Shown one piece after another: positions 1-64,000 of a DNA stretch of 64,000 nucleotides. Each line of letters starts with the position of its first letter. Position 1 is the first letter of the stretch. This DNA is from Lachnospiraceae bacterium (GTDB taxonomy: Bacteria > Bacillota > Clostridia > Lachnospirales > Lachnospiraceae), in contig JAFQZU010000026.1 in assembly GCA_017405805.1 (NCBI GenBank), forward strand, positions 36,933 to 100,932. The letters run 5' to 3'. Both the position numbers and the translations under genes were made by a program. The notes under the pieces were generated by a model. The model saw only the letters and a program-made list of their open reading frames with translations. It was not told the origin of the DNA and ran no database searches.

Positions 1-867
1 CAGGCGGTCGATGACCCCGGCGCCGCGCACGGCCTGGTCCAGGAACCCTTTGTAGCGCGCCATCAGAATGGAGAAGGAAGTGAGCGGCACGTCCCCGGGA
101 ACCTGTGCGGAGACAGATGAAAAGACCTGGCTGTCCGTGATCACAAGGGAAGGCTTTATCCCGGGGATCTCCAGCACTTCCTTCAGCCGGTCCTCCTTGA
201 CGCAAACCGGGATCCCGTCCGCATCCAGGATCCCGCGGAGCATCATCTGCTGCGGCAGGATCAGCCGGCCCTTGGGCGCCGCCTTGTCGATGGGGATCAC
301 AAGGACGACCCTGTCGGAGGGCCTGACCAGGTCCGCGATCAGAGGCCTCCTGCCCTTCTGGTCCGAAAGCTCCATATGCGCCAGCTTCTCCTTGAGCTGC
401 GTGATCCCTTCTTTCAGCAGGGCGCTCGTATAGATGGCGCCCTCCTCCGCCGCCTGCTCTCCGGAAGCTTCGATCAGATCGGCCTTGTTGAAGACCGTGA
501 CATAAGGGATCCCGAACTGTCTGAAGCAGCGCACCAGCTCCCTGTCGCAGTCCGTCAAGCCCCTTCGCGCGTCCGCCACCAGCACCGCAATATCCGTCCT
601 TCTTAAGATCCTGCGCGCCGCCCGCACGCGGAGGGCCCCCAGTTCTCCCTCGTCGTCGTATCCGGGGGTATCCTGCAGAAGGACCGGCCCCATGGGCAGA
701 AGCTCCATGGCCTTTGTCACCGGGTCCGTCGTGGTGCCGGGCGTATCGGAGACCACCGATACCTCCTGCCCCGCGACCGCGTTGATCAGACTCGATTTTC
801 CCGCGTTGCGCCGGCCGAAAAACCCTATGTAGACCCGCTCGGCGTTCGGTGTATCCTGAAGACTCAT
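1..867 (-). CDS. hydF: HydF, [FeFe]-hydrogenase maturation GTPase (C-terminus beyond left edge)
   Basis: Reading leftwards from ATG at 867, 289 residues are visible. HydF is the GTPase scaffold that carries the precursor of the two-iron subcluster (with CO and CN ligands) and delivers it to [FeFe]-hydrogenase. Seen: G1 loop GRRNAGKSS at about residues 18-26, a DTPGTTTDP switch, DTPGYDDEGE, NKAD, then the HydF-specific stretches PIDKAAPKGRLILPQQ and TDSQVF followed by LTSFSILMARYKG. The Fe-S-binding C-terminal Cys/His residues lie outside the window. The start overlaps the upstream gene stop as ATGA; an alternative ATG at 873 is possible, and GGGAGG stands just before both. It is co-directional with and apparently part of the Hyp/nitrogenase-like operon. 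Family assignment is firm; its partner enzyme here is not known. Confidence 0.93.
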   Translation of the reverse strand, partial: MSLQDTPNAERVYIGFFGRRNAGKSSLINAVAGQEVSVVSDTPGTTTDPVTKAMELLPMGPVLLQDTPGYDDEGELGALRVRAARRILRRTDIAVLVADARRGLTDCDRELVRCFRQFGIPYVTVFNKADLIEASGEQAAEEGAIYTSALLKEGITQLKEKLAHMELSDQKGRRPLIADLVRPSDRVVLVIPIDKAAPKGRLILPQQMMLRGILDADGIPVCVKEDRLKEVLEIPGIKPSLVITDSQVFSSVSAQVPGDVPLTSFSILMARYKGFLDQAVRGAGVIDRL

Positions 868-2090
868 ATCCATTTTCCTCCCATGATCGACGCGCAGTCC
901 CCCTCGAACAGATCCGGCATCCTGTCCAGAAAGATCCGGCCGGAAAAGGCCAGATGCGGGACGGGAAACAGCTCTGCGCCCTCCGGGCAGACCGGCCTGT
1001 AAAGGGGATCCGCCGCCACGGCGATCCTCTCTCCCCTGCTGTCCGCTTCCCGCGCCAGGACCCGGAGCCTTTTCGCGAGCTCCTCCTCCCCGAAGAAGGA
1101 GAAATCGCGGTCTTTTCTGATAAAAGGCGCGCTGTTTTCCGTCGCGGCCGCCACGACCGTCTTTGTGCTGCCGCCGCTCTCCATCCGCAGCGCCGCCGCA
1201 AGGCTCCCCATGACGACCGGTTCCCCGATCAGGATCACGGTCCTTCGCGCGGCTGCGTTTTCCGGCACTTCCAAAAACGGGACCGTAAACTGCCCGGGCC
1301 GGTCTCCCGCTGCTTTTTCCGTCTCTCTTAACAGTCTTTCCGAGAAGGCCCCGCAGGGGACGCCGAAGACCGCCGGCGTTCCAAAGCGCTCCCGCAGCAC
1401 CTGCGCTGCCCCTTCCCCCGAGGAGGAGACGGCCAGATTGACGTCTGCCCGGGCAGAAGATCCGATCGACTGCACGCCCCTTCCCATGCCCCAGCAGGCA
1501 TGCAGGCGCAGAGAGGCCTTCTCCAGCTTATCTTCCAGCGCCTCCGCCGCCCCCGGGGCGGCGAAATCCAGCGGTGTCATTCCCAGCACATTCACTTTGA
1601 GAGGGCCTCCTGCAAAAGAAGTGCTTTCCGCCGTCACAGCCTCCTCCACGAGCACGGTCTCCGCCAGCTGCGCAAACGCCTGCGAAACACCCTGTACATA
1701 GTCATGCATCCCGTTGGTCCTGACATGGAAGACCGGCACGCCGGTCCTCTTCTCCAGTACCCTGCACACGCCGGCAAAATCCGTCCCGTTCAGATAGGGA
1801 ATCGGGGAATTGCACAGCGCGATAAAGCGCGGGCGGTAGAGCGCTGCGGCCTGCGCCGTGTCCTCGATGAGCTTCTTATCATTCCCGAGCATGGCGTCCC
1901 GCTCCGTAAATCCCGTCAGGAAGATCAGGCTGTCCGTGTCGTACCATCGCGTCTCGTCGTGGGTGTCGTAGGTGGAATAGCAGCCCGAAGGATCGTGGAT
2001 CACCACCATGCCGCCCATCTCGAACAGGGCCGAGCAGGCCCCGGAGACGTCGCCGCTGTAAACCGGCAGGATCCGGTTGGTCTGTCTCAT
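864..2090 (-). CDS. Nitrogenase component 1-like protein, second subunit (NifK/NifN-type)
   Basis: 408 residues with the nitrogenase component-1 (oxidoreductase type 1) fold by sequence pattern. ATG at 2090 overlaps the stop of the upstream subunit gene (ATGA), so the two are probably translationally coupled partners. Seen: opening YSGDVSGACSALFEMGG, Cys at about 19, 37, 93 and 109, and FIALCNSPIPYLNGTDF, which sits where NifD/NifK carry a Cys and a G-D-D/G-T-D motif. Its N-terminal half closely resembles the second half of the fused protein at 8249-10666, so the two are paralogues. By analogy with NifEN versus NifDK this pair could be a scaffold or a second catalytic unit. Exact substrate and cofactor cannot be read from the sequence. 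It is not a canonical NifK: it is shorter and has fewer conserved cysteines. Confidence 0.82.
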   Translation of the reverse strand: MRQTNRILPVYSGDVSGACSALFEMGGMVVIHDPSGCYSTYDTHDETRWYDTDSLIFLTGFTERDAMLGNDKKLIEDTAQAAALYRPRFIALCNSPIPYLNGTDFAGVCRVLEKRTGVPVFHVRTNGMHDYVQGVSQAFAQLAETVLVEEAVTAESTSFAGGPLKVNVLGMTPLDFAAPGAAEALEDKLEKASLRLHACWGMGRGVQSIGSSARADVNLAVSSSGEGAAQVLRERFGTPAVFGVPCGAFSERLLRETEKAAGDRPGQFTVPFLEVPENAAARRTVILIGEPVVMGSLAAALRMESGGSTKTVVAAATENSAPFIRKDRDFSFFGEEELAKRLRVLAREADSRGERIAVAADPLYRPVCPEGAELFPVPHLAFSGRIFLDRMPDLFEGDCASIMGGKWI

Positions 2091-3514
2091 ATCCTTGTCC
2101 TTTCCGCCGCGCCCGGCAGGATGCAGGTGCAGCCGAGGCCCTTTCGCTGCACGATCTCTTTCGTATCCTTTTTGACAAGGCAGGCCTCTTCCATAAGCTG
2201 CGCCATCCGCCGGATCCCGTAATAGCCCCAGAGTCCGCCGTATTCCACCATGTTCACGAACCACGGGGTGTCCTCATACCAGGCGGCTTTGGGACCGATG
2301 GCAAGGACTTCCTCCCCGCCCGCGGCGCGCTCTTCCTCTCTGCAAAGGCGCCCGCCGTGCAGGACTCTTCCCCCGATATGCACCGTCTTATGCAGATACA
2401 GGTCCGGAAAGGATTCCTGCAGGAAGAGGAAATCCTTCTCCTCCTCCGGATGGATCATGTCCAGATAGACGGTCTTTACGGCAAAACCATGCTCCAAAAG
2501 AAGGCGCGCCCATCCCAGCGGTCTCTGGACGGCCGCAGCGTCGATGGCGATCTGCCTCGTTCCGACCGTTGCCTTCGCCCCGGCCAGCGCCGCCTCGCAG
2601 GCCTCGATCTCCTCATTTTGGCGATGATTAAAAAGTGCTGTGTCCGGCTGCAGTCCCAGCGCCCCGGCGAGCTGCCCCCGCATCCTTCGGATCTCCTCAT
2701 AGCCGTAGGCGTTGGGGAGATACAGGCCGGGCTTCCCCAGCCTTTTGGCCGCGCGCCGCATGCCCGGCGCCGCCAGGGGGCTCCTCGCGATAAAAAGGTC
2801 GCTCCCTGCCATCTGCCGGTACGCAGCGAAAGTGCCGCAGTCCTGGATCCTGTGGAGCCGGGCGCCGGCCTCTGAGACAAGGCGCGCGATATCGCTGTCC
2901 TCTTCCAGCGGGAGATTGTCCCCGATCACCGATACGTGGAAGCCTCCCTCCGGATAGGGCTGCGCCGAGCCGGCCGTGAGAAGATCCGCCATGGCGGTGC
3001 GCAGCTTTTCATCGGGCGTGGGGCCGGTCTTCTGCATGACCGGGTCCATCCAGGCGCGCACGAAAACAACGTCGGGAAATCGCTTTTCCAGTTCCGCGTA
3101 GACATACTGCAGATCGCAGCCCATAAAGTGATGCAGGCAGACGGGGAACACGATGACCGCGGGCGGCAGTGCGGGAAGCTTGTGCAGGACGTCCGTCACG
3201 CCCTCCAGCGTGATGCTCTCGAGGTTGTCCCTGTAGAGGTCGCTCTCCGTGATCAGGACGCAGGAAAAACGCTCCAGCGCGTCCATCTCCGCCGCCGTCA
3301 TCACCACGCCCCGCATGCAGTTCTCCGCGCAGACATAGATCTGGTGCGCCTGCGGCAGAAGCATCCCGATATGGACGATATTCCAGGTCTCGTGGACGGG
3401 CGGGTTGAATTCGAGTTCCCTCTTCCAGGGGTTCGGGAAAACCGCTTCCCCGATCCGCACCCGGACTTCTTCGGGCGTGATCCCGCGCGCCCCGGGCGTC
3501 ACTCTGGTCAGCAT
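2087..3514 (-). CDS. Nitrogenase component 1-like protein, first subunit (NifD/NifE-type)
   Basis: 475 residues. Conserved-looking Cys at about 62 and 66 (VCAENCMRG), 85, 126 and 133 (FPVCLHHFMGCDL) occupy the regions where component-1 proteins bind the bridging P-type cluster. The rest shows alternating alpha/beta domains (for example VSVIGDNLPLEEDSD and the helix-rich GMRRAAKRLGKPGLYLPNAYGYEE). It overlaps the next gene by 4 bp and starts 42 bp after hypE. It pairs with the 864-2090 product and is distinct in sequence from the first half of the fused protein, although both begin with a Cys-rich lobe. Known relatives of this superfamily reduce N2, chlorophyllide, Ni-sirohydrochlorin diamide or thioethers; which of these, if any, applies here is not evident. 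Confidence 0.82.
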   Translation of the reverse strand: MLTRVTPGARGITPEEVRVRIGEAVFPNPWKRELEFNPPVHETWNIVHIGMLLPQAHQIYVCAENCMRGVVMTAAEMDALERFSCVLITESDLYRDNLESITLEGVTDVLHKLPALPPAVIVFPVCLHHFMGCDLQYVYAELEKRFPDVVFVRAWMDPVMQKTGPTPDEKLRTAMADLLTAGSAQPYPEGGFHVSVIGDNLPLEEDSDIARLVSEAGARLHRIQDCGTFAAYRQMAGSDLFIARSPLAAPGMRRAAKRLGKPGLYLPNAYGYEEIRRMRGQLAGALGLQPDTALFNHRQNEEIEACEAALAGAKATVGTRQIAIDAAAVQRPLGWARLLLEHGFAVKTVYLDMIHPEEEKDFLFLQESFPDLYLHKTVHIGGRVLHGGRLCREEERAAGGEEVLAIGPKAAWYEDTPWFVNMVEYGGLWGYYGIRRMAQLMEEACLVKKDTKEIVQRKGLGCTCILPGAAERTRI

Positions 3515-3556
3515 GGCGCCTCCTTTCTCTTTCGCTTATCTGATCCGGCTGTCTCT

Positions 3557-4564
3557 TCAGCAGATCCTGGGCAGGAGCTCTCCCCCCGGGGGCGGCAGGA
3601 GCGTCAGCGCGCCGATCCTGGTGCGCATCACAACTCTTCCGGCCTCCTCTTTCGTGATCTTTCCGATCGCGCGGGCCCCTTGCGTGTGCGGGCTCCCGTG
3701 CAGGATGTCCAGGATCCTGTCCGCCTTATCCCCGGGCGCGATCATGACCATGGTGCCCTCACAGGCCAGATAGAGGGGCTCAAGCCCCAGCATGCCGCAG
3801 ACGCCGCGCACGGCGGGATCGACGGGAACCGCCTCCGAATTCAGCTCACATCCGACGCCGCTCTGTCCGGCGATCTCATAGAGCACAGTGCCCACGCCGC
3901 CGCGGGTCGCGTCCCGGATGACATGTACGTCCGGCACCTCCAGCAGGACCGAACGGACTGCCTTCCAAAGCGGCGCGCAGTCGCTCTTTATGTCCGCTTC
4001 GATGCCGAAATCCTCTCTCTCAAGAAGGATGGTGCACCCGTGCCGTCCCACGTCTCCCGTCACGATGATCACGTCCCCGGGCCTGGCCAGCGCCCCGGAG
4101 GTCCGGATCCCGTCCATGATTCTCCCGATCCCGGTCGTGTTGATAAAGACGCCGTCCGCCTGTCCCTTCCCTACGACTTTCGTGTCGCCGGCTACGAGCA
4201 GTACGCCTGCCTCCCGGGCCGTCTGCGACATGGCCTCGGCGACTTTTTTGAGTTTTTCCAGGGGGAATCCTTCCTCGATGATAAAACCGCAGGTCATATA
4301 CAGCGGTTCCGCCCCCATGCAGGCCAGATCATTCACCGTGCCGCAGATGGAGAGCTTTCCGATATTGCCGCCCGGAAAGAAGGCGGGCGATACGATAAAA
4401 CTGTCGGTCGTCATGGCCAGCTCCCCCTGCGGCACGCGCAGCACCGCCGCGTCATCCGCGGTAAAATAAGGGTTTTCAAAGGCCGCCCTGAAGACCGTTT
4501 CAATGAGCTGGGCCGTCTTTTTTCCGCCTGCCCCGTGTGCCAGCGTTACATATTCTTCCTTCAT
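3557..4564 (-). CDS. hypE: HypE, carbamoyl-phosphate-derived thiocyanate dehydratase
   Basis: 335 residues, the normal length. HypE accepts a carbamoyl group on its C-terminal Cys from HypF and dehydrates it with ATP to a thiocyanate, the source of the two CN ligands on iron. Seen: start region LAHGAGGK, ATP-binding motifs TADDAAVL and MTTDSFIV, GDTKVV, DATRGGVG, and a perfect C-terminal PRIC ending at the final residue (Cys335), which is the catalytic tail. All residues needed for activity appear present, so this is an active-looking protein and not a remnant. It lies 37 bp after hypD. No [NiFe]-hydrogenase structural gene is nearby; neighbours are nitrogenase-like genes. Confidence 0.97.
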   Translation of the reverse strand: MKEEYVTLAHGAGGKKTAQLIETVFRAAFENPYFTADDAAVLRVPQGELAMTTDSFIVSPAFFPGGNIGKLSICGTVNDLACMGAEPLYMTCGFIIEEGFPLEKLKKVAEAMSQTAREAGVLLVAGDTKVVGKGQADGVFINTTGIGRIMDGIRTSGALARPGDVIIVTGDVGRHGCTILLEREDFGIEADIKSDCAPLWKAVRSVLLEVPDVHVIRDATRGGVGTVLYEIAGQSGVGCELNSEAVPVDPAVRGVCGMLGLEPLYLACEGTMVMIAPGDKADRILDILHGSPHTQGARAIGKITKEEAGRVVMRTRIGALTLLPPPGGELLPRIC

Positions 4565-4601
4565 ATTCTCCTCCCTGGGAGCGGATCACGGGATCCGCCC
4601 C

Positions 4602-5630
4602 TCATCCATACAGATAAAAAGCCGAGCAGGCCCCCTCGCCGGAGACCATACAGGCGCCGACGGGGTGCTCCGGCGTACAGACTTTGCCAAACAGGCTGCA
4701 GTCCCGGGGAAGACATTTCCCCTGCAGCACTTCCCCGCAGCGGCAGGCCGGATTGCTCCTTCCGTGCATGGGCGGGAGCGAAAACTTCCGCCTCGCGTCA
4801 TACCGGGCGTATTTGTCCCGCAGTTTCATGCCCGACATGGGCAGGACGCCGATCCCTCGCCACTCGCTGTCACAGGGCTCCATGATGCGCTCCACGAGCC
4901 TGCGGGCAGCCGGCGAGCCCTCTCTTTTGACCACTCTCGGGTAGCAGTTGACGAAGAAAGGCTCGCCCTTTTCGAACCGGGTCACCGCCACAGCCAGCGC
5001 CGTCAGAAGCTCGGACGCCGTAAAGCCGGCGCAGACGCCGCTCACGCCTTCCTCCGCCAGCTTTTCGCAGATGCCGGTCCCGGTGATCGCGTGCACGTGT
5101 CCCGGATACAGGAACAGGTCCGTGCTGTGCCGCATGGCGTCATAGGCGGCCGGCATGGTCTTGCCGGCCGTAAGAAGGCTGAAATTGTCGAGTGCGGCGG
5201 CTTTCTCCACAGCGATGCAGGATGCGGGCGTCGTCGTCTCAAACCCGACGGAGAGAAAGACCACCTGCTCTTCCGGGTGTCCCGCCGCGTATTCCGCCGC
5301 GTCCGCCGGCGCGTACACCACACGCACTTTTGCGCCCTGCCCCCTTGCGTCCGCGAGACTCATGCTTGTTCCGGGCACCCGCACCAGATCGCCGAAAGTG
5401 CAGATGGTGCACCCGTGCTCCAGGGCCAGGGATACCGTCTCGTCGATAAAGCCTGCCGGCGTCACGCAGACGGGGCAGCCGGGACCGGAGATCAGCGTGA
5501 TCTTCGCGGGCAGGATGCGGCGTATGCCCTGCCGGAAGATCTCGTGCGTATGGGTCCCGCACACCTCCATGATCCGCACCGGCGGTCCGTCGTATTTTTG
5601 AAGGATCTGTGCCGCTTTCATTTCCGCCAT
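4602..5630 (-). CDS. hypD: HypD, Fe(CN)2CO assembly protein
   Basis: 342 residues. With HypC this Fe-S protein forms the scaffold where iron receives CN and CO. Seen: VCGTHTHEIFRQGIR with Cys24, SGPGCPVCVT with Cys52 and Cys55, GFETTTP, PGHVHAITG, and the C-terminal [4Fe-4S]-binding region CRCGEVLQGKCLPRDC followed by further Cys in FGKVCTP and GACMVSGEGACSAF. Every diagnostic Cys and His of the family is retained. The gene is 3 bp from the hypC stop and 37 bp ahead of hypE, as in a classic hypCDE order. ATG at 5630 is chosen; an in-frame ATG three codons further in is also possible. Confidence 0.97.
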   Translation of the reverse strand: MAEMKAAQILQKYDGPPVRIMEVCGTHTHEIFRQGIRRILPAKITLISGPGCPVCVTPAGFIDETVSLALEHGCTICTFGDLVRVPGTSMSLADARGQGAKVRVVYAPADAAEYAAGHPEEQVVFLSVGFETTTPASCIAVEKAAALDNFSLLTAGKTMPAAYDAMRHSTDLFLYPGHVHAITGTGICEKLAEEGVSGVCAGFTASELLTALAVAVTRFEKGEPFFVNCYPRVVKREGSPAARRLVERIMEPCDSEWRGIGVLPMSGMKLRDKYARYDARRKFSLPPMHGRSNPACRCGEVLQGKCLPRDCSLFGKVCTPEHPVGACMVSGEGACSAFYLYG

Positions 5631-5633
5631 GAT

Positions 5634-5849
5634 CTATAAGCCCTCCGTCTGCAGGAGACGTTCGCTCTCCTCTTCGTCATCCTCCGTGATCCTGGCGATC
5701 GCCGCGCCGGCGTGGACCATCACATATTCACCCGGCTCCAGATCCTCCAAAAGGGCCGCGCTCACCTCTCTGCGCGCGCCGGAGGCATCCACCAGCGCCG
5801 TGCCGTCTTCCCTGATCCTGACCACTCTGGCCGCAAGTCCTACACACAT
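5634..5849 (-). CDS. hypC: HypC/HupF-family chaperone
   Basis: 71 residues, slightly short for the family but within range. The protein starts MCVG; Cys2 is the essential iron-carrying residue of HypC. The classic MCLGIPG is replaced by MCVGLAARV, and the middle EPGEYVMVHAGAAIARI matches the usual GDYVLVHVGFAI pattern, with the conserved His kept. The acidic tail is family-like. HypC binds HypD during Fe(CN)2CO assembly and normally then docks the iron on the large subunit of a [NiFe]-hydrogenase. Here the start codon lies 1 bp after the hypF stop. The changed N-terminal loop may reflect a different target protein; this is inference. Confidence 0.94.
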   Translation of the reverse strand: MCVGLAARVVRIREDGTALVDASGARREVSAALLEDLEPGEYVMVHAGAAIARITEDDEEESERLLQTEGL

Positions 5850-5850
5850 A

Positions 5851-8262
5851 TCAAGCTCTCCCTTCCGAATTCTTCGTTTTTGTTCTCACACGCAGTCTTT
5901 CCATGGCCGCCACGGCCTGCCCCAGCGCGATCCCCCCGTCACTCGGCGGGATCATACTGTGGACCAGGACCTCCATTCCACGGCCCGCAAGGCGCTCCTG
6001 CACCATCTGCAGAAGCATTTTATTCTGGAAGCACCCGCCGCTGAGGGCCGCCGTCCCGATCCCCGTCCTTTCGCAGGCGCGCAGGCAGGCTTCCGCGACC
6101 AGATCCGCCAGTCCCGCATGAAAGCGGTACGCCAGTTCGTCCGCCGGATCTCCCCGGAGACGCCCGCACAGGACCTGCCTGAAAAGCCTGTCCGTCTCCA
6201 TGACCATAAAACCGTCCTCCCGCTCTGTGAGGCCTGTTTCGGCAAAGGGCCCCGGCAGCGCTGTCCCGTTTCGGACCGCTGTATCCCGGAAGCGCTCTGC
6301 GGCAAATTCCAGATCCATGGCCGCCTCCCCCTCGAAGGAAGAGGCGGTGCAGATCCCCAGGACAGCGCTCACCGCGTCAAAAAGCCTCCCGGCGCTGGTG
6401 GACCGCACGGCTCCCATGCCGCTCCGCTTCATCCGCATCAGCACCCGCGCCTGCAGCTCGGAACACAGCCCGATCTCTGCGGCCAGTTCTTCGGGGCTCT
6501 CCCCGGATCCCGCGGGGGACAGATCGTCCAGCATGGCGGCGGCGATGCGCCATCCTTCTTTGGCGGACAGATCTCCGCCCACCTGCAAAAACGGCGCGAT
6601 GCTCCCGAGCCGAGCAAAGCCCGTCGCATCCGCGATCAGGATCTCACCGCCCCAGATCGTGCCGTCCGTCCCGTATCCCGTCCCGTCCAGGGCCGCGCCG
6701 ATCACCCGGTCCATCCGGTCGTTCTCTGCCATGCAGGACAGAATGTGGGCGTAATGGTGCTGTACTGTGATCAGCTCCGCACCGTATTCCTGCGCCAGAA
6801 CCTTGGCCGCGCCCGCGGAGTTGTACTGCGGGTGAAGATCACAGGCGATCACTTCGGGATGCAATTCGAGGAGCTTCGCGTAGCGGCACACAGTTTCCTC
6901 CAGGGCCTTTACGCTCCGCAGATCCCCCAGATCCCCGATGTGCGAGGAGGGATAGAACAGATTTCCCGTCCCGAGACAGAACGTATTCTTGAGCTCTCCG
7001 CCGATGCCCAGCACGGCGCCCGTTTTTTGACGGCCCTCCCGCGCCGGAAAACCGGAGAGCATGCAGGGCACCGGCGCATAGCCCCTCGACCGCCGGATCA
7101 TATACGGCTTTCCCCGGTAGAAATCCATGACGGAATCGTCCGCCCGGATGCGGATCTTTCTGTCGTGGGACAGGATGCAGTCGCACAGGCCGCTCAGCTC
7201 GCGCAGCGCCTCCCCGTCGTTTCTGCAGATGGGGGCGCCCGCCACATTTCCGCTCGTCATGACGAGGGCGTCCGGCATCCGCTCGTCGAGCCCGTCGGGA
7301 TAGGAAAAGAGCAGCATCTGGACCGGCGCGTACGGGAGCATCACGCCCAGCGTCGGATTGCCCGGTGCCACCGCCTCGCAGATCTTTCCGCCGGGTTTGC
7401 GCACAAGGAGCAGGATCGGTTTCTGGTGCCCCGTCAGGATCTCCTGCTGCGCACGGCTCACCTCGCATTCCCGCTGCGCGGTCTCCGGATCCCTCACCAT
7501 CACGGCAAACGGTTTGCGGGGCCGGGTCTTGCGCGCGCGCAGAAGGTTTACCGCCTCTTCGGACAGGGCGTCGCAGCACAGATGAAAGCCGCCGACCCCC
7601 TTCACGGCAAGGATCCCTCCCTCCGCCAGGACTTTGCGCGCCTTTCTGATGGCGCTGTCTCCCTGCTCCCGGATCCCGTCCCGGTCCACGACATACACGC
7701 TGGGACCGCACTTATTGCAGCAGACCGGCTGCGCGTCGTACCGTCTGCTGGACGGCATGACATACTCCGCGCGGCACTTTCTGCACATGGGAAACATCTT
7801 CATGCTGGTGCGCTCCCTGTCATAGGGCAGCGATTCCAGTATGGTCAGGCGGGGGCCGCAGTTCGTACAGTTGATGAAGGGATGCAGGTACCGCCTGTCC
7901 GCGGGATCGTAGAGTTCCTTCCTGCAGGTGTCGCAGGTGGCGATATCCGGGGAGATAAAGATCTCCCCGCTTGTTTTTTCGCTCTCCACGATGGAGAAGC
8001 CGTCAAAATGCGGCGCCGCGATCTGCGCCGACTCCACGCCCAGGATCACTGCCCTGGCCGGCGGCTTACTCTGCAGCAGCGAACGGAACCGGTCGATCTG
8101 CGCCGGGGTTCCCTGGGCTATGATATCGACGCAGGAGCCCCTGTTGCAGACGGTTCCCCGTATGCCTGCGGTCCGGGCGTGGCGGTCTGCCGTCGGCCTG
8201 AACCCGACTCCCTGCACGATGCCGTATACCCTTATTCTTCTGGTGATCTCATCTGCGCTCAC
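5851..8262 (-). CDS. hypF: HypF, carbamoyltransferase for CN ligand synthesis
   Basis: 803 residues from a GTG start at 8262; no in-frame ATG gives the right N-terminus and AAAGGA lies 7 bp upstream. The gene overlaps the fused nitrogenase-like gene by 14 bp. Domains in order: acylphosphatase (IVQGVGFRP, about 10-95), two zinc fingers (CDTC with CTNC, then CRKC with CNKC, about 105-190), YrdC-like (about 200-390, with KGVGGFHLCCDA), Kae1/TobZ-like carbamoyltransferase (HHYAHILSCMAEN, ALDGTGYGTDGTIWGGE, LSGGCFQN). HypF turns carbamoyl phosphate into a carbamoyl-adenylate and passes the carbamoyl group to HypE. All key motifs are intact. Placement inside a nitrogenase-like operon is unusual. 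Confidence 0.97.
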   Translation of the reverse strand: MSADEITRRIRVYGIVQGVGFRPTADRHARTAGIRGTVCNRGSCVDIIAQGTPAQIDRFRSLLQSKPPARAVILGVESAQIAAPHFDGFSIVESEKTSGEIFISPDIATCDTCRKELYDPADRRYLHPFINCTNCGPRLTILESLPYDRERTSMKMFPMCRKCRAEYVMPSSRRYDAQPVCCNKCGPSVYVVDRDGIREQGDSAIRKARKVLAEGGILAVKGVGGFHLCCDALSEEAVNLLRARKTRPRKPFAVMVRDPETAQRECEVSRAQQEILTGHQKPILLLVRKPGGKICEAVAPGNPTLGVMLPYAPVQMLLFSYPDGLDERMPDALVMTSGNVAGAPICRNDGEALRELSGLCDCILSHDRKIRIRADDSVMDFYRGKPYMIRRSRGYAPVPCMLSGFPAREGRQKTGAVLGIGGELKNTFCLGTGNLFYPSSHIGDLGDLRSVKALEETVCRYAKLLELHPEVIACDLHPQYNSAGAAKVLAQEYGAELITVQHHYAHILSCMAENDRMDRVIGAALDGTGYGTDGTIWGGEILIADATGFARLGSIAPFLQVGGDLSAKEGWRIAAAMLDDLSPAGSGESPEELAAEIGLCSELQARVLMRMKRSGMGAVRSTSAGRLFDAVSAVLGICTASSFEGEAAMDLEFAAERFRDTAVRNGTALPGPFAETGLTEREDGFMVMETDRLFRQVLCGRLRGDPADELAYRFHAGLADLVAEACLRACERTGIGTAALSGGCFQNKMLLQMVQERLAGRGMEVLVHSMIPPSDGGIALGQAVAAMERLRVRTKTKNSEGRA

Positions 8263-10666
8263 TGCCTGTCCTTTCCCTCTCTTCCTCCGTGTGTCCGGAA
8301 ACGGCAAAATGTACCAGCGGGATCCACGCCCCTTCAAAGGCCGGCACCATCTCCCTGCACACGGGATCTGCCGCGATCACGTCGTAGCTGCCCCTTCGGA
8401 CGGCGGACGCAAAGGCCGCGGCGTCCGAAAAAGCGAGGTCTCCCTCCTTCATCAGGTCCTTCTTCATCATGAAAAAGCTTCCTGCCGTCACGGAGGCCGC
8501 CCCCTCTTCCACAAGCACGTCCCGTATGGAATTTGCCGTGATCTGCTCGTGTACCACAAGGACCTTTTTGCCCTTCCAGTCCGCGTTCCAGCCGCGCGCG
8601 GCACGCGCCGCAAGGGGATTTTCACAGGTAAAGGGCGTCCCGAAGCGGTCCCGGAGGACCTTTGCGGCCTCATAGGCCGAGACGGATACCACCAGGTTGG
8701 CGGCGGCGCTGCCCGCCTCTTTGAATCGGTCCAGCCCGTCCCCCATGCCGCAGCAGACAGGCTCGCGCCACCCCTCCTCAAGGAGGAGTTCCTTGAGCCG
8801 CATGCCGCTGTCCGGATCTCCCAGATCCATGGGCGTGGCGCCGAGGATCCCAAGGCGCCCCTGCCGCACTGTCACCTCCCCCGCCGGGCAGAAGGTGTCC
8901 GCCAGCGCCAGCCAGGCTTTTTCCGCACCGGCGTCATAGTACGCCATTCCGGTCGTCGGGATGGCCAGCACCGGAAGACCGGTCTTCTTTTTGACCATGC
9001 GCGATATGGCCTGCAGATCAGTCCCGATCACGGCGGGGACCGGCGTGCCGATGACTGCGGCAAAAGCGTATTCGTCCTCCTGCGCCGCCTCCGCGAGCTT
9101 GCGGACGAGGTCCCTGTCCCGGCCCATAATGGCGTCCATATCCCGCAGTCCCGCGCTGAACAGGGCGCTTTTGCGGGTGAGCCATCTCGGCTCGTCAAAA
9201 CCGCATATATTTCCCGTACAGCCTCCCGCATCGCAGATGACCGTTATGCCGCCCAGGCCAAAGAGCACCGATACCGCCCCCGACTGATCCGGCGCAAAGG
9301 GCGTCACGCTCAGTGAGGATCCCCTGAGCTGAACGGAAGGGGCGTACGCGGCCGCGGCCGCTCCGGCATCGGTCCCGCCCTCCGCCAGCCGGGTGAGCGC
9401 CTCGTAAAAGCGCTTTGCGCCCCTGTAGCCGAAGGGCTGAACGTCACTGCTCCACTGCAGGCACGGAAGATCCCTGTGATAATAGCCGGCGTCCCTTCCC
9501 ACGCAAAGGGTGACCGCCGGGTCCGCCTCATAGTGGATCATGGAGGGGTGCAGGCTGGAGTAGACCCGCGTGTCCGGGCTGACCGCCGCGATCCTGCGCA
9601 GATAGGGGTAGGACGCCTCCGTCACGGTCCCGAAGATCTCCGCCACGGCAAAGCCGCTCCGGACCAGCGCCAGCGCCAGCTCAAAGGGATCTCCGTTGAG
9701 GGCCTCTCCCACTGAAAAGACGGCGTCCGCATGGCGCTTCCGAAAGGCCTCCAGGACCGCCTCTGCTTCCTTCCTGTACGCCTCGTCGTCAAAACGCACG
9801 CCCAGCACCGACCCCAGCGCGGCATACTGCTGCGCGATCCTGTCGATCTGATAGAGTCTGGTCAGTTCGACGGCGGGAATGCCCAGCCGCTCCTCCAGAT
9901 CCAGGGCGGCGGGCCGGGCCTCCGGATGGAGGACCAGGTTGAAATTGGCCTCCGCCATCTCCAAAAAGGCGTCGTAATCCGCCGCGGTCGGAAGCGAGCG
10001 TATGGCCTTTACGCCGGCCTGTCCAAGGAGCGCAGGCAGTTCGCAGTCCTCCTCAAGCGGCGCAAAATATCCCAGTATATTCACGCTGGTGCGCTTTCTG
10101 GGCCTTTTTTCCAAAAGCGCATACAGGGACTGCCTCACATGCACCATGGGCGGTCTGCGCCCTTCCCTGGTCAGCGCGTACATGTAGCAGGGGCGGACCC
10201 GCACGCCGGTCTTTTCCTGCGCTTTGCGGCAGACCCGCTCCATATCGGTGCCGAGCAGCGCGTCCACGCAGGTGATGCAGATCATGACGACCGAAGGCTT
10301 CCTGCCCAGCTCCCCGCAGATCTTCTCCACGGCCGCCGGGATCTTCTTCAGGTGCCGTCCGGTCACCAGGTCCGTCTCATTCATGGTCAGATAAAAGAAG
10401 CGGTTCTCATAGCCCGGCATGGCGCTGATGGAGGAGGTATTTCTCGCGCAGCACCCCGGGGACACGACCAGCATCACGGAGCCGGGGATGGAGAGGCCTG
10501 CTCTTTTGACGCCGAATCCTTCCGCGCCGGGCGAGTGGAAGGCCAGTGTTGCCGGGGAGCTGTAAAGCAGGGTTTCCGTTGTTTTGAAAGGCCTTGGAAT
10601 CTCCCGGGCCCCCGCCCGGACCAGTTCTCCCACAGTATAAAAAAGCGCACCGCTCCGGTCTCTCAT
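8249..10666 (-). CDS. Fused nitrogenase component 1-like protein (D-like and K-like halves in one chain)
   Basis: 805 residues made of two component-1-type halves. First half (about 1-445): Cys at 72 and 73 (SPGCCARN) and 130, 133 (MICITCVDALLGTDM), the positions of P-cluster-type ligands. Second half (about 450-805): CDAGGCTGNICGFDEPRW gives Cys 478, 483 and 488, but the usual third ligand site reads GTPVPAVIGTDL with no Cys. The second half resembles the separate 864-2090 protein along its length. ATG at 10666 overlaps the NifH-like stop (ATGA), linking reductase and its target enzyme. Nitrogenase D and K are normally separate genes, so the natural fusion is notable. It is likely the partner of the NifH-like protein at 10663-11427. 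Reaction unknown. Confidence 0.85.
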   Translation of the reverse strand: MRDRSGALFYTVGELVRAGAREIPRPFKTTETLLYSSPATLAFHSPGAEGFGVKRAGLSIPGSVMLVVSPGCCARNTSSISAMPGYENRFFYLTMNETDLVTGRHLKKIPAAVEKICGELGRKPSVVMICITCVDALLGTDMERVCRKAQEKTGVRVRPCYMYALTREGRRPPMVHVRQSLYALLEKRPRKRTSVNILGYFAPLEEDCELPALLGQAGVKAIRSLPTAADYDAFLEMAEANFNLVLHPEARPAALDLEERLGIPAVELTRLYQIDRIAQQYAALGSVLGVRFDDEAYRKEAEAVLEAFRKRHADAVFSVGEALNGDPFELALALVRSGFAVAEIFGTVTEASYPYLRRIAAVSPDTRVYSSLHPSMIHYEADPAVTLCVGRDAGYYHRDLPCLQWSSDVQPFGYRGAKRFYEALTRLAEGGTDAGAAAAAYAPSVQLRGSSLSVTPFAPDQSGAVSVLFGLGGITVICDAGGCTGNICGFDEPRWLTRKSALFSAGLRDMDAIMGRDRDLVRKLAEAAQEDEYAFAAVIGTPVPAVIGTDLQAISRMVKKKTGLPVLAIPTTGMAYYDAGAEKAWLALADTFCPAGEVTVRQGRLGILGATPMDLGDPDSGMRLKELLLEEGWREPVCCGMGDGLDRFKEAGSAAANLVVSVSAYEAAKVLRDRFGTPFTCENPLAARAARGWNADWKGKKVLVVHEQITANSIRDVLVEEGAASVTAGSFFMMKKDLMKEGDLAFSDAAAFASAVRRGSYDVIAADPVCREMVPAFEGAWIPLVHFAVSGHTEEERERTGSERR

Positions 10667-11427
10667 GTGCCGCCTTCCTCCTCTTCGATCAGTTTCTGCG
10701 CCAGTTCCAGAAAGCAGCGGCTTACAGGGAGCGACGGATCCCGTTCGACCGTCGTCATGCCCTTCTCCTCACACTGCTGGATCTCCCTGCTCCTGGGGAC
10801 GAAGGCGATGACGGGGATTCCCTGTCCGTCGGCAAAATCCTGCACCTTCTCCCTCTCCTTCTCTACATTCCGCTCGTTGCAGATCACGCCGTACACGCCG
10901 GCGTATCCCCTGTCCTCGAAATTGCGCACGGCGGTACAGATATTGCCGGCCGCATATAGGGCCATCTTCTCGCCGGAAGTCACAATGATGACTTTGCGCG
11001 CATATCCCTCCCGGATGGGGGCGGCAAAACCGCCGCACACCACGTCGCCGAGCACGTCGTACAAAACCACGTCCGGCCGGAAAGTCTCAAAGAGCCTGAG
11101 ATCCTCCAGGATCTGGAAAGTGGCAAGGATCCCTCTCCCGGCACACCCCAGACCGGGGGTCGGCCCTCCCGTCTCGATGCAAAGGACATTTCCGTAGCCC
11201 GACGCGGAGATCTCCTCCACGCTCTGAGGATCCTCGTCGTGATCTCTCAGGTAATCCATGACGGGCGTTACGCGCCGTCCTCCCAGGAGATTCATGGTGG
11301 AATCCGCCTTGGGATCGCAGCCGATCTGGATGACCCGCTTTCCCAGCTTCGCGAACGCCGCCGACAAGTGGGAGGTCATGGTGGACTTCCCGATTCCGCC
11401 TTTACCGTAAACCGCAATTCTGATCAT
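10663..11427 (-). CDS. NifH/BchL-family ATP-dependent Fe-protein reductase
   Basis: 254 residues from ATG at 11427 with GAAGGAG 6-7 bp upstream; longer in-frame extension runs into the leader hairpin and is rejected. NifH-type proteins are homodimers that bridge a [4Fe-4S] cluster and pass electrons one at a time, with ATP hydrolysis, to component-1 proteins. Seen: P-loop GKGGIGKST (8-16), GCDPKAD (36-42), cluster ligands Cys95 in LGCAGRGI and Cys131 in GDVVCGGF, and the Arg of the CAGRG loop. Shorter than nitrogenase NifH (about 290), which fits the nitrogenase-like (group IV or V type) proteins. It is first in an operon with component-1 and Hyp genes. The 4-bp overlap with the fused gene supports a working pair. 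Confidence 0.93.
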   Translation of the reverse strand: MIRIAVYGKGGIGKSTMTSHLSAAFAKLGKRVIQIGCDPKADSTMNLLGGRRVTPVMDYLRDHDEDPQSVEEISASGYGNVLCIETGGPTPGLGCAGRGILATFQILEDLRLFETFRPDVVLYDVLGDVVCGGFAAPIREGYARKVIIVTSGEKMALYAAGNICTAVRNFEDRGYAGVYGVICNERNVEKEREKVQDFADGQGIPVIAFVPRSREIQQCEEKGMTTVERDPSLPVSRCFLELAQKLIEEEEGGT

Positions 11428-11602
11428 ATCGCTCCTTCGTCCCGGTTTTTCCGGAACAAAAAAGGCCCCTTCGCGTTCTGCGAAAGAGCCGGTGTACACA
11501 AAGAAAACCGCCGCGGCGCCGGGCCGCTTCGGAGGGTCTTTGGTCTGTGGTCATGCCTGCTCTTCCGGGTCGAGTCGAAGTCTTCCCGTCAGTTGTCAAA
11601 CC
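11428..11602 (-). promoter_or_regulatory. Leader of the nitrogenase-like operon, possible riboswitch or attenuator
   Basis: About 175 nt between a probable promoter and the NifH-like start. It contains several GC-rich inverted repeats (for example GCGGC/GCCGC around 11510-11535 and GTGTACAC at 11492-11499) followed by a terminator-like hairpin. Long structured leaders ending in a terminator usually mean transcription attenuation by a ligand, protein or tRNA. I could not match it to a T-box, SAM, or other riboswitch I know. The class is therefore open. Confidence 0.45.
11455..11490 (-). terminator. Intrinsic terminator within the leader, upstream of the NifH-like gene
   Basis: On the minus strand an 11-bp stem (with GU wobbles) GGCTCTTTCGC / GCGAAGGGGCC with a short AGAAC loop is followed directly by TTTTTTG. 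It ends only 28 bases before the ATG. Since it would stop transcription before the first gene, it probably works as an attenuator and not as the end of the upstream lipoprotein gene, which ends about 150 bases earlier. Confidence 0.65.
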
Positions 11603-11608
11603 ATTGCT

Positions 11609-11617
11609 ATTGTATCA
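11609..11617 (-). promoter_or_regulatory. Candidate extended -10 promoter of the nitrogenase-like operon
   Basis: Minus-strand TGATACAAT gives a TGN plus TACAAT extended -10 element; the -35 region is poor. A TTGACA lies just downstream (11594-11599) but has no convincing -10 partner. Predicted start is near 11602. Confidence 0.4.
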
Positions 11618-11643
11618 CGTATTCATCATTCCTGCGTCGACGG

Positions 11644-12564
11644 TCAGTTTACACAGTAGATGATCTGACTGACGCCGTACACGCTGTCGCCGAGAAACTC
11701 CAGATAGTACTCCCTGTTTTCATACATACAGTCGAAACCGGTGCTGGCCCCCGAGAAGGTAGGCTCTCCGTAAGCGGCGATGATCTCGTCTTCCGAACTG
11801 CCCCACGTGATGCCGGAGGGAAGCTCCAGCGCGGGCAGCTGGGGAAGCGTCTGTTCTTCGGCTGCCGTCTCTGTCTGTCCTTCGGCCGCCGCCTCTGTCT
11901 GTTCCGTTTCCGGAGCAGAGGGTATGACCGCGCCTTCCTTGGCGGTCATATACAGGGAAATGAGCGGACAGTCACGCAAGAGGACAGCTTCCTTCGTGAG
12001 ATTTCCGAACTCGGCCGTGACCACAACTGCCTTTTCGAAGCCGGTAAGGGACATCTCAGCGTTGATCACGGCGCCGGGCGTCATTTTGAAGGCGTCCACG
12101 TTCTCCGTGTTCTCAAAGCGGATGGTCCATCCCGCCTCCGTCAGCGCCTGCTGGCTCACGGGAAGCTGGTAGGCCGTGCCGTTCAGGCTGAAAGCTCCGT
12201 CAATATATCCCAGGGGAATACTCTCCTCCTCCGAGGGGTCGGGCTCCATCACTGCCGTATCCTGCGCAGCGGTAGGCTCCTCCTGCTGTCCGGCCGGCGC
12301 GGGCTTATCGGGCACCTTTCCGGCTGCCTGCGGAGCAGGCTTCGCCTCCTCCTTCTCTTCGGGCGCCGCCTCTTCGGAAGCTGCCTGCGGCTCTGCTTCA
12401 CCGGAAGGCGTCTCCTCAGCGGCTTCCTCCTGGGTCTCCTCCGCTTCCTGCACGGTCTCTGTCTCCTGCGCCTCCTCCTTTTCGGAGCCCCCGCAGGCCG
12501 CCGTCGAAACGGCCGCAAGCGCGGCGCAAAGGATCAGGGCAAGTTTTTTTCTAAATCTCTTCAT
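11644..12564 (-). CDS. Secreted lipoprotein with acidic low-complexity linker
   Basis: 306 residues. An N-terminal MKRFRKKLALILCAALAAV signal leads to a lipobox ending STAAC (Cys about 24), so it should be an outer-leaflet lipoprotein. Residues 27-115 are a Glu/Ala/Pro-rich, probably extended linker. The C-terminal part is a folded region with no family I can name: a first domain containing LNGTAYQLPVS, then after another Glu/Gln-rich stretch a small module SGITWGSSEDEIIAAYGEP that resembles the SmpA/OmlA-like or BamE-like repeat found in many Firmicutes lipoproteins. It lies between the sugar transferase gene and the nitrogenase-like operon leader, in the same direction. Function unknown. 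Confidence 0.8.
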   Translation of the reverse strand: MKRFRKKLALILCAALAAVSTAACGGSEKEEAQETETVQEAEETQEEAAEETPSGEAEPQAASEEAAPEEKEEAKPAPQAAGKVPDKPAPAGQQEEPTAAQDTAVMEPDPSEEESIPLGYIDGAFSLNGTAYQLPVSQQALTEAGWTIRFENTENVDAFKMTPGAVINAEMSLTGFEKAVVVTAEFGNLTKEAVLLRDCPLISLYMTAKEGAVIPSAPETEQTEAAAEGQTETAAEEQTLPQLPALELPSGITWGSSEDEIIAAYGEPTFSGASTGFDCMYENREYYLEFLGDSVYGVSQIIYCVN

Positions 12565-12582
12565 TTTTTCGTTTCCCTCTTG

Positions 12583-14040
12583 TCACTCAGCTCCCTCGTG
12601 CCGCAGGACGACGCCTATGGTCTTGAGGATGATACGGATATCTCCGGAAAAACTCCAGTTCTCAATATATTCGCTGTCCAGCCGGACCACTTCTTCGAAG
12701 TCGGTGATGTCGCTGCGTCCGCTGATCTGCCAAAGTCCCGTGATCCCGGGCTTGATGCTCATCCTGATCCGGTGATGGGGGTCGTACTGCTCCCACTCGT
12801 CTACCGTCGGCGGCCTTGTGCCGACAAGGGACATATCCCCCTTGAGCACGTTCCAAAACTGCGGGAATTCGTCCAGAGAGGTGCGACGGATGAAGTTTCC
12901 AATCCCCATCGGCCTCCCGTTCTTGTCCTTCTTCTCGCTCCCGATGATGCGCGGATCGTCGTCCATCTTGAACATCATACCGCTCATCTTGTTCTGTTCC
13001 ATCAGCGCCTTCTTGCGCTTCTCCGCATCCATGTACATGCTGCGGAACTTATACATATAGAATTTTTTCCCGTTCTGCCCGATCCGGATCTGCTTGAAGA
13101 AGATGGGGCCGGGCGACTGGATATAGATGGCGGGCGCGATAAAGATGAAAATGATCCCCGTCAGTATACATCCGACTATGCCGCCGCAGATATCCAGGAG
13201 CCGTTTGAGGATCGTCTGTCTGGCCGACACGATTCGCAGGCTGCTGGTGAGCACGCGAAAATTTCCCACCTTGCCCACTTCCTGCATGGCCATGCGCTTT
13301 CTTCCGAGCGTGGTCAGGTTGTAGTGGACCGTAATGCCCATAAAGAGCAGTTCGTCAGACAGTTCCGTCGGATAGGCTGTCCCCTCCGACAGACAGATCA
13401 GCACGTCATCCACCCAGTGCCGGCCGACGTACAAAAGGATGTCCTCCTCCAGGCCGACGCACGGGACGCCCCGTATCGTCTCGCCCTCTTTGGCCTGTCT
13501 GTCCAGAAGGATCACCGCCGTGATCTTGTAATCGGAGACCGCGTTTCCCGTCAGGTCCCGGAGCGCTTCCTCCGCGACCTTGTCCTCCGAAATGAGGATC
13601 AGGGACTTGCGCCCGCGGTTTCCGAGCTTGGAGCTCCTGATCCTGCGCTTGTTCAGGACCCTGAACAGGTAGGAAACAAACAGGTTCATGACCACCATAA
13701 TGCCCGTAAACATACGGGAGATCAGCATGATCTGATGGATCATGAACAGGATCAGGATATCCAGGAGCATAAAGCTCACTTCGAAGCGAAAGGTCGCGTA
13801 GAATTCCTGATACTTGTTCCTTCGGATAATGTTTTTGTAGCAGTTCGTAAAGAGCATGACGACCAGCTGGCAGAAGACCAGCAGGATCGCCTGGAACCTG
13901 TACAGTACTACCGCGTAAGGATTGGCGATGCCTTCCCACCATATCCAGAAGCTCAAAATAAAACTAAGCTGAAGGCTGATGATATCCAGCACCATAAAGT
14001 CCAAATGCTTCATCCAGCCCTTCGATTCTTTTCTATGCAT
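12583..14040 (-). CDS. Polyprenyl-phosphate sugar-1-phosphate transferase (exopolysaccharide priming enzyme)
   Basis: 485 residues. Enzymes of this family (WbaP/WcaJ/CpsE type) transfer a sugar-1-phosphate to undecaprenyl phosphate to start polysaccharide synthesis at the membrane. Seen: four or five N-terminal membrane helices (about 14-120), a CoA-binding-like middle domain (LILISEDKVAEEAL), one more membrane helix (IVGCILTGIIFIFIAPAI), then the catalytic domain with YKFRSMYMDAE, SLDEFPQFWNVLKGDMSLVG, GTRPP and PGITGLWQISGRSD. Length and layout are typical. No other capsule genes are adjacent apart from a glycosyltransferase beyond glmS, so the rest of its pathway must be elsewhere. The upstream gap to glmS is only 30 bp. 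Confidence 0.93.
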   Translation of the reverse strand: MHRKESKGWMKHLDFMVLDIISLQLSFILSFWIWWEGIANPYAVVLYRFQAILLVFCQLVVMLFTNCYKNIIRRNKYQEFYATFRFEVSFMLLDILILFMIHQIMLISRMFTGIMVVMNLFVSYLFRVLNKRRIRSSKLGNRGRKSLILISEDKVAEEALRDLTGNAVSDYKITAVILLDRQAKEGETIRGVPCVGLEEDILLYVGRHWVDDVLICLSEGTAYPTELSDELLFMGITVHYNLTTLGRKRMAMQEVGKVGNFRVLTSSLRIVSARQTILKRLLDICGGIVGCILTGIIFIFIAPAIYIQSPGPIFFKQIRIGQNGKKFYMYKFRSMYMDAEKRKKALMEQNKMSGMMFKMDDDPRIIGSEKKDKNGRPMGIGNFIRRTSLDEFPQFWNVLKGDMSLVGTRPPTVDEWEQYDPHHRIRMSIKPGITGLWQISGRSDITDFEEVVRLDSEYIENWSFSGDIRIILKTIGVVLRHEGAE

Positions 14041-14070
14041 GGTAAATGCTCCACCCCTGTTTCAAGAGTT

Positions 14071-15909
14071 TTATTCGACGGTCACGCTCTTTGCCAGGTT
14101 TCTCGGCTTGTCCACGTCCAGGCCGCGCGCCACGCTGATATAGTACGCCATCAGCTGAAGCGGGATGATCGAGAGACTGGCCGCGAAGTGTTCGTCGATC
14201 CTCGGTACATAGACGGTAAAATTGGCTGTATTTTCCACGTTGTAATTGCCGTATGTGGTAAGACCCATGAGATACGCGCCTCGGCTCTTCGTCTCCAGCA
14301 TGTTGCTCATCGTCTTTTCCAGGAGCGCCGGCTGCGTGAGGATCCCTATCACCAGCGTGCCGTCCTCCACGAGGCTGATAGTGCCGTGCTTGAGTTCGCC
14401 CGCCGCGTAGGCTTCGGAGTGAATGTAGCTGATCTCTTTGACCTTCAGGCTCCCCTCCAGGCAGATGGCGTAGTCAAGCCCCCTCCCTATGAGGAAAATG
14501 TCGCGGGCAGCGGATCTTTGCGCCGCAAACCACTGGATCCTCTCCTTGTCTTCCAGCGTGCGCTCGATCTTCGCGGGTATGGAAGCGATCTCCTGAAGGT
14601 ATCTGTCGCACTGCTCCCCGCTCACAAAGCCTCTGGCCATGCCGAAACGGATCGCGAGAAGGTATCCCGCCACCAGCTGGGCACTGTAGCCCTTGGTGGT
14701 GGCCACTGCGATCTCGGGACCCGCCAGTGTATAGAAGACGTCGTCGGATTCCCGGGCGATGGAGGAGCCCATAACGTTGACGATGGCGAGCGTCCTCGCG
14801 CCTTTGTCCTTCGCCTCGCGCACCGCTGCCAGCGTATCGGCGGTCTCACCGGACTGGCTTATGGCGACCACGAGGGTCTCCGGCGTCAGAAGAGGATTCC
14901 TGTAGCGGAATTCGGAAGCCAGTTCCACGCGGACAGGGATCCTGGCCAGATCCTCAAAAATATACTGCAGCGTCACGCCGACATGGTAGGCGCTGCCGCA
15001 GGCGGTGATCACGATGGACGTGATCCCGCGAATGATGTCATCGTCCAGGGACATGCCTGACAGATCGATCTTTCCGTCCCTGACGACGGATTCGATCGTG
15101 TCGCGGACCGCTTTGGGCTGCTCGTGGATCTCTTTGAGCATGAAATGCTCGTATCCGCCCTTCTCCGCGGATTCCGCGTCCCACTCGATCTCTTTGCTCT
15201 GTTTCTGGATCTCGTCGCCGTCCAGGTTGTAGAAGGTCACGTGGTCGCGGGTCAGGCGGCCCAATTCCATGTTGCCGATGTAGTAGACCCGGTTGGTGTG
15301 GCCCAGGATCGCGGGCACGTCGGAGGCGACGAACATCTCGCCGTTTCCCTCTCCTATGATCATCGGACTGTCCTTGCGGGCGACCCAGATCTCCCCCGGA
15401 TACTCCGCGAACATCAGGCAGAGCGCATAGGAGCCGCGCACGCGGACCAGCGTCTTGTTGATGGCGTCTACGGGGCCTATTCTGTACTTTTTATAGTAAT
15501 AATCCACAAGCTTGATGACGACTTCGGTGTCCGTCTCGGAATGAAACCGGTAGTTCTTTCTCTCGAGCTTGTTCTTCAGTTCCTGGTAATTCTCGATGAT
15601 GCCGTTATGGACGCCCACTACGTTCAGGTCGTCGCTGGCGTGGGGATGGGCGTTGATCTCGGAAGGCTCGCCGTGCGTGGCCCACCTGGTGTGTCCGATC
15701 CCGCAGGTGCCCGGAATCGCCCTGCCGCCGTCCGTCTTTTCGGCAAGTTTTCGCAGACGTCCCTTGGCCCGGACGATCTCCGGTTTGTTGTCGCCGTCCC
15801 GGACCGCTATTCCGGTACTGTCATACCCTCTGTACTCCAGCTTCGCAAGTCCCTCCAGAAGAATGGGGGCTGCCTGCTTTGCTCCCACATATCCAACAAT
15901 GCCGCACAT
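14071..15909 (-). CDS. glmS: Glutamine--fructose-6-phosphate aminotransferase (isomerizing)
   Basis: 612 residues, the standard length. Makes glucosamine-6-phosphate from fructose-6-phosphate and glutamine, the first step to UDP-GlcNAc for wall and polysaccharide. Seen: N-terminal MCGIVGYVG with nucleophile Cys2, GIGHTRWATHGEPS, class-II glutaminase residues, two SIS domains (VITACGSAYHVG, VAISQSGETADT, IFLIGRGLDYAICLEGSLK), and C-terminal PRNLAKSVTVE. GGAGGG stands 6 bases before the ATG. I looked for a glmS ribozyme in the 114-bp upstream space and saw nothing matching; the space is also too short for one plus a promoter. Confidence 0.98.
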   Translation of the reverse strand: MCGIVGYVGAKQAAPILLEGLAKLEYRGYDSTGIAVRDGDNKPEIVRAKGRLRKLAEKTDGGRAIPGTCGIGHTRWATHGEPSEINAHPHASDDLNVVGVHNGIIENYQELKNKLERKNYRFHSETDTEVVIKLVDYYYKKYRIGPVDAINKTLVRVRGSYALCLMFAEYPGEIWVARKDSPMIIGEGNGEMFVASDVPAILGHTNRVYYIGNMELGRLTRDHVTFYNLDGDEIQKQSKEIEWDAESAEKGGYEHFMLKEIHEQPKAVRDTIESVVRDGKIDLSGMSLDDDIIRGITSIVITACGSAYHVGVTLQYIFEDLARIPVRVELASEFRYRNPLLTPETLVVAISQSGETADTLAAVREAKDKGARTLAIVNVMGSSIARESDDVFYTLAGPEIAVATTKGYSAQLVAGYLLAIRFGMARGFVSGEQCDRYLQEIASIPAKIERTLEDKERIQWFAAQRSAARDIFLIGRGLDYAICLEGSLKVKEISYIHSEAYAAGELKHGTISLVEDGTLVIGILTQPALLEKTMSNMLETKSRGAYLMGLTTYGNYNVENTANFTVYVPRIDEHFAASLSIIPLQLMAYYISVARGLDVDKPRNLAKSVTVE

Positions 15910-15970
15910 AAACTTCCCTCCAAGTCTATTACTGTGTATTCAAGCCTTACCCGGATGCGCAATACCATAT

Positions 15971-16016
15971 TTTAGAATGAAAGGCACTGTCTGCGCAATG
16001 CGTTTCATTCTTTTTT
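15971..16016 (+). terminator. Hairpin with T-run, oriented on the plus strand
   Basis: GAATGAAA and TTTCATTC flank a GC-rich interior that itself can pair partly (GGCACTG with the following bases), and TTTTTT follows on the plus strand. Both flanking genes are on the minus strand, so this is oriented against them. It could stop antisense transcription across glmS, or act weakly in both directions after the glycosyltransferase gene. Confidence 0.4.
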
Positions 16017-16023
16017 CATAAAT

Positions 16024-17061
16024 TCAATTGAAATTAAAGATCCTTCTGGCCGCCTTGTACAGACCCATCGTGATCTTTCTTCCGCCCTCGCCGGGAAGAT
16101 GCATGACCGTGCCGAGCATTCCGTGGCGCATCCGTGCGAAGAGTTTTCCGTCCCGCTCCTTCAGATAGTCCCAGACCTCCTTTTTGAGGGCGAGGTGCTC
16201 CGCCTTGCCCGAGCAGATGGCCAGGACCGACGTGATCGTCATGATGATCTCCAGATAGTTGTACATGTAGCGGTACAGGGCCTTGTCCCTGCCGATCAGG
16301 CGCCGGACGGAAGGGTCGGTGAAATAGTCGATCATGATCCGGTTGACGCGGGCCTGCTGGTCGAGCCTGCCGATCATGATCTCCTCGTTTACGGACTGAT
16401 CGCTCCTCCCGATATAATAGTAGTAGAAATTCACATCCAGATAATACATCCGGTTCACGTAAGGGAGCGGATGAAAGACATAGATGTTGTCCACGTAGAA
16501 AGTGTGCTCCGGAAGTTTCAGTCCGCAGTCCCTGAGAAGCTCCGTCCGGTAGATGGCGGAGTGCATCAGGATGTAATGACCCTTGCGGAAACGCCTGGCT
16601 TCGTTCCAGGAAATGACCTTGTCGCGGGGGAGTTCCCGCCTGTACTGCATGACTTTGTGACGGTGCTCGCCCTCCTTGTTGTAGACGAAATTGCTGACGA
16701 GGAGATCGAGCGGCTCCTGCCCTTCCCCGCCGCTGAACTGCCTGAGCGTATGCAGGACCGATTTGTAAGCGCCGGCTCCTACCTTGTCGTCGCTGTCAAC
16801 GACCTTGAAATACAGGCCGCTCGCGTTTTCGATCCCGGTATTCACCGCACCGCCGTGTCCCTTGTTGGGCTGATGAATGGCCCGGACGATCCCGGGATGC
16901 TGCGCCTCCAGGCGGTCCGCGATCAGGGCGGTGTCATCCTTTGATCCGTCGTCAACGATCAGGATCTCCACTTCCTCTCCTCCCGGAAGGAGCGACTGTA
17001 TGCATTTTTCCATGTAGGCCGCCGAGTTGTAGCAGGGTACGGCAATCGTCAGTAATTTCAT
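16024..17061 (-). CDS. Family 2 glycosyltransferase
   Basis: 345 residues from ATG at 17061, which has GAGGAAA 6 bases ahead; an ATG four codons upstream lacks a ribosome site. GT-A fold enzyme that moves a sugar from a nucleotide donor. Seen: LTIAVPCYNSAAYMEKCI, EILIVDDGSKDDTALIA, HGGAVNTGIENASGLYFKVVDSDDKV with the metal-binding D-x-D region. The C-terminal half (from about 170) is alpha-rich and gives no acceptor clue; no membrane anchor is clear. Relatives sit in wall teichoic, capsule or glycolipid synthesis. It starts 19 bp after the mutY stop and could be co-transcribed with holA-mutY by read-through. Confidence 0.88.
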   Translation of the reverse strand: MKLLTIAVPCYNSAAYMEKCIQSLLPGGEEVEILIVDDGSKDDTALIADRLEAQHPGIVRAIHQPNKGHGGAVNTGIENASGLYFKVVDSDDKVGAGAYKSVLHTLRQFSGGEGQEPLDLLVSNFVYNKEGEHRHKVMQYRRELPRDKVISWNEARRFRKGHYILMHSAIYRTELLRDCGLKLPEHTFYVDNIYVFHPLPYVNRMYYLDVNFYYYYIGRSDQSVNEEIMIGRLDQQARVNRIMIDYFTDPSVRRLIGRDKALYRYMYNYLEIIMTITSVLAICSGKAEHLALKKEVWDYLKERDGKLFARMRHGMLGTVMHLPGEGGRKITMGLYKAARRIFNFN

Positions 17062-17079
17062 GATTTTCCTCATTCACTT

Positions 17080-18119
<1,040 letters not shown>

Positions 18120-18123
<4 letters not shown>

Positions 18124-19211
18124 CGAGGCCGCTCCCGGCCGGCGGCGCCTTTGTTTTCGCTGCCGCCCGGCCTCTCCGCCAGCCTGACGAGGAGGAGCTC
18201 CACCGCCGCGCCTGCGTCGATCCTGCCGCTCTTGCTGCTGCGGTCCGCCTTCACGCAGTCCTCCAGCGCATCCACCAGTTCCTCCCGGGTATAGCCCTTG
18301 AGCGCAGGCTTATACCGCCTGCCGATCACGAAATAGGGGAGCCGCATCGCGGAGGCGATCTCCTTGTCGCTGTGCGTCCCCAGCATCTCCTGCACCTGGA
18401 TCAGCTGCGAGAACTGCCGCATCATGAGCGTCAGGATGATCTGCGGCGGCGTCTGCAGCGCCAGAAGGTCGGCGTAGATGGTCAGAGCGCGCTGCCGGTC
18501 ACGCAGGGCCACGGCTTCCACCATCTCGAAGATCCGGTCCTTGACCCGCGGTGCGACGACCTTTTTCACATCCTCTCTCCGGATCACCGTACCCTTGGCG
18601 GCATGCCCTCCCTGCATGCTATAGCAGACGAGTTTTTCCGCCTCCGAGGCGATATTCTGCATATCCTCCCCGGTCCGGTCCAGAAAAAGCGCCAGCGCCG
18701 CCCCCTCGATGCGGATCCCCTCCCTGCTGAACAAAGAGCCCGCCCAGGTGCGGAGCGTCGTCTCGTCCGGCGTGTCGCATTCCAGGACCGTCCCGTACTT
18801 GCTGATCGCCTTGAACAGCTTCTTGCGCCGGTCCGCGGCCTCCTCCACGAAGACCACCGCCGCGGTATCCGGGATCCCGGATATCATCTCCGCCATGGCG
18901 TCCGACTCGGCACTGGCTTTCTTATCGAACCAGCCGCAGTTCTCCACGAAGATCACTCTCCGGTCGGCAAAAAAAGGCAGCGTCTGTGCCTGTTCCAGCA
19001 CATCAGCCGCCTGCACATCCTGCCCCGAGCAGCGGCTCAGGTTCATCTCATCTCCGTCCCCCAGGAGCGCCTTTCTCAGCCTCTCCTTGTTCTGCAGACG
19101 CAGGTAAGACTGGTCCCCGAAAATAAGGTATACCGTCCGGAACCGCCCCGCCTCAAGATCATCATTCAGTTGTTTCTGACGCTGTATAAAATCCGCCTTG
19201 GGAGCTGCCAT
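18120..19211 (-). CDS. holA: DNA polymerase III subunit delta
   Basis: 363 residues. Delta opens the beta clamp as part of the clamp loader. Seen: the typical Firmicutes start with a substrate-binding region LIFGDQSYLRLQNKERL, LPFFADRRVIFVENCGWF near 75-90, the AAA-type lid region, and the conserved C-terminal helical part RQFSQLIQVQEMLG, with LPYFVIGRRYKPAL and SSKSGRIDAGAAVELLL at the end. GGAGG is placed about 10 bases before the ATG. Order comEC-holA-(mutY) is a usual Clostridia neighbourhood (holA often follows comEC and precedes rpsT). Confidence 0.94.
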
Positions 19212-19282
19212 AGATTCCTATCCTCCGGCGCGGCAAATGACTGCCGCACTGTTGTCCTCTGATTATACCACAGAACTCCCCT

Positions 19283-21604
19283 TTAGGGGAAAGAAGCTTG
19301 CGCGGCGCCCTCCTCCCTGAGGAAGGTCCGGAGCAGGACCCGCTCCCCGTCTGTCCGAAAGAGGATCTCTCCGCACAGGCGTGTATCCAGCACCCTCATC
19401 CCGTCCTGCCGGAGCCGCTCCACCGTCTCCGCCGCCGGGTGGCCGTATATATTGCCGCGCCCGCAGGAGATCACGGCCCACCGCGCATCCGTCTTTTCCA
19501 GAAAAGCGCTGCCCGAAGCGCCTGCCGCGCCGTGATGGGCCGCCTTGAGGACCGTCACTTTCAGGGGCGTCTCCATGCTCTTTATAAGGCGCTCCTCCCC
19601 GTCCTTTTCCACGTCGCCCGTCAAAAGGGCCGAGAAATTCCTAAAGCGCAGCAAAAAGACGCCGGATCCCGCATTGCTGTCGGAATAGGATCCCAAAGGC
19701 TCCGGGTGAAGACAGGCCAGCGCCGTGCGCCCCGCTTCGATCCGGTCTCCTCTCGCGTAGTAGCGGACCGGGATCCCGGCGGATGCCGCGAGCGCCTCCA
19801 TCCGCCTGTACCGCCCGCCCCGGGAAGCCTCTGCGATCCGGGGCAGGAGCAGCGCCCCGATCCCGATGCCGCCGGGTTTACCCGCATGCTCCAAAAGGGC
19901 GGCCGCACCGCTGCAGTGGTCGCTGTCCTCATGGGTGATCAGGATAAAATCCAGCCGCCTCACGCCCCTGCACTTCAAAAAAGGCTCCAGCACATCCTCC
20001 CCCAGATCCTGTCTGGAGCTGCTTCCCCCGTCTACGAGAAAGCAAAGATCCGGAGATTCCGCATAGATCCCGTCCCCCTGCCCCACATCGAGAAAACACA
20101 GCTCCATCCCGCGGGGCGCCCGCACCGTCAGGAGGAGGACGGCGAGGGGAAGGACGGCGGGAACCGGCCAGGCCCTGACCGCCTCCGCAGCCCTGCCGGC
20201 AGCGCGAAATAATCCGCTCCTGTAAAATCTGCTTTTTTCCGTCTTCTCCCGGGCCCTGTGCGCAGCCGCGGCCGCGGTGCCCAGAAGGACCGCGTAGTAG
20301 ACCGCCACGCGGATCCCGGCCGGTCTGCCGGTGATCACCGTGCTGAAAGGGAGCTTCAGCGCCGTGCCGGCCAGTATGCCGTACAGGCGCAGAATCAGAG
20401 CGGCCGGCACGCCCGCCATCCTTCCAGCCGGCACGGACCACAGTCCCAGGACCGCGGCCGCGCCTCCGCTGATCACCAGCGCGGGCATAAGGGGCACCAC
20501 GAGAAGATTCAGGGCTATGCCGCAAACGGGATACTCATAGTAGAACCACAGATGGACGGGCAGCGTCATCGCGAACACGGCGGCAAAAGACAGCCGTCCC
20601 GGAAAGGCGTCCGAGAGAAGCGCAATCCCCGCGACCGCACCGAAGGAAAACAGAAATCCGCTCTGCAAAAGAAGGAGCGGGCTGAAAGCCGCAAGCAAAA
20701 GGCCTGCCAGCGCTATGGCCGTGACCGCGTCATAGGTCCGGCCCGCAGCGCCTGCCGCGAGCCGGAGCGAAAACATAACCAGCGCGCGCACTGTACTGCT
20801 CCCCATTCCCGTGAGCATCCCGTAAAAGATCATGGCGGCCGTGCAGGCCGCCGTCCGCGGAATCGCCGGCAGACCGGCTCTTCTGAGGATCTTTTCCAGT
20901 CCCATTCCAAGGAGGGAGATGTGCATTCCGGATATGACCAGTATGTGGGCGATCCCGCTGTCCCGGAACAGTTCCTTCTGCTCCTCTTCCATCATCAGAC
21001 GCTCTCCCAGAAGGACCGCGCGAAGCGGTCCCGCCGCCGCCGTGCCGCAGCAGGCATCCAGGCAGCCGCCCAGCTTGATCCGCAGCCGGAACAGAAGGCG
21101 GGGGATCAGCCAGACCAGGCGCCTCCCCTCCTCGATCCGGACCGTTTCTCCTTCATTCACGGAAAAAACATATCCGGCCGCCCTGTAATACAGGGCGCTG
21201 TCAAATTCCCCCTCATTCGTCGGCTCCCTGAACAGGCGGCAGTTCCCCGCAAGAAACACACGGTCCCCGGGCTGCGGCAGTAAAGAGAGGACGCCCGCCG
21301 GATAGCACAGGACCTTCCCGGCGATCCTCTGCCCGGTCTTTTCAAAGCGCGCCTCCTCCAGCGTAAGCCTGTATGTGACCGGCCTAAAAGACGCCGCTCC
21401 TGTCCCCTCCCGCTGCGGACCGGCCTCCCCGGCCTCAGCGGGCATAGTCTCGAGCGCTGTCACAACGCCTCCGATCACTGCGTGATATCCCTGCAGAGAA
21501 TCTGCCGCGGCGGGATCGTAAAACGGACCCGCCGCCATGATCTTCGCGAACCATCCTATGAGCATCAGGGCCGCAAGACAGAAAAAACACAGCGGTCTGC
21601 GCAA
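19283..21604 (-). CDS. comEC: ComEC/Rec2-family DNA uptake channel
   Basis: 773 residues from a TTG start at 21604 with AAGGAAG about 10 bases ahead; the next in-frame ATG is 13 codons in. Multi-pass membrane protein that carries single-stranded DNA across the membrane in competence. Domains: two N-terminal membrane helices, an OB-like extracellular region (60-190), competence domain with about nine helices (DSGIAHILVISGMHISLLGMG, then hydrophobic stretches to 470), and C-terminal metallo-beta-lactamase-like domain (FLDVGQGDG, LITHEDSDHCSGAAALL, LKAAHHGAAGAS). Full length and all motifs kept. The ComEA-like gene about 4 kb upstream fits a DNA-uptake role. Confidence 0.94.
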   Translation of the reverse strand: MRRPLCFFCLAALMLIGWFAKIMAAGPFYDPAAADSLQGYHAVIGGVVTALETMPAEAGEAGPQREGTGAASFRPVTYRLTLEEARFEKTGQRIAGKVLCYPAGVLSLLPQPGDRVFLAGNCRLFREPTNEGEFDSALYYRAAGYVFSVNEGETVRIEEGRRLVWLIPRLLFRLRIKLGGCLDACCGTAAAGPLRAVLLGERLMMEEEQKELFRDSGIAHILVISGMHISLLGMGLEKILRRAGLPAIPRTAACTAAMIFYGMLTGMGSSTVRALVMFSLRLAAGAAGRTYDAVTAIALAGLLLAAFSPLLLLQSGFLFSFGAVAGIALLSDAFPGRLSFAAVFAMTLPVHLWFYYEYPVCGIALNLLVVPLMPALVISGGAAAVLGLWSVPAGRMAGVPAALILRLYGILAGTALKLPFSTVITGRPAGIRVAVYYAVLLGTAAAAAHRAREKTEKSRFYRSGLFRAAGRAAEAVRAWPVPAVLPLAVLLLTVRAPRGMELCFLDVGQGDGIYAESPDLCFLVDGGSSSRQDLGEDVLEPFLKCRGVRRLDFILITHEDSDHCSGAAALLEHAGKPGGIGIGALLLPRIAEASRGGRYRRMEALAASAGIPVRYYARGDRIEAGRTALACLHPEPLGSYSDSNAGSGVFLLRFRNFSALLTGDVEKDGEERLIKSMETPLKVTVLKAAHHGAAGASGSAFLEKTDARWAVISCGRGNIYGHPAAETVERLRQDGMRVLDTRLCGEILFRTDGERVLLRTFLREEGAAQASFP

Positions 21605-21639
21605 TCAGCAAACACTTCCTTTCGCAGCGGACGGCACAA

Positions 21640-21695
21640 CAAAAAGCTCCCGGCAGCCCGCGCGGCTTGTCCGCGCAAAAAAGGCTGTCAGGAGC
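21640..21695 (-). terminator. Branched intrinsic terminator after the GerM-like gene
   Basis: On the minus strand GCTCCTGACAGCC pairs with GGCTGCCGGGAGC, enclosing an inner GCGCGG/CCGCGC hairpin, then TTTTTG follows. It fits the end of the GerM / histidine kinase operon and lies just before comEC. Confidence 0.75.
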
Positions 21696-21744
21696 AGTAT
21701 AACATAAAATACGTTTAAACGGACTGATTCTTAAAACAGAAATC

Positions 21745-22692
21745 TCACTCGTCGCGGCCGAAGGTCCCGCCGCCCAGGATCAGAGACTCATTCCTGCTGA
21801 AGGAAGCGCTCAGGGAAAGCGATTCCATGAACACGGCGTCTGCCTGTCCGTCCACGGAGATCTGCACGTTTTCCACCCCGTCAAGTTCCGTGAGGGAGTT
21901 GACCAGGGAATAGATCGCCGTCTCCGGCGTCACGTGGTAGGGCTCCGACTGGAAATTGCTGTCCAGATTCACATAGCAGATCCTGTCACGCGTCGTGACG
22001 CTGATCACCTTGGTCTCCGGATTGAGCGTCGGATAGGCGAAGCTGCTCTCCGTCCCCTTGAGGACCTGCTCCACCACGAGCCTCTCCAGCGACATGTTGC
22101 TGTTGTAGACGACGTTCCGGTACGTATCCACCAGCCTGTCCCCGCTCTCATTGGCAAAGTACAGGTGCAGACGCACTTTTTCATAATTGCGCATCTCGGT
22201 GTCCGCGTTGTATATGAACTGGGCCGGCGTCATCTGTCCGGGCTCTTCTCCCTCGGCGTCCGTCAGGGGCTCCCCCTCCACGGTAAAGCCCACGCTTGTC
22301 ACCTCCGAATAGCTGCACAGCGTATGGACGATGGCTGTTCTGGTCAGGATCTCGCTCACGACCGGGAGGTCGTGGTACGCACTGCTGAAGTCCAGGCTGA
22401 GCGCGCCGTCCTTGTAAGCGGAGGATTCCAGAGAAAAACCGCTGATGGGCGCCTGCAGGGCCGGATCCTCGGGCGGGCCGGTCAGCCTGCCCAGAAGCTC
22501 GTCGATGATCTCTTCCGTCTCGTCCGCTTTGGGCGTATACGCCCTGTCCTCCAGGGAGGAACCGTCTTTATTCAGATAATAGATCTTGATCCCGCTCTTG
22601 TCGCTCCCTCCCTTTTTGCAGGAGACCGTTCCCATTGCCGCAGCCAGAAGCAGTATGAGGAGCGCGGGATACAGCATGATTTTTTTCTTCAT
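21745..22692 (-). CDS. Lipoprotein with two GerMN domains
   Basis: 315 residues. Signal peptide with lipobox MGTVSC (Cys about 25). Two GerMN repeats follow: about 35-165 (KIYYLNKDGSSL, EIIDELLGRLTGPP) and about 175-305 (VRLHLYFANESGD, ERLVVEQVLKGTE, CYVNLDSNFQ). GerM-type lipoproteins act in spore-coat or envelope assembly in Bacillus, and the same domain is often found downstream of a two-component pair, as with LpqB next to MtrAB in actinobacteria. The start overlaps the histidine kinase stop by 4 bp, so it is most likely a partner or output of that sensor. The precise function in this organism is inferred. Confidence 0.87.
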   Translation of the reverse strand: MKKKIMLYPALLILLLAAAMGTVSCKKGGSDKSGIKIYYLNKDGSSLEDRAYTPKADETEEIIDELLGRLTGPPEDPALQAPISGFSLESSAYKDGALSLDFSSAYHDLPVVSEILTRTAIVHTLCSYSEVTSVGFTVEGEPLTDAEGEEPGQMTPAQFIYNADTEMRNYEKVRLHLYFANESGDRLVDTYRNVVYNSNMSLERLVVEQVLKGTESSFAYPTLNPETKVISVTTRDRICYVNLDSNFQSEPYHVTPETAIYSLVNSLTELDGVENVQISVDGQADAVFMESLSLSASFSRNESLILGGGTFGRDE

Positions 22693-24596
22693 GGATTCGT
22701 CCCTGCCTTCTGCCGTGCGGAAGCGGCTTTTTTCTGCGCGGATGCGGAGGCAGCTTTTTTTTGCGCAGGAGCAGTCTTTTTCTGCGCGGCGCCGGTCCTG
22801 CGCTGTGCGGAAGGTCTCTGCTGTGCGGATGTCCTCTGCTGCCCGGCAGGTCTCTGCTGCCCGGCAGGTCTCTGCTGCCCGGCAGGTCTCTGCTGCCCGG
22901 CAGGTCTCTGCTGCGCGGCTGTTTTCTGCTGCCCGGCAGGCCCTTGCTGCGCGGAGGCCTTTTTCTGCCCGGAACGCGCCTGGGCTTTTCTGGCTGCCTG
23001 TTTCTGCGGATCCCTGCGCGTATCCGCGGCAGCCTGCCTGCGGGGCTGGCCGGCGGCGCTCTGTTCCTTGATGCGGCGTCTGCGCGCCTGGCCGGGATGC
23101 GCTATATAGTTGAGCGGAACGTGCATGGTAAACTGGGATCCCTCGCCCAGGATACTGCGCACTTCGATCGACCCGTGATGCTGCAGAATGATGCTCTTGG
23201 TGATGGAAAGGCCCAGTCCGGTGCCGCCCACGTCGCGCGAGCGGGACTTGTCGACCCTGTAAAAGCGCTCGTAGATACGGTCCAGCGACTCCTGGGGAAT
23301 GCCGACGCCCGTATCCTCCACGCGCACAATGAACTCGCGGTGGTCGGCGTTGACCGTCACGCGCACCTTGCCGTGATCCCGGTTGTACTTGACCGCATTC
23401 TCCACGAGGTTGGTGATGACCATGGACATCTTGACTTCATCGATCTCCGCCACCACTTCACGCTCACTCACCATGGTGAGCTCGATATCCCTCTTCTGGG
23501 CCAGGGGCCGGACACGGCGAAGGACCCCTTCCACGATCCGGTTTACGTTGACCGCAGCGACATTCATCTTGGAGTCTTTGCGGTCCATGCGGACCAGTGT
23601 CAGGAGTTCTGTGATGATCTGGTTTTCACGGTCGATCTCGTTTTTGATATCGATCATGAATTCTCTGTACATCTCCACGGGCACATTGTCCTGTGCGACC
23701 AGAGAATCCGCCAGCACCTTCATGGAGGTCATGGGCGTTTTCAATTCATGCGATACGTTGGAGACAAATTCCTGCCTGGAGGCGTCCAGCGCGTTCATCC
23801 GCCCCAGGACCTGGTTGAAGGCCTCCGCGATGTGCTCGGTTTCGATAAAAGCCGGTGCGCTGATCGGATCGGTGGAATAGCCGGCGCGCACCGCGGCGAT
23901 CTCGGCGGAAAGCCTCTCGAAGGGCTTCATCAAAAACCAGGAAAAGGCGAGCGAAATGATGAAGACCACCAGGATCAGGATCATTTCAAGAAGCATGGCT
24001 TTTCTGCTGAGAATACTCAGTGTGTTCCGGATCGTGGCTGTAGACACACTGGCAAGAAGGACCCCCTGTACGACGACACCGTCCTGAGGGGTCCCTGTTT
24101 CACTGCTAAGATCCGGGCTGTCAGCGGAACTGCTGGATATGATCGGCCTGACGATCTCGATAAATCCGTCCCTCTTATCAAACATGGAGGCACTGCCTGC
24201 GTTGCCTTTGAGCAGGCAGTTCACCACTTCCGGGGAGACGATCGTCTTGCCGTCCGACATGGAATATGTGTCCTTGATGACACGGAGATTCTCGTTGATC
24301 ACGAGAAGGCGCCCGTCGTAGAGGGCCGAGAACTCCGTAAGTTCGGCATTGATCAGCTCTGAGGACTGATCGCTGAGATAGTCGTAGCTGATCAGATGGT
24401 TGGCCAGGGCACGCAGCTGCGTATCCACTTCCTCCGTCCTCACCTCCACGGCTCTCGACTCATAGTTGTTCAGGATCCCGTAGTGTAATAGCGCACAGGG
24501 GATCATGCCAACCAGAAAGATAACCAGGAAGAGCCTCATCCGGAGACTCCGGACAACTGAGAATCTCCGGATATACTCTCTGAATTTCTTCTTCAT
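22689..24596 (-). CDS. Membrane histidine kinase (WalK/PhoR-like) with basic repetitive C-terminal tail
   Basis: 635 residues. Two membrane helices (about 20-40 and 205-228) flank an extracytoplasmic sensor domain; then HAMP, dimerization/phosphoacceptor FVSNVSHELKTPMTS (His about 290), and the ATPase with NLVENAVKYN, DTGVGIPQ, GGTGLGLSI. These features mark a complete kinase ending near residue 500. After that come about 130 residues rich in Gln, Lys, Arg, Ala and Pro, including back-to-back QQRPAG repeats, absent from ordinary WalK or PhoR. The tail is likely disordered and strongly positive, and could contact DNA, membrane or wall polymers. It pairs with the regulator 19 bp upstream and with the GerM-like lipoprotein through a 4-bp overlap. 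Confidence 0.92.
   Translation of the reverse strand: MKKKFREYIRRFSVVRSLRMRLFLVIFLVGMIPCALLHYGILNNYESRAVEVRTEEVDTQLRALANHLISYDYLSDQSSELINAELTEFSALYDGRLLVINENLRVIKDTYSMSDGKTIVSPEVVNCLLKGNAGSASMFDKRDGFIEIVRPIISSSSADSPDLSSETGTPQDGVVVQGVLLASVSTATIRNTLSILSRKAMLLEMILILVVFIISLAFSWFLMKPFERLSAEIAAVRAGYSTDPISAPAFIETEHIAEAFNQVLGRMNALDASRQEFVSNVSHELKTPMTSMKVLADSLVAQDNVPVEMYREFMIDIKNEIDRENQIITELLTLVRMDRKDSKMNVAAVNVNRIVEGVLRRVRPLAQKRDIELTMVSEREVVAEIDEVKMSMVITNLVENAVKYNRDHGKVRVTVNADHREFIVRVEDTGVGIPQESLDRIYERFYRVDKSRSRDVGGTGLGLSITKSIILQHHGSIEVRSILGEGSQFTMHVPLNYIAHPGQARRRRIKEQSAAGQPRRQAAADTRRDPQKQAARKAQARSGQKKASAQQGPAGQQKTAAQQRPAGQQRPAGQQRPAGQQRPAGQQRTSAQQRPSAQRRTGAAQKKTAPAQKKAASASAQKKAASARQKAGTNP
22833..22922 (-). 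repeat. Five tandem 18-bp units coding for QQRPAG repeats
   Basis: Units at 22833, 22851, 22869, 22887 and 22905 read (plus strand) YCTCTGCTGCCCGGCAGG; the middle three are identical and the last is degenerate. The period of 18 keeps the frame. Near-identity at DNA level suggests recent slippage expansion, so copy number may vary between strains. Confidence 0.9.
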
Positions 24597-24615
24597 CGTT
24601 TGCTATGAACCGCTG

Positions 24616-25320
24616 TCACTTCTCGTTCTGACGGAAATAATATCCTACGCCCCATTTGGTCTGCACGTAGATGGGCTCGGAGGCATTGGGCTCAATCTTC
24701 TCGCGAAGACGCCTGATATGGACGTCCACCGTGCGCACGTCGCCGGGGTAATCCTTGCCCCAGACGGTCTCCAGCAGCATGGACCTGCTGTACACCTTGC
24801 CGGGATGCTTGGCAAGAAGCTCCAGGAGCTCGAATTCCTTGGAGGTCAGATTGATCTCCTTGCCGGAGACATTGACTCTGCGATTGTCGAAATCCATGCG
24901 CAGATCGCCGTTCTCAAGGATCCTCGCGTCCTGCTCCTCCTGCTCCTTGCGGCCCACCGCCACGCGGCGGTAGATAGCCTTGATCCTGGCCTTGACCTCA
25001 AGGATATTGAAAGGCTTTGTGATATAGTCGTCCGCGCCGTAATCCAGGCCCAGGATCTTGTCCATGTCCTCGCCCTTGGCCGTAAGCATGATCACGGGCA
25101 CCTGAGAGAACTCACGGACCTGCTGGAGCACTTCCATTCCGGAGAGCTTGGGCAGCATCACATCCAGCAGGATGATGTCATAATTGCCTGCCTGGATCTT
25201 TGCCAGCGCTTCCTCTCCGTCGTAAGCGGTGTCCACCTCATAGCCGTCCTGCAGAAGGCTGAAGCGAATTCCCTTTACAATATTCTTCTCATCGTCGACT
25301 ACCAAAACTTTTGTTGCCAT
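24616..25320 (-). CDS. OmpR/PhoB-family response regulator
   Basis: 234 residues. Receiver domain with DD at 9-10, phosphoacceptor Asp53 (ILLDVMLP), Thr in MLTA and Lys in ITKPFN, followed by a winged-helix DNA-binding domain (LTSKEFELLELLAKHPG, RTVDVHIRRLREKIE). Very close in pattern to WalR/YycF. It is upstream of the kinase by 19 bp in the same direction, which makes the pair a two-component system. In Firmicutes such systems control cell-wall turnover or phosphate response; the GerM-like partner and the several wall hydrolases in this window fit a wall role, but no binding sites were traced. Confidence 0.95.
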   Translation of the reverse strand: MATKVLVVDDEKNIVKGIRFSLLQDGYEVDTAYDGEEALAKIQAGNYDIILLDVMLPKLSGMEVLQQVREFSQVPVIMLTAKGEDMDKILGLDYGADDYITKPFNILEVKARIKAIYRRVAVGRKEQEEQDARILENGDLRMDFDNRRVNVSGKEINLTSKEFELLELLAKHPGKVYSRSMLLETVWGKDYPGDVRTVDVHIRRLREKIEPNASEPIYVQTKWGVGYYFRQNEK

Positions 25321-25371
25321 ATCTGCCTGTGTACCCTCTCCTTCCCGACGGCGCCCGAGGCTGTCCGGCGA

Positions 25372-26019
25372 TCACGGACCGCCGACCGTGATGTAATCCT
25401 TCATCCTCTCGAATGCGGCGCTGCCGATTCCGTTCACATTTCTGATTTCTTCAATACGGGTAAAGTCCCCGTTCTCTTCTCTGTAAGCAATGATCCGGCC
25501 GGCCTTTACCCTGCCGACGCCCGGAATCTCCTGCAGGGTCTCCTCCCCCGCGAGGTTAATATTGATCCGCCCCTGCGCGTCGATCGCGCCTGCGCCGTCC
25601 TGCGCGACGTCCTGCTGCAGATCTCCCTGTGTCTGCGCGGCGGTCTCCTCCCTGGTCGGGACTCTGACCTTCTGCGCGTCCTGTACAAGATCCGCCAGAT
25701 TGAGCCATTCGGTATCGGCATCCTCGCCAAAACCGCCCGCAGCCTCCACCGCGTCCGCGATCCTGGAGCCGTCCGGCAGCCGGTAAACGCCTTCCTTTTC
25801 CACCGCGCCGCAGACAAAGACGACCACTTCCAGTGGGCGCTCCGCGGCGGACGCATCGCTCTCCGCTTCTGCCTCGGGGGCTTCCTCCTCCCCCTCGCTG
25901 AGCAGCACGGTGCCGCCTCGTCCGGAACAGGCCGACAGGGCGGACAGGCCCGTCAATATGCACAAGATTATTACAACATTGGGACGTTTTTTTAATTTAT
26001 TACATTGCAACAGCCGCAT
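25372..26019 (-). CDS. comEA: ComEA-like lipoprotein with SLBB and helix-hairpin-helix domains
   Basis: 215 residues from ATG at 26019, which has AAAGGAG ahead; a longer frame to 26094 lacks one. Signal peptide and probable lipobox (GLSALSAC, Cys about 31), an acidic stretch, an SLBB domain (VVVFVCGAVEKEGVYRLPDG), and two C-terminal helix-hairpin-helix motifs (LQEIPGVGRVKAGRIIAY, IRNVNGIGSAAFERMKDY). ComEA binds incoming double-stranded DNA on the outer face of the membrane and hands it to ComEC, encoded about 4 kb downstream. Lipid anchoring in place of a plain membrane helix is a small variation on the Bacillus protein. Confidence 0.9.
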   Translation of the reverse strand: MRLLQCNKLKKRPNVVIILCILTGLSALSACSGRGGTVLLSEGEEEAPEAEAESDASAAERPLEVVVFVCGAVEKEGVYRLPDGSRIADAVEAAGGFGEDADTEWLNLADLVQDAQKVRVPTREETAAQTQGDLQQDVAQDGAGAIDAQGRININLAGEETLQEIPGVGRVKAGRIIAYREENGDFTRIEEIRNVNGIGSAAFERMKDYITVGGP

Positions 26020-26111
26020 AGGGAATCTCCTTTCTGAAAAAGATCCGCCATGCGACACTATTATTTTAAACACAATCGTAACATTTGACAACAAAAAGAT
26101 GAGAAATAAAT

Positions 26112-26144
26112 AGAGCTCCGGCTTTTTGCTCCGAAGCTCTTATC
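26112..26144 (-). terminator. Intrinsic terminator of the molybdenum gene block
   Basis: Minus strand AGAGCTTCGG / CCGGAGCTCT, a 10-bp stem with one wobble and an AGCAAAAAG loop, then ATTTATTT. It lies 24 bases after the stop of the mog-moaE fusion, the last gene of the block. Confidence 0.7.
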
Positions 26145-26167
26145 CTGTGTTCTTACCACAAATGTGA

Positions 26168-27079
26168 TCACAATTCTTTTTCGCTTACGCATTCATTCTT
26201 GATTCGGCCCACCAGGTGTTCCAGTGCGCTGATAACATGCGGGCGGATGTCTCCGCCTACCAGGACGCGCATGATATCGTTCCCGACCCGCAGTCTGCCC
26301 TCATTCAGCCAGACTCTTATATAGTAAATGCCCTCGAGGCCTTTCGCTTCTTCAATCACAGTCTGCAGTTTTTCAGCATCATAGGAAAAAAGCATTCCTT
26401 GGACAGCGGGAGCATTGTCATCGCCCCGGCGAACCTTTGCCCGGGCGGTTTCACGGACCACGCCGCAATGGGTCAGGTACATCCCGATCTTTGAAGCGTC
26501 CGGGTCCTCTTTTGCCTCACGTATCCAGTCATCCATAGAAGGGGCTTTGTGTCCTTCGTCATGGCGATGCACCCCGTCATCATGCCCGTGGACGCCGTCG
26601 GATGAGCCTTCGGAAAACAGCATTTCCAACCCATGACGGATCGGCTTCAGGACGGCTGCCAGGTTCTCGGTGGAAGCCTTTTTGCTGCCGGGGAGGTTGA
26701 TGATCAGGGTCCTGCCCCGAATGCCGGCCGTTTCTCTCGAGAGGCAGCCATGCGGCGTGATCTTCATACTCTCCGCCCGCATCGCTTCGGGGATGCCCGG
26801 CGTCAGACGTTCCACCGCGGACAATGTTGCCTCCGGAGTGATGTCCCGCGGAGAAAAACCGGTGCCGCCTGTCGTCAGGACCAGTGAAAACTGCATCTCG
26901 TCCGCACAGTATAATAATTCCTGCCGGATCTGTTCTTTTTCATCCGGTACAATCTTTGTATAGCATACCTCATAGCCGGCTTCTTCCAGCATTTTGCAAA
27001 GTGCCGGTCCGCTGGTGTCTTCCCGTTCTCCCCTGAAGCCCTTGTCGCTTACCGTAATCACCGCTGCTCTGTAATCCAT
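26168..27079 (-). CDS. MogA/MoaB–MoaE-like fusion, molybdopterin synthesis
   Basis: 303 residues. Residues 1-160 are MogA/MoaB-like (adenylation of molybdopterin): ITVSDKGFRGEREDTSGP, LVLTTGGTGFSPRDITPEAT, HGCLSRETAGIRGRTLIINL. A His-rich linker follows (HGHDDGVHRHDEGHK, about 166-180). Residues 185-303 match the Clostridia MoaE-like family: KIGMYLTHCGVVRETARAKV, YYIRVWLNEGRLRVGND, VGGDIRPHVISALEHLVGRI and a KEL end. MoaE is the large subunit of molybdopterin synthase. So one chain may join sulfur insertion and adenylation steps, with a metal-binding linker. It is last in the block. Reading of the domains is good; the functional coupling is inference. Confidence 0.86.
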   Translation of the reverse strand: MDYRAAVITVSDKGFRGEREDTSGPALCKMLEEAGYEVCYTKIVPDEKEQIRQELLYCADEMQFSLVLTTGGTGFSPRDITPEATLSAVERLTPGIPEAMRAESMKITPHGCLSRETAGIRGRTLIINLPGSKKASTENLAAVLKPIRHGLEMLFSEGSSDGVHGHDDGVHRHDEGHKAPSMDDWIREAKEDPDASKIGMYLTHCGVVRETARAKVRRGDDNAPAVQGMLFSYDAEKLQTVIEEAKGLEGIYYIRVWLNEGRLRVGNDIMRVLVGGDIRPHVISALEHLVGRIKNECVSEKEL

Positions 27080-27148
27080 ATTCCGTTTCCTCTTCTTTGT
27101 TTCGTATTCCTTACGGATCTGTTTCCAATGTAAAGCGCCCTTTTCAAG

Positions 27149-27673
27149 TTATCCGTTTTCCGTCCTTTGCCAATCCCCGTGTACGCCGCCGGTCTTCTCC
27201 AGCAGGCGAATATCGGTAATCACAATATCTCTCTGCACTGCCTTGCACATGTCATAGACCGTCAGAGCGGCAACAGAAACAGCTGTCAATGCTTCCATTT
27301 CCACACCGGTCCGGCCGCTGCAGCGCACGGTGGCAATAATGTCCACCGCATAAATCGTCTGCGCGGACATTTCCCGCACAAGCGACAGATGCAGGTCAAC
27401 GCCATCCAGCAGGATCGGATGGCACATGGGAATGAGATTGGGTGTCTGCTTTGCGCCCATAATGCCGGCAATCTGCGCCACCGTCAGTACATCGCCTTTT
27501 TTCATTCCCCCGCTTTTGATCAGGTGCCAGGTTTCTTCGCTGACGATCACCCTTGCCGCCGCCACAGCCGTCCGCACAGAGGGGTTCTTCTCCCCTACAT
27601 CCACCATACGTGCCCTGCCGTCATTATCAAAGTGCGTAAAATCCTTCTCTTTCTGTATCTTTTGGATCATCAT
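27149..27673 (-). CDS. moaC: Cyclic pyranopterin monophosphate synthase
   Basis: 174 residues. Second step of molybdenum cofactor synthesis, acting on the MoaA product. Seen: FTHFDNDGRARMVDVGEKNP, GDVLTVAQIAGIMGAKQT, LIPMCHPILLDGVDL with the conserved His, GRTGVEMEALTAVSVAALTVYDMCKA, and an end KTGGVHGDW in place of the usual KTGGKSG. Two adjacent ATG codons at 27673 and 27670 both follow AGGAAA. 12 bp after mobB. Confidence 0.95.
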   Translation of the reverse strand: MMIQKIQKEKDFTHFDNDGRARMVDVGEKNPSVRTAVAAARVIVSEETWHLIKSGGMKKGDVLTVAQIAGIMGAKQTPNLIPMCHPILLDGVDLHLSLVREMSAQTIYAVDIIATVRCSGRTGVEMEALTAVSVAALTVYDMCKAVQRDIVITDIRLLEKTGGVHGDWQRTENG

Positions 27674-27685
27674 TTTCCTGCTTTC

Positions 27686-28276
27686 TTAAATGCTCCTGAA
27701 AGTCTCTGCCGAAACTGTCCATGCCGCTATGTAATCCGCAAGTTTTTCCTGCTCTTCCAAGCCAAAGACAGGACATGTACAAGTTTCCTCCGGCAGATCG
27801 TCGGTCACGATGGCAATGAACCTGTCCGGCAAAGCCGTAAATCCCTTCCCGTTCGCTTTTCTGCTGATACCGATCTGCGGGATCGCGGCGTTTTTAAAGC
27901 CTTCTACCAGGATCAGCCGCGGCTTCGCCTGTGACTTCGCCCGAAGTTCCGGGACCGCCCTTTCAACAGCTTCTTCAAGGCCCGGTCCCTCCGGACCGCA
28001 AAGGATCACCACGTCCGCCCCGGCATTCTGAAATCGCCAGGAATCGGTGCCGGGAATGTCATATCCGCCGTCCTGTCCGTCCGGGTTCCTGCTTTTCAGC
28101 CCGTGCACGTCATGCTTGATCACCGCAATACTGAAGCCTTTATGTCTCAGGAGCGGAATCAGCTTCTCTATCATTGTCGTCTTTCCGCTGCCGGACCAGC
28201 CCGCAAAGCCGAGAACTTTACAGCCGCCTTCTGCCGGGATATTTTTCGCTTCTTTGCAGCTTATCTCAGTCATCAT
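27686..28276 (-). CDS. mobB: MobB, molybdopterin-guanine dinucleotide synthesis GTPase
   Basis: 196 residues. P-loop GFAGWSGSGKTTMIEKLIP at about 23-41, VIKHDVHG with the family His and Asp, DSWRFQNAGA, and LILVEGFKN. MobB assists MobA in adding GMP to molybdopterin for enzymes of the DMSO reductase family. MobA is not in the window. A C-terminal CTCPVFGL gives two Cys near 167, as in other Clostridia MobB. Position between moaC and moaA confirms the pathway. Confidence 0.92.
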   Translation of the reverse strand: MMTEISCKEAKNIPAEGGCKVLGFAGWSGSGKTTMIEKLIPLLRHKGFSIAVIKHDVHGLKSRNPDGQDGGYDIPGTDSWRFQNAGADVVILCGPEGPGLEEAVERAVPELRAKSQAKPRLILVEGFKNAAIPQIGISRKANGKGFTALPDRFIAIVTDDLPEETCTCPVFGLEEQEKLADYIAAWTVSAETFRSI

Positions 28277-28295
28277 AACCTGTTTGCCTTCCTGA

Positions 28296-29372
28296 TCATC
28301 CTCCGATCCGGTTCATGGGACGGGCCGAATGGCTGCGTTCCTCATATGACAGAGTACCGTGCCATTGCGGCTTCGCAAGGATTGCTTTCTCCAGCATTCT
28401 GCGCATGCCCTCTTCATCCAGACCTTTGAGAGAATACTCTTCCAGCGAATGCAGGCAGGGCTTGATTATGCCGTCTGCCGTTACCCGGATCCGGTTGCAT
28501 TCCGCGCAGAAATGCTGCTGCAGCGGACTGATGAGGCCGATCCTCCCGGGTGCTCCCGGGAAATGATACATGGTGGCAACGCCCTCATGCGGCATTTTCT
28601 GTACCTGTACCGCTTTATCCGTGAAGGGTACAAGCGACGGCAGCATTTCCAGCACTTTCTGGACCGGGATGTAGGCCTTGGGTCCGAATTCCTCGTCCCC
28701 GGACATTGGCATCAGTTCAATAAACCGCAGATCCACGGGATAGGTTTTCGTCAGTGCAGCCAGTTCAGGAACCTCATCGTCATTGAAGCCGCCCAGCAGA
28801 ACGGTATTGATTTTGATTTTGTCAAATCCCGCCTCAAGAGCGGCATGAATGCCTTTTTGCGCACTTTCGAGTGTACCGCGTCTCGTAATCCATGCATATT
28901 TCTGCGGATCCAGTGTGTCCAGACTGATATTGAGCCTGTTCACGCCCGCCTGCCTGATGGCCTGGGCTATGTTTCGGGGAATGCGGCGCATTGCTGTCGA
29001 TTGGTCTCCCTGTCCAGCGCTTCTGTCATTGACACCGTTCTCAGCATTCTCCCACTGCCCTGCTGCATCTGCCAGCAGCGTCGCATTCGTCGTCATGCAG
29101 ACTTCCTGAATTCCGGGCACCTTTGCCGCTCTTTCGCAGATTGACAGCAGATTGCGTTTAACCATAGGCTCCCCGCCGGTAATACGAAGCTTACGGATCC
29201 CCAGGGATGCCGCAGCGCGTACCGCCATGATCATCTCATCCTCCGTCAGCATTTCTTCATGCATCTTTTTACAGATGCCTTCCTCCGGCATACAGTAGCG
29301 GCAGCGCAGGTTGCAGCGTTCCGTCACGGAAAGACGCAGATATGTGATTTCCCGACCATATGAGTCTTTCAT
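28296..29372 (-). CDS. moaA: GTP 3',8-cyclase
   Basis: 358 residues, a little longer than usual (about 325-335). Radical SAM enzyme that starts cofactor synthesis from GTP. Seen: TERCNLRCRYCMPEEG with the CxxxCxxC cluster, ITGGEPMVKRN, LNISLDTLDP, the second cluster CAECNRIRVTADGIIKPC, and a C-terminal GG, needed for activity in the family. About 27 extra residues (from AGQWENAENG to TAMRRIPRN, roughly 104-134) are inserted in a loop after the TTNA motif; this is not part of the core. 3 bp after the next gene. Confidence 0.95.
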   Translation of the reverse strand: MKDSYGREITYLRLSVTERCNLRCRYCMPEEGICKKMHEEMLTEDEMIMAVRAAASLGIRKLRITGGEPMVKRNLLSICERAAKVPGIQEVCMTTNATLLADAAGQWENAENGVNDRSAGQGDQSTAMRRIPRNIAQAIRQAGVNRLNISLDTLDPQKYAWITRRGTLESAQKGIHAALEAGFDKIKINTVLLGGFNDDEVPELAALTKTYPVDLRFIELMPMSGDEEFGPKAYIPVQKVLEMLPSLVPFTDKAVQVQKMPHEGVATMYHFPGAPGRIGLISPLQQHFCAECNRIRVTADGIIKPCLHSLEEYSLKGLDEEGMRRMLEKAILAKPQWHGTLSYEERSHSARPMNRIGG

Positions 29373-29375
29373 AAT

Positions 29376-30428
29376 TTAATATCTTCCAAAAGTACAGTTA
29401 GGCCAGTGGCATTGCTTACACATCTGGCATAATCCCCCGTCTCCCAGACTGATCAGATTTTCCTTCGTGATCCGCTCTCCCGCAAAGATCTGCGGAAGCA
29501 GCACGTCAAAAATGGTGGTCGGCAGAGAGATCGCCGCCCCGGGAACCCCAAGGATCGGAATGTCTCCAAGATACGCTGCCAGGATCATATTGCCGGGTTG
29601 TGCCGGAACACCATGGCTGATGATGTCTGCCCCGAGCTGCCGGATGGCCGTCGGTGTCAGATCGTCGGGATCCACCGACATGCCGCCGGTAAAGATCAGG
29701 AAATCCGCTCCGTTCTTAAGGTGTTCTTCTGCCGCATTGACAATCATGTCCAGATCATCGTCACAGATCGTAATGCCGGCAAACTCCGAAGGATACTGCT
29801 GCATTTTTGCCCGCACCACCGGTTCAAACTTATCCCGGATCCGGCCGCTATAGACTTCTGAACCGGTGATGATCACACCGATCTTTTTTTTCCGGTACGG
29901 AAGAAGGGACAAGAGTCCCCGTATCCCTTCGCCGCTTTCCGCTCCATTTTCGGAAGATCTGCGGCACAGCTCCTCGGCTTGTAAGATCTGCTCCTCCTTC
30001 GTCACAAGGGGCACGATCCGCATGGAGGCAAGCCTTGCACCCGGTTCCACCGGATAATGATCCGGCAGCGTGGAAATCGTAATGTCTCCGATGGAATTAA
30101 TTTCCCGCAGAAGTTCCCTGTTCACCCGGAACATGCCCCGCCGATCTGCTATCAGAAGGACTTTTCCTTCCGAAGGCCCTTCATAATGGGCTCCTTCCAC
30201 AGGAGCCATGGCCGCAAGGCGCAGCGCGCAGTCTTCTTCATGAAGCTCGCCGGCATTCTCCTCCCAGATGAAGACATATTTCTTGCCGATGTCGAGCATT
30301 TCCTCAATGTCCTTCTCCCGGATCACATGTCCCCGCCGGAAGGCCGGTCCCTTAAATCCGTCCCGCATGGCCGTAATATCATGACATAAGGTCATGCCGA
30401 CGGCGTCTTCCACTCTGATCTTTTTCAT
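29376..30428 (-). CDS. MoeA-like molybdopterin-binding protein with Cys-rich tail
   Basis: 350 residues. N-terminal part (MKKIRVEDAVGMTLCHDI, KGPAFRRGHVI) and C-terminal molybdopterin-binding domain (IGVIITGSEVYSGRI, LIFTGGMSVDPDDLTPTAI, PGNMILAAYLGDIPILGVPG) are those of the MoeA/MogA fold, but the protein is shorter than MoeA and lacks several of its domains. It ends in GGLCQMCKQCHWPNCTFG, with four Cys in a small metal or Fe-S site. Similar proteins sit near molybdenum hydroxylase genes in Clostridia and may deliver or mature cofactor for that enzyme class. It is separate from the true MoeA gene just upstream, with 46 bp between. Confidence 0.85.
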   Translation of the reverse strand: MKKIRVEDAVGMTLCHDITAMRDGFKGPAFRRGHVIREKDIEEMLDIGKKYVFIWEENAGELHEEDCALRLAAMAPVEGAHYEGPSEGKVLLIADRRGMFRVNRELLREINSIGDITISTLPDHYPVEPGARLASMRIVPLVTKEEQILQAEELCRRSSENGAESGEGIRGLLSLLPYRKKKIGVIITGSEVYSGRIRDKFEPVVRAKMQQYPSEFAGITICDDDLDMIVNAAEEHLKNGADFLIFTGGMSVDPDDLTPTAIRQLGADIISHGVPAQPGNMILAAYLGDIPILGVPGAAISLPTTIFDVLLPQIFAGERITKENLISLGDGGLCQMCKQCHWPNCTFGRY

Positions 30429-30474
30429 ATTTTTTCCTATATCGAAGTTTGTCAGAAGTTCTTTTTGAATATCC

Positions 30475-31692
30475 TTACATTAAAAATCCCCGTAAAGCAG
30501 TTCCCGGCTCCACCGGTCCGCTGCCGGCCGGCACCATCGCCATTACATCGATCCCTATGGAACTGGAGAGCACTACATTGCCCTGATCCCGGGCGATATG
30601 CATCCGCACTTTCCCGTCTGTCAGGTCTAGTCTGCCACGCAAAAACCGTGTGCCCGGGCTTGCCTTGGGATAGCCTTCTTCCAGAATCACCGGAATTTCC
30701 CGCGGACGGCATTCTGTGAGAGAAATGCCGGCAAGCCTCCGGATCGCAGGCAGCGCCACCATATAATAATTCGTCAGTGACGAAGCGGGATTTCCGGACA
30801 GGCCGCAGACCAGTTTTCCGTCTCTGATGCCGTAGGTACAGGCCATGCCGGGCTTCATGGATACGCCGTTCACCAGTATCCTGATGCCCGCCATCTCCAT
30901 TGCGCGGGCGGTGTAATCATAATCCCCCACCGACACGCCGCCGGTCAGTATCACCGTATCACAGATGGAAAGCGCCCTCTCCAGCAGGCTGCAGATAGCC
31001 CCGGGGTCATCCGGAACTGCTCCCATATACAGGGGAATGCCGCCTGCCCGGCTGGCTTCGCAGGTAAAGGTATAGCGGTTGGAATTATAGATTTTTCCGT
31101 TTTCCCGTTTCTCCCCGATTTCCGTCAGCTCACTGCCCGTGGAAATGATGCCGATAACCGGCCGCCGATACACTTTTATGCCTGCGATTCCCTGGGAAGC
31201 AAGAACACCTGCCGTTCCCGCATCGACTTTGGATCCGGCCTTCACCAGTACAGAACCGGCCCGGATATCTTCTCCTGCACAGACAATATTGTCCCCTGCC
31301 CGGAAGGGTTTGAAAATCCGGACTTCCGTATCGGAAAACTCCGTTTTTTCATACATGCAGACAGCATCCGCCCCCGGCGGAATCGGTGCGCCGGTCAGGA
31401 TTTTAACCGCTGTACCGGAGACCACTTCCTTATGGGGGATGCCGCCGGCAGGGATCTCCTCGAGAATCCGCAGCACGGCCGGATTTTCCTTCGAGGCTTT
31501 CCCGGTATCGTCTGCCCGGAACGCATAGCCGTCATAGGGGGACCGGTCGAAGGGCGGCACATTTTCAGCCGCTTTGATATCTTCTGCCACAATACGCCCC
31601 GCGCACTGATCCAGACTGACCTTCTCCGCAGAGACCGGCCTGCTCATTTCCAGTAATAATTCTCTTGCTTCTTCAAATGGTATCGGATTCAT
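30475..31692 (-). CDS. moeA: Molybdopterin molybdenumtransferase
   Basis: 405 residues from ATG at 31692, with AGGAAG 8 bases ahead; a TTG six codons upstream is less likely. Inserts molybdate into adenylated molybdopterin. Seen: DIKAAENVPPFDRSPYDGYA with the conserved PPFDRS motif, KILTGAPIPPGADAVC, GIISTGSELTEIGEKR, TGGVSVGDYDYTARA, GLSGNPASSLTNYY. Full domain set I-IV. 18 bp after modC. Confidence 0.94.
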   Translation of the reverse strand: MNPIPFEEARELLLEMSRPVSAEKVSLDQCAGRIVAEDIKAAENVPPFDRSPYDGYAFRADDTGKASKENPAVLRILEEIPAGGIPHKEVVSGTAVKILTGAPIPPGADAVCMYEKTEFSDTEVRIFKPFRAGDNIVCAGEDIRAGSVLVKAGSKVDAGTAGVLASQGIAGIKVYRRPVIGIISTGSELTEIGEKRENGKIYNSNRYTFTCEASRAGGIPLYMGAVPDDPGAICSLLERALSICDTVILTGGVSVGDYDYTARAMEMAGIRILVNGVSMKPGMACTYGIRDGKLVCGLSGNPASSLTNYYMVALPAIRRLAGISLTECRPREIPVILEEGYPKASPGTRFLRGRLDLTDGKVRMHIARDQGNVVLSSSIGIDVMAMVPAGSGPVEPGTALRGFLM

Positions 31693-31710
31693 TCTTTCAT
31701 CTTCCTGCAA

Positions 31711-32895
31711 TCAGCCCTTGATCAGGAGCACCGCCTGCGGCGGAATATAGACATCCAGTTCCTGCCGCCGGCAGGCGTCCCATTTATGCTTGTTCACTTC
31801 CATGCCAAAGGGTTCCCGCCCGCCTTCCGCCAGCAGCATGACCGTATAGGAAAACGGATTTTCAATTTCCTCCGTCACCCTGCAGCGGAAAATGTTGGCC
31901 GTTTCTTCCGTGCACGGCCGGGATGTATCTTCCCTTCCGTCTCCCGGAATTGGTTTCCGGTCCTGCCGGCTGTCCGGAACAGCCGCAAGCCCCTGATCCC
32001 TGCGCGGCATTTTTCCCGGTTCCAGTATATGCACATCATGCATGCGGACACCCACATGCGTTGCCTCCGGCCGGGCAGAAGCCGTTTTCAGACGGATCCC
32101 CCAGAGGGGAACATCAACCATCCCGCTCCCCTCTGTCCCGGATCCACCTGCTGTGCTTCCAATTTCCGCTATATTTTTGCATCCGGTCAGTCTGGCACCG
32201 CTGACGGTTTTCGGGTCCCGGAAGACCTCATATCTGGATCCTACTGCATGGAGCTGCCCGTTTTCCATGATGGCGATGCCGTCTGTCATCCGGAATACTT
32301 CATCTCTGTCATGAGAAATCAGAAGGACTGTCTTGCCGAACTGCCTCGCCACCGCATCCACTTCCCTTTCCATCTGGAAACGCAGGTGGCTGTCCAGTGC
32401 GGAAAACGGTTCGTCCAGCATCAGGATCTGCGGCTCGCTTATAAGAATGCGGGCCAGTGCCGCCCTCTGCTGCTGCCCGCCGGAAAGCTGTGCCGGCCGC
32501 AGGTCTTCCAGTCCTTCCAGATGCATGCGGGCAATCATTTCCTGTATTTGAACATCTCCTGCTCCGGATACTGTTCCCCGGTTCCTCCCCAGGATACCGC
32601 ATCGGATATTCTCACGCACCGTCATGTTGGGAAAAAGAGCATACTGCTGGAAGAGATATCCCACCCTCCGCTGCTGGGGTTTCAGATCGATATGCCGTTC
32701 TGAATCAAACAGCGTAATGCCGTCCAGAACAATCCTCCCCCGGTCCGGCCGCTCAATCCCGGCAATGCATTTGAGCGTCATGCTTTTGCCGCAGCCCGAA
32801 GCGCCCAGAATGGAAAACACTTCATCTCCGGCCTCAAAGCTAACCTGCAGATGGAAATCCCCGATTTGTTTTTCGATATCTGCAAAAAGTGCCAT
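31711..32895 (-). CDS. modC: Molybdate ABC transporter ATP-binding protein
   Basis: 394 residues, longer than most ModC (about 350). Walker A GASGCGKSMT, Q-loop, signature QLSGGQQQRAALARIL, Walker B ILMLDEPFSALD, switch His in LLISHDRDEV. After about residue 230 is a TOBE-like molybdate-binding region with an insertion (about 285-330) rich in charged residues; VGVRMHDVHILEPG fits this module. ModC drives uptake of molybdate by ModB. It starts 3 bp after modB. The extra linker has no clear role. Confidence 0.93.
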   Translation of the reverse strand: MALFADIEKQIGDFHLQVSFEAGDEVFSILGASGCGKSMTLKCIAGIERPDRGRIVLDGITLFDSERHIDLKPQQRRVGYLFQQYALFPNMTVRENIRCGILGRNRGTVSGAGDVQIQEMIARMHLEGLEDLRPAQLSGGQQQRAALARILISEPQILMLDEPFSALDSHLRFQMEREVDAVARQFGKTVLLISHDRDEVFRMTDGIAIMENGQLHAVGSRYEVFRDPKTVSGARLTGCKNIAEIGSTAGGSGTEGSGMVDVPLWGIRLKTASARPEATHVGVRMHDVHILEPGKMPRRDQGLAAVPDSRQDRKPIPGDGREDTSRPCTEETANIFRCRVTEEIENPFSYTVMLLAEGGREPFGMEVNKHKWDACRRQELDVYIPPQAVLLIKG

Positions 32896-32898
32896 CTG

Positions 32899-33585
32899 TT
32901 ACCTTCCCACTGTCATCTGCCGGTTTGCCGGATGCTGCTTCTTCTCAAGGAAATTGACCGCAAGCAGAACAGCGGCCGAAATCGCCAGGTTCAGCATCAC
33001 CCAGCGAAACGCCAGCGCATCTTCATTGGTCCGCCACAGCTGATAGACCGTGGTGGAAATGGTGGCGGTCTTCCCGGGCGTATAGCCTGCGATCATGCTC
33101 GTAGCGCCGTATTCTCCCAGGGCTCTTGCGAAAGCGAGCACCGTCCCCGCCAGGATCCCCTGACGGCATACCGGCATCCGGATCCGCCAGAAGATAAAGC
33201 TATTGGAAAGTCCCAGCGTCTGACCCGCATAGGCATAGGTCTCGTCAAAAGACTCGAAAGCGCCCCTCGCCGTGCGGTACATCAGAGGAAAAATGACAAC
33301 AGTGGTGGCGAAAATGGCAGACCACCAGGTCATCGTCATTTTCAGGCCGAAATTCTCCAGCACAAAGCGGCCGATGATGCGCTTCGGCCCCAGTACCCGG
33401 AGCAGCAGATAGCCCACCACCGTAGGCGGCAGCACCGGCGGAAGGGTCAGAACTACGTCCAGAAGACCCTTGACCGCCCTGGGAAGCCGCGCAATGTAGT
33501 AAGCAGCACAAATGCCGGCAAAAAACACAATTACCGTGCTGATCCCGGCGATACGTATGGAGTTATAGAGCGGAAACCAGTCCAT
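32899..33585 (-). CDS. modB: Molybdate ABC transporter permease
   Basis: 228 residues with five or six membrane helices and the EAA loop that touches ModC, read as ESFDETYAYAGQTLGLSNSF. The start MDWFPLYNSIRIAG and the LPPVLPPTVVGYLLL motif are typical of ModB/CysT permeases. It is 27 bp after modA and 3 bp before modC, a standard modABC order. Substrate assignment rests on the neighbours and on ModA. Confidence 0.93.
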   Translation of the reverse strand: MDWFPLYNSIRIAGISTVIVFFAGICAAYYIARLPRAVKGLLDVVLTLPPVLPPTVVGYLLLRVLGPKRIIGRFVLENFGLKMTMTWWSAIFATTVVIFPLMYRTARGAFESFDETYAYAGQTLGLSNSFIFWRIRMPVCRQGILAGTVLAFARALGEYGATSMIAGYTPGKTATISTTVYQLWRTNEDALAFRWVMLNLAISAAVLLAVNFLEKKQHPANRQMTVGR

Positions 33586-33612
33586 TTCTCTGTCAGCCTT
33601 GCATTCATGTCA

Positions 33613-34551
33613 TCAATTCAACGGGCTGAAACCTACAGATTCGAAGACTGCAGAAGCTTCATCGCCGGTCAGGTATTCCAGGAAGGCTTTGGCTTCTTCC
33701 TCATGCTGTGTAATATTCAGCACTGCTGCCGGATAAATGACCTGGCCGCACATTTCTTCGCTGGCAGTATCCACGACTTCCAGACCTGCGGAGAATGCAT
33801 CTGTTGCGTAGATGATGCCGCAGTCCACGGCTGCCTCAGAGACCTGGGAGGTGACTTCCTTGACATTGGAGCCGTAGGTGATGGAGCCGGCTGCTGCCAG
33901 ATCCTCTTCATTCAGCTCATAGTATGCAAGGATTTTCTGAGTGTACTGTCCCACCGGAACGTCGGCATTGCCCATGGCCAGGAAAACGCTGCCGTCCTTT
34001 AAGCCCTCTGCCAACTGATCATAGGATTCGATCCCCTTGGGATTGCCTGCCGGCACTGCCAGTGCAACCTTATTTTCCAGCAGGTTGATCCGAGTGCCCT
34101 GCAGTACGAAGTCCAGTCCGTCAGGATTGCTTTCCGTATCCTTGGACGCATCCAGCTGATCCATCTGCTTGGGCGCCGCGGAAATGAACAGATCGCATTC
34201 CGCGCCTTCTTCGATCTGCGTCTTCAGCGTGCCTGAGGAGTCGAAATTATAGACAATAGAGACATTGGGAGCCTCTTCTTTGTAAAGCTCCGCGATCCGG
34301 TTCATGGTCTCGGTCATGGATGCCGCCGCAAAGACGGTCAGCTCCACGGGCTCTCCTTCGGTATCTGCTGCGGCTTCCGTCTCGGGAGCGGCAGTCGTTT
34401 CCGGAGCTGCCTCAGTTTCAGGTGCTGACGTGGTCTCCTGGGCAGCTGTCGAATCGGCTGCCGTTGTGGAACCGGTACTGCTGCTGCCGCATCCGGCGAG
34501 CAGCCCCGCTGTCATTGCCATAGCCATCATTACTGCCAGTTTTCTCTTCAT
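33613..34551 (-). CDS. modA: Molybdate-binding lipoprotein
   Basis: 312 residues from ATG at 34551 preceded by GTGAGGAG; a longer frame upstream reads through the leader terminator and is rejected. Signal MKRKLAVMMAMAMTAG and lipobox LLAGC (Cys about 20), then a Ser/Thr/Glu-rich spacer with repeated APETEA/APETTA units (about 38-65), then the binding domain: LTVFAAASMTETMNRIA, NFDSSGTLKTQIEEGAECDLFISAA, YTQKILAYY. Captures molybdate, and likely tungstate, outside the membrane. First gene of the block, behind an attenuator-like leader. Confidence 0.94.
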   Translation of the reverse strand: MKRKLAVMMAMAMTAGLLAGCGSSSTGSTTAADSTAAQETTSAPETEAAPETTAAPETEAAADTEGEPVELTVFAAASMTETMNRIAELYKEEAPNVSIVYNFDSSGTLKTQIEEGAECDLFISAAPKQMDQLDASKDTESNPDGLDFVLQGTRINLLENKVALAVPAGNPKGIESYDQLAEGLKDGSVFLAMGNADVPVGQYTQKILAYYELNEEDLAAAGSITYGSNVKEVTSQVSEAAVDCGIIYATDAFSAGLEVVDTASEEMCGQVIYPAAVLNITQHEEEAKAFLEYLTGDEASAVFESVGFSPLN

Positions 34552-34576
34552 TTTTTTCTCCTCACTTGCTTTCTGA

Positions 34577-34612
34577 CAAAACAAAAGTCCGTCTCTTTTT
34601 AGAGAAACGGAC
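34577..34612 (-). terminator. Intrinsic terminator in the modA leader
   Basis: Minus strand GTCCGTTTCT / AGAGACGGAC, a 10-bp stem with one GU pair and a short CTAAAA loop, followed by TTTTGTTTTG, ends 26 bases before the modA start. No gene lies upstream in this direction within 300 bases, so it must act on modA's own transcript as an attenuator. Confidence 0.75.
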
Positions 34613-34850
34613 ACAAATGAGAAAGACAACTGCACCGGCACGATCATGGCTATGACCGCCGCCTGCGCAGAATACTCCCTGTATGCCGTCTCCTTTTCAA
34701 AGATGGAAGGCCGCTGCGTTTCCGCAAGTGACCCTGTTTGACCGTGTCAATGTGTGCCGGTCAGCCGGCTCCGGAATCGTGGCATCTGCTTTAGACCTCC
34801 GGAGCTCGAAGACGAATATTGTTTTATAATGTAAATATGTTACTTTGTCT
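34613..34850 (-). promoter_or_regulatory. modA leader, candidate molybdenum/tungsten-cofactor or molybdate-sensing RNA
   Basis: About 240 bases with no gene. On the minus strand it contains a hairpin TTGCG-GAAA-CGCAG closed by a GNRA tetraloop near 34711-34725, GGCCTTCC / GGAGACGGC pieces and CCGGCTGACCGG. An AT-rich promoter-like stretch (TTTACATTATAAAA) sits near 34820-34845. A structured leader with a GNRA loop and terminal terminator ahead of molybdate transport genes is the setting of the Moco/Tuco RNA motif; I could not align it to that consensus from memory, so the class is a guess. The rest of the gap to argD (34851-34930) is AT-rich with nothing else noted. Confidence 0.4.
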
Positions 34851-34930
34851 CTATCTATTCTATCAGATTATTGACAGCGTGGTTGATTAAAATTCTTTAT
34901 ATATTCAAGTGGGTCTGCTTATGATTCACT

Positions 34931-36139
34931 TTACAATCCGATCTCTTCCCTGATGGCCTCGTCCAGAATGGCCGCCATCTCGTCGATCTCCTTCTTCGTT
35001 ACGATCAGCGCCGGCAGGAAGCGGATGATGTTGGGACCCGCGTTGATAAAGATCAGCCCCTTCTCCATCGCCCTCGCGATCACGCCCGACACGGGCCGGT
35101 CAAATACCAGGCCCTGCATCAGTCCGCGGCCGCGGCGCTCTTTGATGCAGTCGTACCGGGCCTTGAAATCCTCCAGTTTCTGTGTCAGATAAGGCGCCGT
35201 ACTGCGCACATGCTCCGTAATGCGGAGCTCCTCATACAGATCCAGCACCTTGCTCACCGCTGCGCAGGCAAACGGATTGCCGCCGTACGTGGTGCCGTGA
35301 TCGCCCGCCTTGAGGGAATTCTGTCCCACCTTCTCGGTCATGAGGAAAGCGCCCACCGGCACGCCGCAGCCCAGTGCCTTGGCGCAGGTCATGATGTCCG
35401 GCTTGATCCCGTACGTCTGCCACGCGAACATATCTCCTGTGCGTCCCATGCCGCACTGGACCTCGTCGAAGATCAGAAGGATATCCCGCTCGTCGCACAG
35501 CGCACGCACTTTTTTAAGGAACTCCTCCTGCGCGGGCATCACGCCGCCCTCTCCCTGCACACACTCGATGATGATTGCACAGGTCTTGTCGTTTACGGCA
35601 GACAGCACGCTGTCAAAATCGTTGACCCTGGCAAAGCGGGCGCCGCAGGGCATCTGTCCGAAGGGCTCGCGATAGTGGCTGGTCCCGGTGACGGACAGGG
35701 CGCCGTAGGTCCTGCCGTGGAAGGAATTCTCCATGGCGATGATCTCGTGATCCTGCCCCTTGTCCTTGAGCCACGCGTATTTGACCGCCGCCTTGAGGGC
35801 GCCCTCTACTGCCTCCGCGCCGCTGTTGGTGAAGAAAACACGGTCCATGCCCGATACGGCCTTCAGTTTGTGCGCCGCCTCGATGGCCGGCGTGTTGTAG
35901 AAGTAATTGGAGGTGTGAAGGATCTTATCGATCTGGGCCTTGAGCGCGTCATTAAAGGCTTTGTTCCCGTAGCCGAGGGCGAAGACGCCTATGCCGCACA
36001 TGAAATCCAGGTATTTTTTGCCGTTTACATCCTGCAGGTACATGCCCTGCCCGCTCTCCAGGACCACCTGGTACCGGTTATAGGTGTGGAGGAGATCCTG
36101 CTCCGCCTGTTCGATCATCGCTTTCATCTTATCCGCCAT
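34931..36139 (-). CDS. argD: Acetylornithine aminotransferase
   Basis: 402 residues. PLP enzyme of arginine synthesis converting N-acetylglutamate semialdehyde to N-acetylornithine. Seen: MCGIGVFALGYGN, FTNSGAEAVEGALKAAVKYA, ENSFHGRTYGALSVTG, DEVQCGMGRTGDMFAWQTYG, PLP lysine in MTCAKALGCGVP, GDHGTTYGGNPFACAA, GRGLMQGL. It follows argB by 39 bp; the pair probably belongs to an arginine regulon, but argC and argJ are not in this window. Confidence 0.95.
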   Translation of the reverse strand: MADKMKAMIEQAEQDLLHTYNRYQVVLESGQGMYLQDVNGKKYLDFMCGIGVFALGYGNKAFNDALKAQIDKILHTSNYFYNTPAIEAAHKLKAVSGMDRVFFTNSGAEAVEGALKAAVKYAWLKDKGQDHEIIAMENSFHGRTYGALSVTGTSHYREPFGQMPCGARFARVNDFDSVLSAVNDKTCAIIIECVQGEGGVMPAQEEFLKKVRALCDERDILLIFDEVQCGMGRTGDMFAWQTYGIKPDIMTCAKALGCGVPVGAFLMTEKVGQNSLKAGDHGTTYGGNPFACAAVSKVLDLYEELRITEHVRSTAPYLTQKLEDFKARYDCIKERRGRGLMQGLVFDRPVSGVIARAMEKGLIFINAGPNIIRFLPALIVTKKEIDEMAAILDEAIREEIGL

Positions 36140-36178
36140 GACTGCCTCCTGTCCGGGCTCTTACCGCCCCGGTGATGA

Positions 36179-37078
36179 TTAATTCAGCTTGTCGCCCTGC
36201 ATGTGGAACATGGTTCCGAAACCGCTGTCGGTAAAGAACTCCAGCAGCATGCTGTGGGGTACCCTTCCGTCCAGAATATGCACTCTGTGCACGCCGCCGC
36301 GGACCGCCTCCGTGCAGTTGGTCAGCTTGGGAAGCATGCCGCCGCCGATCATACCGCCGCGGATCAGCTCCTCCGCGTCGTTAACCGTGATCCTCGAGAT
36401 GAAGGAGGACGGATCGTTGATATCCTTGTAAAGTCCTGCGATATCCGTCAGATAAACCAGCTTGTCCGCGTTCACCGCCCTGGCGATCGCGGAGGCCGCC
36501 TCATCCGCATTGATATTGTAGGTGTCAAAATTGTCGTCCATCCCGATCGGGGCCACGATGGGAAGATAGTCGTTGCTCAGAAGATCGTAGAGGATCTTGG
36601 GATTGACGCCGCAGACCTCCCCGACGAAGCCGATGTCCTGCCCGTCGGAATACTTCTTTTTAACGGTCAGGAGCCTGCCGTCCTTGCCGCTGATCCCGAC
36701 GGCTTTTACGCCCAGCTCTTCCACCATGCGGACAAGGCTCTTGCTGACGCGCCCCAGCACCATCTCGGCGATCTCCATGGTCTCCTCGTCGGTCACGCGC
36801 AGCCCGTTGACGAACTTCGCCTCTTTTCCGCTGCGCTTCACCCAGCTGCTGATGGCCTTGCCGCCGCCGTGTACGATGATCGGCTTGAAGCCCACCAGCT
36901 TGAGGAGCGTCACGTCCTTGATGACGCTGCGCTGCAGCTCCTCGTCGTTCATGGCGCTGCCGCCGTACTTTACGACCACGATCTTTCGGTTGAACTCCTG
37001 TATATAAGGAAGCGCCTCGATCAGGACTTCCGCTTTGCGCTGCGCTTCGCTCTGTTCTTTATTGAGATATGTGTCCAT
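36179..37078 (-). CDS. argB: Acetylglutamate kinase
   Basis: 299 residues from ATG at 37078, preceded by AGAGGAAG. Phosphorylates N-acetylglutamate, often the arginine-controlled step. Seen: [68 protein letters not shown]. An N-terminal extension ([26 protein letters not shown]) is like the arginine-sensitive hexameric type of the enzyme, so feedback inhibition by arginine is likely. Confidence 0.95.
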
Positions 37079-37123
37079 TTTTCTTCCTCTTTGCTCCATT
37101 GATCTCCGGAATATACATTATGT

Positions 37124-37141
37124 AGGAATATTTATGCATAA
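37124..37141 (-). promoter_or_regulatory. Candidate ArgR box upstream of argB
   Basis: Minus strand TTATGCATAAATATTCC resembles the ARG box TGAAT-N4-ATTCA with two mismatches, and a weaker copy (TATTGAATATTGTATTTA) lies at 37150-37168. Both sit 45-90 bp before argB in an AT-rich stretch, the usual spot for ArgR control. Confidence 0.4.
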
Positions 37142-37336
37142 TTTCCGGTAATATTGAATATTGTATTTATAAAACCATATAAATATGCACATCTCCTATA
37201 ATAAAGCTTTCCAGGGCCAATTGCAAGAATTCTTTTTTGCTCTCCCGCATGTTTTCAAGCACGCCAAAACTGCTATAATATTAAATCGGAATGCTTCCGC
37301 ATCCCACGGTATCTGATATCCTACGGAGGTGAGACC

Positions 37337-37969
37337 ATGAAAGGAAAAACATCCGACCGCATCCGAAAGAAGCACTGGCTCGCGCTGACGGTGACCGCCG
37401 TCGTGACCGCCGCCCTTCTTCCGCTTACCCCTCCCGCCGCGCTCACTGCCCGCGCGGACTACCGGGAATTCGAATACGACCTGGATACCCCCTGGACCAA
37501 CGACGACGTGCAGGAGATGCTCGACTACGCCTGCTACTGGGTGGGCAAGATCCCCTATAAGTCGTCCGTCACGGACAACGATCCGGACGGAGAGCGCTTT
37601 ATGGAGCTTGCAGAAGGACGGGGTTCCGACTGCAGCTGGTTCGTCTACCATGTACTCTACCGCTTCGGCCTGGTCGGGGAAGATTTCATCCACTCCTACG
37701 AGTGGGGGAACGAGCCCGGCTGCTACCCGGGTGCCTACAACATCGGAAGCGATATCTCGGATGCCGTACCGGGAGATATTATCTGCACCGGGACGGGAAC
37801 GAAGTCCAACAACAGCCACGTGGCCATGTACATCGGTGACGGCATGGTCGTGGAGTGCTGCGCCGGAGAAGGCGTGATCATCTCCGACGCGCCCTGGGAC
37901 CCCCGCGAGATCGTCCACTTCGCGTGCATCCCCACGCACGAAGTCAGCAAAACCGTCGACACGGAATAG
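37337..37969 (+). CDS. Secreted NlpC/P60-like cysteine peptidase
   Basis: 210 residues. Signal peptide with a Lys/Arg-rich start and a hydrophobic core ending near ALTARA (about 41). The rest matches the NlpC/P60 hydrolase fold: GRGSDCSWFVYHVLYRFGLVG supplies the catalytic Cys and NNSHVAMYIGDGMVVEC the His, with PGDIICTG between. Such enzymes cut peptidoglycan stem peptides or related amide bonds. Start ATG follows GGAGGTGAGACC. Only 15 bp separate it from the next gene, so both are likely one transcript; together they look like a wall hydrolase plus a wall-binding partner. Confidence 0.87.
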   Translation: MKGKTSDRIRKKHWLALTVTAVVTAALLPLTPPAALTARADYREFEYDLDTPWTNDDVQEMLDYACYWVGKIPYKSSVTDNDPDGERFMELAEGRGSDCSWFVYHVLYRFGLVGEDFIHSYEWGNEPGCYPGAYNIGSDISDAVPGDIICTGTGTKSNNSHVAMYIGDGMVVECCAGEGVIISDAPWDPREIVHFACIPTHEVSKTVDTE

Positions 37970-37984
37970 GAGGGAGCACAGACC

Positions 37985-39370
37985 ATGATCGATTTCGAAG
38001 CCGCACGGCCCTTTCACGGGCTCGGGCCTAAAGAAAAGATCCGCTTTGCCGCCGTCGCCGCCGCCGCGGCGGCGGCTGTCGCCGTTACGGGATATTACGG
38101 CTTTTTCTACGACGGCTGGCTCACATTTCCCGGCAGGAACAACGTTTACTTCATTCAGCACGGCGAGATGATCCGGGATTCCTGGATCCGGCAGGGGGAT
38201 GACTATCTCCGCACCGACCACCGCGCACGGCGCGTTACGGGGCTGTGCGAGACGGACGGCTATACCTACTTTTTTGACGGGGACGGTCTCATGCAGACCG
38301 GCTGGCAGGACACGGAGCGGGGCCGCATGTATTTTCTCGAAGACGGCACCATGATGCAGGGCTGGATCGGCCTGGACGGCGAGGAGTATTATTTCGCGCA
38401 GGACGGGGTCATGCAGACGGGCTGGCTGGACGAGGGAGGCCGCCGCTATTATCTCGGTGAGGACGGCGGACGAAAGGAAGGCTGGAACCAGGTGGAAGGC
38501 CTCTGGTATTACTGCGCGCAGAACGGCCAGATGCAGACCGGCTGGATCCGGGACGGCGGAAAGTGGTATCTCCTTGCGGAGGACGGCAGGATGCTGACCG
38601 GTGACCAGGAAGTGGACGGCAGGCTCTATTACCTGAACGATGACGGAAGCCGTTACACCGGGTGGCGGGACCGCGAAGGCGGACGGAGCTACTATTCGGA
38701 CAGGGACGGCTATGCCCTGGTGGGCTGGGCCGATGTGGACGGGAGCCGGATGTATTTTGACGAAAACGCGCTGATGCGCACCGGCCGGATCACCCTGGGG
38801 GACGACAGCTACTACCTCGAAGACGACGGCACCGTACTGCCCGGATGGCACGAAGAGGAGGTCTACGACGAGGAGAACGACGAGACCGTGACCGAGACCT
38901 TCTACGTCTGCCGCGACGGCTACATTCTGGATACGGACAAGGAGACCGGCTCGGCGGGCCGGCTGGTGATCCACGACTGCGGCATCGACGTGCGTGTATT
39001 CAAGCCCTCCTCCAGGGATGATTACCAGAAGATCACCGACGAGGAGAACAGCGCCCTGATCGTAAAGGAGCGGCGCGACGACGAGCCCGCCATCGCGGAC
39101 CGGCGCAGCCAGGGCTTCGATCTGGCGCAGGCTGGGGAGGGAAAGAGCTACGCCTATATCCTGGACCGCGGCGGAGAGATACAGGAATACCTCTGCAGCA
39201 GTGTGCAGCTCGGCATCAACAACGGCGAGGATGTCCTGGATGAGCAGCAGGTCTCGATCTGGAGACAGAACGAAGGCGGGTTCTGCACGTATTCCAGTGC
39301 GGGAACGGGCAATCCGGAAGAGGTGAGGATCGTTTTCTGGAGGCCGGTCGAAGAAGACAAAGAAGACTGA
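37985..39370 (+). CDS. Membrane-anchored choline-binding-type repeat protein
   Basis: 461 residues. One membrane helix (about 19-42, Ala/Val-rich) puts the protein outside. From about 60 to 300 are some eleven repeats of 20 residues with the pattern YYF..DG.M.TGW, the choline-binding/glucan-binding type (examples: YFFDGDGLMQTGW, YYFAQDGVMQTGWL, YYCAQNGQMQTGW). They bind choline or sugars on wall polymers. The C-terminal 130 residues form another domain, with VFKPSSRDDYQKI and SVQLGINNGEDVLD, that I do not recognise. Follows the NlpC-like gene and ends at a terminator. Confidence 0.85.
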   Translation: MIDFEAARPFHGLGPKEKIRFAAVAAAAAAAVAVTGYYGFFYDGWLTFPGRNNVYFIQHGEMIRDSWIRQGDDYLRTDHRARRVTGLCETDGYTYFFDGDGLMQTGWQDTERGRMYFLEDGTMMQGWIGLDGEEYYFAQDGVMQTGWLDEGGRRYYLGEDGGRKEGWNQVEGLWYYCAQNGQMQTGWIRDGGKWYLLAEDGRMLTGDQEVDGRLYYLNDDGSRYTGWRDREGGRSYYSDRDGYALVGWADVDGSRMYFDENALMRTGRITLGDDSYYLEDDGTVLPGWHEEEVYDEENDETVTETFYVCRDGYILDTDKETGSAGRLVIHDCGIDVRVFKPSSRDDYQKITDEENSALIVKERRDDEPAIADRRSQGFDLAQAGEGKSYAYILDRGGEIQEYLCSSVQLGINNGEDVLDEQQVSIWRQNEGGFCTYSSAGTGNPEEVRIVFWRPVEEDKED

Positions 39371-39399
39371 GCCTCAAAAGGACATAAGGGCAATAAAAA

Positions 39400-39426
39400 A
39401 ACTCCTGTAAAACAGGAGTTTTTTTA
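39400..39426. terminator. Bidirectional intrinsic terminator
   Basis: AACTCCTG-TAAAA-CAGGAGTT with A-run before and TTTTTTT after on the plus strand. It ends the wall-protein genes and also stops the minus-strand tRNA-Gly genes. Confidence 0.88.
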
Positions 39427-39427
39427 G

Positions 39428-39500
39428 AGCGATAGACGAGGCTCGAACTCGCGACCTCCACCTTGGCAAGGTGGCGTACTACCAACTGTACTACTATCGC
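39428..39500 (-). tRNA. tRNA-Gly (GCC)
   Basis: Full cloverleaf: acceptor GCGATAG/CTATCGC, anticodon loop TTGCCAA, T loop TTCGAGC. CCA is not encoded. Identical to the next copy. Confidence 0.95.
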
Positions 39501-39528
39501 ACATATTCTGTTTGCCGTTTCCGGCTAG

Positions 39529-39601
39529 AGCGATAGACGAGGCTCGAACTCGCGACCTCCACCTTGGCAAGGTGGCGTACTACCAACTGTACTACTATCG
39601 C
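39529..39601 (-). tRNA. tRNA-Gly (GCC), second copy
   Basis: Same sequence as the gene at 39428-39500, separated by 28 bp; a tandem duplication, both likely from one promoter upstream near 39650. Confidence 0.95.
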
Positions 39602-39677
39602 ATATTTCCCGTCCGCCGACTGGTTCAGCGGACAAGAAATAATATAACGCAGGGTCTGCGCATTGTCAACAGTTTTT

Positions 39678-40373
39678 TTAGTAATCGATCGGCACATCCT
39701 CTCTGGACATCCGGCCGACTTTTTTGATGGCTATGATATCCAGCACGATGACGAATACCAGGAATATGATCGAGAGCGTCTCGCTCTCGATGGAGGCGCA
39801 GAAATCATAGAAGCCGTGCAGCAATACCGGCACAAGAAGGGACATCCTCATGCTCTCCGCCATCCAGTTCCGGTCCCCGTGTGCGGAGGCGTATTTCGCC
39901 CGGCCGTAATAATATCCCATGAAGATGCCGCAGATGCAGTGCAGCGGGATCGACAGGACGGCTCTGAGGAACGCCACCTGCACACCGAACTGCATGACAT
40001 ACATCACGTTCTCGATCGCGGCAAAACCGAGCGAAGCCATCACGCCGTACACGACGCCGTCGAACATGTAGTTGAACTCCGGGTTGTTCCAGGTGGGGCC
40101 CTTCATGGCCCAGCGCTTGACCGCTTCCTCCGAGACGGCGATGACGATGAAATTCATCAGGACCTGGTAAAGAATCGTCGTCTCCTCCAGCCCGATATAA
40201 GCCAGGATATAGGTCCCGATTGTCTCGAGTATAATGGCGGGGACGGCGGAGATCACGCCGCGCAGAAAGATCTTGCCCAAAAGGTCTGCCGGTTCCTTCT
40301 CGATCTTATCCGCGCCGTAGATCTTGTACATCAGAAAAAAGCAGGGCAGAAGCGCCAGTGCCAGTGCTATCAT
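39678..40373 (-). CDS. PrsW-family intramembrane protease-like protein
   Basis: 231 residues, six or seven membrane helices. Conserved motifs of the PrsW/CPBP group: SEEAVKRW (glutamates for metal or catalysis), FAAIENVMY, PLHCICGIFMGYY and LLHGFYDF. In Bacillus, PrsW cuts the anti-sigma factor RsiW; PrsW-like proteins in Clostridia may cut other membrane proteins. Single gene between tRNA-Gly and a DnaA-box-bearing gap; no anti-sigma factor next to it. Confidence 0.87.
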   Translation of the reverse strand: MIALALALLPCFFLMYKIYGADKIEKEPADLLGKIFLRGVISAVPAIILETIGTYILAYIGLEETTILYQVLMNFIVIAVSEEAVKRWAMKGPTWNNPEFNYMFDGVVYGVMASLGFAAIENVMYVMQFGVQVAFLRAVLSIPLHCICGIFMGYYYGRAKYASAHGDRNWMAESMRMSLLVPVLLHGFYDFCASIESETLSIIFLVFVIVLDIIAIKKVGRMSREDVPIDY

Positions 40374-40458
40374 AACTATTCCTCTCTATCGTCATAACAC
40401 GTTAATCTGTTCTAAAAAAGAATACCACACTAAACTCGGCGGAGCCATCCTTTTGTGG

Positions 40459-40533
40459 TTATCCACATAAAAAATGCCTCTATTTCGCTTCAAACGGCCC
40501 CTTCCATCACCACTCTCCACAGAGTTATCCACA
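40459..40533. promoter_or_regulatory. Two perfect DnaA boxes
   Basis: TTATCCACA at 40459-40467 and 40525-40533, both on the plus strand, 57 bp between, in the 178-bp gap between the prsW-like and helicase genes. A related CTCCACAGAG lies next to the second. No oriC genes are near. Confidence 0.55.
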
Positions 40534-40551
40534 TTTTCGTTTGTTTTTGCG

Positions 40552-42975
40552 TCACAGCCATTCATCCCAGAACCGGGAGATGCGATCTCCCACGCTCTGC
40601 GCCGTGACGACTTCCCCGCCGCCCCAGTCGGGCGGGAACAGACGCCTGTACGCCCCCGAGAGGAAGCGGCTGTCCGCCAGCACGATGACGCCGACGTCCT
40701 CCTGCGTCCGGATCACGCGCCCCGCCGCCTGCAGCACCTTATTCATGCCGGGGATCCTGTACGCGTAGGCAAAACCGTCCTCCCCGCGCGCGGCAAAATA
40801 CTCCTTCAGGATCTCCCTCTCCGCGCAGACCTGCGGGAACCCCGTCCCCACCACGACGACGCCGATCAGCCGGTCCCGTCTCAGATCAATCCCCTCGCTG
40901 AAGACGCCGCCCAGCACGCAAAAGCCCAGAAGACTCCTGTCGTCGCGCACCTCTTCAAAGCGGCGCAGGAAGTCCTCCCGCTCCTGTGCGGTCATGTTCT
41001 GCCGCTGCAGGGCGTATGTCCGCTCCCCGTCCTCGGGGTGGGCCGCCGCAAAGCGGTTGAACACTTCCTCCATAAATGCGTAGGAGGGAAAAAACAGAAG
41101 ATAGTTGCCGTGCCGCTGGGACACCGCCCCGTAGATATAGGCCGCGATCCTGGCGTACTGGTCCTCTCCGCGGTCCCTGTAACGGGTCGTCACGTCCTGC
41201 GCAAGGAGCACCGCTCTCCTTTCGGGGTCAAAGACCGGCGGTGCGCACACCTCATAGTCCTCCCGCTCCCCGCCCAGAAGGCGCTTGTAATACTGAACGG
41301 GCAGAAGGGTCGCCGAGAAAAGGACGGACGCCGTCCCGGCCTCCATGCAGGCCCTGAGGTTTCTCGAAGGATCGACGCAGTACAGGCGGATCCGTATGTC
41401 TGCTCTCTCCTTTCCGGCGGGACGCTCGGCGTAGATCACGTAGTCGTCCTCCATCCCGTCGTACATCTCCATAAAGTGACGCAGTTCGAAGAAAAACTGC
41501 AGCAGCGTCTCCTGCACCTCACTCCGCCGGGCGGACAGGCGCTCCTTCTTTCTCTGCTCCGCGAGAATGGCTTGGATCTCCTCGTATACGTCCCGCAGGG
41601 TCTGTGCGAGATCGTCGATCTCTCCGAGCACGCGCGTCCCGGCCTCCGTCTCCTCCGCCATCCCTCTGAGGACGCTGAGGCAGGGGCCCGTCCGCTCCCA
41701 CAGGCGGCGGTAGGAAGCCCGGACGGCAGACCGGAAAGCGGTCACTGAGGACAGCGAAATGCCGGCGCTGTACATCTCCCTTCCCCTGTCCACCAGATTG
41801 TGGGCTTCGTCCACAAGGAACAGATAGGGGCTCCGGACGCCCTCGGCAAAAAACCGCCGCAGCTTTGCCCTGGGATCAAACAGATAATTGTAGTCCCCTA
41901 TGACCGCGTCGCTGAACAGGGTCAGGTCAAGGCCCAGTTCGAAGGGGCAGACATTGTATTTTTGCGCGCAGCTGTCGATGGCCTCCCTGTCGAATGCCTC
42001 CTGCCCGGTGAGCAGGTCGTACAGTGCCTCGTTGACCCTGTCAAAATGGCCCCGCGCCCGCGGACAGGTCTCGGGCGTGCAGTCCGGTTTCTCCAGGATG
42101 CAGGCCTTCTCTTTGGCCGTCAGCACGACGCTCTTGAGGCGCAGTCCGCGCTCCCGCAGCAGGGCAAGGGCGTCGGCAGCCACTGAGGCGGTGACGGTTT
42201 TGGCGGTGAGATAGAAGATCTTGTCCGCCTTGTCCTCCCCCATCGCCTTCAGGGAAGGGAAGAGGACGGAAAGCGTCTTCCCGGTGCCCGTGGGGGCCTG
42301 CAGAAAGAGCTTCTTCCCGTGGCAGATGGTGTGATAGACGTGGACCGCCAGCTCCCGCTGCCCCGGCCGGTAGGAAAAGGGGAAGGAAAGAGCCTGCAGG
42401 GAACGGGTCCGCACCTCCTTCCACTCCAGCTCCATCCTGGCCCAGCGGCCGAATTCCTCCATCAGTTCCTCAAACCAGGCGCGGATCTCCTCCCCTGTCA
42501 GATCCTCGTAAAAATACCGGACCGCCTCCGTCGCCAGAGAGTAATACGTCATCCTGACCCGGACCGCCTGCAGGCCGTCCCGCTCCGCCAGCATGTAAGC
42601 GTAACACCTGGCCTGCGCCAGATGGACCGGCACCGGCTCCTTCATCCCCGAAAGCTTTCCGTAAGTGGACTTGATCTCATCCACGGTCCACGCCTCCCCG
42701 AGCAGCGGAAAGTCGGGATTTACGCCCTCGTAGACCCCGTCCGCGCGCCCCTCTAAAAGGAGACAGGCGTCGTCCGGCATCTGCGGGATGGGATAATATA
42801 TTTTGAGCGGCACTTCCGCCTGATAGGAGGCCCCCGCCTCCCTCTGGAGCTTTCTGTGGATCCTTGCCCCCTCCAGCATGATCTCGGCCGAGGGGCCGCC
42901 CCCGCGGCTGTCGAGATCGCCGCTGCGGAGCAGGAATTCCACAAGCTGCCTGACTGACATTCTGATTTCTCTCAT
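40552..42975 (-). CDS. XPD/DinG-type ATP-dependent DNA helicase with Cas4-like N-terminal region
   Basis: 807 residues. Superfamily 2 helicase motifs: Walker A APTGTGKT, DEAH-type VDEAHN, and late motifs ending QAAGRVIRTQEDVGV. Four Cys between motifs Ia and II (CILEKPDCTPETC and NVCPFEL) fit the XPD-type Fe-S cluster that splits the duplex. The N-terminal 170 residues (EGARIHRKLQREAG, LLLEGRADGVYEG, TVDEIKST) carry the PD-(D/E)xK nuclease pattern. Likely DNA repair or unwinding of blocked DNA. The start could be ATG at 42960, since a TGCTACAAT -10 element stands directly ahead of 42975, which would leave almost no leader. Confidence 0.9.
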   Translation of the reverse strand: MREIRMSVRQLVEFLLRSGDLDSRGGGPSAEIMLEGARIHRKLQREAGASYQAEVPLKIYYPIPQMPDDACLLLEGRADGVYEGVNPDFPLLGEAWTVDEIKSTYGKLSGMKEPVPVHLAQARCYAYMLAERDGLQAVRVRMTYYSLATEAVRYFYEDLTGEEIRAWFEELMEEFGRWARMELEWKEVRTRSLQALSFPFSYRPGQRELAVHVYHTICHGKKLFLQAPTGTGKTLSVLFPSLKAMGEDKADKIFYLTAKTVTASVAADALALLRERGLRLKSVVLTAKEKACILEKPDCTPETCPRARGHFDRVNEALYDLLTGQEAFDREAIDSCAQKYNVCPFELGLDLTLFSDAVIGDYNYLFDPRAKLRRFFAEGVRSPYLFLVDEAHNLVDRGREMYSAGISLSSVTAFRSAVRASYRRLWERTGPCLSVLRGMAEETEAGTRVLGEIDDLAQTLRDVYEEIQAILAEQRKKERLSARRSEVQETLLQFFFELRHFMEMYDGMEDDYVIYAERPAGKERADIRIRLYCVDPSRNLRACMEAGTASVLFSATLLPVQYYKRLLGGEREDYEVCAPPVFDPERRAVLLAQDVTTRYRDRGEDQYARIAAYIYGAVSQRHGNYLLFFPSYAFMEEVFNRFAAAHPEDGERTYALQRQNMTAQEREDFLRRFEEVRDDRSLLGFCVLGGVFSEGIDLRRDRLIGVVVVGTGFPQVCAEREILKEYFAARGEDGFAYAYRIPGMNKVLQAAGRVIRTQEDVGVIVLADSRFLSGAYRRLFPPDWGGGEVVTAQSVGDRISRFWDEWL

Positions 42976-43109
42976 GCGGCTATTGTAGCACGAAACGGGG
43001 CGCCGGATAACCGCGCAAACATGCTATTGCAATTTGTCTGCAAATGCGATTAAATAATAATCGTTTTTACCGTTCACAGGGACATCGTTTTCCGGAAAGG
43101 AGCATGGAC

Positions 43110-44117
43110 ATGACCGGACTGATCACACCCGCCGGCTACAGCTCGGCCCTCAGTATTCATGAGACACAGATCGCCATTAAGACCGTAAAGGACTTTTTCC
43201 AGAACCTTCTGGCAGAGCGCCTGAACCTGCAGCGCGTATCCGCGCCGCTGTTCGTACGCCCTTCCTCCGGTCTGAACGACAACCTCAACGGCGTGGAGCG
43301 CCCCGTCCGCTTCGACATCCGTGAGACAGGCCGCAATGCCGAAGTCGTGCACTCCCTGGCAAAATGGAAGAGATACGCCCTTGACAAATACGGGTTCGCG
43401 CCGGGCGAAGGCATCTACACCGACATGGTCGCCATTCGCCGCGACGAGGACACGGACAACCTCCATTCCCTCTACGTGGACCAGTGGGACTGGGAGAAGA
43501 TCATCACACGCGAGGAACGGACAACGGCCAAACTCCGCGAGGTGGTGACGGAGGTCTATAAGGTCCTTCGTCTCACGGAGAAATATATGGCCATCTGCTA
43601 CGACTACATCGAAGAGATCCTTCCCAAGGACATCTTCTTTATCACCACCTCCGAGCTGGAGGCCATGTATCCCGATAAAACCCCCAAGGAGAGGGAATAC
43701 ATCATCTGCAAGGAAAAGCGCGCCGTGTGCCTCATGCAGATCGGGGACAAGCTCGCAAACGGAGAGCCGCACGACGGACGCGCGCCCGACTACGACGACT
43801 GGAAGCTCAACTGCGACATCCTCTTCTACTATCCCGTTCTGGACTGCGCCTTTGAGATCTCCTCCATGGGCATCCGCGTGGATGCGAAGTCCCTTCGCGA
43901 GCAGCTCGAGAAGGCGGGATGCGAGGAGCGGGCCCGGCTTCCTTTCCAGAAAGCCATTCTGGAGGACCGTCTGCCGCTGACGGTGGGAGGCGGCATCGGA
44001 CAGTCGAGGATCTGCATGTTCTTCCTGCGCAAAGCGCATATCGGAGAAGTGCACAGTTCGATCTGGCCGGATGAGATGATCGAAGTCTGCAGAAAAAACA
44101 ACATTTACCTGCTGTAA
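43110..44117 (+). CDS. asnA: Aspartate--ammonia ligase
   Basis: 335 residues from ATG at 43110 (AAAGGAG 7 bases ahead; ATG at 43104 is possible, with less good spacing). Makes asparagine from aspartate, ammonia and ATP; class-II tRNA-synthetase-like fold. Seen: SIHETQIAIKTVKDFFQ, VSAPLFVRPSSGLNDNLNG, RDEDTDNLHSLYVDQWDWEK, LTVGGGIGQSRICMFFLRK. Length matches E. coli AsnA. It precedes gdhA, another ammonia-assimilating gene, with its own hairpin (ATGGTGCC/GGGCACCAT at 44122-44147) at the end. Confidence 0.95.
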   Translation: MTGLITPAGYSSALSIHETQIAIKTVKDFFQNLLAERLNLQRVSAPLFVRPSSGLNDNLNGVERPVRFDIRETGRNAEVVHSLAKWKRYALDKYGFAPGEGIYTDMVAIRRDEDTDNLHSLYVDQWDWEKIITREERTTAKLREVVTEVYKVLRLTEKYMAICYDYIEEILPKDIFFITTSELEAMYPDKTPKEREYIICKEKRAVCLMQIGDKLANGEPHDGRAPDYDDWKLNCDILFYYPVLDCAFEISSMGIRVDAKSLREQLEKAGCEERARLPFQKAILEDRLPLTVGGGIGQSRICMFFLRKAHIGEVHSSIWPDEMIEVCRKNNIYLL

Positions 44118-44162
44118 TGAGATGGTGCCTGCTGCGGCGGGCACCATTTAAAAATGGCAATA

Positions 44163-44172
44163 TTGTATACAC
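44163..44172. promoter_or_regulatory. TTGTATACA palindrome upstream of the gdhA promoter
   Basis: TTGTATACAC, one of three GTATAC-centred palindromes around gdhA. The other two are at 44334-44343 and 44363-44372. Confidence 0.5.
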
Positions 44173-44242
44173 GTATTCACTAAATTATGCAATATCGCCA
44201 AAATCCACCTGCATTATTCTCCATATTACCTACATTTACCTC

Positions 44243-44272
44243 TTGTGCAGACCGGCTGCCTGGTTTTATAAT
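44243..44272 (+). promoter_or_regulatory. gdhA promoter
   Basis: TTGTGC at 44243-44248, 18-bp spacer, TATAAT at 44267-44272. Predicted start near 44279, giving a 135-base leader. Confidence 0.6.
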
Positions 44273-44325
44273 AGCGAATGTAGGATTTAACACTTTAATT
44301 CAATAAACAGACAGAGGTATTTTAA

Positions 44326-45750
<1,425 letters not shown>

Positions 45751-45781
45751 TCCGTCAGACTCCCCCACCAACGTCATCTGG

Positions 45782-45815
45782 CTGCCGCCGGGATCGTCCC
45801 GGCGGCAGTTTTTTT
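45782..45815 (+). terminator. gdhA terminator
   Basis: CTGCCGCCGGGA-TCG-TCCCGGCGGCAG, a 12-bp perfect stem, then TTTTTTT. Confidence 0.92.
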
Positions 45816-45910
45816 GCGTCTTCTTCTCTTTACCTTTTGTGCCCCACACATTACAATGGACTTACATTTTTCCAGAATAACTCTGTTCGCAAAGGAGAAC
45901 CACAGATTTC

Positions 45911-47071
45911 ATGCAGACCTACGAACTAATCGCCCCCTGCCACTTCGGCCTCGAAAGCGTCTTAAAGAGAGAGATCTACGATATCGGCTATGAAATCCTC
46001 GACGTCAGCGACGGCCGCGTGACTTTCGAGGGAGACGCCGAAGCCATCGTCCGCGCCAACATCTGCCTGCGCACTGCGGAGCGGATCCTGTTAAAGGTCG
46101 GCTCTTTTCACGCGGTGACGTATGAGGATCTGTTCCAGGGAACCATGGCACTTCCCTGGGAGGAGTTTCTGCCCCGGGACGCGCGCTTTTGGGTTGCCAA
46201 GGCAGCCAGCGTAAAGAGCGCCCTCTTCTCTCCCTCCGATATCCAGTCCGTCATGAAAAAAGCCATGGTGGAGCGGATGAAGCGCCGATACGCCCTGCAG
46301 CAGTTCCCCGAGACCGGAGATCCTTATCCCATCCGCGTCTTTCTGATGAAGGACGAGGTCACCGCAGCCCTGGATACGACCGGCGACTCGCTGCATAAGC
46401 GCGGCTACCGCCTCAAGAAGGTCACGGCGCCGATTGCAGAGAACCTGGCGGCAGGTCTGATCATGCTCACGCCCTGGCGCCCCGACAGGATCCTTGTGGA
46501 CCCCTTCTGCGGCAGCGGCACTTTCCTGATCGAAGCCGCCATGATGGCAGCAGGCATGGCGCCCGGCATGCGGAGACATTTCACCGCCGAGGCCTGGGGC
46601 CACCTGATCGACCCCGCCCTGTGGGAGGACGGCCGCGAAGAGGCGCTCGACAATGTCGATCCGCATGTCGAGACCGATCTGCAGGGATATGACATCGACC
46701 CGGAGGCCATCGCCGCCGCCCGGGACAACGCGAGGCTGGCAGGCGTCGATCACCTGATCCACTTCCAGACCCGGCCCGTCGCCGCCCTCTCGCACCCGAA
46801 AAAATACGGCTTCCTCATCACAAATCCTCCTTACGGCGAGCGCCTGTCCCCGGGCGATGAGAAAGCGGTTGCCGCGCTCTACGGCCAGCTGGGCGACGCC
46901 TACAGAAAACTCGATTCCTGGTCCATGTACCTCATCACTTCCTATGCGGACTGTGAGAAGCAGCTGGGCTTAAAAGCTGCCAGGAACCGCAAGATATACA
47001 ACGGAATGATCAAGACCTATTTCTACCAGTTCCCGGGCCCCAAGCCGCCCGCGAGAAAACGTCCCCAGTGA
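45911..47071 (+). CDS. THUMP-domain 23S rRNA guanine methyltransferase (RlmL-like)
   Basis: 386 residues. N-terminal ferredoxin-like plus THUMP domain (LESVLKREIYDIG, FQGTMALPWEEFLP), then a Rossmann methyltransferase: VDPFCGSGTFLIEAAMMA (SAM site), LQGYDIDPEAIAAARDNA, FLITNPPYGERLS (NPPY catalytic motif). Same family as RlmL N-half and YpsC, adding m2G to 23S rRNA. Preceded by GGAGAACC. It overlaps nothing and is 22 bp before rdgB. Confidence 0.93.
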   Translation: MQTYELIAPCHFGLESVLKREIYDIGYEILDVSDGRVTFEGDAEAIVRANICLRTAERILLKVGSFHAVTYEDLFQGTMALPWEEFLPRDARFWVAKAASVKSALFSPSDIQSVMKKAMVERMKRRYALQQFPETGDPYPIRVFLMKDEVTAALDTTGDSLHKRGYRLKKVTAPIAENLAAGLIMLTPWRPDRILVDPFCGSGTFLIEAAMMAAGMAPGMRRHFTAEAWGHLIDPALWEDGREEALDNVDPHVETDLQGYDIDPEAIAAARDNARLAGVDHLIHFQTRPVAALSHPKKYGFLITNPPYGERLSPGDEKAVAALYGQLGDAYRKLDSWSMYLITSYADCEKQLGLKAARNRKIYNGMIKTYFYQFPGPKPPARKRPQ

Positions 47072-47093
47072 CCATACGGAGGAATTGCCATCC

Positions 47094-47780
47094 ATGAAAA
47101 AACATCTGATCGTATTTGCAACCGGAAACCGCGACAAAATCCGGGAGATCACCGAGATCATCACGGACCCTTCCGTATTTGTCCTCTCCATGAAGGAGGC
47201 CGGCGTGCCGGCCGATCCCGAGGAGAACGGCAGCTCCTTTGAGGAAAACGCCATGATCAAAGTAAACGCGGTGGCGGAGCGCATCGCCCGCCAGCGGGAA
47301 GACGGCAGCTTTCTGAGGGATCCCTCCTCAGGGGCTTTTCTTCCCTCCGTCCCGGAGGGGATCGACCCTTCCGCTCTCGACGTCACCGTGATGTCCGACG
47401 ATTCCGGACTGGAGATCGACGCCCTCGGCGGAGAGCCGGGCATTTACTCCGCCCGTTATCTCGGCAGAGATCTCCCTTACCCGGAGAAGATGCGCCAGAT
47501 CATGGACCGCCTTGCCGGCGTGCCCGACGAGCAGCGCACCGCGCGTTTCGTAGCCGCTGTAGCGGCGCTGGCGCCCGACGGCACCCGCCATGTGGTGCGC
47601 GGCACCATGGAAGGCAGGATCGGGTATGAGATCCGGGGCAGGCATGGTTTTGGCTATGATCCCTTCTTCTATCTGCCCGAGTACGGCATGACCAGTGCCG
47701 AGATCTCCCCCGAGGAAAAGAACCGGATCAGCCACCGCGGCAAGGCGCTGCGCGCCATGCTGGAAGAATTGGGTATTTGA
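47094..47780 (+). CDS. rdgB: XTP/dITP diphosphatase
   Basis: 228 residues from ATG at 47094 with GGAGG 10 bases ahead. Removes inosine- and xanthosine-type nucleotides. Seen: FATGNRDKIREI, ENGSSFEENAMIKV, VMSDDSGLEIDALGG, GIYSARYLG, GRHGFGYDPFFY, SHRGKALRAML. About 20 residues are inserted before the SDDSG motif (REDGSFLRDPSSGAFL), making it a bit longer than usual. Confidence 0.94.
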   Translation: MKKHLIVFATGNRDKIREITEIITDPSVFVLSMKEAGVPADPEENGSSFEENAMIKVNAVAERIARQREDGSFLRDPSSGAFLPSVPEGIDPSALDVTVMSDDSGLEIDALGGEPGIYSARYLGRDLPYPEKMRQIMDRLAGVPDEQRTARFVAAVAALAPDGTRHVVRGTMEGRIGYEIRGRHGFGYDPFFYLPEYGMTSAEISPEEKNRISHRGKALRAMLEELGI

Positions 47781-47876
47781 CAGCATTACAAATTCTTCGG
47801 TAATTATTTTTATTTTTTTGTGTTGACAGCCACTACACCTTCAATTATAATAGTTTTTGCATTTGAAAAGTCTCTC

Positions 47877-47951
47877 CGGGGTGTGGCTCAGTTTGGCTAG
47901 AGCGCCTGGTTTGGGACCAGGAAGTCGCAGGTTCGAATCCTGTCACCCCGA
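47877..47951 (+). tRNA. tRNA-Pro (TGG)
   Basis: Acceptor CGGGGTG/CACCCCG, anticodon loop TTTGGGA, T loop TTCGAAT. First gene of a tRNA array. Confidence 0.95.
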
Positions 47952-47983
47952 TGAATGCATAACCAAATACCTTATGATTACAT

Positions 47984-48054
47984 GCGGGTGTAGTTCAGTG
48001 GTAGAACACTAGCCTTCCAAGCTAGATATGTGGGTTCGATTCCCATCACCCGCT
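47984..48054 (+). tRNA. tRNA-Gly (TCC)
   Basis: Acceptor GCGGGTG/CACCCGC, anticodon loop CTTCCAA, T loop TTCGATT. Confidence 0.95.
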
Positions 48055-48082
48055 TTCACATTGCGCAGACGCAGTGTGCTGT

Positions 48083-48156
48083 GTGTCCGTAGCTCAGCTG
48101 GATAGAGCACCGGCCTTCTAAGCCGGGTGTCGGGGGTTCGAGTCCCTTCGGGCATA
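48083..48156 (+). tRNA. tRNA-Arg (TCT)
   Basis: Anticodon loop CTTCTAA, T loop TTCGAGT. The acceptor stem GTGTCCG/CGGGCAT carries wobble pairs at the end; the exact first base is uncertain by one. Confidence 0.92.
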
Positions 48157-48199
48157 TGAGCTCCGAAAGGAGCACAAAGCTTCATACATTATGATGCAT

Positions 48200-48274
48200 G
48201 GTGGGTATGGCGTAGTTGGTTAACGCGCCAGATTGTGGTTCTGGAGATCGAGGGTTCGAGTCCCTCTACCCACC
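48200..48274 (+). tRNA. tRNA-His (GTG)
   Basis: Acceptor GTGGGTA/TACCCAC with the extra G at -1 opposite C73, the mark of tRNA-His; anticodon loop TTGTGGT. Confidence 0.95.
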
Positions 48275-48330
48275 CTATTAATATACCCGGAATGGGCCGA
48301 GCAGATCGGGCATTCCGGGTATACTGATAA

Positions 48331-48402
48331 TGGGCTATCGCCAAGTGGTAAGGCACAGCACTTTGACTGCTGCATGCGTTGGTTCGAATCCGACTAGCCC
48401 AG
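48331..48402 (+). tRNA. tRNA-Gln (TTG), target of the integrative element
   Basis: Acceptor TGGGCTA/TAGCCCA, anticodon loop CTTTGAC. Its last 25 bases begin the att core that is repeated at 53777-53802, so the gene is kept intact by the insertion. Confidence 0.95.
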
Positions 48403-48403
48403 T
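48378..48403 (+). repeat. attL core, 26-bp direct repeat
   Basis: GTTGGTTCGAATCCGACTAG plus CCCAGT, the T arm and 3' end of tRNA-Gln. The same 26 bases return at 53777-53802. Integrases of this family use tRNA 3' ends as attachment sites. Confidence 0.93.
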
Positions 48404-48413
48404 AATAAATTAT

Positions 48414-48450
48414 AGCCCCTTGCCATGTTTTGGTAAGGGGCTTATTTTTC
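48414..48450 (+). terminator. Terminator after tRNA-Gln, carried by the element
   Basis: AGCCCCTT / AAGGGGCT hairpin followed by TATTTTTC. It lies inside the element, so it now ends the five-tRNA transcript before tRNA-Leu. Confidence 0.7.
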
Positions 48451-48504
48451 CCGTAAATACAGGCTTTTCTAACAATCTAATACGGTATATTGATTTATAT
48501 TGTA

Positions 48505-48567
48505 TTGCAGTAATTTGTAGTAATTTGCTGTAGGAATGCAGTAAAAATTGCAGTAACTTACGCAGTA
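48505..48567 (+). promoter_or_regulatory. Integrase arm-type sites, left end
   Basis: TTGCAGTAA at 48505-48513 and 48548-48556, TGCAGTAA at 48537-48544, with variants TGTAGTAA (48515) and GCAGTA (48562). The same word recurs at the right end of the element (53725-53745). Confidence 0.6.
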
Positions 48568-48571
48568 CAGA

Positions 48572-49696
48572 TTATATAAAATTCACTGCCTTAATTTGCT
48601 GCTCTTTTACGTCTTCCGCTGCATGTGCATAAAGTCCCAAAGTCATGTTTATGTCAGTATGGCCCATGATTTCTTGGAGTGTCTTCACCTGCATTCCTGA
48701 CTCAACACATCTTGTAGCGAACGTGTCCCGGAAGGCATGAACACTAAAGCGCTGCATCCCTGCTGCCCGGCATATTCGGCATATATCGGCATTTACACTG
48801 CTAGACATAATCAACGCCCCTCTAGGAGATTTAAACACTGGTTCACTGAGATTTATAACTCGATCGCCATATAAAGCAGCGTTTATCTCTCGCTGCCCTT
48901 CCCATGCTTTAAGAGCGTCAGCATTTAACGGTATTGTCCGTGTCCCGGCTGCGGTCTTCGTTTCTTTCCCAATCTCGTAGCCTCCGGCCTCCGTCCTGGT
49001 GACGGTCTTCGTGATCCTGATCGCCCCTTTTTTTAAATCTGCCTGTGTTAATGCACCTGCCTCACCGATTCGGCATCCCGTATTTAACAAAAACGTGTAA
49101 AGATTTAGATACCATGATCCTTCGTTTTTTGCCATTTCCAAAAATGCAGCGGTTTCCTCCATGGTGAGTGCCCGGTGTATTGTGTCTCTCGCTGCTTCCT
49201 CTGTCCGTTTCAGCGGTTTAACAATGACCGGGTTCCATGCGCAGATACGTTCTTCAATCGCAGTCCTATAAACTGCTTTCAGAAGGTGTATACAATCGTT
49301 TGTTGTCCTGGTTGAAACTTCTTTGCTCAGTTTCGTTTGCAGGTCTCGAACGTTTTGTGCCTCCACCTTGGTTAATTTAATGTCTCCAAACTTTCGACCT
49401 GCCCCGTCTATAATTGTTTTGTTGATCCTGCTCAAAAGTATGCGGTCTGTCCGTGTTGTAGTCTCCTTCACGCTCCCGGCCTTGTTTTCCAGCCAACGTT
49501 CGCAATACTCCGATACTGTCAGCGCCTTACCGCTCCTATACGTGCCGGCTTCTAATTCCTGTCTTTTTCGCAATTCCTTCTCCCGACATTCCCTTACCGT
49601 GTGCCCGTATACAGTACAGCGCTTCCCATTGACCGTAAACTGTAGCATGAGACGCCCATCTGATCTAACCGTAATCCCTGTTATTTTCCTTGTCAT
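48572..49696 (-). CDS. Tyrosine recombinase (integrase)
   Basis: 374 residues. N-terminal AP2-like arm-binding region (KITGITVRSDGRLMLQFTVN), SAM-like core-binding domain (LTVSEYCERWLENKAG), then catalytic domain with LLNTGCRIGEAGAL (Arg), HAFRDTFATRCVESG (His-x-x-Arg) and EIMGHTDINMTLGLYAH (His, Tyr). Complete and apparently functional. It recombines the tRNA-Gln att sites. GGAGGTG lies 7 bases before the ATG. Points toward attL, so it starts in the element and ends 170 bases from tRNA-Gln. Confidence 0.95.
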   Translation of the reverse strand: MTRKITGITVRSDGRLMLQFTVNGKRCTVYGHTVRECREKELRKRQELEAGTYRSGKALTVSEYCERWLENKAGSVKETTTRTDRILLSRINKTIIDGAGRKFGDIKLTKVEAQNVRDLQTKLSKEVSTRTTNDCIHLLKAVYRTAIEERICAWNPVIVKPLKRTEEAARDTIHRALTMEETAAFLEMAKNEGSWYLNLYTFLLNTGCRIGEAGALTQADLKKGAIRITKTVTRTEAGGYEIGKETKTAAGTRTIPLNADALKAWEGQREINAALYGDRVINLSEPVFKSPRGALIMSSSVNADICRICRAAGMQRFSVHAFRDTFATRCVESGMQVKTLQEIMGHTDINMTLGLYAHAAEDVKEQQIKAVNFI

Positions 49697-49992
49697 GTGT
49701 CCACCTCCATATATTTCAATGTCACCTATTTGTAATTTTTATTACTTTCTGTATCTCCTTATTTCTCTTATTTTCTCTCATATACTCATTTTTTCATTTT
49801 TCAACTATTCGCCAAAGTCTTCTTTTGCGAAATTTTGAACAACAATCTGCCCAATTTTCACCCTGTATTTTTGTGCAGTTTTTCGGATCCTCTTACTGCT
49901 TTGTTTATTCATTGGCAAATATTCACTATTTCTGAATATTTCCTGTATATTTTGCCGTTTATGCACTCTATATACATTTTTTTCTGATCCAT

Positions 49993-50070
49993 GCTATAAT
50001 AAAAGCGTCCACCCATTAGCCATAGGCAAGCCCGGCACTGATGTCTCCTTTTCAGCGCCGGGCCTTCACT
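49993..50070 (+). ncRNA. Possible small RNA of the element
   Basis: TGCTATAAT, an extended -10 at 49992-50000, is followed by a strong hairpin GCCCGGC-A-CTGA / TCAG-C-GCCGGGC (50029-50063) and CTTCACTTTT. That would give a transcript of about 65 bases with no good start codon. Could instead be a DNA-binding palindrome. The surrounding 49697-50308 stretch (612 bp, AT-rich) shows no convincing gene; a 71-residue frame at 49909-50124 lacks a ribosome site. Confidence 0.35.
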
Positions 50071-50197
50071 TTTATTGCAGGAACGACCGGACAAATGCGT
50101 AGATAATTCGAAGCTGTCTTTCATTCGCTCCTCGTATCATTTCAATCAGCAATTCTCTCATGCTTCCCTCCTTCCTGGACGTCTGTCCATATTCCTG

Positions 50198-50242
50198 TAG
50201 TGTACACAACCCATGTATTAAACATAAACGTAGTGTGCACAA
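50198..50242. promoter_or_regulatory. Two palindromic operators before the RHH-like gene
   Basis: TAGTGTACACAA at 50198-50209 and TAGTGTGCACAA at 50231-50242; a third identical copy stands directly after the gene at 50531-50542. Likely binding sites, perhaps for the encoded protein. Confidence 0.5.
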
Positions 50243-50308
50243 TATGTCAAGTTTGTATCAGCTTTGATATAATCGTATTAGTCCGTATTTGTTTTTTTGG
50301 TGGTAGTC

Positions 50309-50533
50309 ATGGGAGAAAACAGAACACAATATCAAAATGATTATAAGCGTCTTTTTTATAAGCGAGTGCCGTTGGAGCTTCGCAGGGAAGATTATGACAT
50401 CATAAAAAGATGCGCAGAAAAGAAAGGCGTGCCCATAAACAGATACATAAAAACGGCGCTGTATTACTCCCTGGTAAATGATCTCGGAGACGATCCCGAA
50501 TTGCCCCGTTTATGGTCTTCATTGGGTTCGTAG
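50309..50533 (+). CDS. Small ribbon-helix-helix-like protein
   Basis: 74 residues from ATG at 50309; a TTG at 50297 is in frame but neither has a clear ribosome site. The pattern KRVPLELRREDYDIIKRCAE followed by GVPINRYIKTALYY is that of short Arc/CopG-type DNA-binding proteins (strand, then two helices). Only plus-strand gene in the left half of the element. The palindromes on both sides suggest autoregulation or copy control. Family call is by pattern only. Confidence 0.6.
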   Translation: MGENRTQYQNDYKRLFYKRVPLELRREDYDIIKRCAEKKGVPINRYIKTALYYSLVNDLGDDPELPRLWSSLGS

Positions 50534-50542
50534 TGTGCACAA
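50531..50542. promoter_or_regulatory. Third TAGTGTGCACAA operator copy
   Basis: Identical to the site at 50231-50242; overlaps the stop codon of the RHH-like gene. The following stretch to 50833 has no gene; it holds a hairpin AAGCCCCTGC/GTGGGGGCTT at 50728-50752 and the terminator below. Confidence 0.5.
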
Positions 50543-50799
50543 TACCCTAAATTTGCACTGTACGCCCCTCAGAGCGCTTTGAACGTCTTAAATGGGGGAA
50601 TTATACCACTCTGCACCTAAAATGCGAAATTGAGGCTTCTAGGGGCCTAAAACGGCATGATTGACTTTTAGAACGTGCGTTCTATATAATTGTCTTGTAG
50701 CAGTCCATGACCTCCTCTTGTGGGAAAAGCCCCTGCTTATTGTGGGGGCTTCGTTGTAACAATGGATTTGCTCAATTTTCTTTGTCAGGCATTCCAGTG

Positions 50800-50834
50800 C
50801 CAAAAAGCCTCGCCTTTAACGGTGGGGCTTTTAT
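50800..50834 (-). terminator. Terminator of the element's minus-strand operon
   Basis: Minus strand AAAGCCCCACC / GGCGAGGCTTT with a GTTAAA loop and a TTTTT run; touches the stop codon of the last small gene. Confidence 0.7.
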
Positions 50835-51037
50835 TATCCTCTGATCTCCTCCAAAGACCTTTCAAGCGCTTCCAGTCTCTTTTGCTGTTCGTCAACTCGA
50901 ATACTTTGCAGGATCGCCGTTGACGCATAAATGATTGCATTCGCCTGTTTTGGCTCAATTTGTCCATTCGCAACGGCATTTGCCACCCGTGCCAATGATG
51001 CTCTTATTGTTCGTGCGTTCGAAAATCTTAATTTCAT
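50834..51037 (-). CDS. Small element protein, unknown function
   Basis: 67 residues from ATG at 51037, which overlaps the stop of the upstream gene as ATGA; a GTG at 51052 is less likely. Sequence KLRFSNARTIRASLARVANA then QIEPKQANAIIYASTAI and a Glu-rich helix end. Similar short proteins are common next to phage or satellite replication modules, where they bind DNA or pair with a partner. Not assigned to a family. Confidence 0.6.
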   Translation of the reverse strand: MKLRFSNARTIRASLARVANAVANGQIEPKQANAIIYASTAILQSIRVDEQQKRLEALERSLEEIRG

Positions 51038-51234
51038 CCCGTGCTGAAACACTCCCTTCGTATCTCTTCCAGTTCGTCCGCTGACAGTGGGCGCCTTACC
51101 CCGTTTTTATAATCCTCTCTCGCCCTGTTAAACAGTGCTTCGTTTTCTTCCTGGTTCCTGGTAAAATCCCTTTTCTCCTGCTGATCTTGAATGATAGCAG
51201 CAGCTTTTCTTTCAAGTACCCTTAGTGTTGTCAA
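51034..51234 (-). CDS. Small element protein, unknown function
   Basis: 66 residues from TTG at 51234 with AAAGGAG 6-7 bases ahead. Mostly alpha-helical and charged (KAAAIIQDQQEKRDFTRNQE). Coupled to the next gene by a 4-bp overlap. No family recognised. Confidence 0.55.
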   Translation of the reverse strand: MTTLRVLERKAAAIIQDQQEKRDFTRNQEENEALFNRAREDYKNGVRRPLSADELEEIRRECFSTG

Positions 51235-51310
51235 GTCCGCTCCTTTCTCGTTATGGGGGGCAAAATGCTGATCTCTCCCGAATCACGGGAAAAATCAGCA
51301 TTAAAACATT

Positions 51311-51895
51311 TCACCTTGCAAAGATATTAAAGTTAGTTTTTGCTATCGAATCATCCCGTTTCATGTGCTCGATAAACGGTCCGATAACGTCATCTTTCAA
51401 AAACGGCACTGGTGATGGTTCGCCCGTATTGATCGCCCATTGAGTTTCAATTCGCCCCCTGTAAACCTCAGAATGCAGCAAAAGCACAACCCTGTTTAGT
51501 TCTTTCATCCGCTCAACGGCTTTTCTGTGGATTTCGTCAATCTCTGTCAGTTTGTCCCTGATCTGATCGGCAGCGCTTCGCATTGTCTTGTAGTGATCCT
51601 CCCGGATCGCTGTCAACATCTCGCCGTATTCTTCACGGCTTATAAGGTGCCCGTCTTCAAGCCTGGATAGCTCCGACTCTGATGCATGTATAAATCTGGA
51701 TAGCATTTGAAACTTAGCAAATGCGTCCTGATACTTTTTTGTATTTCGTGATTTTGATGCTGTCTCCATTTCCCTGTCTGCGTCCGCCTGGTCAGAGTAT
51801 GCGACATTGATTTCTCGCCTCAACTCCTCCGATTTTTTGGCAGCATCTTCCTGGATCGCTGCTAATTCTTCCAGCGCCGTTATTGTATCAAGCAT
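51311..51895 (-). CDS. Coiled-coil element protein
   Basis: 194 residues with GGAGG 7 bases before the ATG. Long heptad-like stretches over residues 1-135 (EELAAIQEDAAKKSEELRRE, KFQMLSRFIHASESELSRLE) point to a coiled coil, with a shorter C-terminal part (VPFLKDDVIGPFIEHMKRD). Overlaps the upstream gene by 8 bp. Could be a structural, partition-like or scaffold protein; no known family is evident. Confidence 0.65.
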   Translation of the reverse strand: MLDTITALEELAAIQEDAAKKSEELRREINVAYSDQADADREMETASKSRNTKKYQDAFAKFQMLSRFIHASESELSRLEDGHLISREEYGEMLTAIREDHYKTMRSAADQIRDKLTEIDEIHRKAVERMKELNRVVLLLHSEVYRGRIETQWAINTGEPSPVPFLKDDVIGPFIEHMKRDDSIAKTNFNIFAR

Positions 51896-52187
51896 CGTGC
51901 TTCCTCCCTGCTACGTATCCCGGAAACAAGTCAAGATTGTCCCGGATCGCTGCTTGTCGCTGCTTCGTGTCCCTGATTGACATGATAGCATCACGCTTTT
52001 CCTGGTCTGTTTGAGCGTGCCTGCTCTCCTGTTCTTGTAGTACCTCTCTCACTGCGTCTTTCAGTCTGTCTAACTGTTCGGTGTTGTCTCGCATTTTCTT
52101 CTTCCTCCTGTTTTCAGTGTACTCCTTCATGATCCTGTCGGCCCGTTCTGATGAAAAGCCCATTGCGAGTAGATTGTCCCTTGTCAT
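51888..52187 (-). CDS. Small helical element protein
   Basis: 99 residues from ATG at 52187 with GAGGTCGCAC ahead. N-terminal MTRDNLLAMGFSSERADRIM looks like a UBA-like or short HTH-like helix pair, followed by a long charged helix. Overlaps the coiled-coil gene start by 8 bp and lies just downstream of the iteron block. Function unknown. Confidence 0.6.
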   Translation of the reverse strand: MTRDNLLAMGFSSERADRIMKEYTENRRKKKMRDNTEQLDRLKDAVREVLQEQESRHAQTDQEKRDAIMSIRDTKQRQAAIRDNLDLFPGYVAGRKHDA

Positions 52188-52261
52188 GTGCGACCTCGTT
52201 TTGGTGGGGCAGGGGGGAATGCTCACGCATTCGCCCCTGTAGATGGTATATATCTATATTG

Positions 52262-52391
52262 TTGTCGGTGTGGCGTACAAGCAAGTGGTACTAATTTGTG
52301 GGTTTTCGGTAGTTTCCTTGTCGGTGTGGCGTACAAGCAAGTGGCTTCCTTGTCGGTGTGGCGTACAAGTCTTGTCGGTGTGGCGTACAAG
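52262..52391. repeat. Four 20-bp iterons, possible replication origin
   Basis: TTGTCGGTGTGGCGTACAAG at 52262, 52318, 52350 and 52372 (all same orientation, perfect). Each has CTTGT/ACAAG-type ends, so each unit is also a short palindrome. Spacing is 56, 32 and 22. The block fills the gap between the putative replication gene and the next small gene. Typical of Rep-protein binding sites. Confidence 0.75.
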
Positions 52392-52395
52392 CATT

Positions 52396-52746
52396 TTAAT
52401 TTTGGCTCGTTTGCCGGATAGCCCATTCAGCAGATAATCTATACTCGGTCGGCCTTCGGTTAATGTATTTTTTCTCTGAAATAAAGCCCTCCCGAAGCAG
52501 TTCTGTCTTTGCTTTTACGAAAACAGAAGCGCACATATATTTGCTGTATTCCGATTTCGGATAAGTAAAAGACAAACAGTCTCCTCTTGTTCTTCCTATC
52601 ATGCGGATATAAAGCATTTGTGAATATGGATGTAGCCGGCAGAATGCAGCACTTTCCAATAGTGATTGATAAACCCGTGTAAACTTTTTATCTCTACTTG
52701 GATGTGCTGCAATCATGTGTTTTTGAATGTCCACCCGTTTTGACAT
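52396..52746 (-). CDS. Putative replication protein (winged-helix-like)
   Basis: 116 residues, CGGAG 4-5 bases before the ATG. Sequence KFTRVYQSLLESAAFCRLHPYS then LSFTYPKSEYSKYM and TELLREGFISEKKYINRRPT reads like the winged helix of small plasmid or phage replication initiators (RepL-like). It overlaps the upstream gene by 34 bp and borders the iterons, which is how Rep genes and origins are arranged. Family is a guess from pattern and place. Confidence 0.55.
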   Translation of the reverse strand: MSKRVDIQKHMIAAHPSRDKKFTRVYQSLLESAAFCRLHPYSQMLYIRMIGRTRGDCLSFTYPKSEYSKYMCASVFVKAKTELLREGFISEKKYINRRPTEYRLSAEWAIRQTSQN

Positions 52747-52994
52747 GATCTCCGCATCCCTTCAATCATCGCACTTGTTTTTCGCTCCCTGGTCTTCATC
52801 ATCGCAAAAAACGAATTGATTTCGGCGTGCGCCCGTTCTGGATCGGCAGAAGGAAGATAGTACCCGTTGTTATCACTCAGGATTAGCGCCCCCTTTTCCC
52901 GTTCGTATTGTACGGCTCGCCTTATATCCCTTTCGGAACACTTGCACTCTATAGCAAGCAACGCCATTGATATAGCATTGTCATGCCCCTCCAT
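52713..52994 (-). CDS. Small DNA-binding-like protein, possibly replication-associated
   Basis: 93 residues from ATG at 52994; longer frames run into the excisionase-like gene. SMALLAIECKCSERDIRRAVQYEREKG resembles a winged-helix recognition region (helix, turn, Arg-rich helix), then GALILSDNNGYYLP a wing. Such proteins occur in Firmicutes phage and satellite replication modules. Starts inside the upstream gene end, so expression is likely coupled. Confidence 0.55.
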   Translation of the reverse strand: MEGHDNAISMALLAIECKCSERDIRRAVQYEREKGALILSDNNGYYLPSADPERAHAEINSFFAMMKTRERKTSAMIEGMRRSCQNGWTFKNT

Positions 52995-53193
52995 CAACTT
53001 TTCGAATATCACCCTGTTCGTCTCCCTTCGCCATAGCATCAAGTGCCTGGTCAATTATTTTCCTGTCGTACCGCACCATTTTTCCGGAGATTTTCCTCAC
53101 TGCATTGTGCTCCTTCAGCCACTCCCGGCAAAAACTCCTCCCCATTGAAGTGTAACTACAAACCTCGTCAATCGTTAACAATCTCTTTTCCAT
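52981..53193 (-). CDS. Excisionase-like / AlpA-like DNA-binding protein
   Basis: 70 residues. MEKRLLTIDEVCSYTSMGRS then FCREWLKEH and MVRYDRKIIDQALDA follow the pattern of MerR-like excisionases: a helix-turn-helix that begins with LTIDEV and ends with a R-Y-D-x-x-x-I-D motif. Probably directs excision together with the integrase. AAGGAG lies 5-6 bases before the ATG. First gene of the leftward element operon, opposite the repressor. Confidence 0.72.
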   Translation of the reverse strand: MEKRLLTIDEVCSYTSMGRSFCREWLKEHNAVRKISGKMVRYDRKIIDQALDAMAKGDEQGDIRKVDGGA

Positions 53194-53313
53194 GTTTTAC
53201 TCCTTATTCGTTTTCTTGGCGCCATGTGGTTTCATCTGGTATAATTATAAAAACTGTCCACATTGACCGCATTACACACTTTCGGAATGAAATAATTCCG
53301 GAAAGGAGGAATA

Positions 53314-53691
53314 ATGGATAAAACCATATTCAAAAACAGGCTTCACGAAATAGCAAACGGCGATACTAACGTAAAAATTGCAGAACGTATTTTCATTGAC
53401 CCCAAAAGAATCACATACTGGTGCAATGACAAATACACAGAACAACCCGGTATTGACGATTTAATTAAGCTATCAAAAGTTTATGGCTGTAGTATTGACT
53501 ATCTCGTCGGTGTAGACTCCGAACCTCAACATGAAACGGTTCAATCAATAAGCAGAGAGTTAGACATGCTCGAAAACAGAAAAGACTTTTTGGAACGCAA
53601 ATTAGATACCATTTTTCTGTCTTTTATTGCGAATCTACCCGCTGACCAATTGCATGTAATGGCAGAAGAAGCACAGCAAATGATGCAATAA
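53314..53691 (+). CDS. XRE-family repressor of the element
   Basis: 125 residues with GGAAAGGAGG ahead of ATG at 53314. Helix-turn-helix NGDTNVKIAERIFIDPKRITYW, then GIDDLIKLSKVYGCSIDYLVGVD (the tail of the HTH), then a helical region likely used for dimerization. It is divergent to the excisionase-like operon across a 120-bp gap, the classic lysogeny-switch arrangement. Likely holds the element quiet. Confidence 0.82.
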   Translation: MDKTIFKNRLHEIANGDTNVKIAERIFIDPKRITYWCNDKYTEQPGIDDLIKLSKVYGCSIDYLVGVDSEPQHETVQSISRELDMLENRKDFLERKLDTIFLSFIANLPADQLHVMAEEAQQMMQ

Positions 53692-53724
53692 AAAGGCCCC
53701 TGGTATGGGGCTTCCTGACTTGTT

Positions 53725-53745
53725 TTGCAGTATTTATTGCAGTAA
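53725..53745 (+). promoter_or_regulatory. Integrase arm-type sites, right end
   Basis: TTGCAGTA at 53725-53732 and TTGCAGTAA at 53737-53745, matching the left-end set, 32-50 bp before the attR core. Confidence 0.55.
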
Positions 53746-53776
53746 AATAGGCGTGTATAAAGTAAATATAGGCATT

Positions 53777-53802
53777 GTTGGTTCGAATCCGACTAGCCCA
53801 GT
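53777..53802 (+). repeat. attR core (tRNA-Gln 3' fragment)
   Basis: Exact 26-bp copy of 48378-48403; represents the displaced end of the ancestral tRNA-Gln gene. Confidence 0.93.
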
Positions 53803-53824
53803 TTTTAAACTTCATACCTTTCAT

Positions 53825-53906
53825 GCGGATATGGCGGAATTGGCAGACGCGCCAGATTTAGGTTCTGGTGGGGATACTCGTGCAGGTTCAAGTCCTGTTA
53901 TCCGCA
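53825..53906 (+). tRNA. tRNA-Leu (TAG)
   Basis: Acceptor GCGGATA/TATCCGC, anticodon loop TTTAGGT, variable arm typical of tRNA-Leu, T loop TTCAAGT. Sixth gene of the array, now cut off from the others by the element. Confidence 0.94.
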
Positions 53907-53927
53907 TTTTTTGATTCTATACGCATT

Positions 53928-55076
53928 TTAATTGCGTTCCGGACCTGCGTTTTTATATGCATTTTCTTCCGGATTCCCATCTTCTGCTGCTTTCTGCGGC
54001 GGACTATCCGCCGTACGCCTCTCGCTGCTCTCCCCCTTCAGCAAAATACCCGGGACCAGGATCTGTTCCCCCACGCTCAGATCCGGCTGCAGGATCGATG
54101 CAATCAGCCCTTCTGCCGCCGCTCTGCCGATTGCCCCGCAGTCCACGCAGACCGATGTCAGGGCGCCTCTCATGGCTCTGCAGATACCGCCGCCCTCAAA
54201 CACGGCGGCCGGGATGTCCTCCGGAATACGCAGTCCTTCTCTTCTCGCAGCTTCTCCGAACGCCATGGCGCCCCGGTCCCCTGATACGACAAAACACCGC
54301 GGCGGCCGCGAAAACTGCGTCAGTTCCCGAAGGAGTGCCCGCATCTCAGCGATCAGGCCCTCCACCTCTTTGTCCGCGCCGGCATCTCCCCTGTCAGCCG
54401 CTGCGCTGCGAATCCATTCCTCGTGAAGCTCCAGTCCCAAAAACAGGGAGGCGCGCCTGAACAGCGCCATATTCCTGGCTTCGCGCTCCCATGCTCCCGT
54501 TCCTATGAAAGCAATGTCCCCATGCCCCTGTCTGGCCAGATACCAGAGGAGGAGGCGCATGTCATTGGCGGCGTCCGGCAGGACCGCCGTATGTCCGTCA
54601 AAAACCTGCCCCACCGTCACCACAGGCAGCCCGCTGCAGATGAGCTCGAGCAGCTGCGGATCATATCGCCCGCTCCTGCGCCGGAACACGCACACGCCGT
54701 CCAGATGCCTGTACAGGCATCTGGAATAATACGTAAGCTGATTTCTGGCCGATCCATCCGTATTCAGCACTGTCAGGTCATAGCCGGCGCGCATGGACGC
54801 CTCCCGAAAACCCGCCATGATATCCGTCACGGTGTGCATCTCATCGCTCCCCATTTGATCTGGAAGCAAGATCCCCAGATTTCCCGTCTTTTCCTCGCCG
54901 CCTCCCGGATCTCTCAGCTCCTCCCCTAAACCTCCGACCGGATAGCGCAGCTCCTTTGCAGCCTTCAATACCTTCCTGCGAGTCTTTTCGCTGACATCAC
55001 AGGCGCCGTGCAGTGCCTTACTGACAGTAGGCACAGATACTTTGCATACGGCAGAAATGTCTTTAAGTGACGCCAT
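53928..55076 (-). CDS. LacI-family transcriptional regulator
   Basis: 382 residues. HTH ASLKDISAVCKVSVPTVSKAL at the N-terminus (usual VST/VSK pattern), then periplasmic-binding-protein-like effector domain: LGILLPDQMGSDEMHTVTDI, LDGVCVFRRRSGRYDPQLLE, GDIAFIGTGAW, FVVSGDRGAMAF. Ligand is unknown. It has an unusual Gly-rich linker (GGLGEELRDPGGGEE) and a Gln/Glu/Asn-rich tail. AAAGGAGG stands 7 bases before the ATG. No sugar operon is next to it, so its targets are elsewhere or itself. Confidence 0.9.
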   Translation of the reverse strand: MASLKDISAVCKVSVPTVSKALHGACDVSEKTRRKVLKAAKELRYPVGGLGEELRDPGGGEEKTGNLGILLPDQMGSDEMHTVTDIMAGFREASMRAGYDLTVLNTDGSARNQLTYYSRCLYRHLDGVCVFRRRSGRYDPQLLELICSGLPVVTVGQVFDGHTAVLPDAANDMRLLLWYLARQGHGDIAFIGTGAWEREARNMALFRRASLFLGLELHEEWIRSAAADRGDAGADKEVEGLIAEMRALLRELTQFSRPPRCFVVSGDRGAMAFGEAARREGLRIPEDIPAAVFEGGGICRAMRGALTSVCVDCGAIGRAAAEGLIASILQPDLSVGEQILVPGILLKGESSERRTADSPPQKAAEDGNPEENAYKNAGPERN

Positions 55077-55255
55077 ATCGAACCTCCTTTACTGTATTCA
55101 AAGCTACGCCGCAGCCGCCGCCCGTGCAACCCGTTTACCCTATTTCCCGTCAAAAAGGTACGCAATTTCATTGCGCATCCTTTTTAAAAAATATATTGAC
55201 AACGGTCGCTTACTCCACTATAATAATTTCTGTTGCAGCAAGATAAGTTGCTTCT

Positions 55256-55329
55256 GTACGTGTAGCTCAGCTGGATAGAGCGTCTGGCTACGGACCAGAA
55301 GGTCGCGAGTTCGAATCTTGTCACGTACA
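55256..55329 (+). tRNA. tRNA-Arg (ACG)
   Basis: Acceptor GTACGTG/CACGTAC, anticodon loop CTACGGA, T loop TTCGAAT. Single gene with a promoter-like TTGACA-N17-TATAAT at 55196-55224 and a terminator behind. Confidence 0.95.
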
Positions 55330-55331
55330 TG

Positions 55332-55367
55332 AAAAAAAGCAGATCATCTCAGATGACCTGCTTTTTT
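55332..55367. terminator. Terminator between tRNA-Arg and the YbaK-like gene
   Basis: GCAGATCATCT / AGATGACCTGC with AAAAAA before and TTTTTT after; works in both directions. Confidence 0.85.
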
Positions 55368-55403
55368 ATTATATCTTTATATCTTTGATCACTTCGCCGC
55401 TGA

Positions 55404-55886
55404 TCACATCGTAAGGTCTGCGTACTCCGCCTTATGGGCCGCCTTGCGCAGTCCCTCCGGCGCCAGACAGATCTGGCAGCCGATCCGCCCTCCGCTCACG
55501 TAGATCTTCTCCAATCCCTCAGCAGACTGGTCGATCCTGGTCACAAAGGGTTTCTTCATGCCGACCGCCGTACAGCCGCCCCGCACATATCCCGTGAGCG
55601 CAAAGATCTCCTTCACGTGGATCATGGAGACGGATTTCACGCCCACTGCCCTCGCACATTTCTTCAGATCCAGCTCCTTCTCGATCGGGATCACAAAGAC
55701 ATAGTGCTCCTTGTCCGCGCCGAGCGTTACCAGCGTCTTATAGACCAGTTCATGCGGAAGTCCAAGCCGATCAGCCGTCTCAAGCCCGTCCGTAAACTCG
55801 TCGCACTCATAAGCCTGTGCAGTGTAGGGGACCTTCATTCGCTCGAGGATCCGCATGGCATTTGTTTTGGCTTCTTTCTTACCCAT
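55404..55886 (-). CDS. YbaK/EbsC-type aminoacyl-tRNA deacylase
   Basis: 160 residues from ATG at 55886. Hydrolyses mischarged tRNA, mainly Cys-tRNA-Pro. Seen: AMRILERMKVPYTAQAYE, VYKTLVTLGADKEHYVFVIP with the catalytic Lys, CARAVGVKSVSMIHVKEI, GYVRGGCTAVGMKKPF. Standard size. A GC-rich palindrome (GCCCTGCCCGC/GCGGGCGGGGC at 55910-55940) lies between it and etfA upstream. Confidence 0.92.
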   Translation of the reverse strand: MGKKEAKTNAMRILERMKVPYTAQAYECDEFTDGLETADRLGLPHELVYKTLVTLGADKEHYVFVIPIEKELDLKKCARAVGVKSVSMIHVKEIFALTGYVRGGCTAVGMKKPFVTRIDQSAEGLEKIYVSGGRIGCQICLAPEGLRKAAHKAEYADLTM

Positions 55887-55970
55887 ACTCTTTCCCTGTA
55901 CAAAGATTATGCCCCGCCCGCACGAATGCGGGCAGGGCACAACTCAATCGATCCGCAGATCAATAAATCA

Positions 55971-56978
55971 TCAAGCTTTGAGCTTCTTGATCTCCTCTGT
56001 AAGAGCAGGAACTACTTCATACAGATCACCGACTACGCCGTAATCAGCGATGGAGAAGATGCTGGCATCCTCGTCCTTGTTGATCGCAACGATGCAGTCA
56101 GAGCCGCTCATACCAGCAACGTGCTGGATAGCGCCGGAGATACCGCAAGCGATGTAGAGCTTCGGACCAACAGTCTTACCGGTCTGGCCGACCTGGTGAG
56201 AATGAGCGATCCAGCCGCTGTCTACTGCTGCACGGGAAGCACCGACTACGCCGCCGAGCAGGTCTGCAAGGGGCTTAAGGGTGGTGTCAAAGCCCTCGGG
56301 GCCGCCCATTCCACGACCGCCGGAAACGATGACGTCAGCGCCCTCAAGGTCAACGATCTCACCAGCTGCCTCTTTGATAACCTCAACCAGCTTGGTGCGG
56401 ATATCCTCGGGAGCAACATGGAAGTCTTCCTTGATGACTTCTGCCTTGTTCTCGCCCTCTGCAGGCTTCTTGAACACGCCGGGACGGACAGTGCCGCACT
56501 GCGGACGATGGTCAGGGCACTTGATGGTAGCCATCAGGTTGCCGCCGAATGCAGGACGGGTCCATGCAACAAGACCGTCCTCGTCATCGATGTCAAGGCT
56601 TGTGCAGTCTGCGGTCAGACCAGTCTTGATTCTGGAGGAGAAACGAGGGCCAAGGTCACGACCGTTGTTGGTAGCACCGATCATAACGGTGGTGGGGCCA
56701 TACTTCTCAACGAGATATGTCAGAGCATTGACATACGCATCCGTTGTATACTGCTTGTACTCAGGGCCTTCCACGACGATGACCTGGTCAGCGCCATAGA
56801 TACCAGCCTGCTCAACAGTAGCAGCTACGTTGTCGCCGATCACAACGCCGACGAGCTTGCCGCCCTGCTTGTCCGCCATCATACGGCCGGGATTGAGGAG
56901 CTCCAGGCCGACCTTCTTCGGCGAACCGTCTTCATTTGTTTCAATAAATACCCAAAGGTCTTTTGTCTTTGCTTCCAT
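55971..56978 (-). CDS. etfA: Electron transfer flavoprotein subunit alpha
   Basis: 335 residues from ATG at 56978 (an ATG two codons upstream is too close to the AGGAGGG). FAD-binding part of the heterodimer that takes electrons in butyryl-CoA dehydrogenase-type bifurcation. Seen: C-terminal FAD motif VSGGRGMGGPEGFDTTLKPLA, SRAAVDSGWIAHSHQVGQTG, ACGISGAIQHVAGM. It forms a pair with etfB, 14 bp apart. Low-GC, well-biased codons suggest strong expression. Confidence 0.96.
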   Translation of the reverse strand: MEAKTKDLWVFIETNEDGSPKKVGLELLNPGRMMADKQGGKLVGVVIGDNVAATVEQAGIYGADQVIVVEGPEYKQYTTDAYVNALTYLVEKYGPTTVMIGATNNGRDLGPRFSSRIKTGLTADCTSLDIDDEDGLVAWTRPAFGGNLMATIKCPDHRPQCGTVRPGVFKKPAEGENKAEVIKEDFHVAPEDIRTKLVEVIKEAAGEIVDLEGADVIVSGGRGMGGPEGFDTTLKPLADLLGGVVGASRAAVDSGWIAHSHQVGQTGKTVGPKLYIACGISGAIQHVAGMSGSDCIVAINKDEDASIFSIADYGVVGDLYEVVPALTEEIKKLKA

Positions 56979-56992
56979 CGTCATCCCTCCTG

Positions 56993-57805
56993 TCAGATAA
57001 TGTTGTTGTCAGCGAGAACCTTGGCAAGCTTCGCTGCAAGATCAGCTCCGGTCTCTTCGCCTTCCTTCTTGATCTTCAGACCGCCTTCCTTCTGCGGAGG
57101 TGTGAAGGATTTCTTAACGTGAGTCGGGGAGCCGTTCAGACCGTAGTGTGCAGGATCCATGGAAGGATCAAAGTCGTCGCCCAGCTGCTCGAATTTAGCT
57201 CTGTTGGCAGCGAGTTTGCGCTTGATAGTAGGATAACGGGGATCCCATGCAGGCTTTGTGAAGGTGCAGAGGCAAGGGGTCTTGATATCGATTACAAGAG
57301 TGCCGTCCTCAGCTTCCTTCTTGACGCGGAGACCGCCTTCAACTTCCTCAGCCTCAAGGCCGTATGTAACCTGGGGCAGATCCAGCCACTCAGCGATTTC
57401 AGGACCGACCTGAGCAGTATCGCCGTCGATAGCCTGCTTGCCGCAGAAGATCGCATCGAACTTGCCCTCAGTCTCCTCGATCTTCTTGACCGCATGAGAA
57501 AGAATGTAAGAAGTTGCCAGCGTATCAGAGCCGCCGAAAGTACGGCCGGTTACCAGATAACCCTTATCCGCTGCGATCGCTACGCACTCCTTCAGGACTG
57601 CCACTGCCTGCGGCGGGCCCATGGTGACAACGACGATCTTGGTGTCGGGGTTCTTGTCCTTAATACGGGCAGCTGCCTCAAGAGCATAGCCGTCAAAAGG
57701 ATTGAGAATCGCAGGAACACCTTCACGGATCAGGGTGTGCTTGACCGGATCGATTTTAATCTGGGTCGTATCCGGAACCTGTTTTACGCAAACAAGAATG
57801 TTCAT
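56993..57805 (-). CDS. etfB: Electron transfer flavoprotein subunit beta
   Basis: 270 residues from ATG at 57805, GGAGG ahead. MNILVCVKQVPDTTQIKIDP, LNPFDGYALEAAARIK, VTMGPPQAVAVLKE, IFCGKQAIDGDTAQVGPEIAEWL match clostridial bifurcating EtfB, including the segment that holds the second FAD in that type. First gene of etfBA. The 156 bp upstream (57806-57961) hold a GC-rich hairpin (CACCCCCGCA...) but no bcd or crt gene. Confidence 0.96.
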   Translation of the reverse strand: MNILVCVKQVPDTTQIKIDPVKHTLIREGVPAILNPFDGYALEAAARIKDKNPDTKIVVVTMGPPQAVAVLKECVAIAADKGYLVTGRTFGGSDTLATSYILSHAVKKIEETEGKFDAIFCGKQAIDGDTAQVGPEIAEWLDLPQVTYGLEAEEVEGGLRVKKEAEDGTLVIDIKTPCLCTFTKPAWDPRYPTIKRKLAANRAKFEQLGDDFDPSMDPAHYGLNGSPTHVKKSFTPPQKEGGLKIKKEGEETGADLAAKLAKVLADNNII

Positions 57806-57961
57806 AGTTACCTCCTCCTTGGTACACTTTTTATATTGAGAATATATCATGCCGCCGTATACCGTGCAAGGAATTTTCCAAAATTAGCTGTGCCGGCACC
57901 CCCGCACGCGGGGTGCGGGAGTGTTCAACGGCCATAATATTCTTCTCTTCGCTGTAAATAA

Positions 57962-58843
57962 TTATTTCTTGTCGGTCGGAACCTTGTTCTTCATGCCGGC
58001 GGAGTAGTCATAGAAGCCGATACCGGTCTTGACGCCCAGTCTCTTGCCGCGGACCATCTTGCGGAGCAGCGGGCAGGCACGATACTTGGAATCGCCCGTG
58101 TCGTTGTAGATAACGTCCATGATCGCGAGAACGATGTCCAGGCCGATGAAGTCGCCCAGTTCAAGCGGTCCCATGGGATGGTTGCTGCCGAGCTTCATAG
58201 CGTTGTCGATGCCCTCGATATCGGACACGCCGGCTTCGTAAACGCAGATGCCTTCGTTGATCATAGGGATCAGGATCCTGTTGACGACAAAACCAGCCGC
58301 CTCGTTGACCTGTACCGGAACCTTGCCCATATCTACAGAGATCTGCTTAACAGTCTCGACCATCTCAGCGGGTGTGTTGAGGCCTGCGATGACCTCGACC
58401 AGCTTCATGACGGGAGCCGGATTGAAGAAATGCATGCCGATGATGGGCTTTGCAAGGCCGGCGCCGATTTCGGTGATGGAAAGAGAAGAAGTATTGGAAG
58501 CGTAGATGCAGTCAGGGTTCTTGACGATCTCGTCCTGCAGCTCTTTGAAGCACTTCTTCTTGATGTCCATGATCTCCAGCGCAGCTTCCACTACCAGATC
58601 CGGGTCCACAGCGATGGAGTTGAGGCCTGTGACAAATTTGCCAAGGATCGCGTCTGCCTTAGCCTGATCCATTCTGCCCTTGGACACAAGTTTATCGATG
58701 TTGCCCTTGATCTTGGAGAGACCGCCTGCCGCGAACTCTTCCTTGATGTCGCAAAGATAAACCTTCTCAACCTTATCGCACTGTGCAAAAGCCTGTGCGA
58801 TACCGGATCCCATGGTACCTGCGCCGATAACTGCTACTTTCAT
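57962..58843 (-). CDS. hbd: 3-hydroxybutyryl-CoA dehydrogenase
   Basis: 293 residues. Reduces acetoacetyl-CoA to 3-hydroxybutyryl-CoA. Seen: NAD motif [66 protein letters not shown] with the catalytic His-Glu pair (HFFNP His). A C-terminal end ([10 protein letters not shown]) is typical. It follows thl by 54 bp with GGAGGG. Confidence 0.97.
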
Positions 58844-58897
58844 GATAGTTTCCCTCCATTAATTAAACAAAGAATATTCTGACTGAACATCCCCTGA

Positions 58898-60076
58898 TCA
58901 GTCTCTCTCAACGAGTGCCGTGCAGCCCATGCCGCCGCCGATGCACAGTGTTGCGATGCCCTTCTTGGCATCTCTCTTGACCATCTCGTGAAGCAGTGTC
59001 ACGAGGATACGGCAGCCGGAAGCGCCTACGGGGTGGCCCAGAGCGATGGCGCCGCCGTTTACGTTCAGCTTGGAGAGGTCAAAGCCGAGCTCCTTGCCGA
59101 CTGCTACGGACTGCGCTGCGAATGCCTCGTTCGCCTCATACAGGTCGAACTGGTCGATGGTCATGCCGACTCTGTTCAGGCACTTCTTCGTGGAAACAAC
59201 GGGGCCGACGCCCATGATCTTGGGATCTACGCCGCCCAGAGCGCCGGTGATCCAGTATGCCATAGGGGTCACGCCGAGTTCTTTGGCCTTTTCTTCGCTC
59301 ATAACGATGACTGCTGCTGCGCCGTCGTTGATGCCGGAAGCGTTGCCTGCGGTAGTGACGCCGTCCTTGTTGATGGCGCGGAGCTTGCTGAGGGACTCGG
59401 GAGTAACGCCGTCACGAGGGCCTTCGTCAGTATCGACAATGGTCGTGCCCTTCTTGGTCTTGACCTCGACGGGAACGATCTCATCTTTGAACCTGCCGGA
59501 CTTCATCGCCGCGATGGCTTTATTCTGGCTGTTTGCCGCAAATACGTCGAGCTCTTCTCTTGTCAGGCCCCACTTTGCTGCTACGTTGTCAGCCGTCTGG
59601 ATCATGTGATAGTCATTGTAGACATCCCAGAGAGCATCTTTGATCATCGTATCAACAAGAACGCCGTTGTTCATTCTGTAGCCGTAACGGCCCTGCATCA
59701 CTGCATAGGGAGCGAGAGACATGTTCTCCGTGCCGCCTGCGACAACGATATCAGCATTGCCGGCAAGGATCTTCTCTGCAGCCAGGTTGACGCAGTTCAG
59801 ACCGGAACCGCAAACGACGTTAATTGTAGTTGCCGGAACTTCGACCGGAAGTCCTGCATACAGCGTGGCCTGTCTGGCAACGTTCTGACCCTGACCGGCC
59901 TGGATAACGCATCCGAAAAGAACCTCGTCCACCTGCTCGGGGGCAACGCCGGTGCGCTTGAGTGCCTCCTTGATAACGATCGCGCCCAGATCAGGAGCTT
60001 TCACTGTGCTGAGCTGTCCGCCCATTTTGCCGATAGGTGTGCGGCACGCGCCTGCCAATACTACTCTTTTTGCCAT
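58898..60076 (-). CDS. thl: Acetyl-CoA acetyltransferase (thiolase)
   Basis: 392 residues from ATG at 60076 with GGAGG 5-6 bases ahead. Joins two acetyl-CoA to acetoacetyl-CoA. Catalytic Cys in [18 protein letters not shown], His in [17 protein letters not shown], and Cys in [17 protein letters not shown]. Standard biosynthetic thiolase. It begins a short set thl-hbd, then etfBA; crt and bcd are not here. Confidence 0.97.
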
Positions 60077-60205
60077 ACTTTCCTCCACCTTTGTTTACTA
60101 ACTGCTGTTGTCGATACTACTTACATCTATCATCTAAAGCGTCTGTCGCCGCGTAGATGGTCGATCGTGATCGTCAGTGCCTGCGGCACCAGCTCCCGCC
60201 GGATC

Positions 60206-60730
60206 TCATTCCGGCTCGATCATTCCGTAAGCGCCGTCTTTGCGGCGGTACACCACATTGATCTCATCCGTTTCCGCATTGCGGAAAACATAGAAGCTGT
60301 GGCCGAGGAGCTCCATCTGCACGCATGCATCCTCCGGATACATGGGCTTGACATCGAACTGTTTCCTGCGTACGATCCTGATCTCATCGTCTTCGGGGTC
60401 GTTCCGCTCCAGATATTCCCTCTTGAAGCCGGACGCTCCCTGATGCCTGCCGATCAGTTTCTTGCGATATTTTCTCAGCTGCCGCTCAATGATCTCTTCG
60501 ACCAGGTCGATGGATTCGTACATGTCTTTGCTGACCTGCTCGCAGTGGATGACCGTTCCCTTTACCGGGATCGTCACCTCCGCTTTGTGTCTGCCCTTGT
60601 CGACGCGGAGCGTCACATGGACTTCTGCCTCATCGGCAAAATACTTATCCAGCTTCCCCAGCTTGTCACGGATCGCACTGTCAAGAGACGGTGTAACTTC
60701 CATATTTTTGCCTACTATGATATATTTCAT
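60206..60730 (-). CDS. hpf: Long-form ribosome hibernation promoting factor
   Basis: 174 residues from ATG at 60730. N-terminal S30AE domain (YIIVGKNMEVTPSLDSAIRDKL, VHVTLRVDKGRHKAEVTIPV) and the C-terminal dimerization domain (FKREYLERNDPEDDEIRIVR... VYRRKDGAYGMIEPE) mark the long type that pairs ribosomes as 100S dimers in stationary phase. Single gene, both flanks intergenic. Confidence 0.95.
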   Translation of the reverse strand: MKYIIVGKNMEVTPSLDSAIRDKLGKLDKYFADEAEVHVTLRVDKGRHKAEVTIPVKGTVIHCEQVSKDMYESIDLVEEIIERQLRKYRKKLIGRHQGASGFKREYLERNDPEDDEIRIVRRKQFDVKPMYPEDACVQMELLGHSFYVFRNAETDEINVVYRRKDGAYGMIEPE

Positions 60731-60917
60731 AGTCACCTCTTTTCTGCTGCGATGCTCAGCCGCTCGTCAAGTTTACGAGTTACCCGATATAGTATTATAA
60801 CATATTTCACCACAAGAATTTGCATTCTCAACGAAATTCATTTCAATTTCTGTACTAATTTATAAACTTTGGAGAAACATTCTTTGCCCGCCGGTCCGCC
60901 TCTCTGATAATACTATC

Positions 60918-60943
60918 CAAAAAGGGGACGCCTGCGCGTCCCC
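60918..60943 (-). terminator. Terminator of the SH3/NlpC gene
   Basis: GGGGACGC-CTGC-GCGTCCCC with a TTTTTGG run on the minus strand, 34 bases past the stop of the 60977 gene. Confidence 0.8.
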
Positions 60944-60976
60944 CTATTTGTCACTTCGTATTGAATTAGTATTGAA

Positions 60977-62359
60977 TTAATAGAAAAGCCGTCTGATGCA
61001 TGCGATCTCCCTGTAATCCGCATTGGAGATCTTGATACCGTCCCTCGCATTCGCGGCGTGAACGATCTGCCCGTCCCCGATATAGATGCCTACATGGCCG
61101 TAGTAGCAGACCAGATCGCCCGGTCTTGCGTCGGAGAGAGAGCTGATGCCGATGCCGTATCCCCTCTGGGACGCATCGTAATGCGGCAGTCCGATGCCGA
61201 AGTTGGCGTACACCGCCATGGTAAAGCCGGAGCAGTCCGTCCCGTGGGTCAGACTGGATCCTCCCCAGACGTAAGGGTTGCCGACGAACTGGACCGCGAA
61301 GTCAGCCACAGCCTGGCCCATCTCCGCCCGGTGGTTCTGCATGTTTTCTTTTGCGAAGTCAGCGTGTTCCTTGGAGGCGTCCGCGTTTTTCTGTGCGATC
61401 TCGCTCACCGCGCCGAGCGTCTGCGCCGCTCTGGCCGCCGCGGAGGAAGTGCCCTCCTCCAGCTCCATATCCTCGATGCCGTTCATCGCCTCTTCCGCCT
61501 TCTCATAGGCGGCGTCCGCGATGGCCTGCGCATTGTCCGCTCTTTTCTGCGCCTCGTCCGCGATGTCGACTACCGTGGAGTTCTCCCGGATCTCCTTGAT
61601 CTCATCCGAGCTCTGGGCCACCGGATAGGAGGCGCCTACCGTCACGGACTCGCTGCGGACATATCCCGTGCCCTCGTCCGTCACGACCGTCGTCCAGCCG
61701 TCCTCGTCCGTCTCCTCGACGGTGTACTGCTCGCCCTTGGAGATGGTGGTCATGACTCTGGAATCTTCGTCTTTGCGCGAATAGACGTCCGTCTCATCCT
61801 CGCTCTCGCTGTCGACGGTCGCCACGTCCTGCTTGATCAGGTCCGTCAGGACTTCGGCTTCCTCGCCGGTCACGAGATATTCACCGAGCACATATCCCAC
61901 AACGCCGCCGGACTGGATCTTGACCCAGTCGTCACCGTTGTCCTGGATCACCGCCGCCACATCGTTGGTATAGAGCTTGCCCACCACATCGCTGCTGAGG
62001 GAAGCGTCACTGTGCACATTCAGGTATTCATTGGGCGCCGCAACGACCAGCGTGGCGCCGGAAGCGCTCTCCGTCTGTGTCTCCGAAGCAGTTTCTTCAC
62101 GTGCAGTGCTGATCGCCTCGTCTATAGGCTTTATGTCGTCGACCGGAACCGTCTCTTCCTCCGCCGCGGGAACGCTGGCCGCCATGGGCGCATCAAGAGG
62201 CGGGTGCGTTTCCGCTTCTTCCTCTGATGCCTCCGCGTCGGAGACTGCCATCTCCGTCTCTTCCTGTTCCTCCGCCGCATAGACCGCGCCGCTCATCATG
62301 GCCGCCGCGATCGACGCTGTCAACAATCCCTGCACTAACTTCCTGCCAATGAAACTCAT
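60977..62359 (-). CDS. Secreted SH3 and NlpC/P60 wall hydrolase
   Basis: 460 residues from ATG at 62359 with AGGAGG 4 bases ahead. Signal peptide ends near VYAAE (about 27). An acidic linker is followed by two bacterial SH3 domains (about 108-165: LNVHSDASLSSDVVGKLYTN; about 190-245: VYSRKDEDSRVMTTISKGEQ), a helical region likely coiled coil (about 255-330), and the NlpC/P60 domain with catalytic Cys in GTDCSGFTMAVYANFG, His in GHVGIYIGDGQIVHAAN. Cuts wall stem peptides. Long linkers are typical of Clostridia division or growth hydrolases. Confidence 0.93.
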   Translation of the reverse strand: MSFIGRKLVQGLLTASIAAAMMSGAVYAAEEQEETEMAVSDAEASEEEAETHPPLDAPMAASVPAAEEETVPVDDIKPIDEAISTAREETASETQTESASGATLVVAAPNEYLNVHSDASLSSDVVGKLYTNDVAAVIQDNGDDWVKIQSGGVVGYVLGEYLVTGEEAEVLTDLIKQDVATVDSESEDETDVYSRKDEDSRVMTTISKGEQYTVEETDEDGWTTVVTDEGTGYVRSESVTVGASYPVAQSSDEIKEIRENSTVVDIADEAQKRADNAQAIADAAYEKAEEAMNGIEDMELEEGTSSAAARAAQTLGAVSEIAQKNADASKEHADFAKENMQNHRAEMGQAVADFAVQFVGNPYVWGGSSLTHGTDCSGFTMAVYANFGIGLPHYDASQRGYGIGISSLSDARPGDLVCYYGHVGIYIGDGQIVHAANARDGIKISNADYREIACIRRLFY

Positions 62360-62575
62360 GAAACCTCCTGACCGTTTCCGAAAAGGAATGGGTCTACCCA
62401 CTGCCTGCTTGTCCTGCCTGCCAATGAACGCCTTTCAGACATATTTCAAAATCGAAAACAAATATTATCTTAATTACGCGTTGTAGCATACCAAAGTAAG
62501 ACACAAAAAGTCAACAAACCTATATTTTCTTAATCTTATTTAATAAAGTTTTTATAAAAGGCCGGCTTTCAGGCA

Positions 62576-62612
62576 TAAAAAAAACGCCCGGCAGCCTTAC
62601 TGCCGGACGTTT
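62576..62612 (-). terminator. Terminator after the 62657 gene
   Basis: ACGTCCGGCAG / CTGCCGGGCGT stem (loop TAAGG) followed by TTTTTTTT on the minus strand. Confidence 0.88.
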
Positions 62613-62656
62613 TACCAATCCGTTTCTGTCTTGTTTATTTGAACCCGTTCCGGTGA

Positions 62657-63088
62657 TCAGGCCTCAGCCTTCGCCTGGTCGATCTTCTCCTTGAGGTCAA
62701 AAAGCGCATTTTCAAAAGCTTCCGCGTCAAAATCATCCTCGAGCAGGATCGAGAAAATCCTGGTTGCCGGAGGAATCATGACCTGCTGTCTCTCAGCGCT
62801 GATCGACACGGTATGGATATTCCCTTCACCGTCCACATCCTCATAGGAGATATCCGGTGTGCCGTTCATATTGACATCCATAAAATAGAGATTAAAGAGA
62901 TTATCGCCGGTCAGATCTGCAGCGATTGTGTCCACTTTTCCTTCTCCGGTCGTATCCATGAGCGCGATATCAGCCTGTCTGTCTCCGTCCAGATCGATCA
63001 GGATCTCTTTATTGGTGCCGCGGACGACCATGCCGCCGAGCTTCTCATCGCGCATCAGTTTTCTTCTTACAAGTGACAAAATGGCCAT
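62657..63088 (-). CDS. Small protein with repeated acidic D-x-D-G motifs
   Basis: 143 residues, GGAGGTG 6 bases before the ATG. No signal peptide. Repeats DLDGDRQADIALMD, TGEGKVDTIAADLTGDN, MNGTPDISYEDVDGEG resemble the calcium-binding loops of FG-GAP or EF-hand-like acidic repeats, each with spaced Asp/Glu/Asn. A C-terminal amphipathic helix (ENALFDLKEKIDQAKAEA) ends it. I do not recognise a named family. Single gene between terminators, so it is probably regulated on its own. Confidence 0.78.
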   Translation of the reverse strand: MAILSLVRRKLMRDEKLGGMVVRGTNKEILIDLDGDRQADIALMDTTGEGKVDTIAADLTGDNLFNLYFMDVNMNGTPDISYEDVDGEGNIHTVSISAERQQVMIPPATRIFSILLEDDFDAEAFENALFDLKEKIDQAKAEA

Positions 63089-63267
63089 AATTCACCTCCA
63101 TCGGGTATTTTTTAATCAACACCTCTATTGTAAATCTATTTAGGCGAAACGTCACGTATAAATTACAGAATAATGTATTTTTTGAACAACACACGGCCCT
63201 TGCTGCACAAAAGCTGCACAAAAAAAGAAGCAGGACCTTCCGCAAGGAAGATCCTGCCCCTCCTATC

Positions 63268-63352
63268 TGCCGGCAGTCGGGGTCGAACCGACACTCCCTT
63301 TAGGGGAACGGGATTTTAAGTCCCGCGCGTCTGCCTATTCCGCCATGCCGGC
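63268..63352 (-). tRNA. tRNA-Leu (TAA)
   Basis: Acceptor GCCGGCA/TGCCGGC, anticodon loop TTAAAAT, long variable arm CCCCTAAAGGG, T loop TTCGACC. Confidence 0.95.
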
Positions 63353-63403
63353 CGATCAGATAAAGAAATACGCATCGGTACTGATCAATGCCGATGCGCC
63401 AAG

Positions 63404-63477
63404 TGGACCCTCGGGGACTCGAACCCAGGACCGACCGGTTATGAGCCGGGAGCTCTAACCAACTGAGCTAAGGGTCC
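63404..63477 (-). tRNA. tRNA with CAT anticodon (elongator Met or lysidine Ile)
   Basis: Acceptor GGACCCT/AGGGTCC, anticodon loop CTCATAA. The body (GGACCCTTAGCTCAGTTGG) resembles Ile2 tRNAs of Bacillus as much as elongator Met, so the identity is left open. Not an initiator tRNA. A short hairpin CGCATCGG/CCGATGCG at 63370-63398 lies between it and tRNA-Leu. Confidence 0.88.
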
Positions 63478-63616
63478 ATGCATTTGCGCAAGTATGAGTA
63501 TAACAAAAATACATCAACTGTGCAAGAAGACGTCAAAAACCGTACCATCTTCCGATTAAAAAAGAAGACACAGAACCGTCCACTTCTTCGCAGAACTGCT
63601 CTCTGTCTCCTGATTA

Positions 63617-63690
63617 ACGCCCCGAGCAGGGCTCGAACCTGCAACACCGCGGTTAACAGCCGCGTGCTCTACCATTGAGCTATCAAGGCA
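63617..63690 (-). tRNA. tRNA-Asn (GTT)
   Basis: Acceptor TGCCTTG/CGGGGCG (with wobble pairs), anticodon loop CTGTTAA, T loop TTCGAGC. Lies 47 bases after the 23S rRNA end. Confidence 0.92.
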
Positions 63691-63736
63691 GATAAGTCCT
63701 GTACCTTCAAAACTGAATATCGAAACCAAGAATAAT

Positions 63737-64000
<264 letters not shown>

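Follow-up and report, generated by a model that had tools for sequence, protein, structure and literature searches.

The window, a 64,000-nucleotide stretch of a Lachnospiraceae genome, begins with nine tightly spaced genes that all lie on the minus strand and are read from 11427 to 1. The first, nifH1 (10663..11427), encodes a NifH-type ATP-dependent reductase with the P-loop GKGGIGKS and both [4Fe-4S] cysteines (PF00142, 293 bits). It overlaps by 4 bp with a gene for two nitrogenase component-1-like subunits in a single chain, the D1-K1 fusion (8249..10666), in which PF00148 matches two stretches. Four hyp genes follow: hypF (5851..8337; TIGR00143, 705 bits against a cut-off of 466), a carbamoyltransferase making the cyanide precursor with HypE, whose exact start is uncertain and falls within the 3' end of D1K1; hypC (5634..5849; TIGR00074, 56.9 against 48), an iron carrier chaperone with the N-terminal MC; hypD (4602..5630; TIGR00075, 359 against 192.8), the Fe(CN)(CO) assembly scaffold; and hypE (3557..4564; TIGR02124, 418 against 252), the cyanide-forming enzyme with the C-terminal PRIC. 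After a gap of about 42 bp comes D2 (2087..3514; PF00148, 42.7 bits), a second and divergent component-1-like subunit, which overlaps by 4 bp with its partner K2 (864..2090; PF00148, 103 bits) provided that K2 starts at 2090, with MRQTNRI. K2 in turn overlaps by about 10 bp with hydF (1..873; TIGR03918, 517 bits), which encodes the H-cluster scaffold GTPase. The initial annotation had described nine closely packed genes in one direction, and this is confirmed, with HypF, HypC, HypD, HypE and HydF all above their NCBIfam cut-offs, HydF despite its truncation at the window edge. The fused protein of that annotation can now be specified as the D1-K1 fusion and its second pair as D2-K2.

The hydF gene extends beyond the window to about -335 (L004 14598-15806) and is the sole match to the HydF model TIGR03918 in the focal genome. 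Behind it, tblastn locates a broken hydE (L004 13959 to about 14640). With three intact relatives as queries, one frame of the remnant spans residues 38-57 to 110-116 and the other residues 179-190 to about the end; the N-terminus and some 70 middle residues are absent. The next gene (L004 12586-13962) is fumC; an assignment to AspA was ruled out, as the protein is FumC by cut-off. In L152 alone, an aspartate ammonia-lyase gene is situated between hydF and hydE. The focal copy of the operon is thus a degraded one, with hydE broken and nifH2 missing in an assembly that is 84% complete.

The arrangement is conserved well beyond this genome. Two phyla contributed the 80 named loci examined. In each of these, nifH lies upstream of D1; 61 contain D2/K2, 21 contain hydE and/or hydF, and 41 contain TM1266, an [FeFe]-hydrogenase gene (TIGR03959, 105 bits against a cut-off of 60.8). 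D1 and K1 are separate genes in most relatives; 15 fused D1-K1 proteins were found among those collected, L184, L155, L159 and several Actinomycetota loci also having the fusion. Of the 23 loci from Actinomycetota, 12 carry hydE and/or hydF on the strand opposite to nifH1 and upstream of it. Because 7 of the 11 others have 3-9 kb of upstream sequence, these genes are not always linked to the operon. Conservation in so many genomes excludes chance adjacency. The special link between Hyp and nitrogenase-like proteins in the initial annotation depended on such shared synteny and on genomes free of [NiFe]-hydrogenase, and both were found: no match to the [NiFe] large subunit (PF00374) was detected in 10 of the 18 operon genomes of the order, including the focal one.

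These observations bear on the simplest alternative, that the hyp genes work for a [NiFe]-hydrogenase and merely neighbour the nitrogenase-like operon. PF00374 does match in the other 8 of the 18 genomes, and a group 1a [NiFe]-hydrogenase is present in Clostridium acetogens according to PMC9431212, so Hyp could serve [NiFe]-hydrogenase there too. Against this explanation, six of the ten genomes without a match are 98-100% complete, and D1/K1 are followed by hypF in 73 of the 80 named loci, the remaining 7 ending at D1/K1. The matches of two of the eight genomes were examined (L109 and L110) and are EchE-like, with both cysteine motifs; one genome (G238) carries a second set, hypCDE, beside its Ech. 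Mere neighbourhood is thus extremely unlikely. Since 10 of the 18 operon genomes show no match to the large subunit, Hyp has another client. The catalytic residues of the Hyp proteins are nearly invariant: the HypF zinc-finger cysteines occur in 75 of 75 full-length relatives, the HypC Met-Cys in 81 of 82 collected, the HypD motifs CGTH and GPGCPVC in all 80 longer than 330 residues, and the HypE PRIC end in 77 of 77 full-length proteins. No hypA or hypB was seen in the operon, and HypAB were likewise not detected in five Clostridium acetogens with HypCDEF (PMC9431212).

The client is suggested by the hydrogenases and maturases that accompany the operon. PF02906 matches of [FeFe] type occur in each of the 18 operon genomes of the order, and the H-cluster cysteines are intact in the 13 inspected. 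HydF (TIGR03918) exceeds its cut-off in 17 of the 18, the exception being the fragmented genome G281. HydE also exceeds its cut-off (TIGR03956, 561 against 254.6 in L044), and 23 operon-class HydE proteins were collected. In C. autoethanogenum, for which hypCDEF have been published, the [FeFe]-hydrogenase HytA-E has been purified.

What these genomes lack is HydG. In a survey of 392 genomes of the order, 193 possess HydF (191 above cut-off), and HydG occurs in 164 of the 176 HydF-bearing genomes without the operon but in none of the 17 with it (Fisher test, 5e-17, uncorrected for kinship); over all 18 operon genomes, HydG likewise never exceeds its cut-off. Of the 80 named loci, 50 genomes of unstated completeness were covered, and HydG is above cut-off in only 2 of them. 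The 48 without it include all 12 Actinomycetota, C. ljungdahlii, C. ragsdalei and C. carboxidivorans; the two exceptions, C. drakei and C. thailandense, combine the operon with HydG. The split is even seen within a genus (g13), where the operon is found without HydG in G173, G269 and G329, and HydG without HypD in G372. This mutual exclusion of the operon and HydG is a new result. The operon organisms apparently without HydG range from gut Blautia, Coprococcus comes and Roseburia faecis to syngas acetogens, for instance C. ljungdahlii, and Actinomycetota of the Atopobiaceae type.

One way to account for the missing HydG is that a divergent radical SAM protein does its work while the operon does something else. 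PMC9431212, which independently lists acetogens with HydE and HydF but without HydG, and with HypCDEF but without HypAB, proposes that the gap is filled by an atypical radical SAM protein of about 450 residues or by free CO and CN, and places the candidate in Clostridium acetogens other than C. autoethanogenum. Matches to the HydG model below its cut-off do exist, at 167-190 bits in 8 of the 18 operon genomes (G000, G173, G238, G269, G329, G380, G390 and G281) and, at E 1e-25, at 170-217 bits in 25 of the 50 named genomes, two of which also have a true HydG. These proteins, called ThiH-like from their size and score rather than from a ThiH model, were rejected as a general hidden HydG: the model has no match in the remaining 10 operon genomes (G075, G084, G120, G135, G136 and G160 among them), nor at E 1e-25 in C. 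ljungdahlii or C. ragsdalei. A radical SAM substitute is therefore very unlikely.

A second possibility is that HydG was lost owing to another source of CO and CN, and that the operon does take part in H-cluster assembly but in an ancillary task, for example repair, the scavenging of ligands or synthesis of the bridging ligand. Weak maturation from free diatomics without HydG is indeed discussed in PMC9431212, and two genomes retain both systems. Moreover, twelve HydF-bearing genomes have neither HydG nor the hyp-type operon, and HypD is missing from all of them, so that loss of HydG does not always need the operon. Seven of them fall in two genera (five in g84, two in g75), and the HydA motifs are intact in the two named G017 and G008. 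In G388, D2K2 adjoin hydE/hydF in the presence of HydG and the absence of HypD. Still, an ancillary task would leave unexplained why the operon and HydG exclude each other almost perfectly in both phyla and even inside a genus, and would hardly call for the whole HypEF set that makes cyanide. This explanation is accordingly considered improbable.

The nitrogenase-like proteins reach none of the equivalog cut-offs applied. NifH1 lies under the NifH, CfbC and BchL equivalog cut-offs of NCBIfam (CfbC, 305 against 402; BchL, 199 against 345); among solved structures, the nitrogenase Fe proteins are closest to it (E 2.5e-69), and the four conserved cysteines are present in all 83 full-length relatives. 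The component-1-like proteins have PF00148 scores of 179 bits for D1K1, 43 for D2 and 103 for K2. The best NCBIfam match of D1K1 is NifE, at 107 bits against a cut-off of 505; D1K1 and K2 fall far under every Nif/Bch equivalog cut-off, and D2 has no NCBIfam match. At E <= 1e-20, D1K1 was matched in 36 of the 392 genomes of the order. Profiles of D1 and K2 match NifE and NifD, and D1 has a cysteine aligned with the TC of NifD/NifE. A cysteine at the position of NifD C275, the cysteine ligand of the FeMo cofactor, is absent from the D1 and K2 alignments. Other residues are conserved: H55, C73, C133 and H135 of D2 (ORF numbering) in 70 of 70 sequences and C69 in 69 of 70, and H93, C98 and H105 of K2 (ORF numbering) in 60 of 60.

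Two conserved NifH-D-K sets with D/K proteins under known equivalog cut-offs could be taken to mean that the Hyp and HydF chemistry serves to build a novel Fe-CN-CO cofactor of a nitrogenase-like enzyme with a catalytic role of its own, the link to HydG loss being indirect. Such a cofactor was proposed in the initial annotation, and while the association of Hyp with the nitrogenase-like proteins has been borne out, the distribution does not suggest that the cofactor belongs to the nitrogenase-like enzyme itself. That proposal predicts neither the absence of HydG nor the company of TM1266, hydE and hydF, nor that HydE and HydF should be unchanged, and it seems unlikely. Because the operon goes together with HydF, HydE, TM1266 and [FeFe]-hydrogenase and with a lack of HydG, the nitrogenase-like proteins most likely serve H-cluster assembly, rather than the reverse.

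Based on gene content and order, intact motifs, the exclusion of HydG and the co-occurrence with HydF, HydE and HydA, all of which are seen in the sequences, the operon probably builds the [FeFe] H-cluster cofactor by an undescribed route. It seems fairly likely that HypCDEF and two NifEN-like complexes replace HydG in this assembly and that HydE and HydF finish it. In such a route, HypF and HypE would convert carbamoyl phosphate to cyanide, and a supply of cyanide by Hyp is reasonably likely. HypC and HypD would then assemble an Fe-CN-CO unit. Both pairs act likewise for [NiFe]-hydrogenase, and there the HypCD product is normally Fe(CN)2CO, which has one CN too many for the H-cluster iron and argues against the replacement of HydG. 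The genomes with neither system, those with both, G388, the [NiFe]-hydrogenases of some operon genomes, the Actinomycetota loci in which hydE/hydF are unlinked and the degraded focal copy weigh against it as well. NifH1 with D1K1, and NifH2, where present, with D2K2, would provide ATP-gated low-potential electrons, the D/K proteins acting as NifEN-like scaffolds. From the Fe-CN-CO unit, one or both complexes may make, or obtain by rearrangement, an Fe(CO)2(CN)-type synthon such as HydG normally hands to HydE, after which HydE, HydF and the apo-hydrogenase would proceed as usual. That the nitrogenase-like complexes themselves form the CO is a tentative suggestion, the candidate reaction being its formation on iron with CO2 or some other C1 unit as the source. 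Equally tentative is a complete second, tyrosine-independent H-cluster pathway, in which HypEF cyanide would be combined with ATP-driven formation of CO by nitrogenase-like proteins on HypCD-bound iron.

If HydG is replaced, only the upstream supply has changed, so HydE and HydF would be expected to remain as they are. Altered versions of the two were sought and rejected: no column has both classes more than 80% uniform but with different residues (23 operon-class against 18 HydG-associated HydE, and 31 against 14 HydF, with G151 HydF counted as operon-class and 'neither' rows excluded). In the HydE tree, operon-class HydE requires about five changes, of which well-supported branches force only one; this suggests repeated recruitment of HydE to the operon class.

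Among the literature matches listed, with subscription journals and preprints outside their scope, no paper on the operon or such a role was found, and for the terms used, no mention of nitrogenase, HydG or maturation turned up in the main texts of the C. autoethanogenum Tn-seq and proteome papers. According to published accounts, H-cluster biosynthesis calls for three maturases, CO and CN being supplied by HydG (PMC11736057), and C. thermocellum without hydG and ech gave no detectable H2 (PMC4355364). Replacement of HydG would explain both puzzles of PMC9431212 at once, the acetogens with HydE and HydF but no HydG among them. It would also assign a function to nitrogenase-like enzymes of a group not described before and would open the anaerobic source of the CO ligand to genetics, which for [NiFe]-hydrogenase is an unresolved step according to a 2025 review (PMC12134894). 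The tyrosine-independent pathway, if true, would link the Hyd, Hyp and nitrogenase-like assembly systems and identify an enzyme that forms the CO ligand anaerobically.

The operon thus shares features with several known systems. As in canonical HydE/HydF/HydG maturation, HydF and HydE are above cut-off, TM1266 is a partner, and HydA has its H-cluster cysteines; in contrast, HydG is nearly always absent, with HypCDEF and two nitrogenase-like complexes in its place. Compared with HypABCDEF maturation, HypF, HypC, HypD and HypE are above cut-off and retain their catalytic residues, but the operon is without visible hypA/hypB, and 10 of 18 genomes have no [NiFe] large-subunit match. The NifH cysteines are retained as in NifEN/NifDK with NifH, whereas equivalog-level matches to NifD, NifK and NifH are lacking, all being under cut-off, and the operon D/K proteins, far below, adjoin Hyp and Hyd genes. 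With CfbCD, BchLNB/XYZ and methylthio-alkane reductase (Mar), itself a nitrogenase-like enzyme, the operon has in common the plan of a NifH-like protein and a component-1-like pair; it differs from CfbCD and BchLNB/XYZ in that NifH1 lies under the CfbC and BchL cut-offs and in its neighbours.

The nine-gene operon proposed in the initial annotation is borne out by gene calls and profile scans. On the minus strand, from 11427 to the window's left edge, lie in order nifH1, a fusion of the first component-1-like pair (D1-K1), hypF, hypC, hypD, hypE, the second pair (D2, K2) and hydF. HypF, HypC, HypD, HypE and HydF pass their NCBIfam cut-offs, and the NifH and component-1 proteins stay below every NCBIfam equivalog for a named nitrogenase, for CfbC or for Bch. 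The window spans C2:36933-100932 in a genome that is 84% complete in 40 contigs. Past its edge come the rest of hydF, a broken hydE and fumC. This hydE (locus L004, 13959-14640, just outside the window) is in two pieces in two frames and lacks its N-terminus and about 70 middle residues, reflecting either a binning or assembly error or real decay. Two further PF00142 matches in the genome score just 47 and 37 bits, vs. 293 for nifH1.

The operon is real, widespread and conserved. The survey of synteny that had been called for found it kept in many genomes of the order and in named loci. The fused D1-K1 protein matched 36 of 392 genomes of the order at E 1e-20, and after reading of the neighbourhoods, several on short contigs, 18 were assigned the hyp-type system (G000, G173, G238, G269, G329, G380, G390, G075, G084, G120, G135, G136, G160, G251, G281, G287, G290, and G293, placed by D1 identity with the hyp genes themselves not seen). 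G293 has hydF-hydE-nifH-D2 together on a contig other than that of D1, and G238 is rearranged, with D1 and hypD about 15 kb apart on one contig and K2 and hypE on another. The full order hydF-hydE-nifH2-D2-K2-nifH1-D1-K1-hypF-C-D-E occurs, for example, at L044, L045, L049 and L050, and Blautia-type loci read nifH1-D1-K1-hypF-C-D-E-nifH2-D2-K2. The remaining 18 matching genomes carry systems of a different kind. Most have nifHDK with no hyp genes within the stretch read, and the group includes G388 (D2K2 with hydE/hydF) and G151. At L055, L059 and L063, a different nifH-D-K group without hyp adjoins putative ABC transporter (FecCD-type) and lipoprotein genes, identified by eye. In G388 (L068, 4357-14145), a D2K2-type nifH-D-K has as neighbours TM1266, hydE, hydF and genes that by eye resemble those of ABC transporters; this genome has HydG and no HypD, and the arrangement is a possible evolutionary intermediate.

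A scan of named genomes with D1 gave 414 relatives. Among the best 80 of these 414, nifH immediately precedes D1 in all 80, and hypF immediately follows D1/K1 in 73, the remaining 7 ending within 94 bases. In 65 of those 73, hypC-hypD-hypE come straight after hypF; the other 8 loci stop no more than 2 bases from hypF or, for L186, beyond hypD. Within the same 80, D2 is present in 61 and K2 in 55 (upstream of D1 in five loci), and L127 has no D2K2 despite room on both sides. Calls were made there for nifH2 in 35, hydF in 19, hydE in 12, and hydE or hydF in 21. The D1 tree places the Actinomycetota on a branch of their own (support 99), separate from the Bacillota; in it the 15 D1-K1 fusions collected are spread over at least three separate parts, and the position of the focal D1 is unsure owing to its long branch.

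The operon is almost never found together with HydG, the usual CO- and cyanide-making enzyme of H-cluster assembly. In the order, HydG (TIGR03955) is over cut-off in 170 of 392 genomes and HydF matches in 193 (191 over cut-off). Among genomes with HydF, HydG occurs in 0 of 17 with the operon vs. 164 of 176 without it (Fisher p 5.3e-17, uncorrected for kinship). In genus g13, whose D1 proteins equal or nearly equal those of named Blautia, the operon is present and HydG absent in G173, G269 and G329, and G372 has HydG and no HypD. Of the 80 named genomes 50 were covered, of unstated completeness, and HydG is over cut-off in two operon genomes, Clostridium drakei and C. thailandense, which thus carry both; among the Actinomycetota it is over cut-off in 0 of 12 covered.

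Twelve genomes of the order have HydF and neither HydG nor the operon: G017, G252, G260, G268 and G321 (one genus), G008 and G053 (one genus), G129, G156, G082, G174, and G151, which carries D2K2 at a contig end. None of these 12 gives a HypD match; 17 of the 18 operon genomes do, as do 8 of 50 HydG-containing genomes. The HydA motifs of G017 and G008 are intact, so these two must have another solution, take up ligands or carry idle enzymes. Genera g84 (L072 = G017:C7, L073, L078) and g75 (L074, L075) have HydF without HydG and HypD, and may use yet another route. Genus g84 additionally has HydE and TM1266, and at L072 a putative B12-type radical SAM gene, judged by eye, follows hydF.

The likely client is suggested by the hydrogenases themselves. 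The [FeFe]-hydrogenase family PF02906 matches in all 18 operon genomes of the order, and in all 13 whose HydA loci were fetched the three H-cluster motifs retain their cysteines. The focal genome has two such matches, both with these cysteines. In G380, Ser replaces Pro of the first motif, and second PF02906-type proteins of about 578 aa, missed by the motif patterns, occur at L086 9029-10762 (G075) and L087 3531-5261 (G136). The survey of [NiFe] large subunits (PF00374) envisaged in the initial annotation gave matches for eight of the 18 operon genomes. The remaining 10, the focal genome included, have none, so that the Hyp proteins of the operon have no detectable [NiFe] client there. The two of the eight that were read (L109 and L110; G075 and G238) are Ech-like, and in G238, which has two HypD, the Ech genes are followed by their own hypC-hypD-hypE. 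The Hyp catalytic residues are intact (HypE PRIC 77/77, HypD motifs 80/80, HypC Met-Cys 81/82).

Neighbouring genes also point to the [FeFe]-hydrogenase. The only widely recurring family among unassigned reading frames inside the operon is a small protein (22 of 25 members inside), identified as TM1266 (TIGR03959, 105.3 vs. 60.8 bits), which putatively regulates the iron-only hydrogenase system. A wider search located it at 41 of 80 named loci (best 80 of 414); of 16 unnamed operon loci, 10 carry it, and it was not found in the focal region. In 12 of 23 Actinomycetota loci, the opposite strand upstream of nifH1 carries hydE and/or hydF, from overlapping to 6.5 kb off; the other 11 lack them, seven with 3-9 kb of upstream sequence. 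At L152, an aspartate ammonia-lyase gene (3724-5178) lies between hydF and hydE, and aspA has been tied to the nitrogen of the H-cluster bridging ligand (PMC11736057).

From these sequence comparisons, the most likely role of the operon is to stand in for HydG in H-cluster assembly. Because HydE and HydF show no class-specific residue between operon genomes and HydG-containing genomes, the change probably lies upstream, in the supply to HydE. For both D1 and K2, NifE is the closest NCBIfam model, and NifE and NifD were matched among solved structures. NifE is part of a cofactor-assembly scaffold. By NifD residue numbering, D1 retains the cysteines expected for the interface Fe-S cluster and lacks that of the FeMo-cofactor. 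A NifH-type reductase is the classic coupling of ATP to potentials as low as CO2 reduction demands. According to a review, ATP would be required to reduce CO2 at about -530 mV, and the anaerobic CO source for the HypCD iron is unresolved (PMC12134894). Together, the ATP need, the NifH-type coupling, the resemblance to NifE and the cysteine pattern suggest that the nitrogenase-like pairs would be assembly reductases; how roles divide between the two pairs is a guess.

Acetogens in which HydG was not found have been described. Eight Clostridium acetogens have HydE and HydF and a group 1a [NiFe]-hydrogenase; HydG was found in just three, including C. autoethanogenum via a variant motif, and five have HypCDEF without HypAB (PMC9431212). 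From C. autoethanogenum, the [FeFe]-hydrogenase HytA-E has been purified (PMC5861303, PMC9431212). C. carboxidivorans has two hypCDE sets (PMC9431212), and one for [NiFe] and one for the operon (L157) would fit. As explanations, the authors put forward a radical SAM protein that is HydG-like and atypical, or the use of CO and CN in free form; in the passages covered, Hyp is not invoked for the missing HydG, and nitrogenase is named once, in a reference title (PMC9431212). The initial annotation knew of no described system with this gene set. Among the papers listed outside preprints and subscription journals, none links HydG loss, Hyp and nitrogenase-like genes, and within that scope the operon may cautiously be regarded as a new biosynthetic system. 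In the canonical route, HydG hands HydE an Fe(Cys)(CO)2(CN) synthon (PMC11736057). HypCD holds Fe(CN)2CO, the cyanide of which derives from carbamoyl phosphate (PMC12134894).
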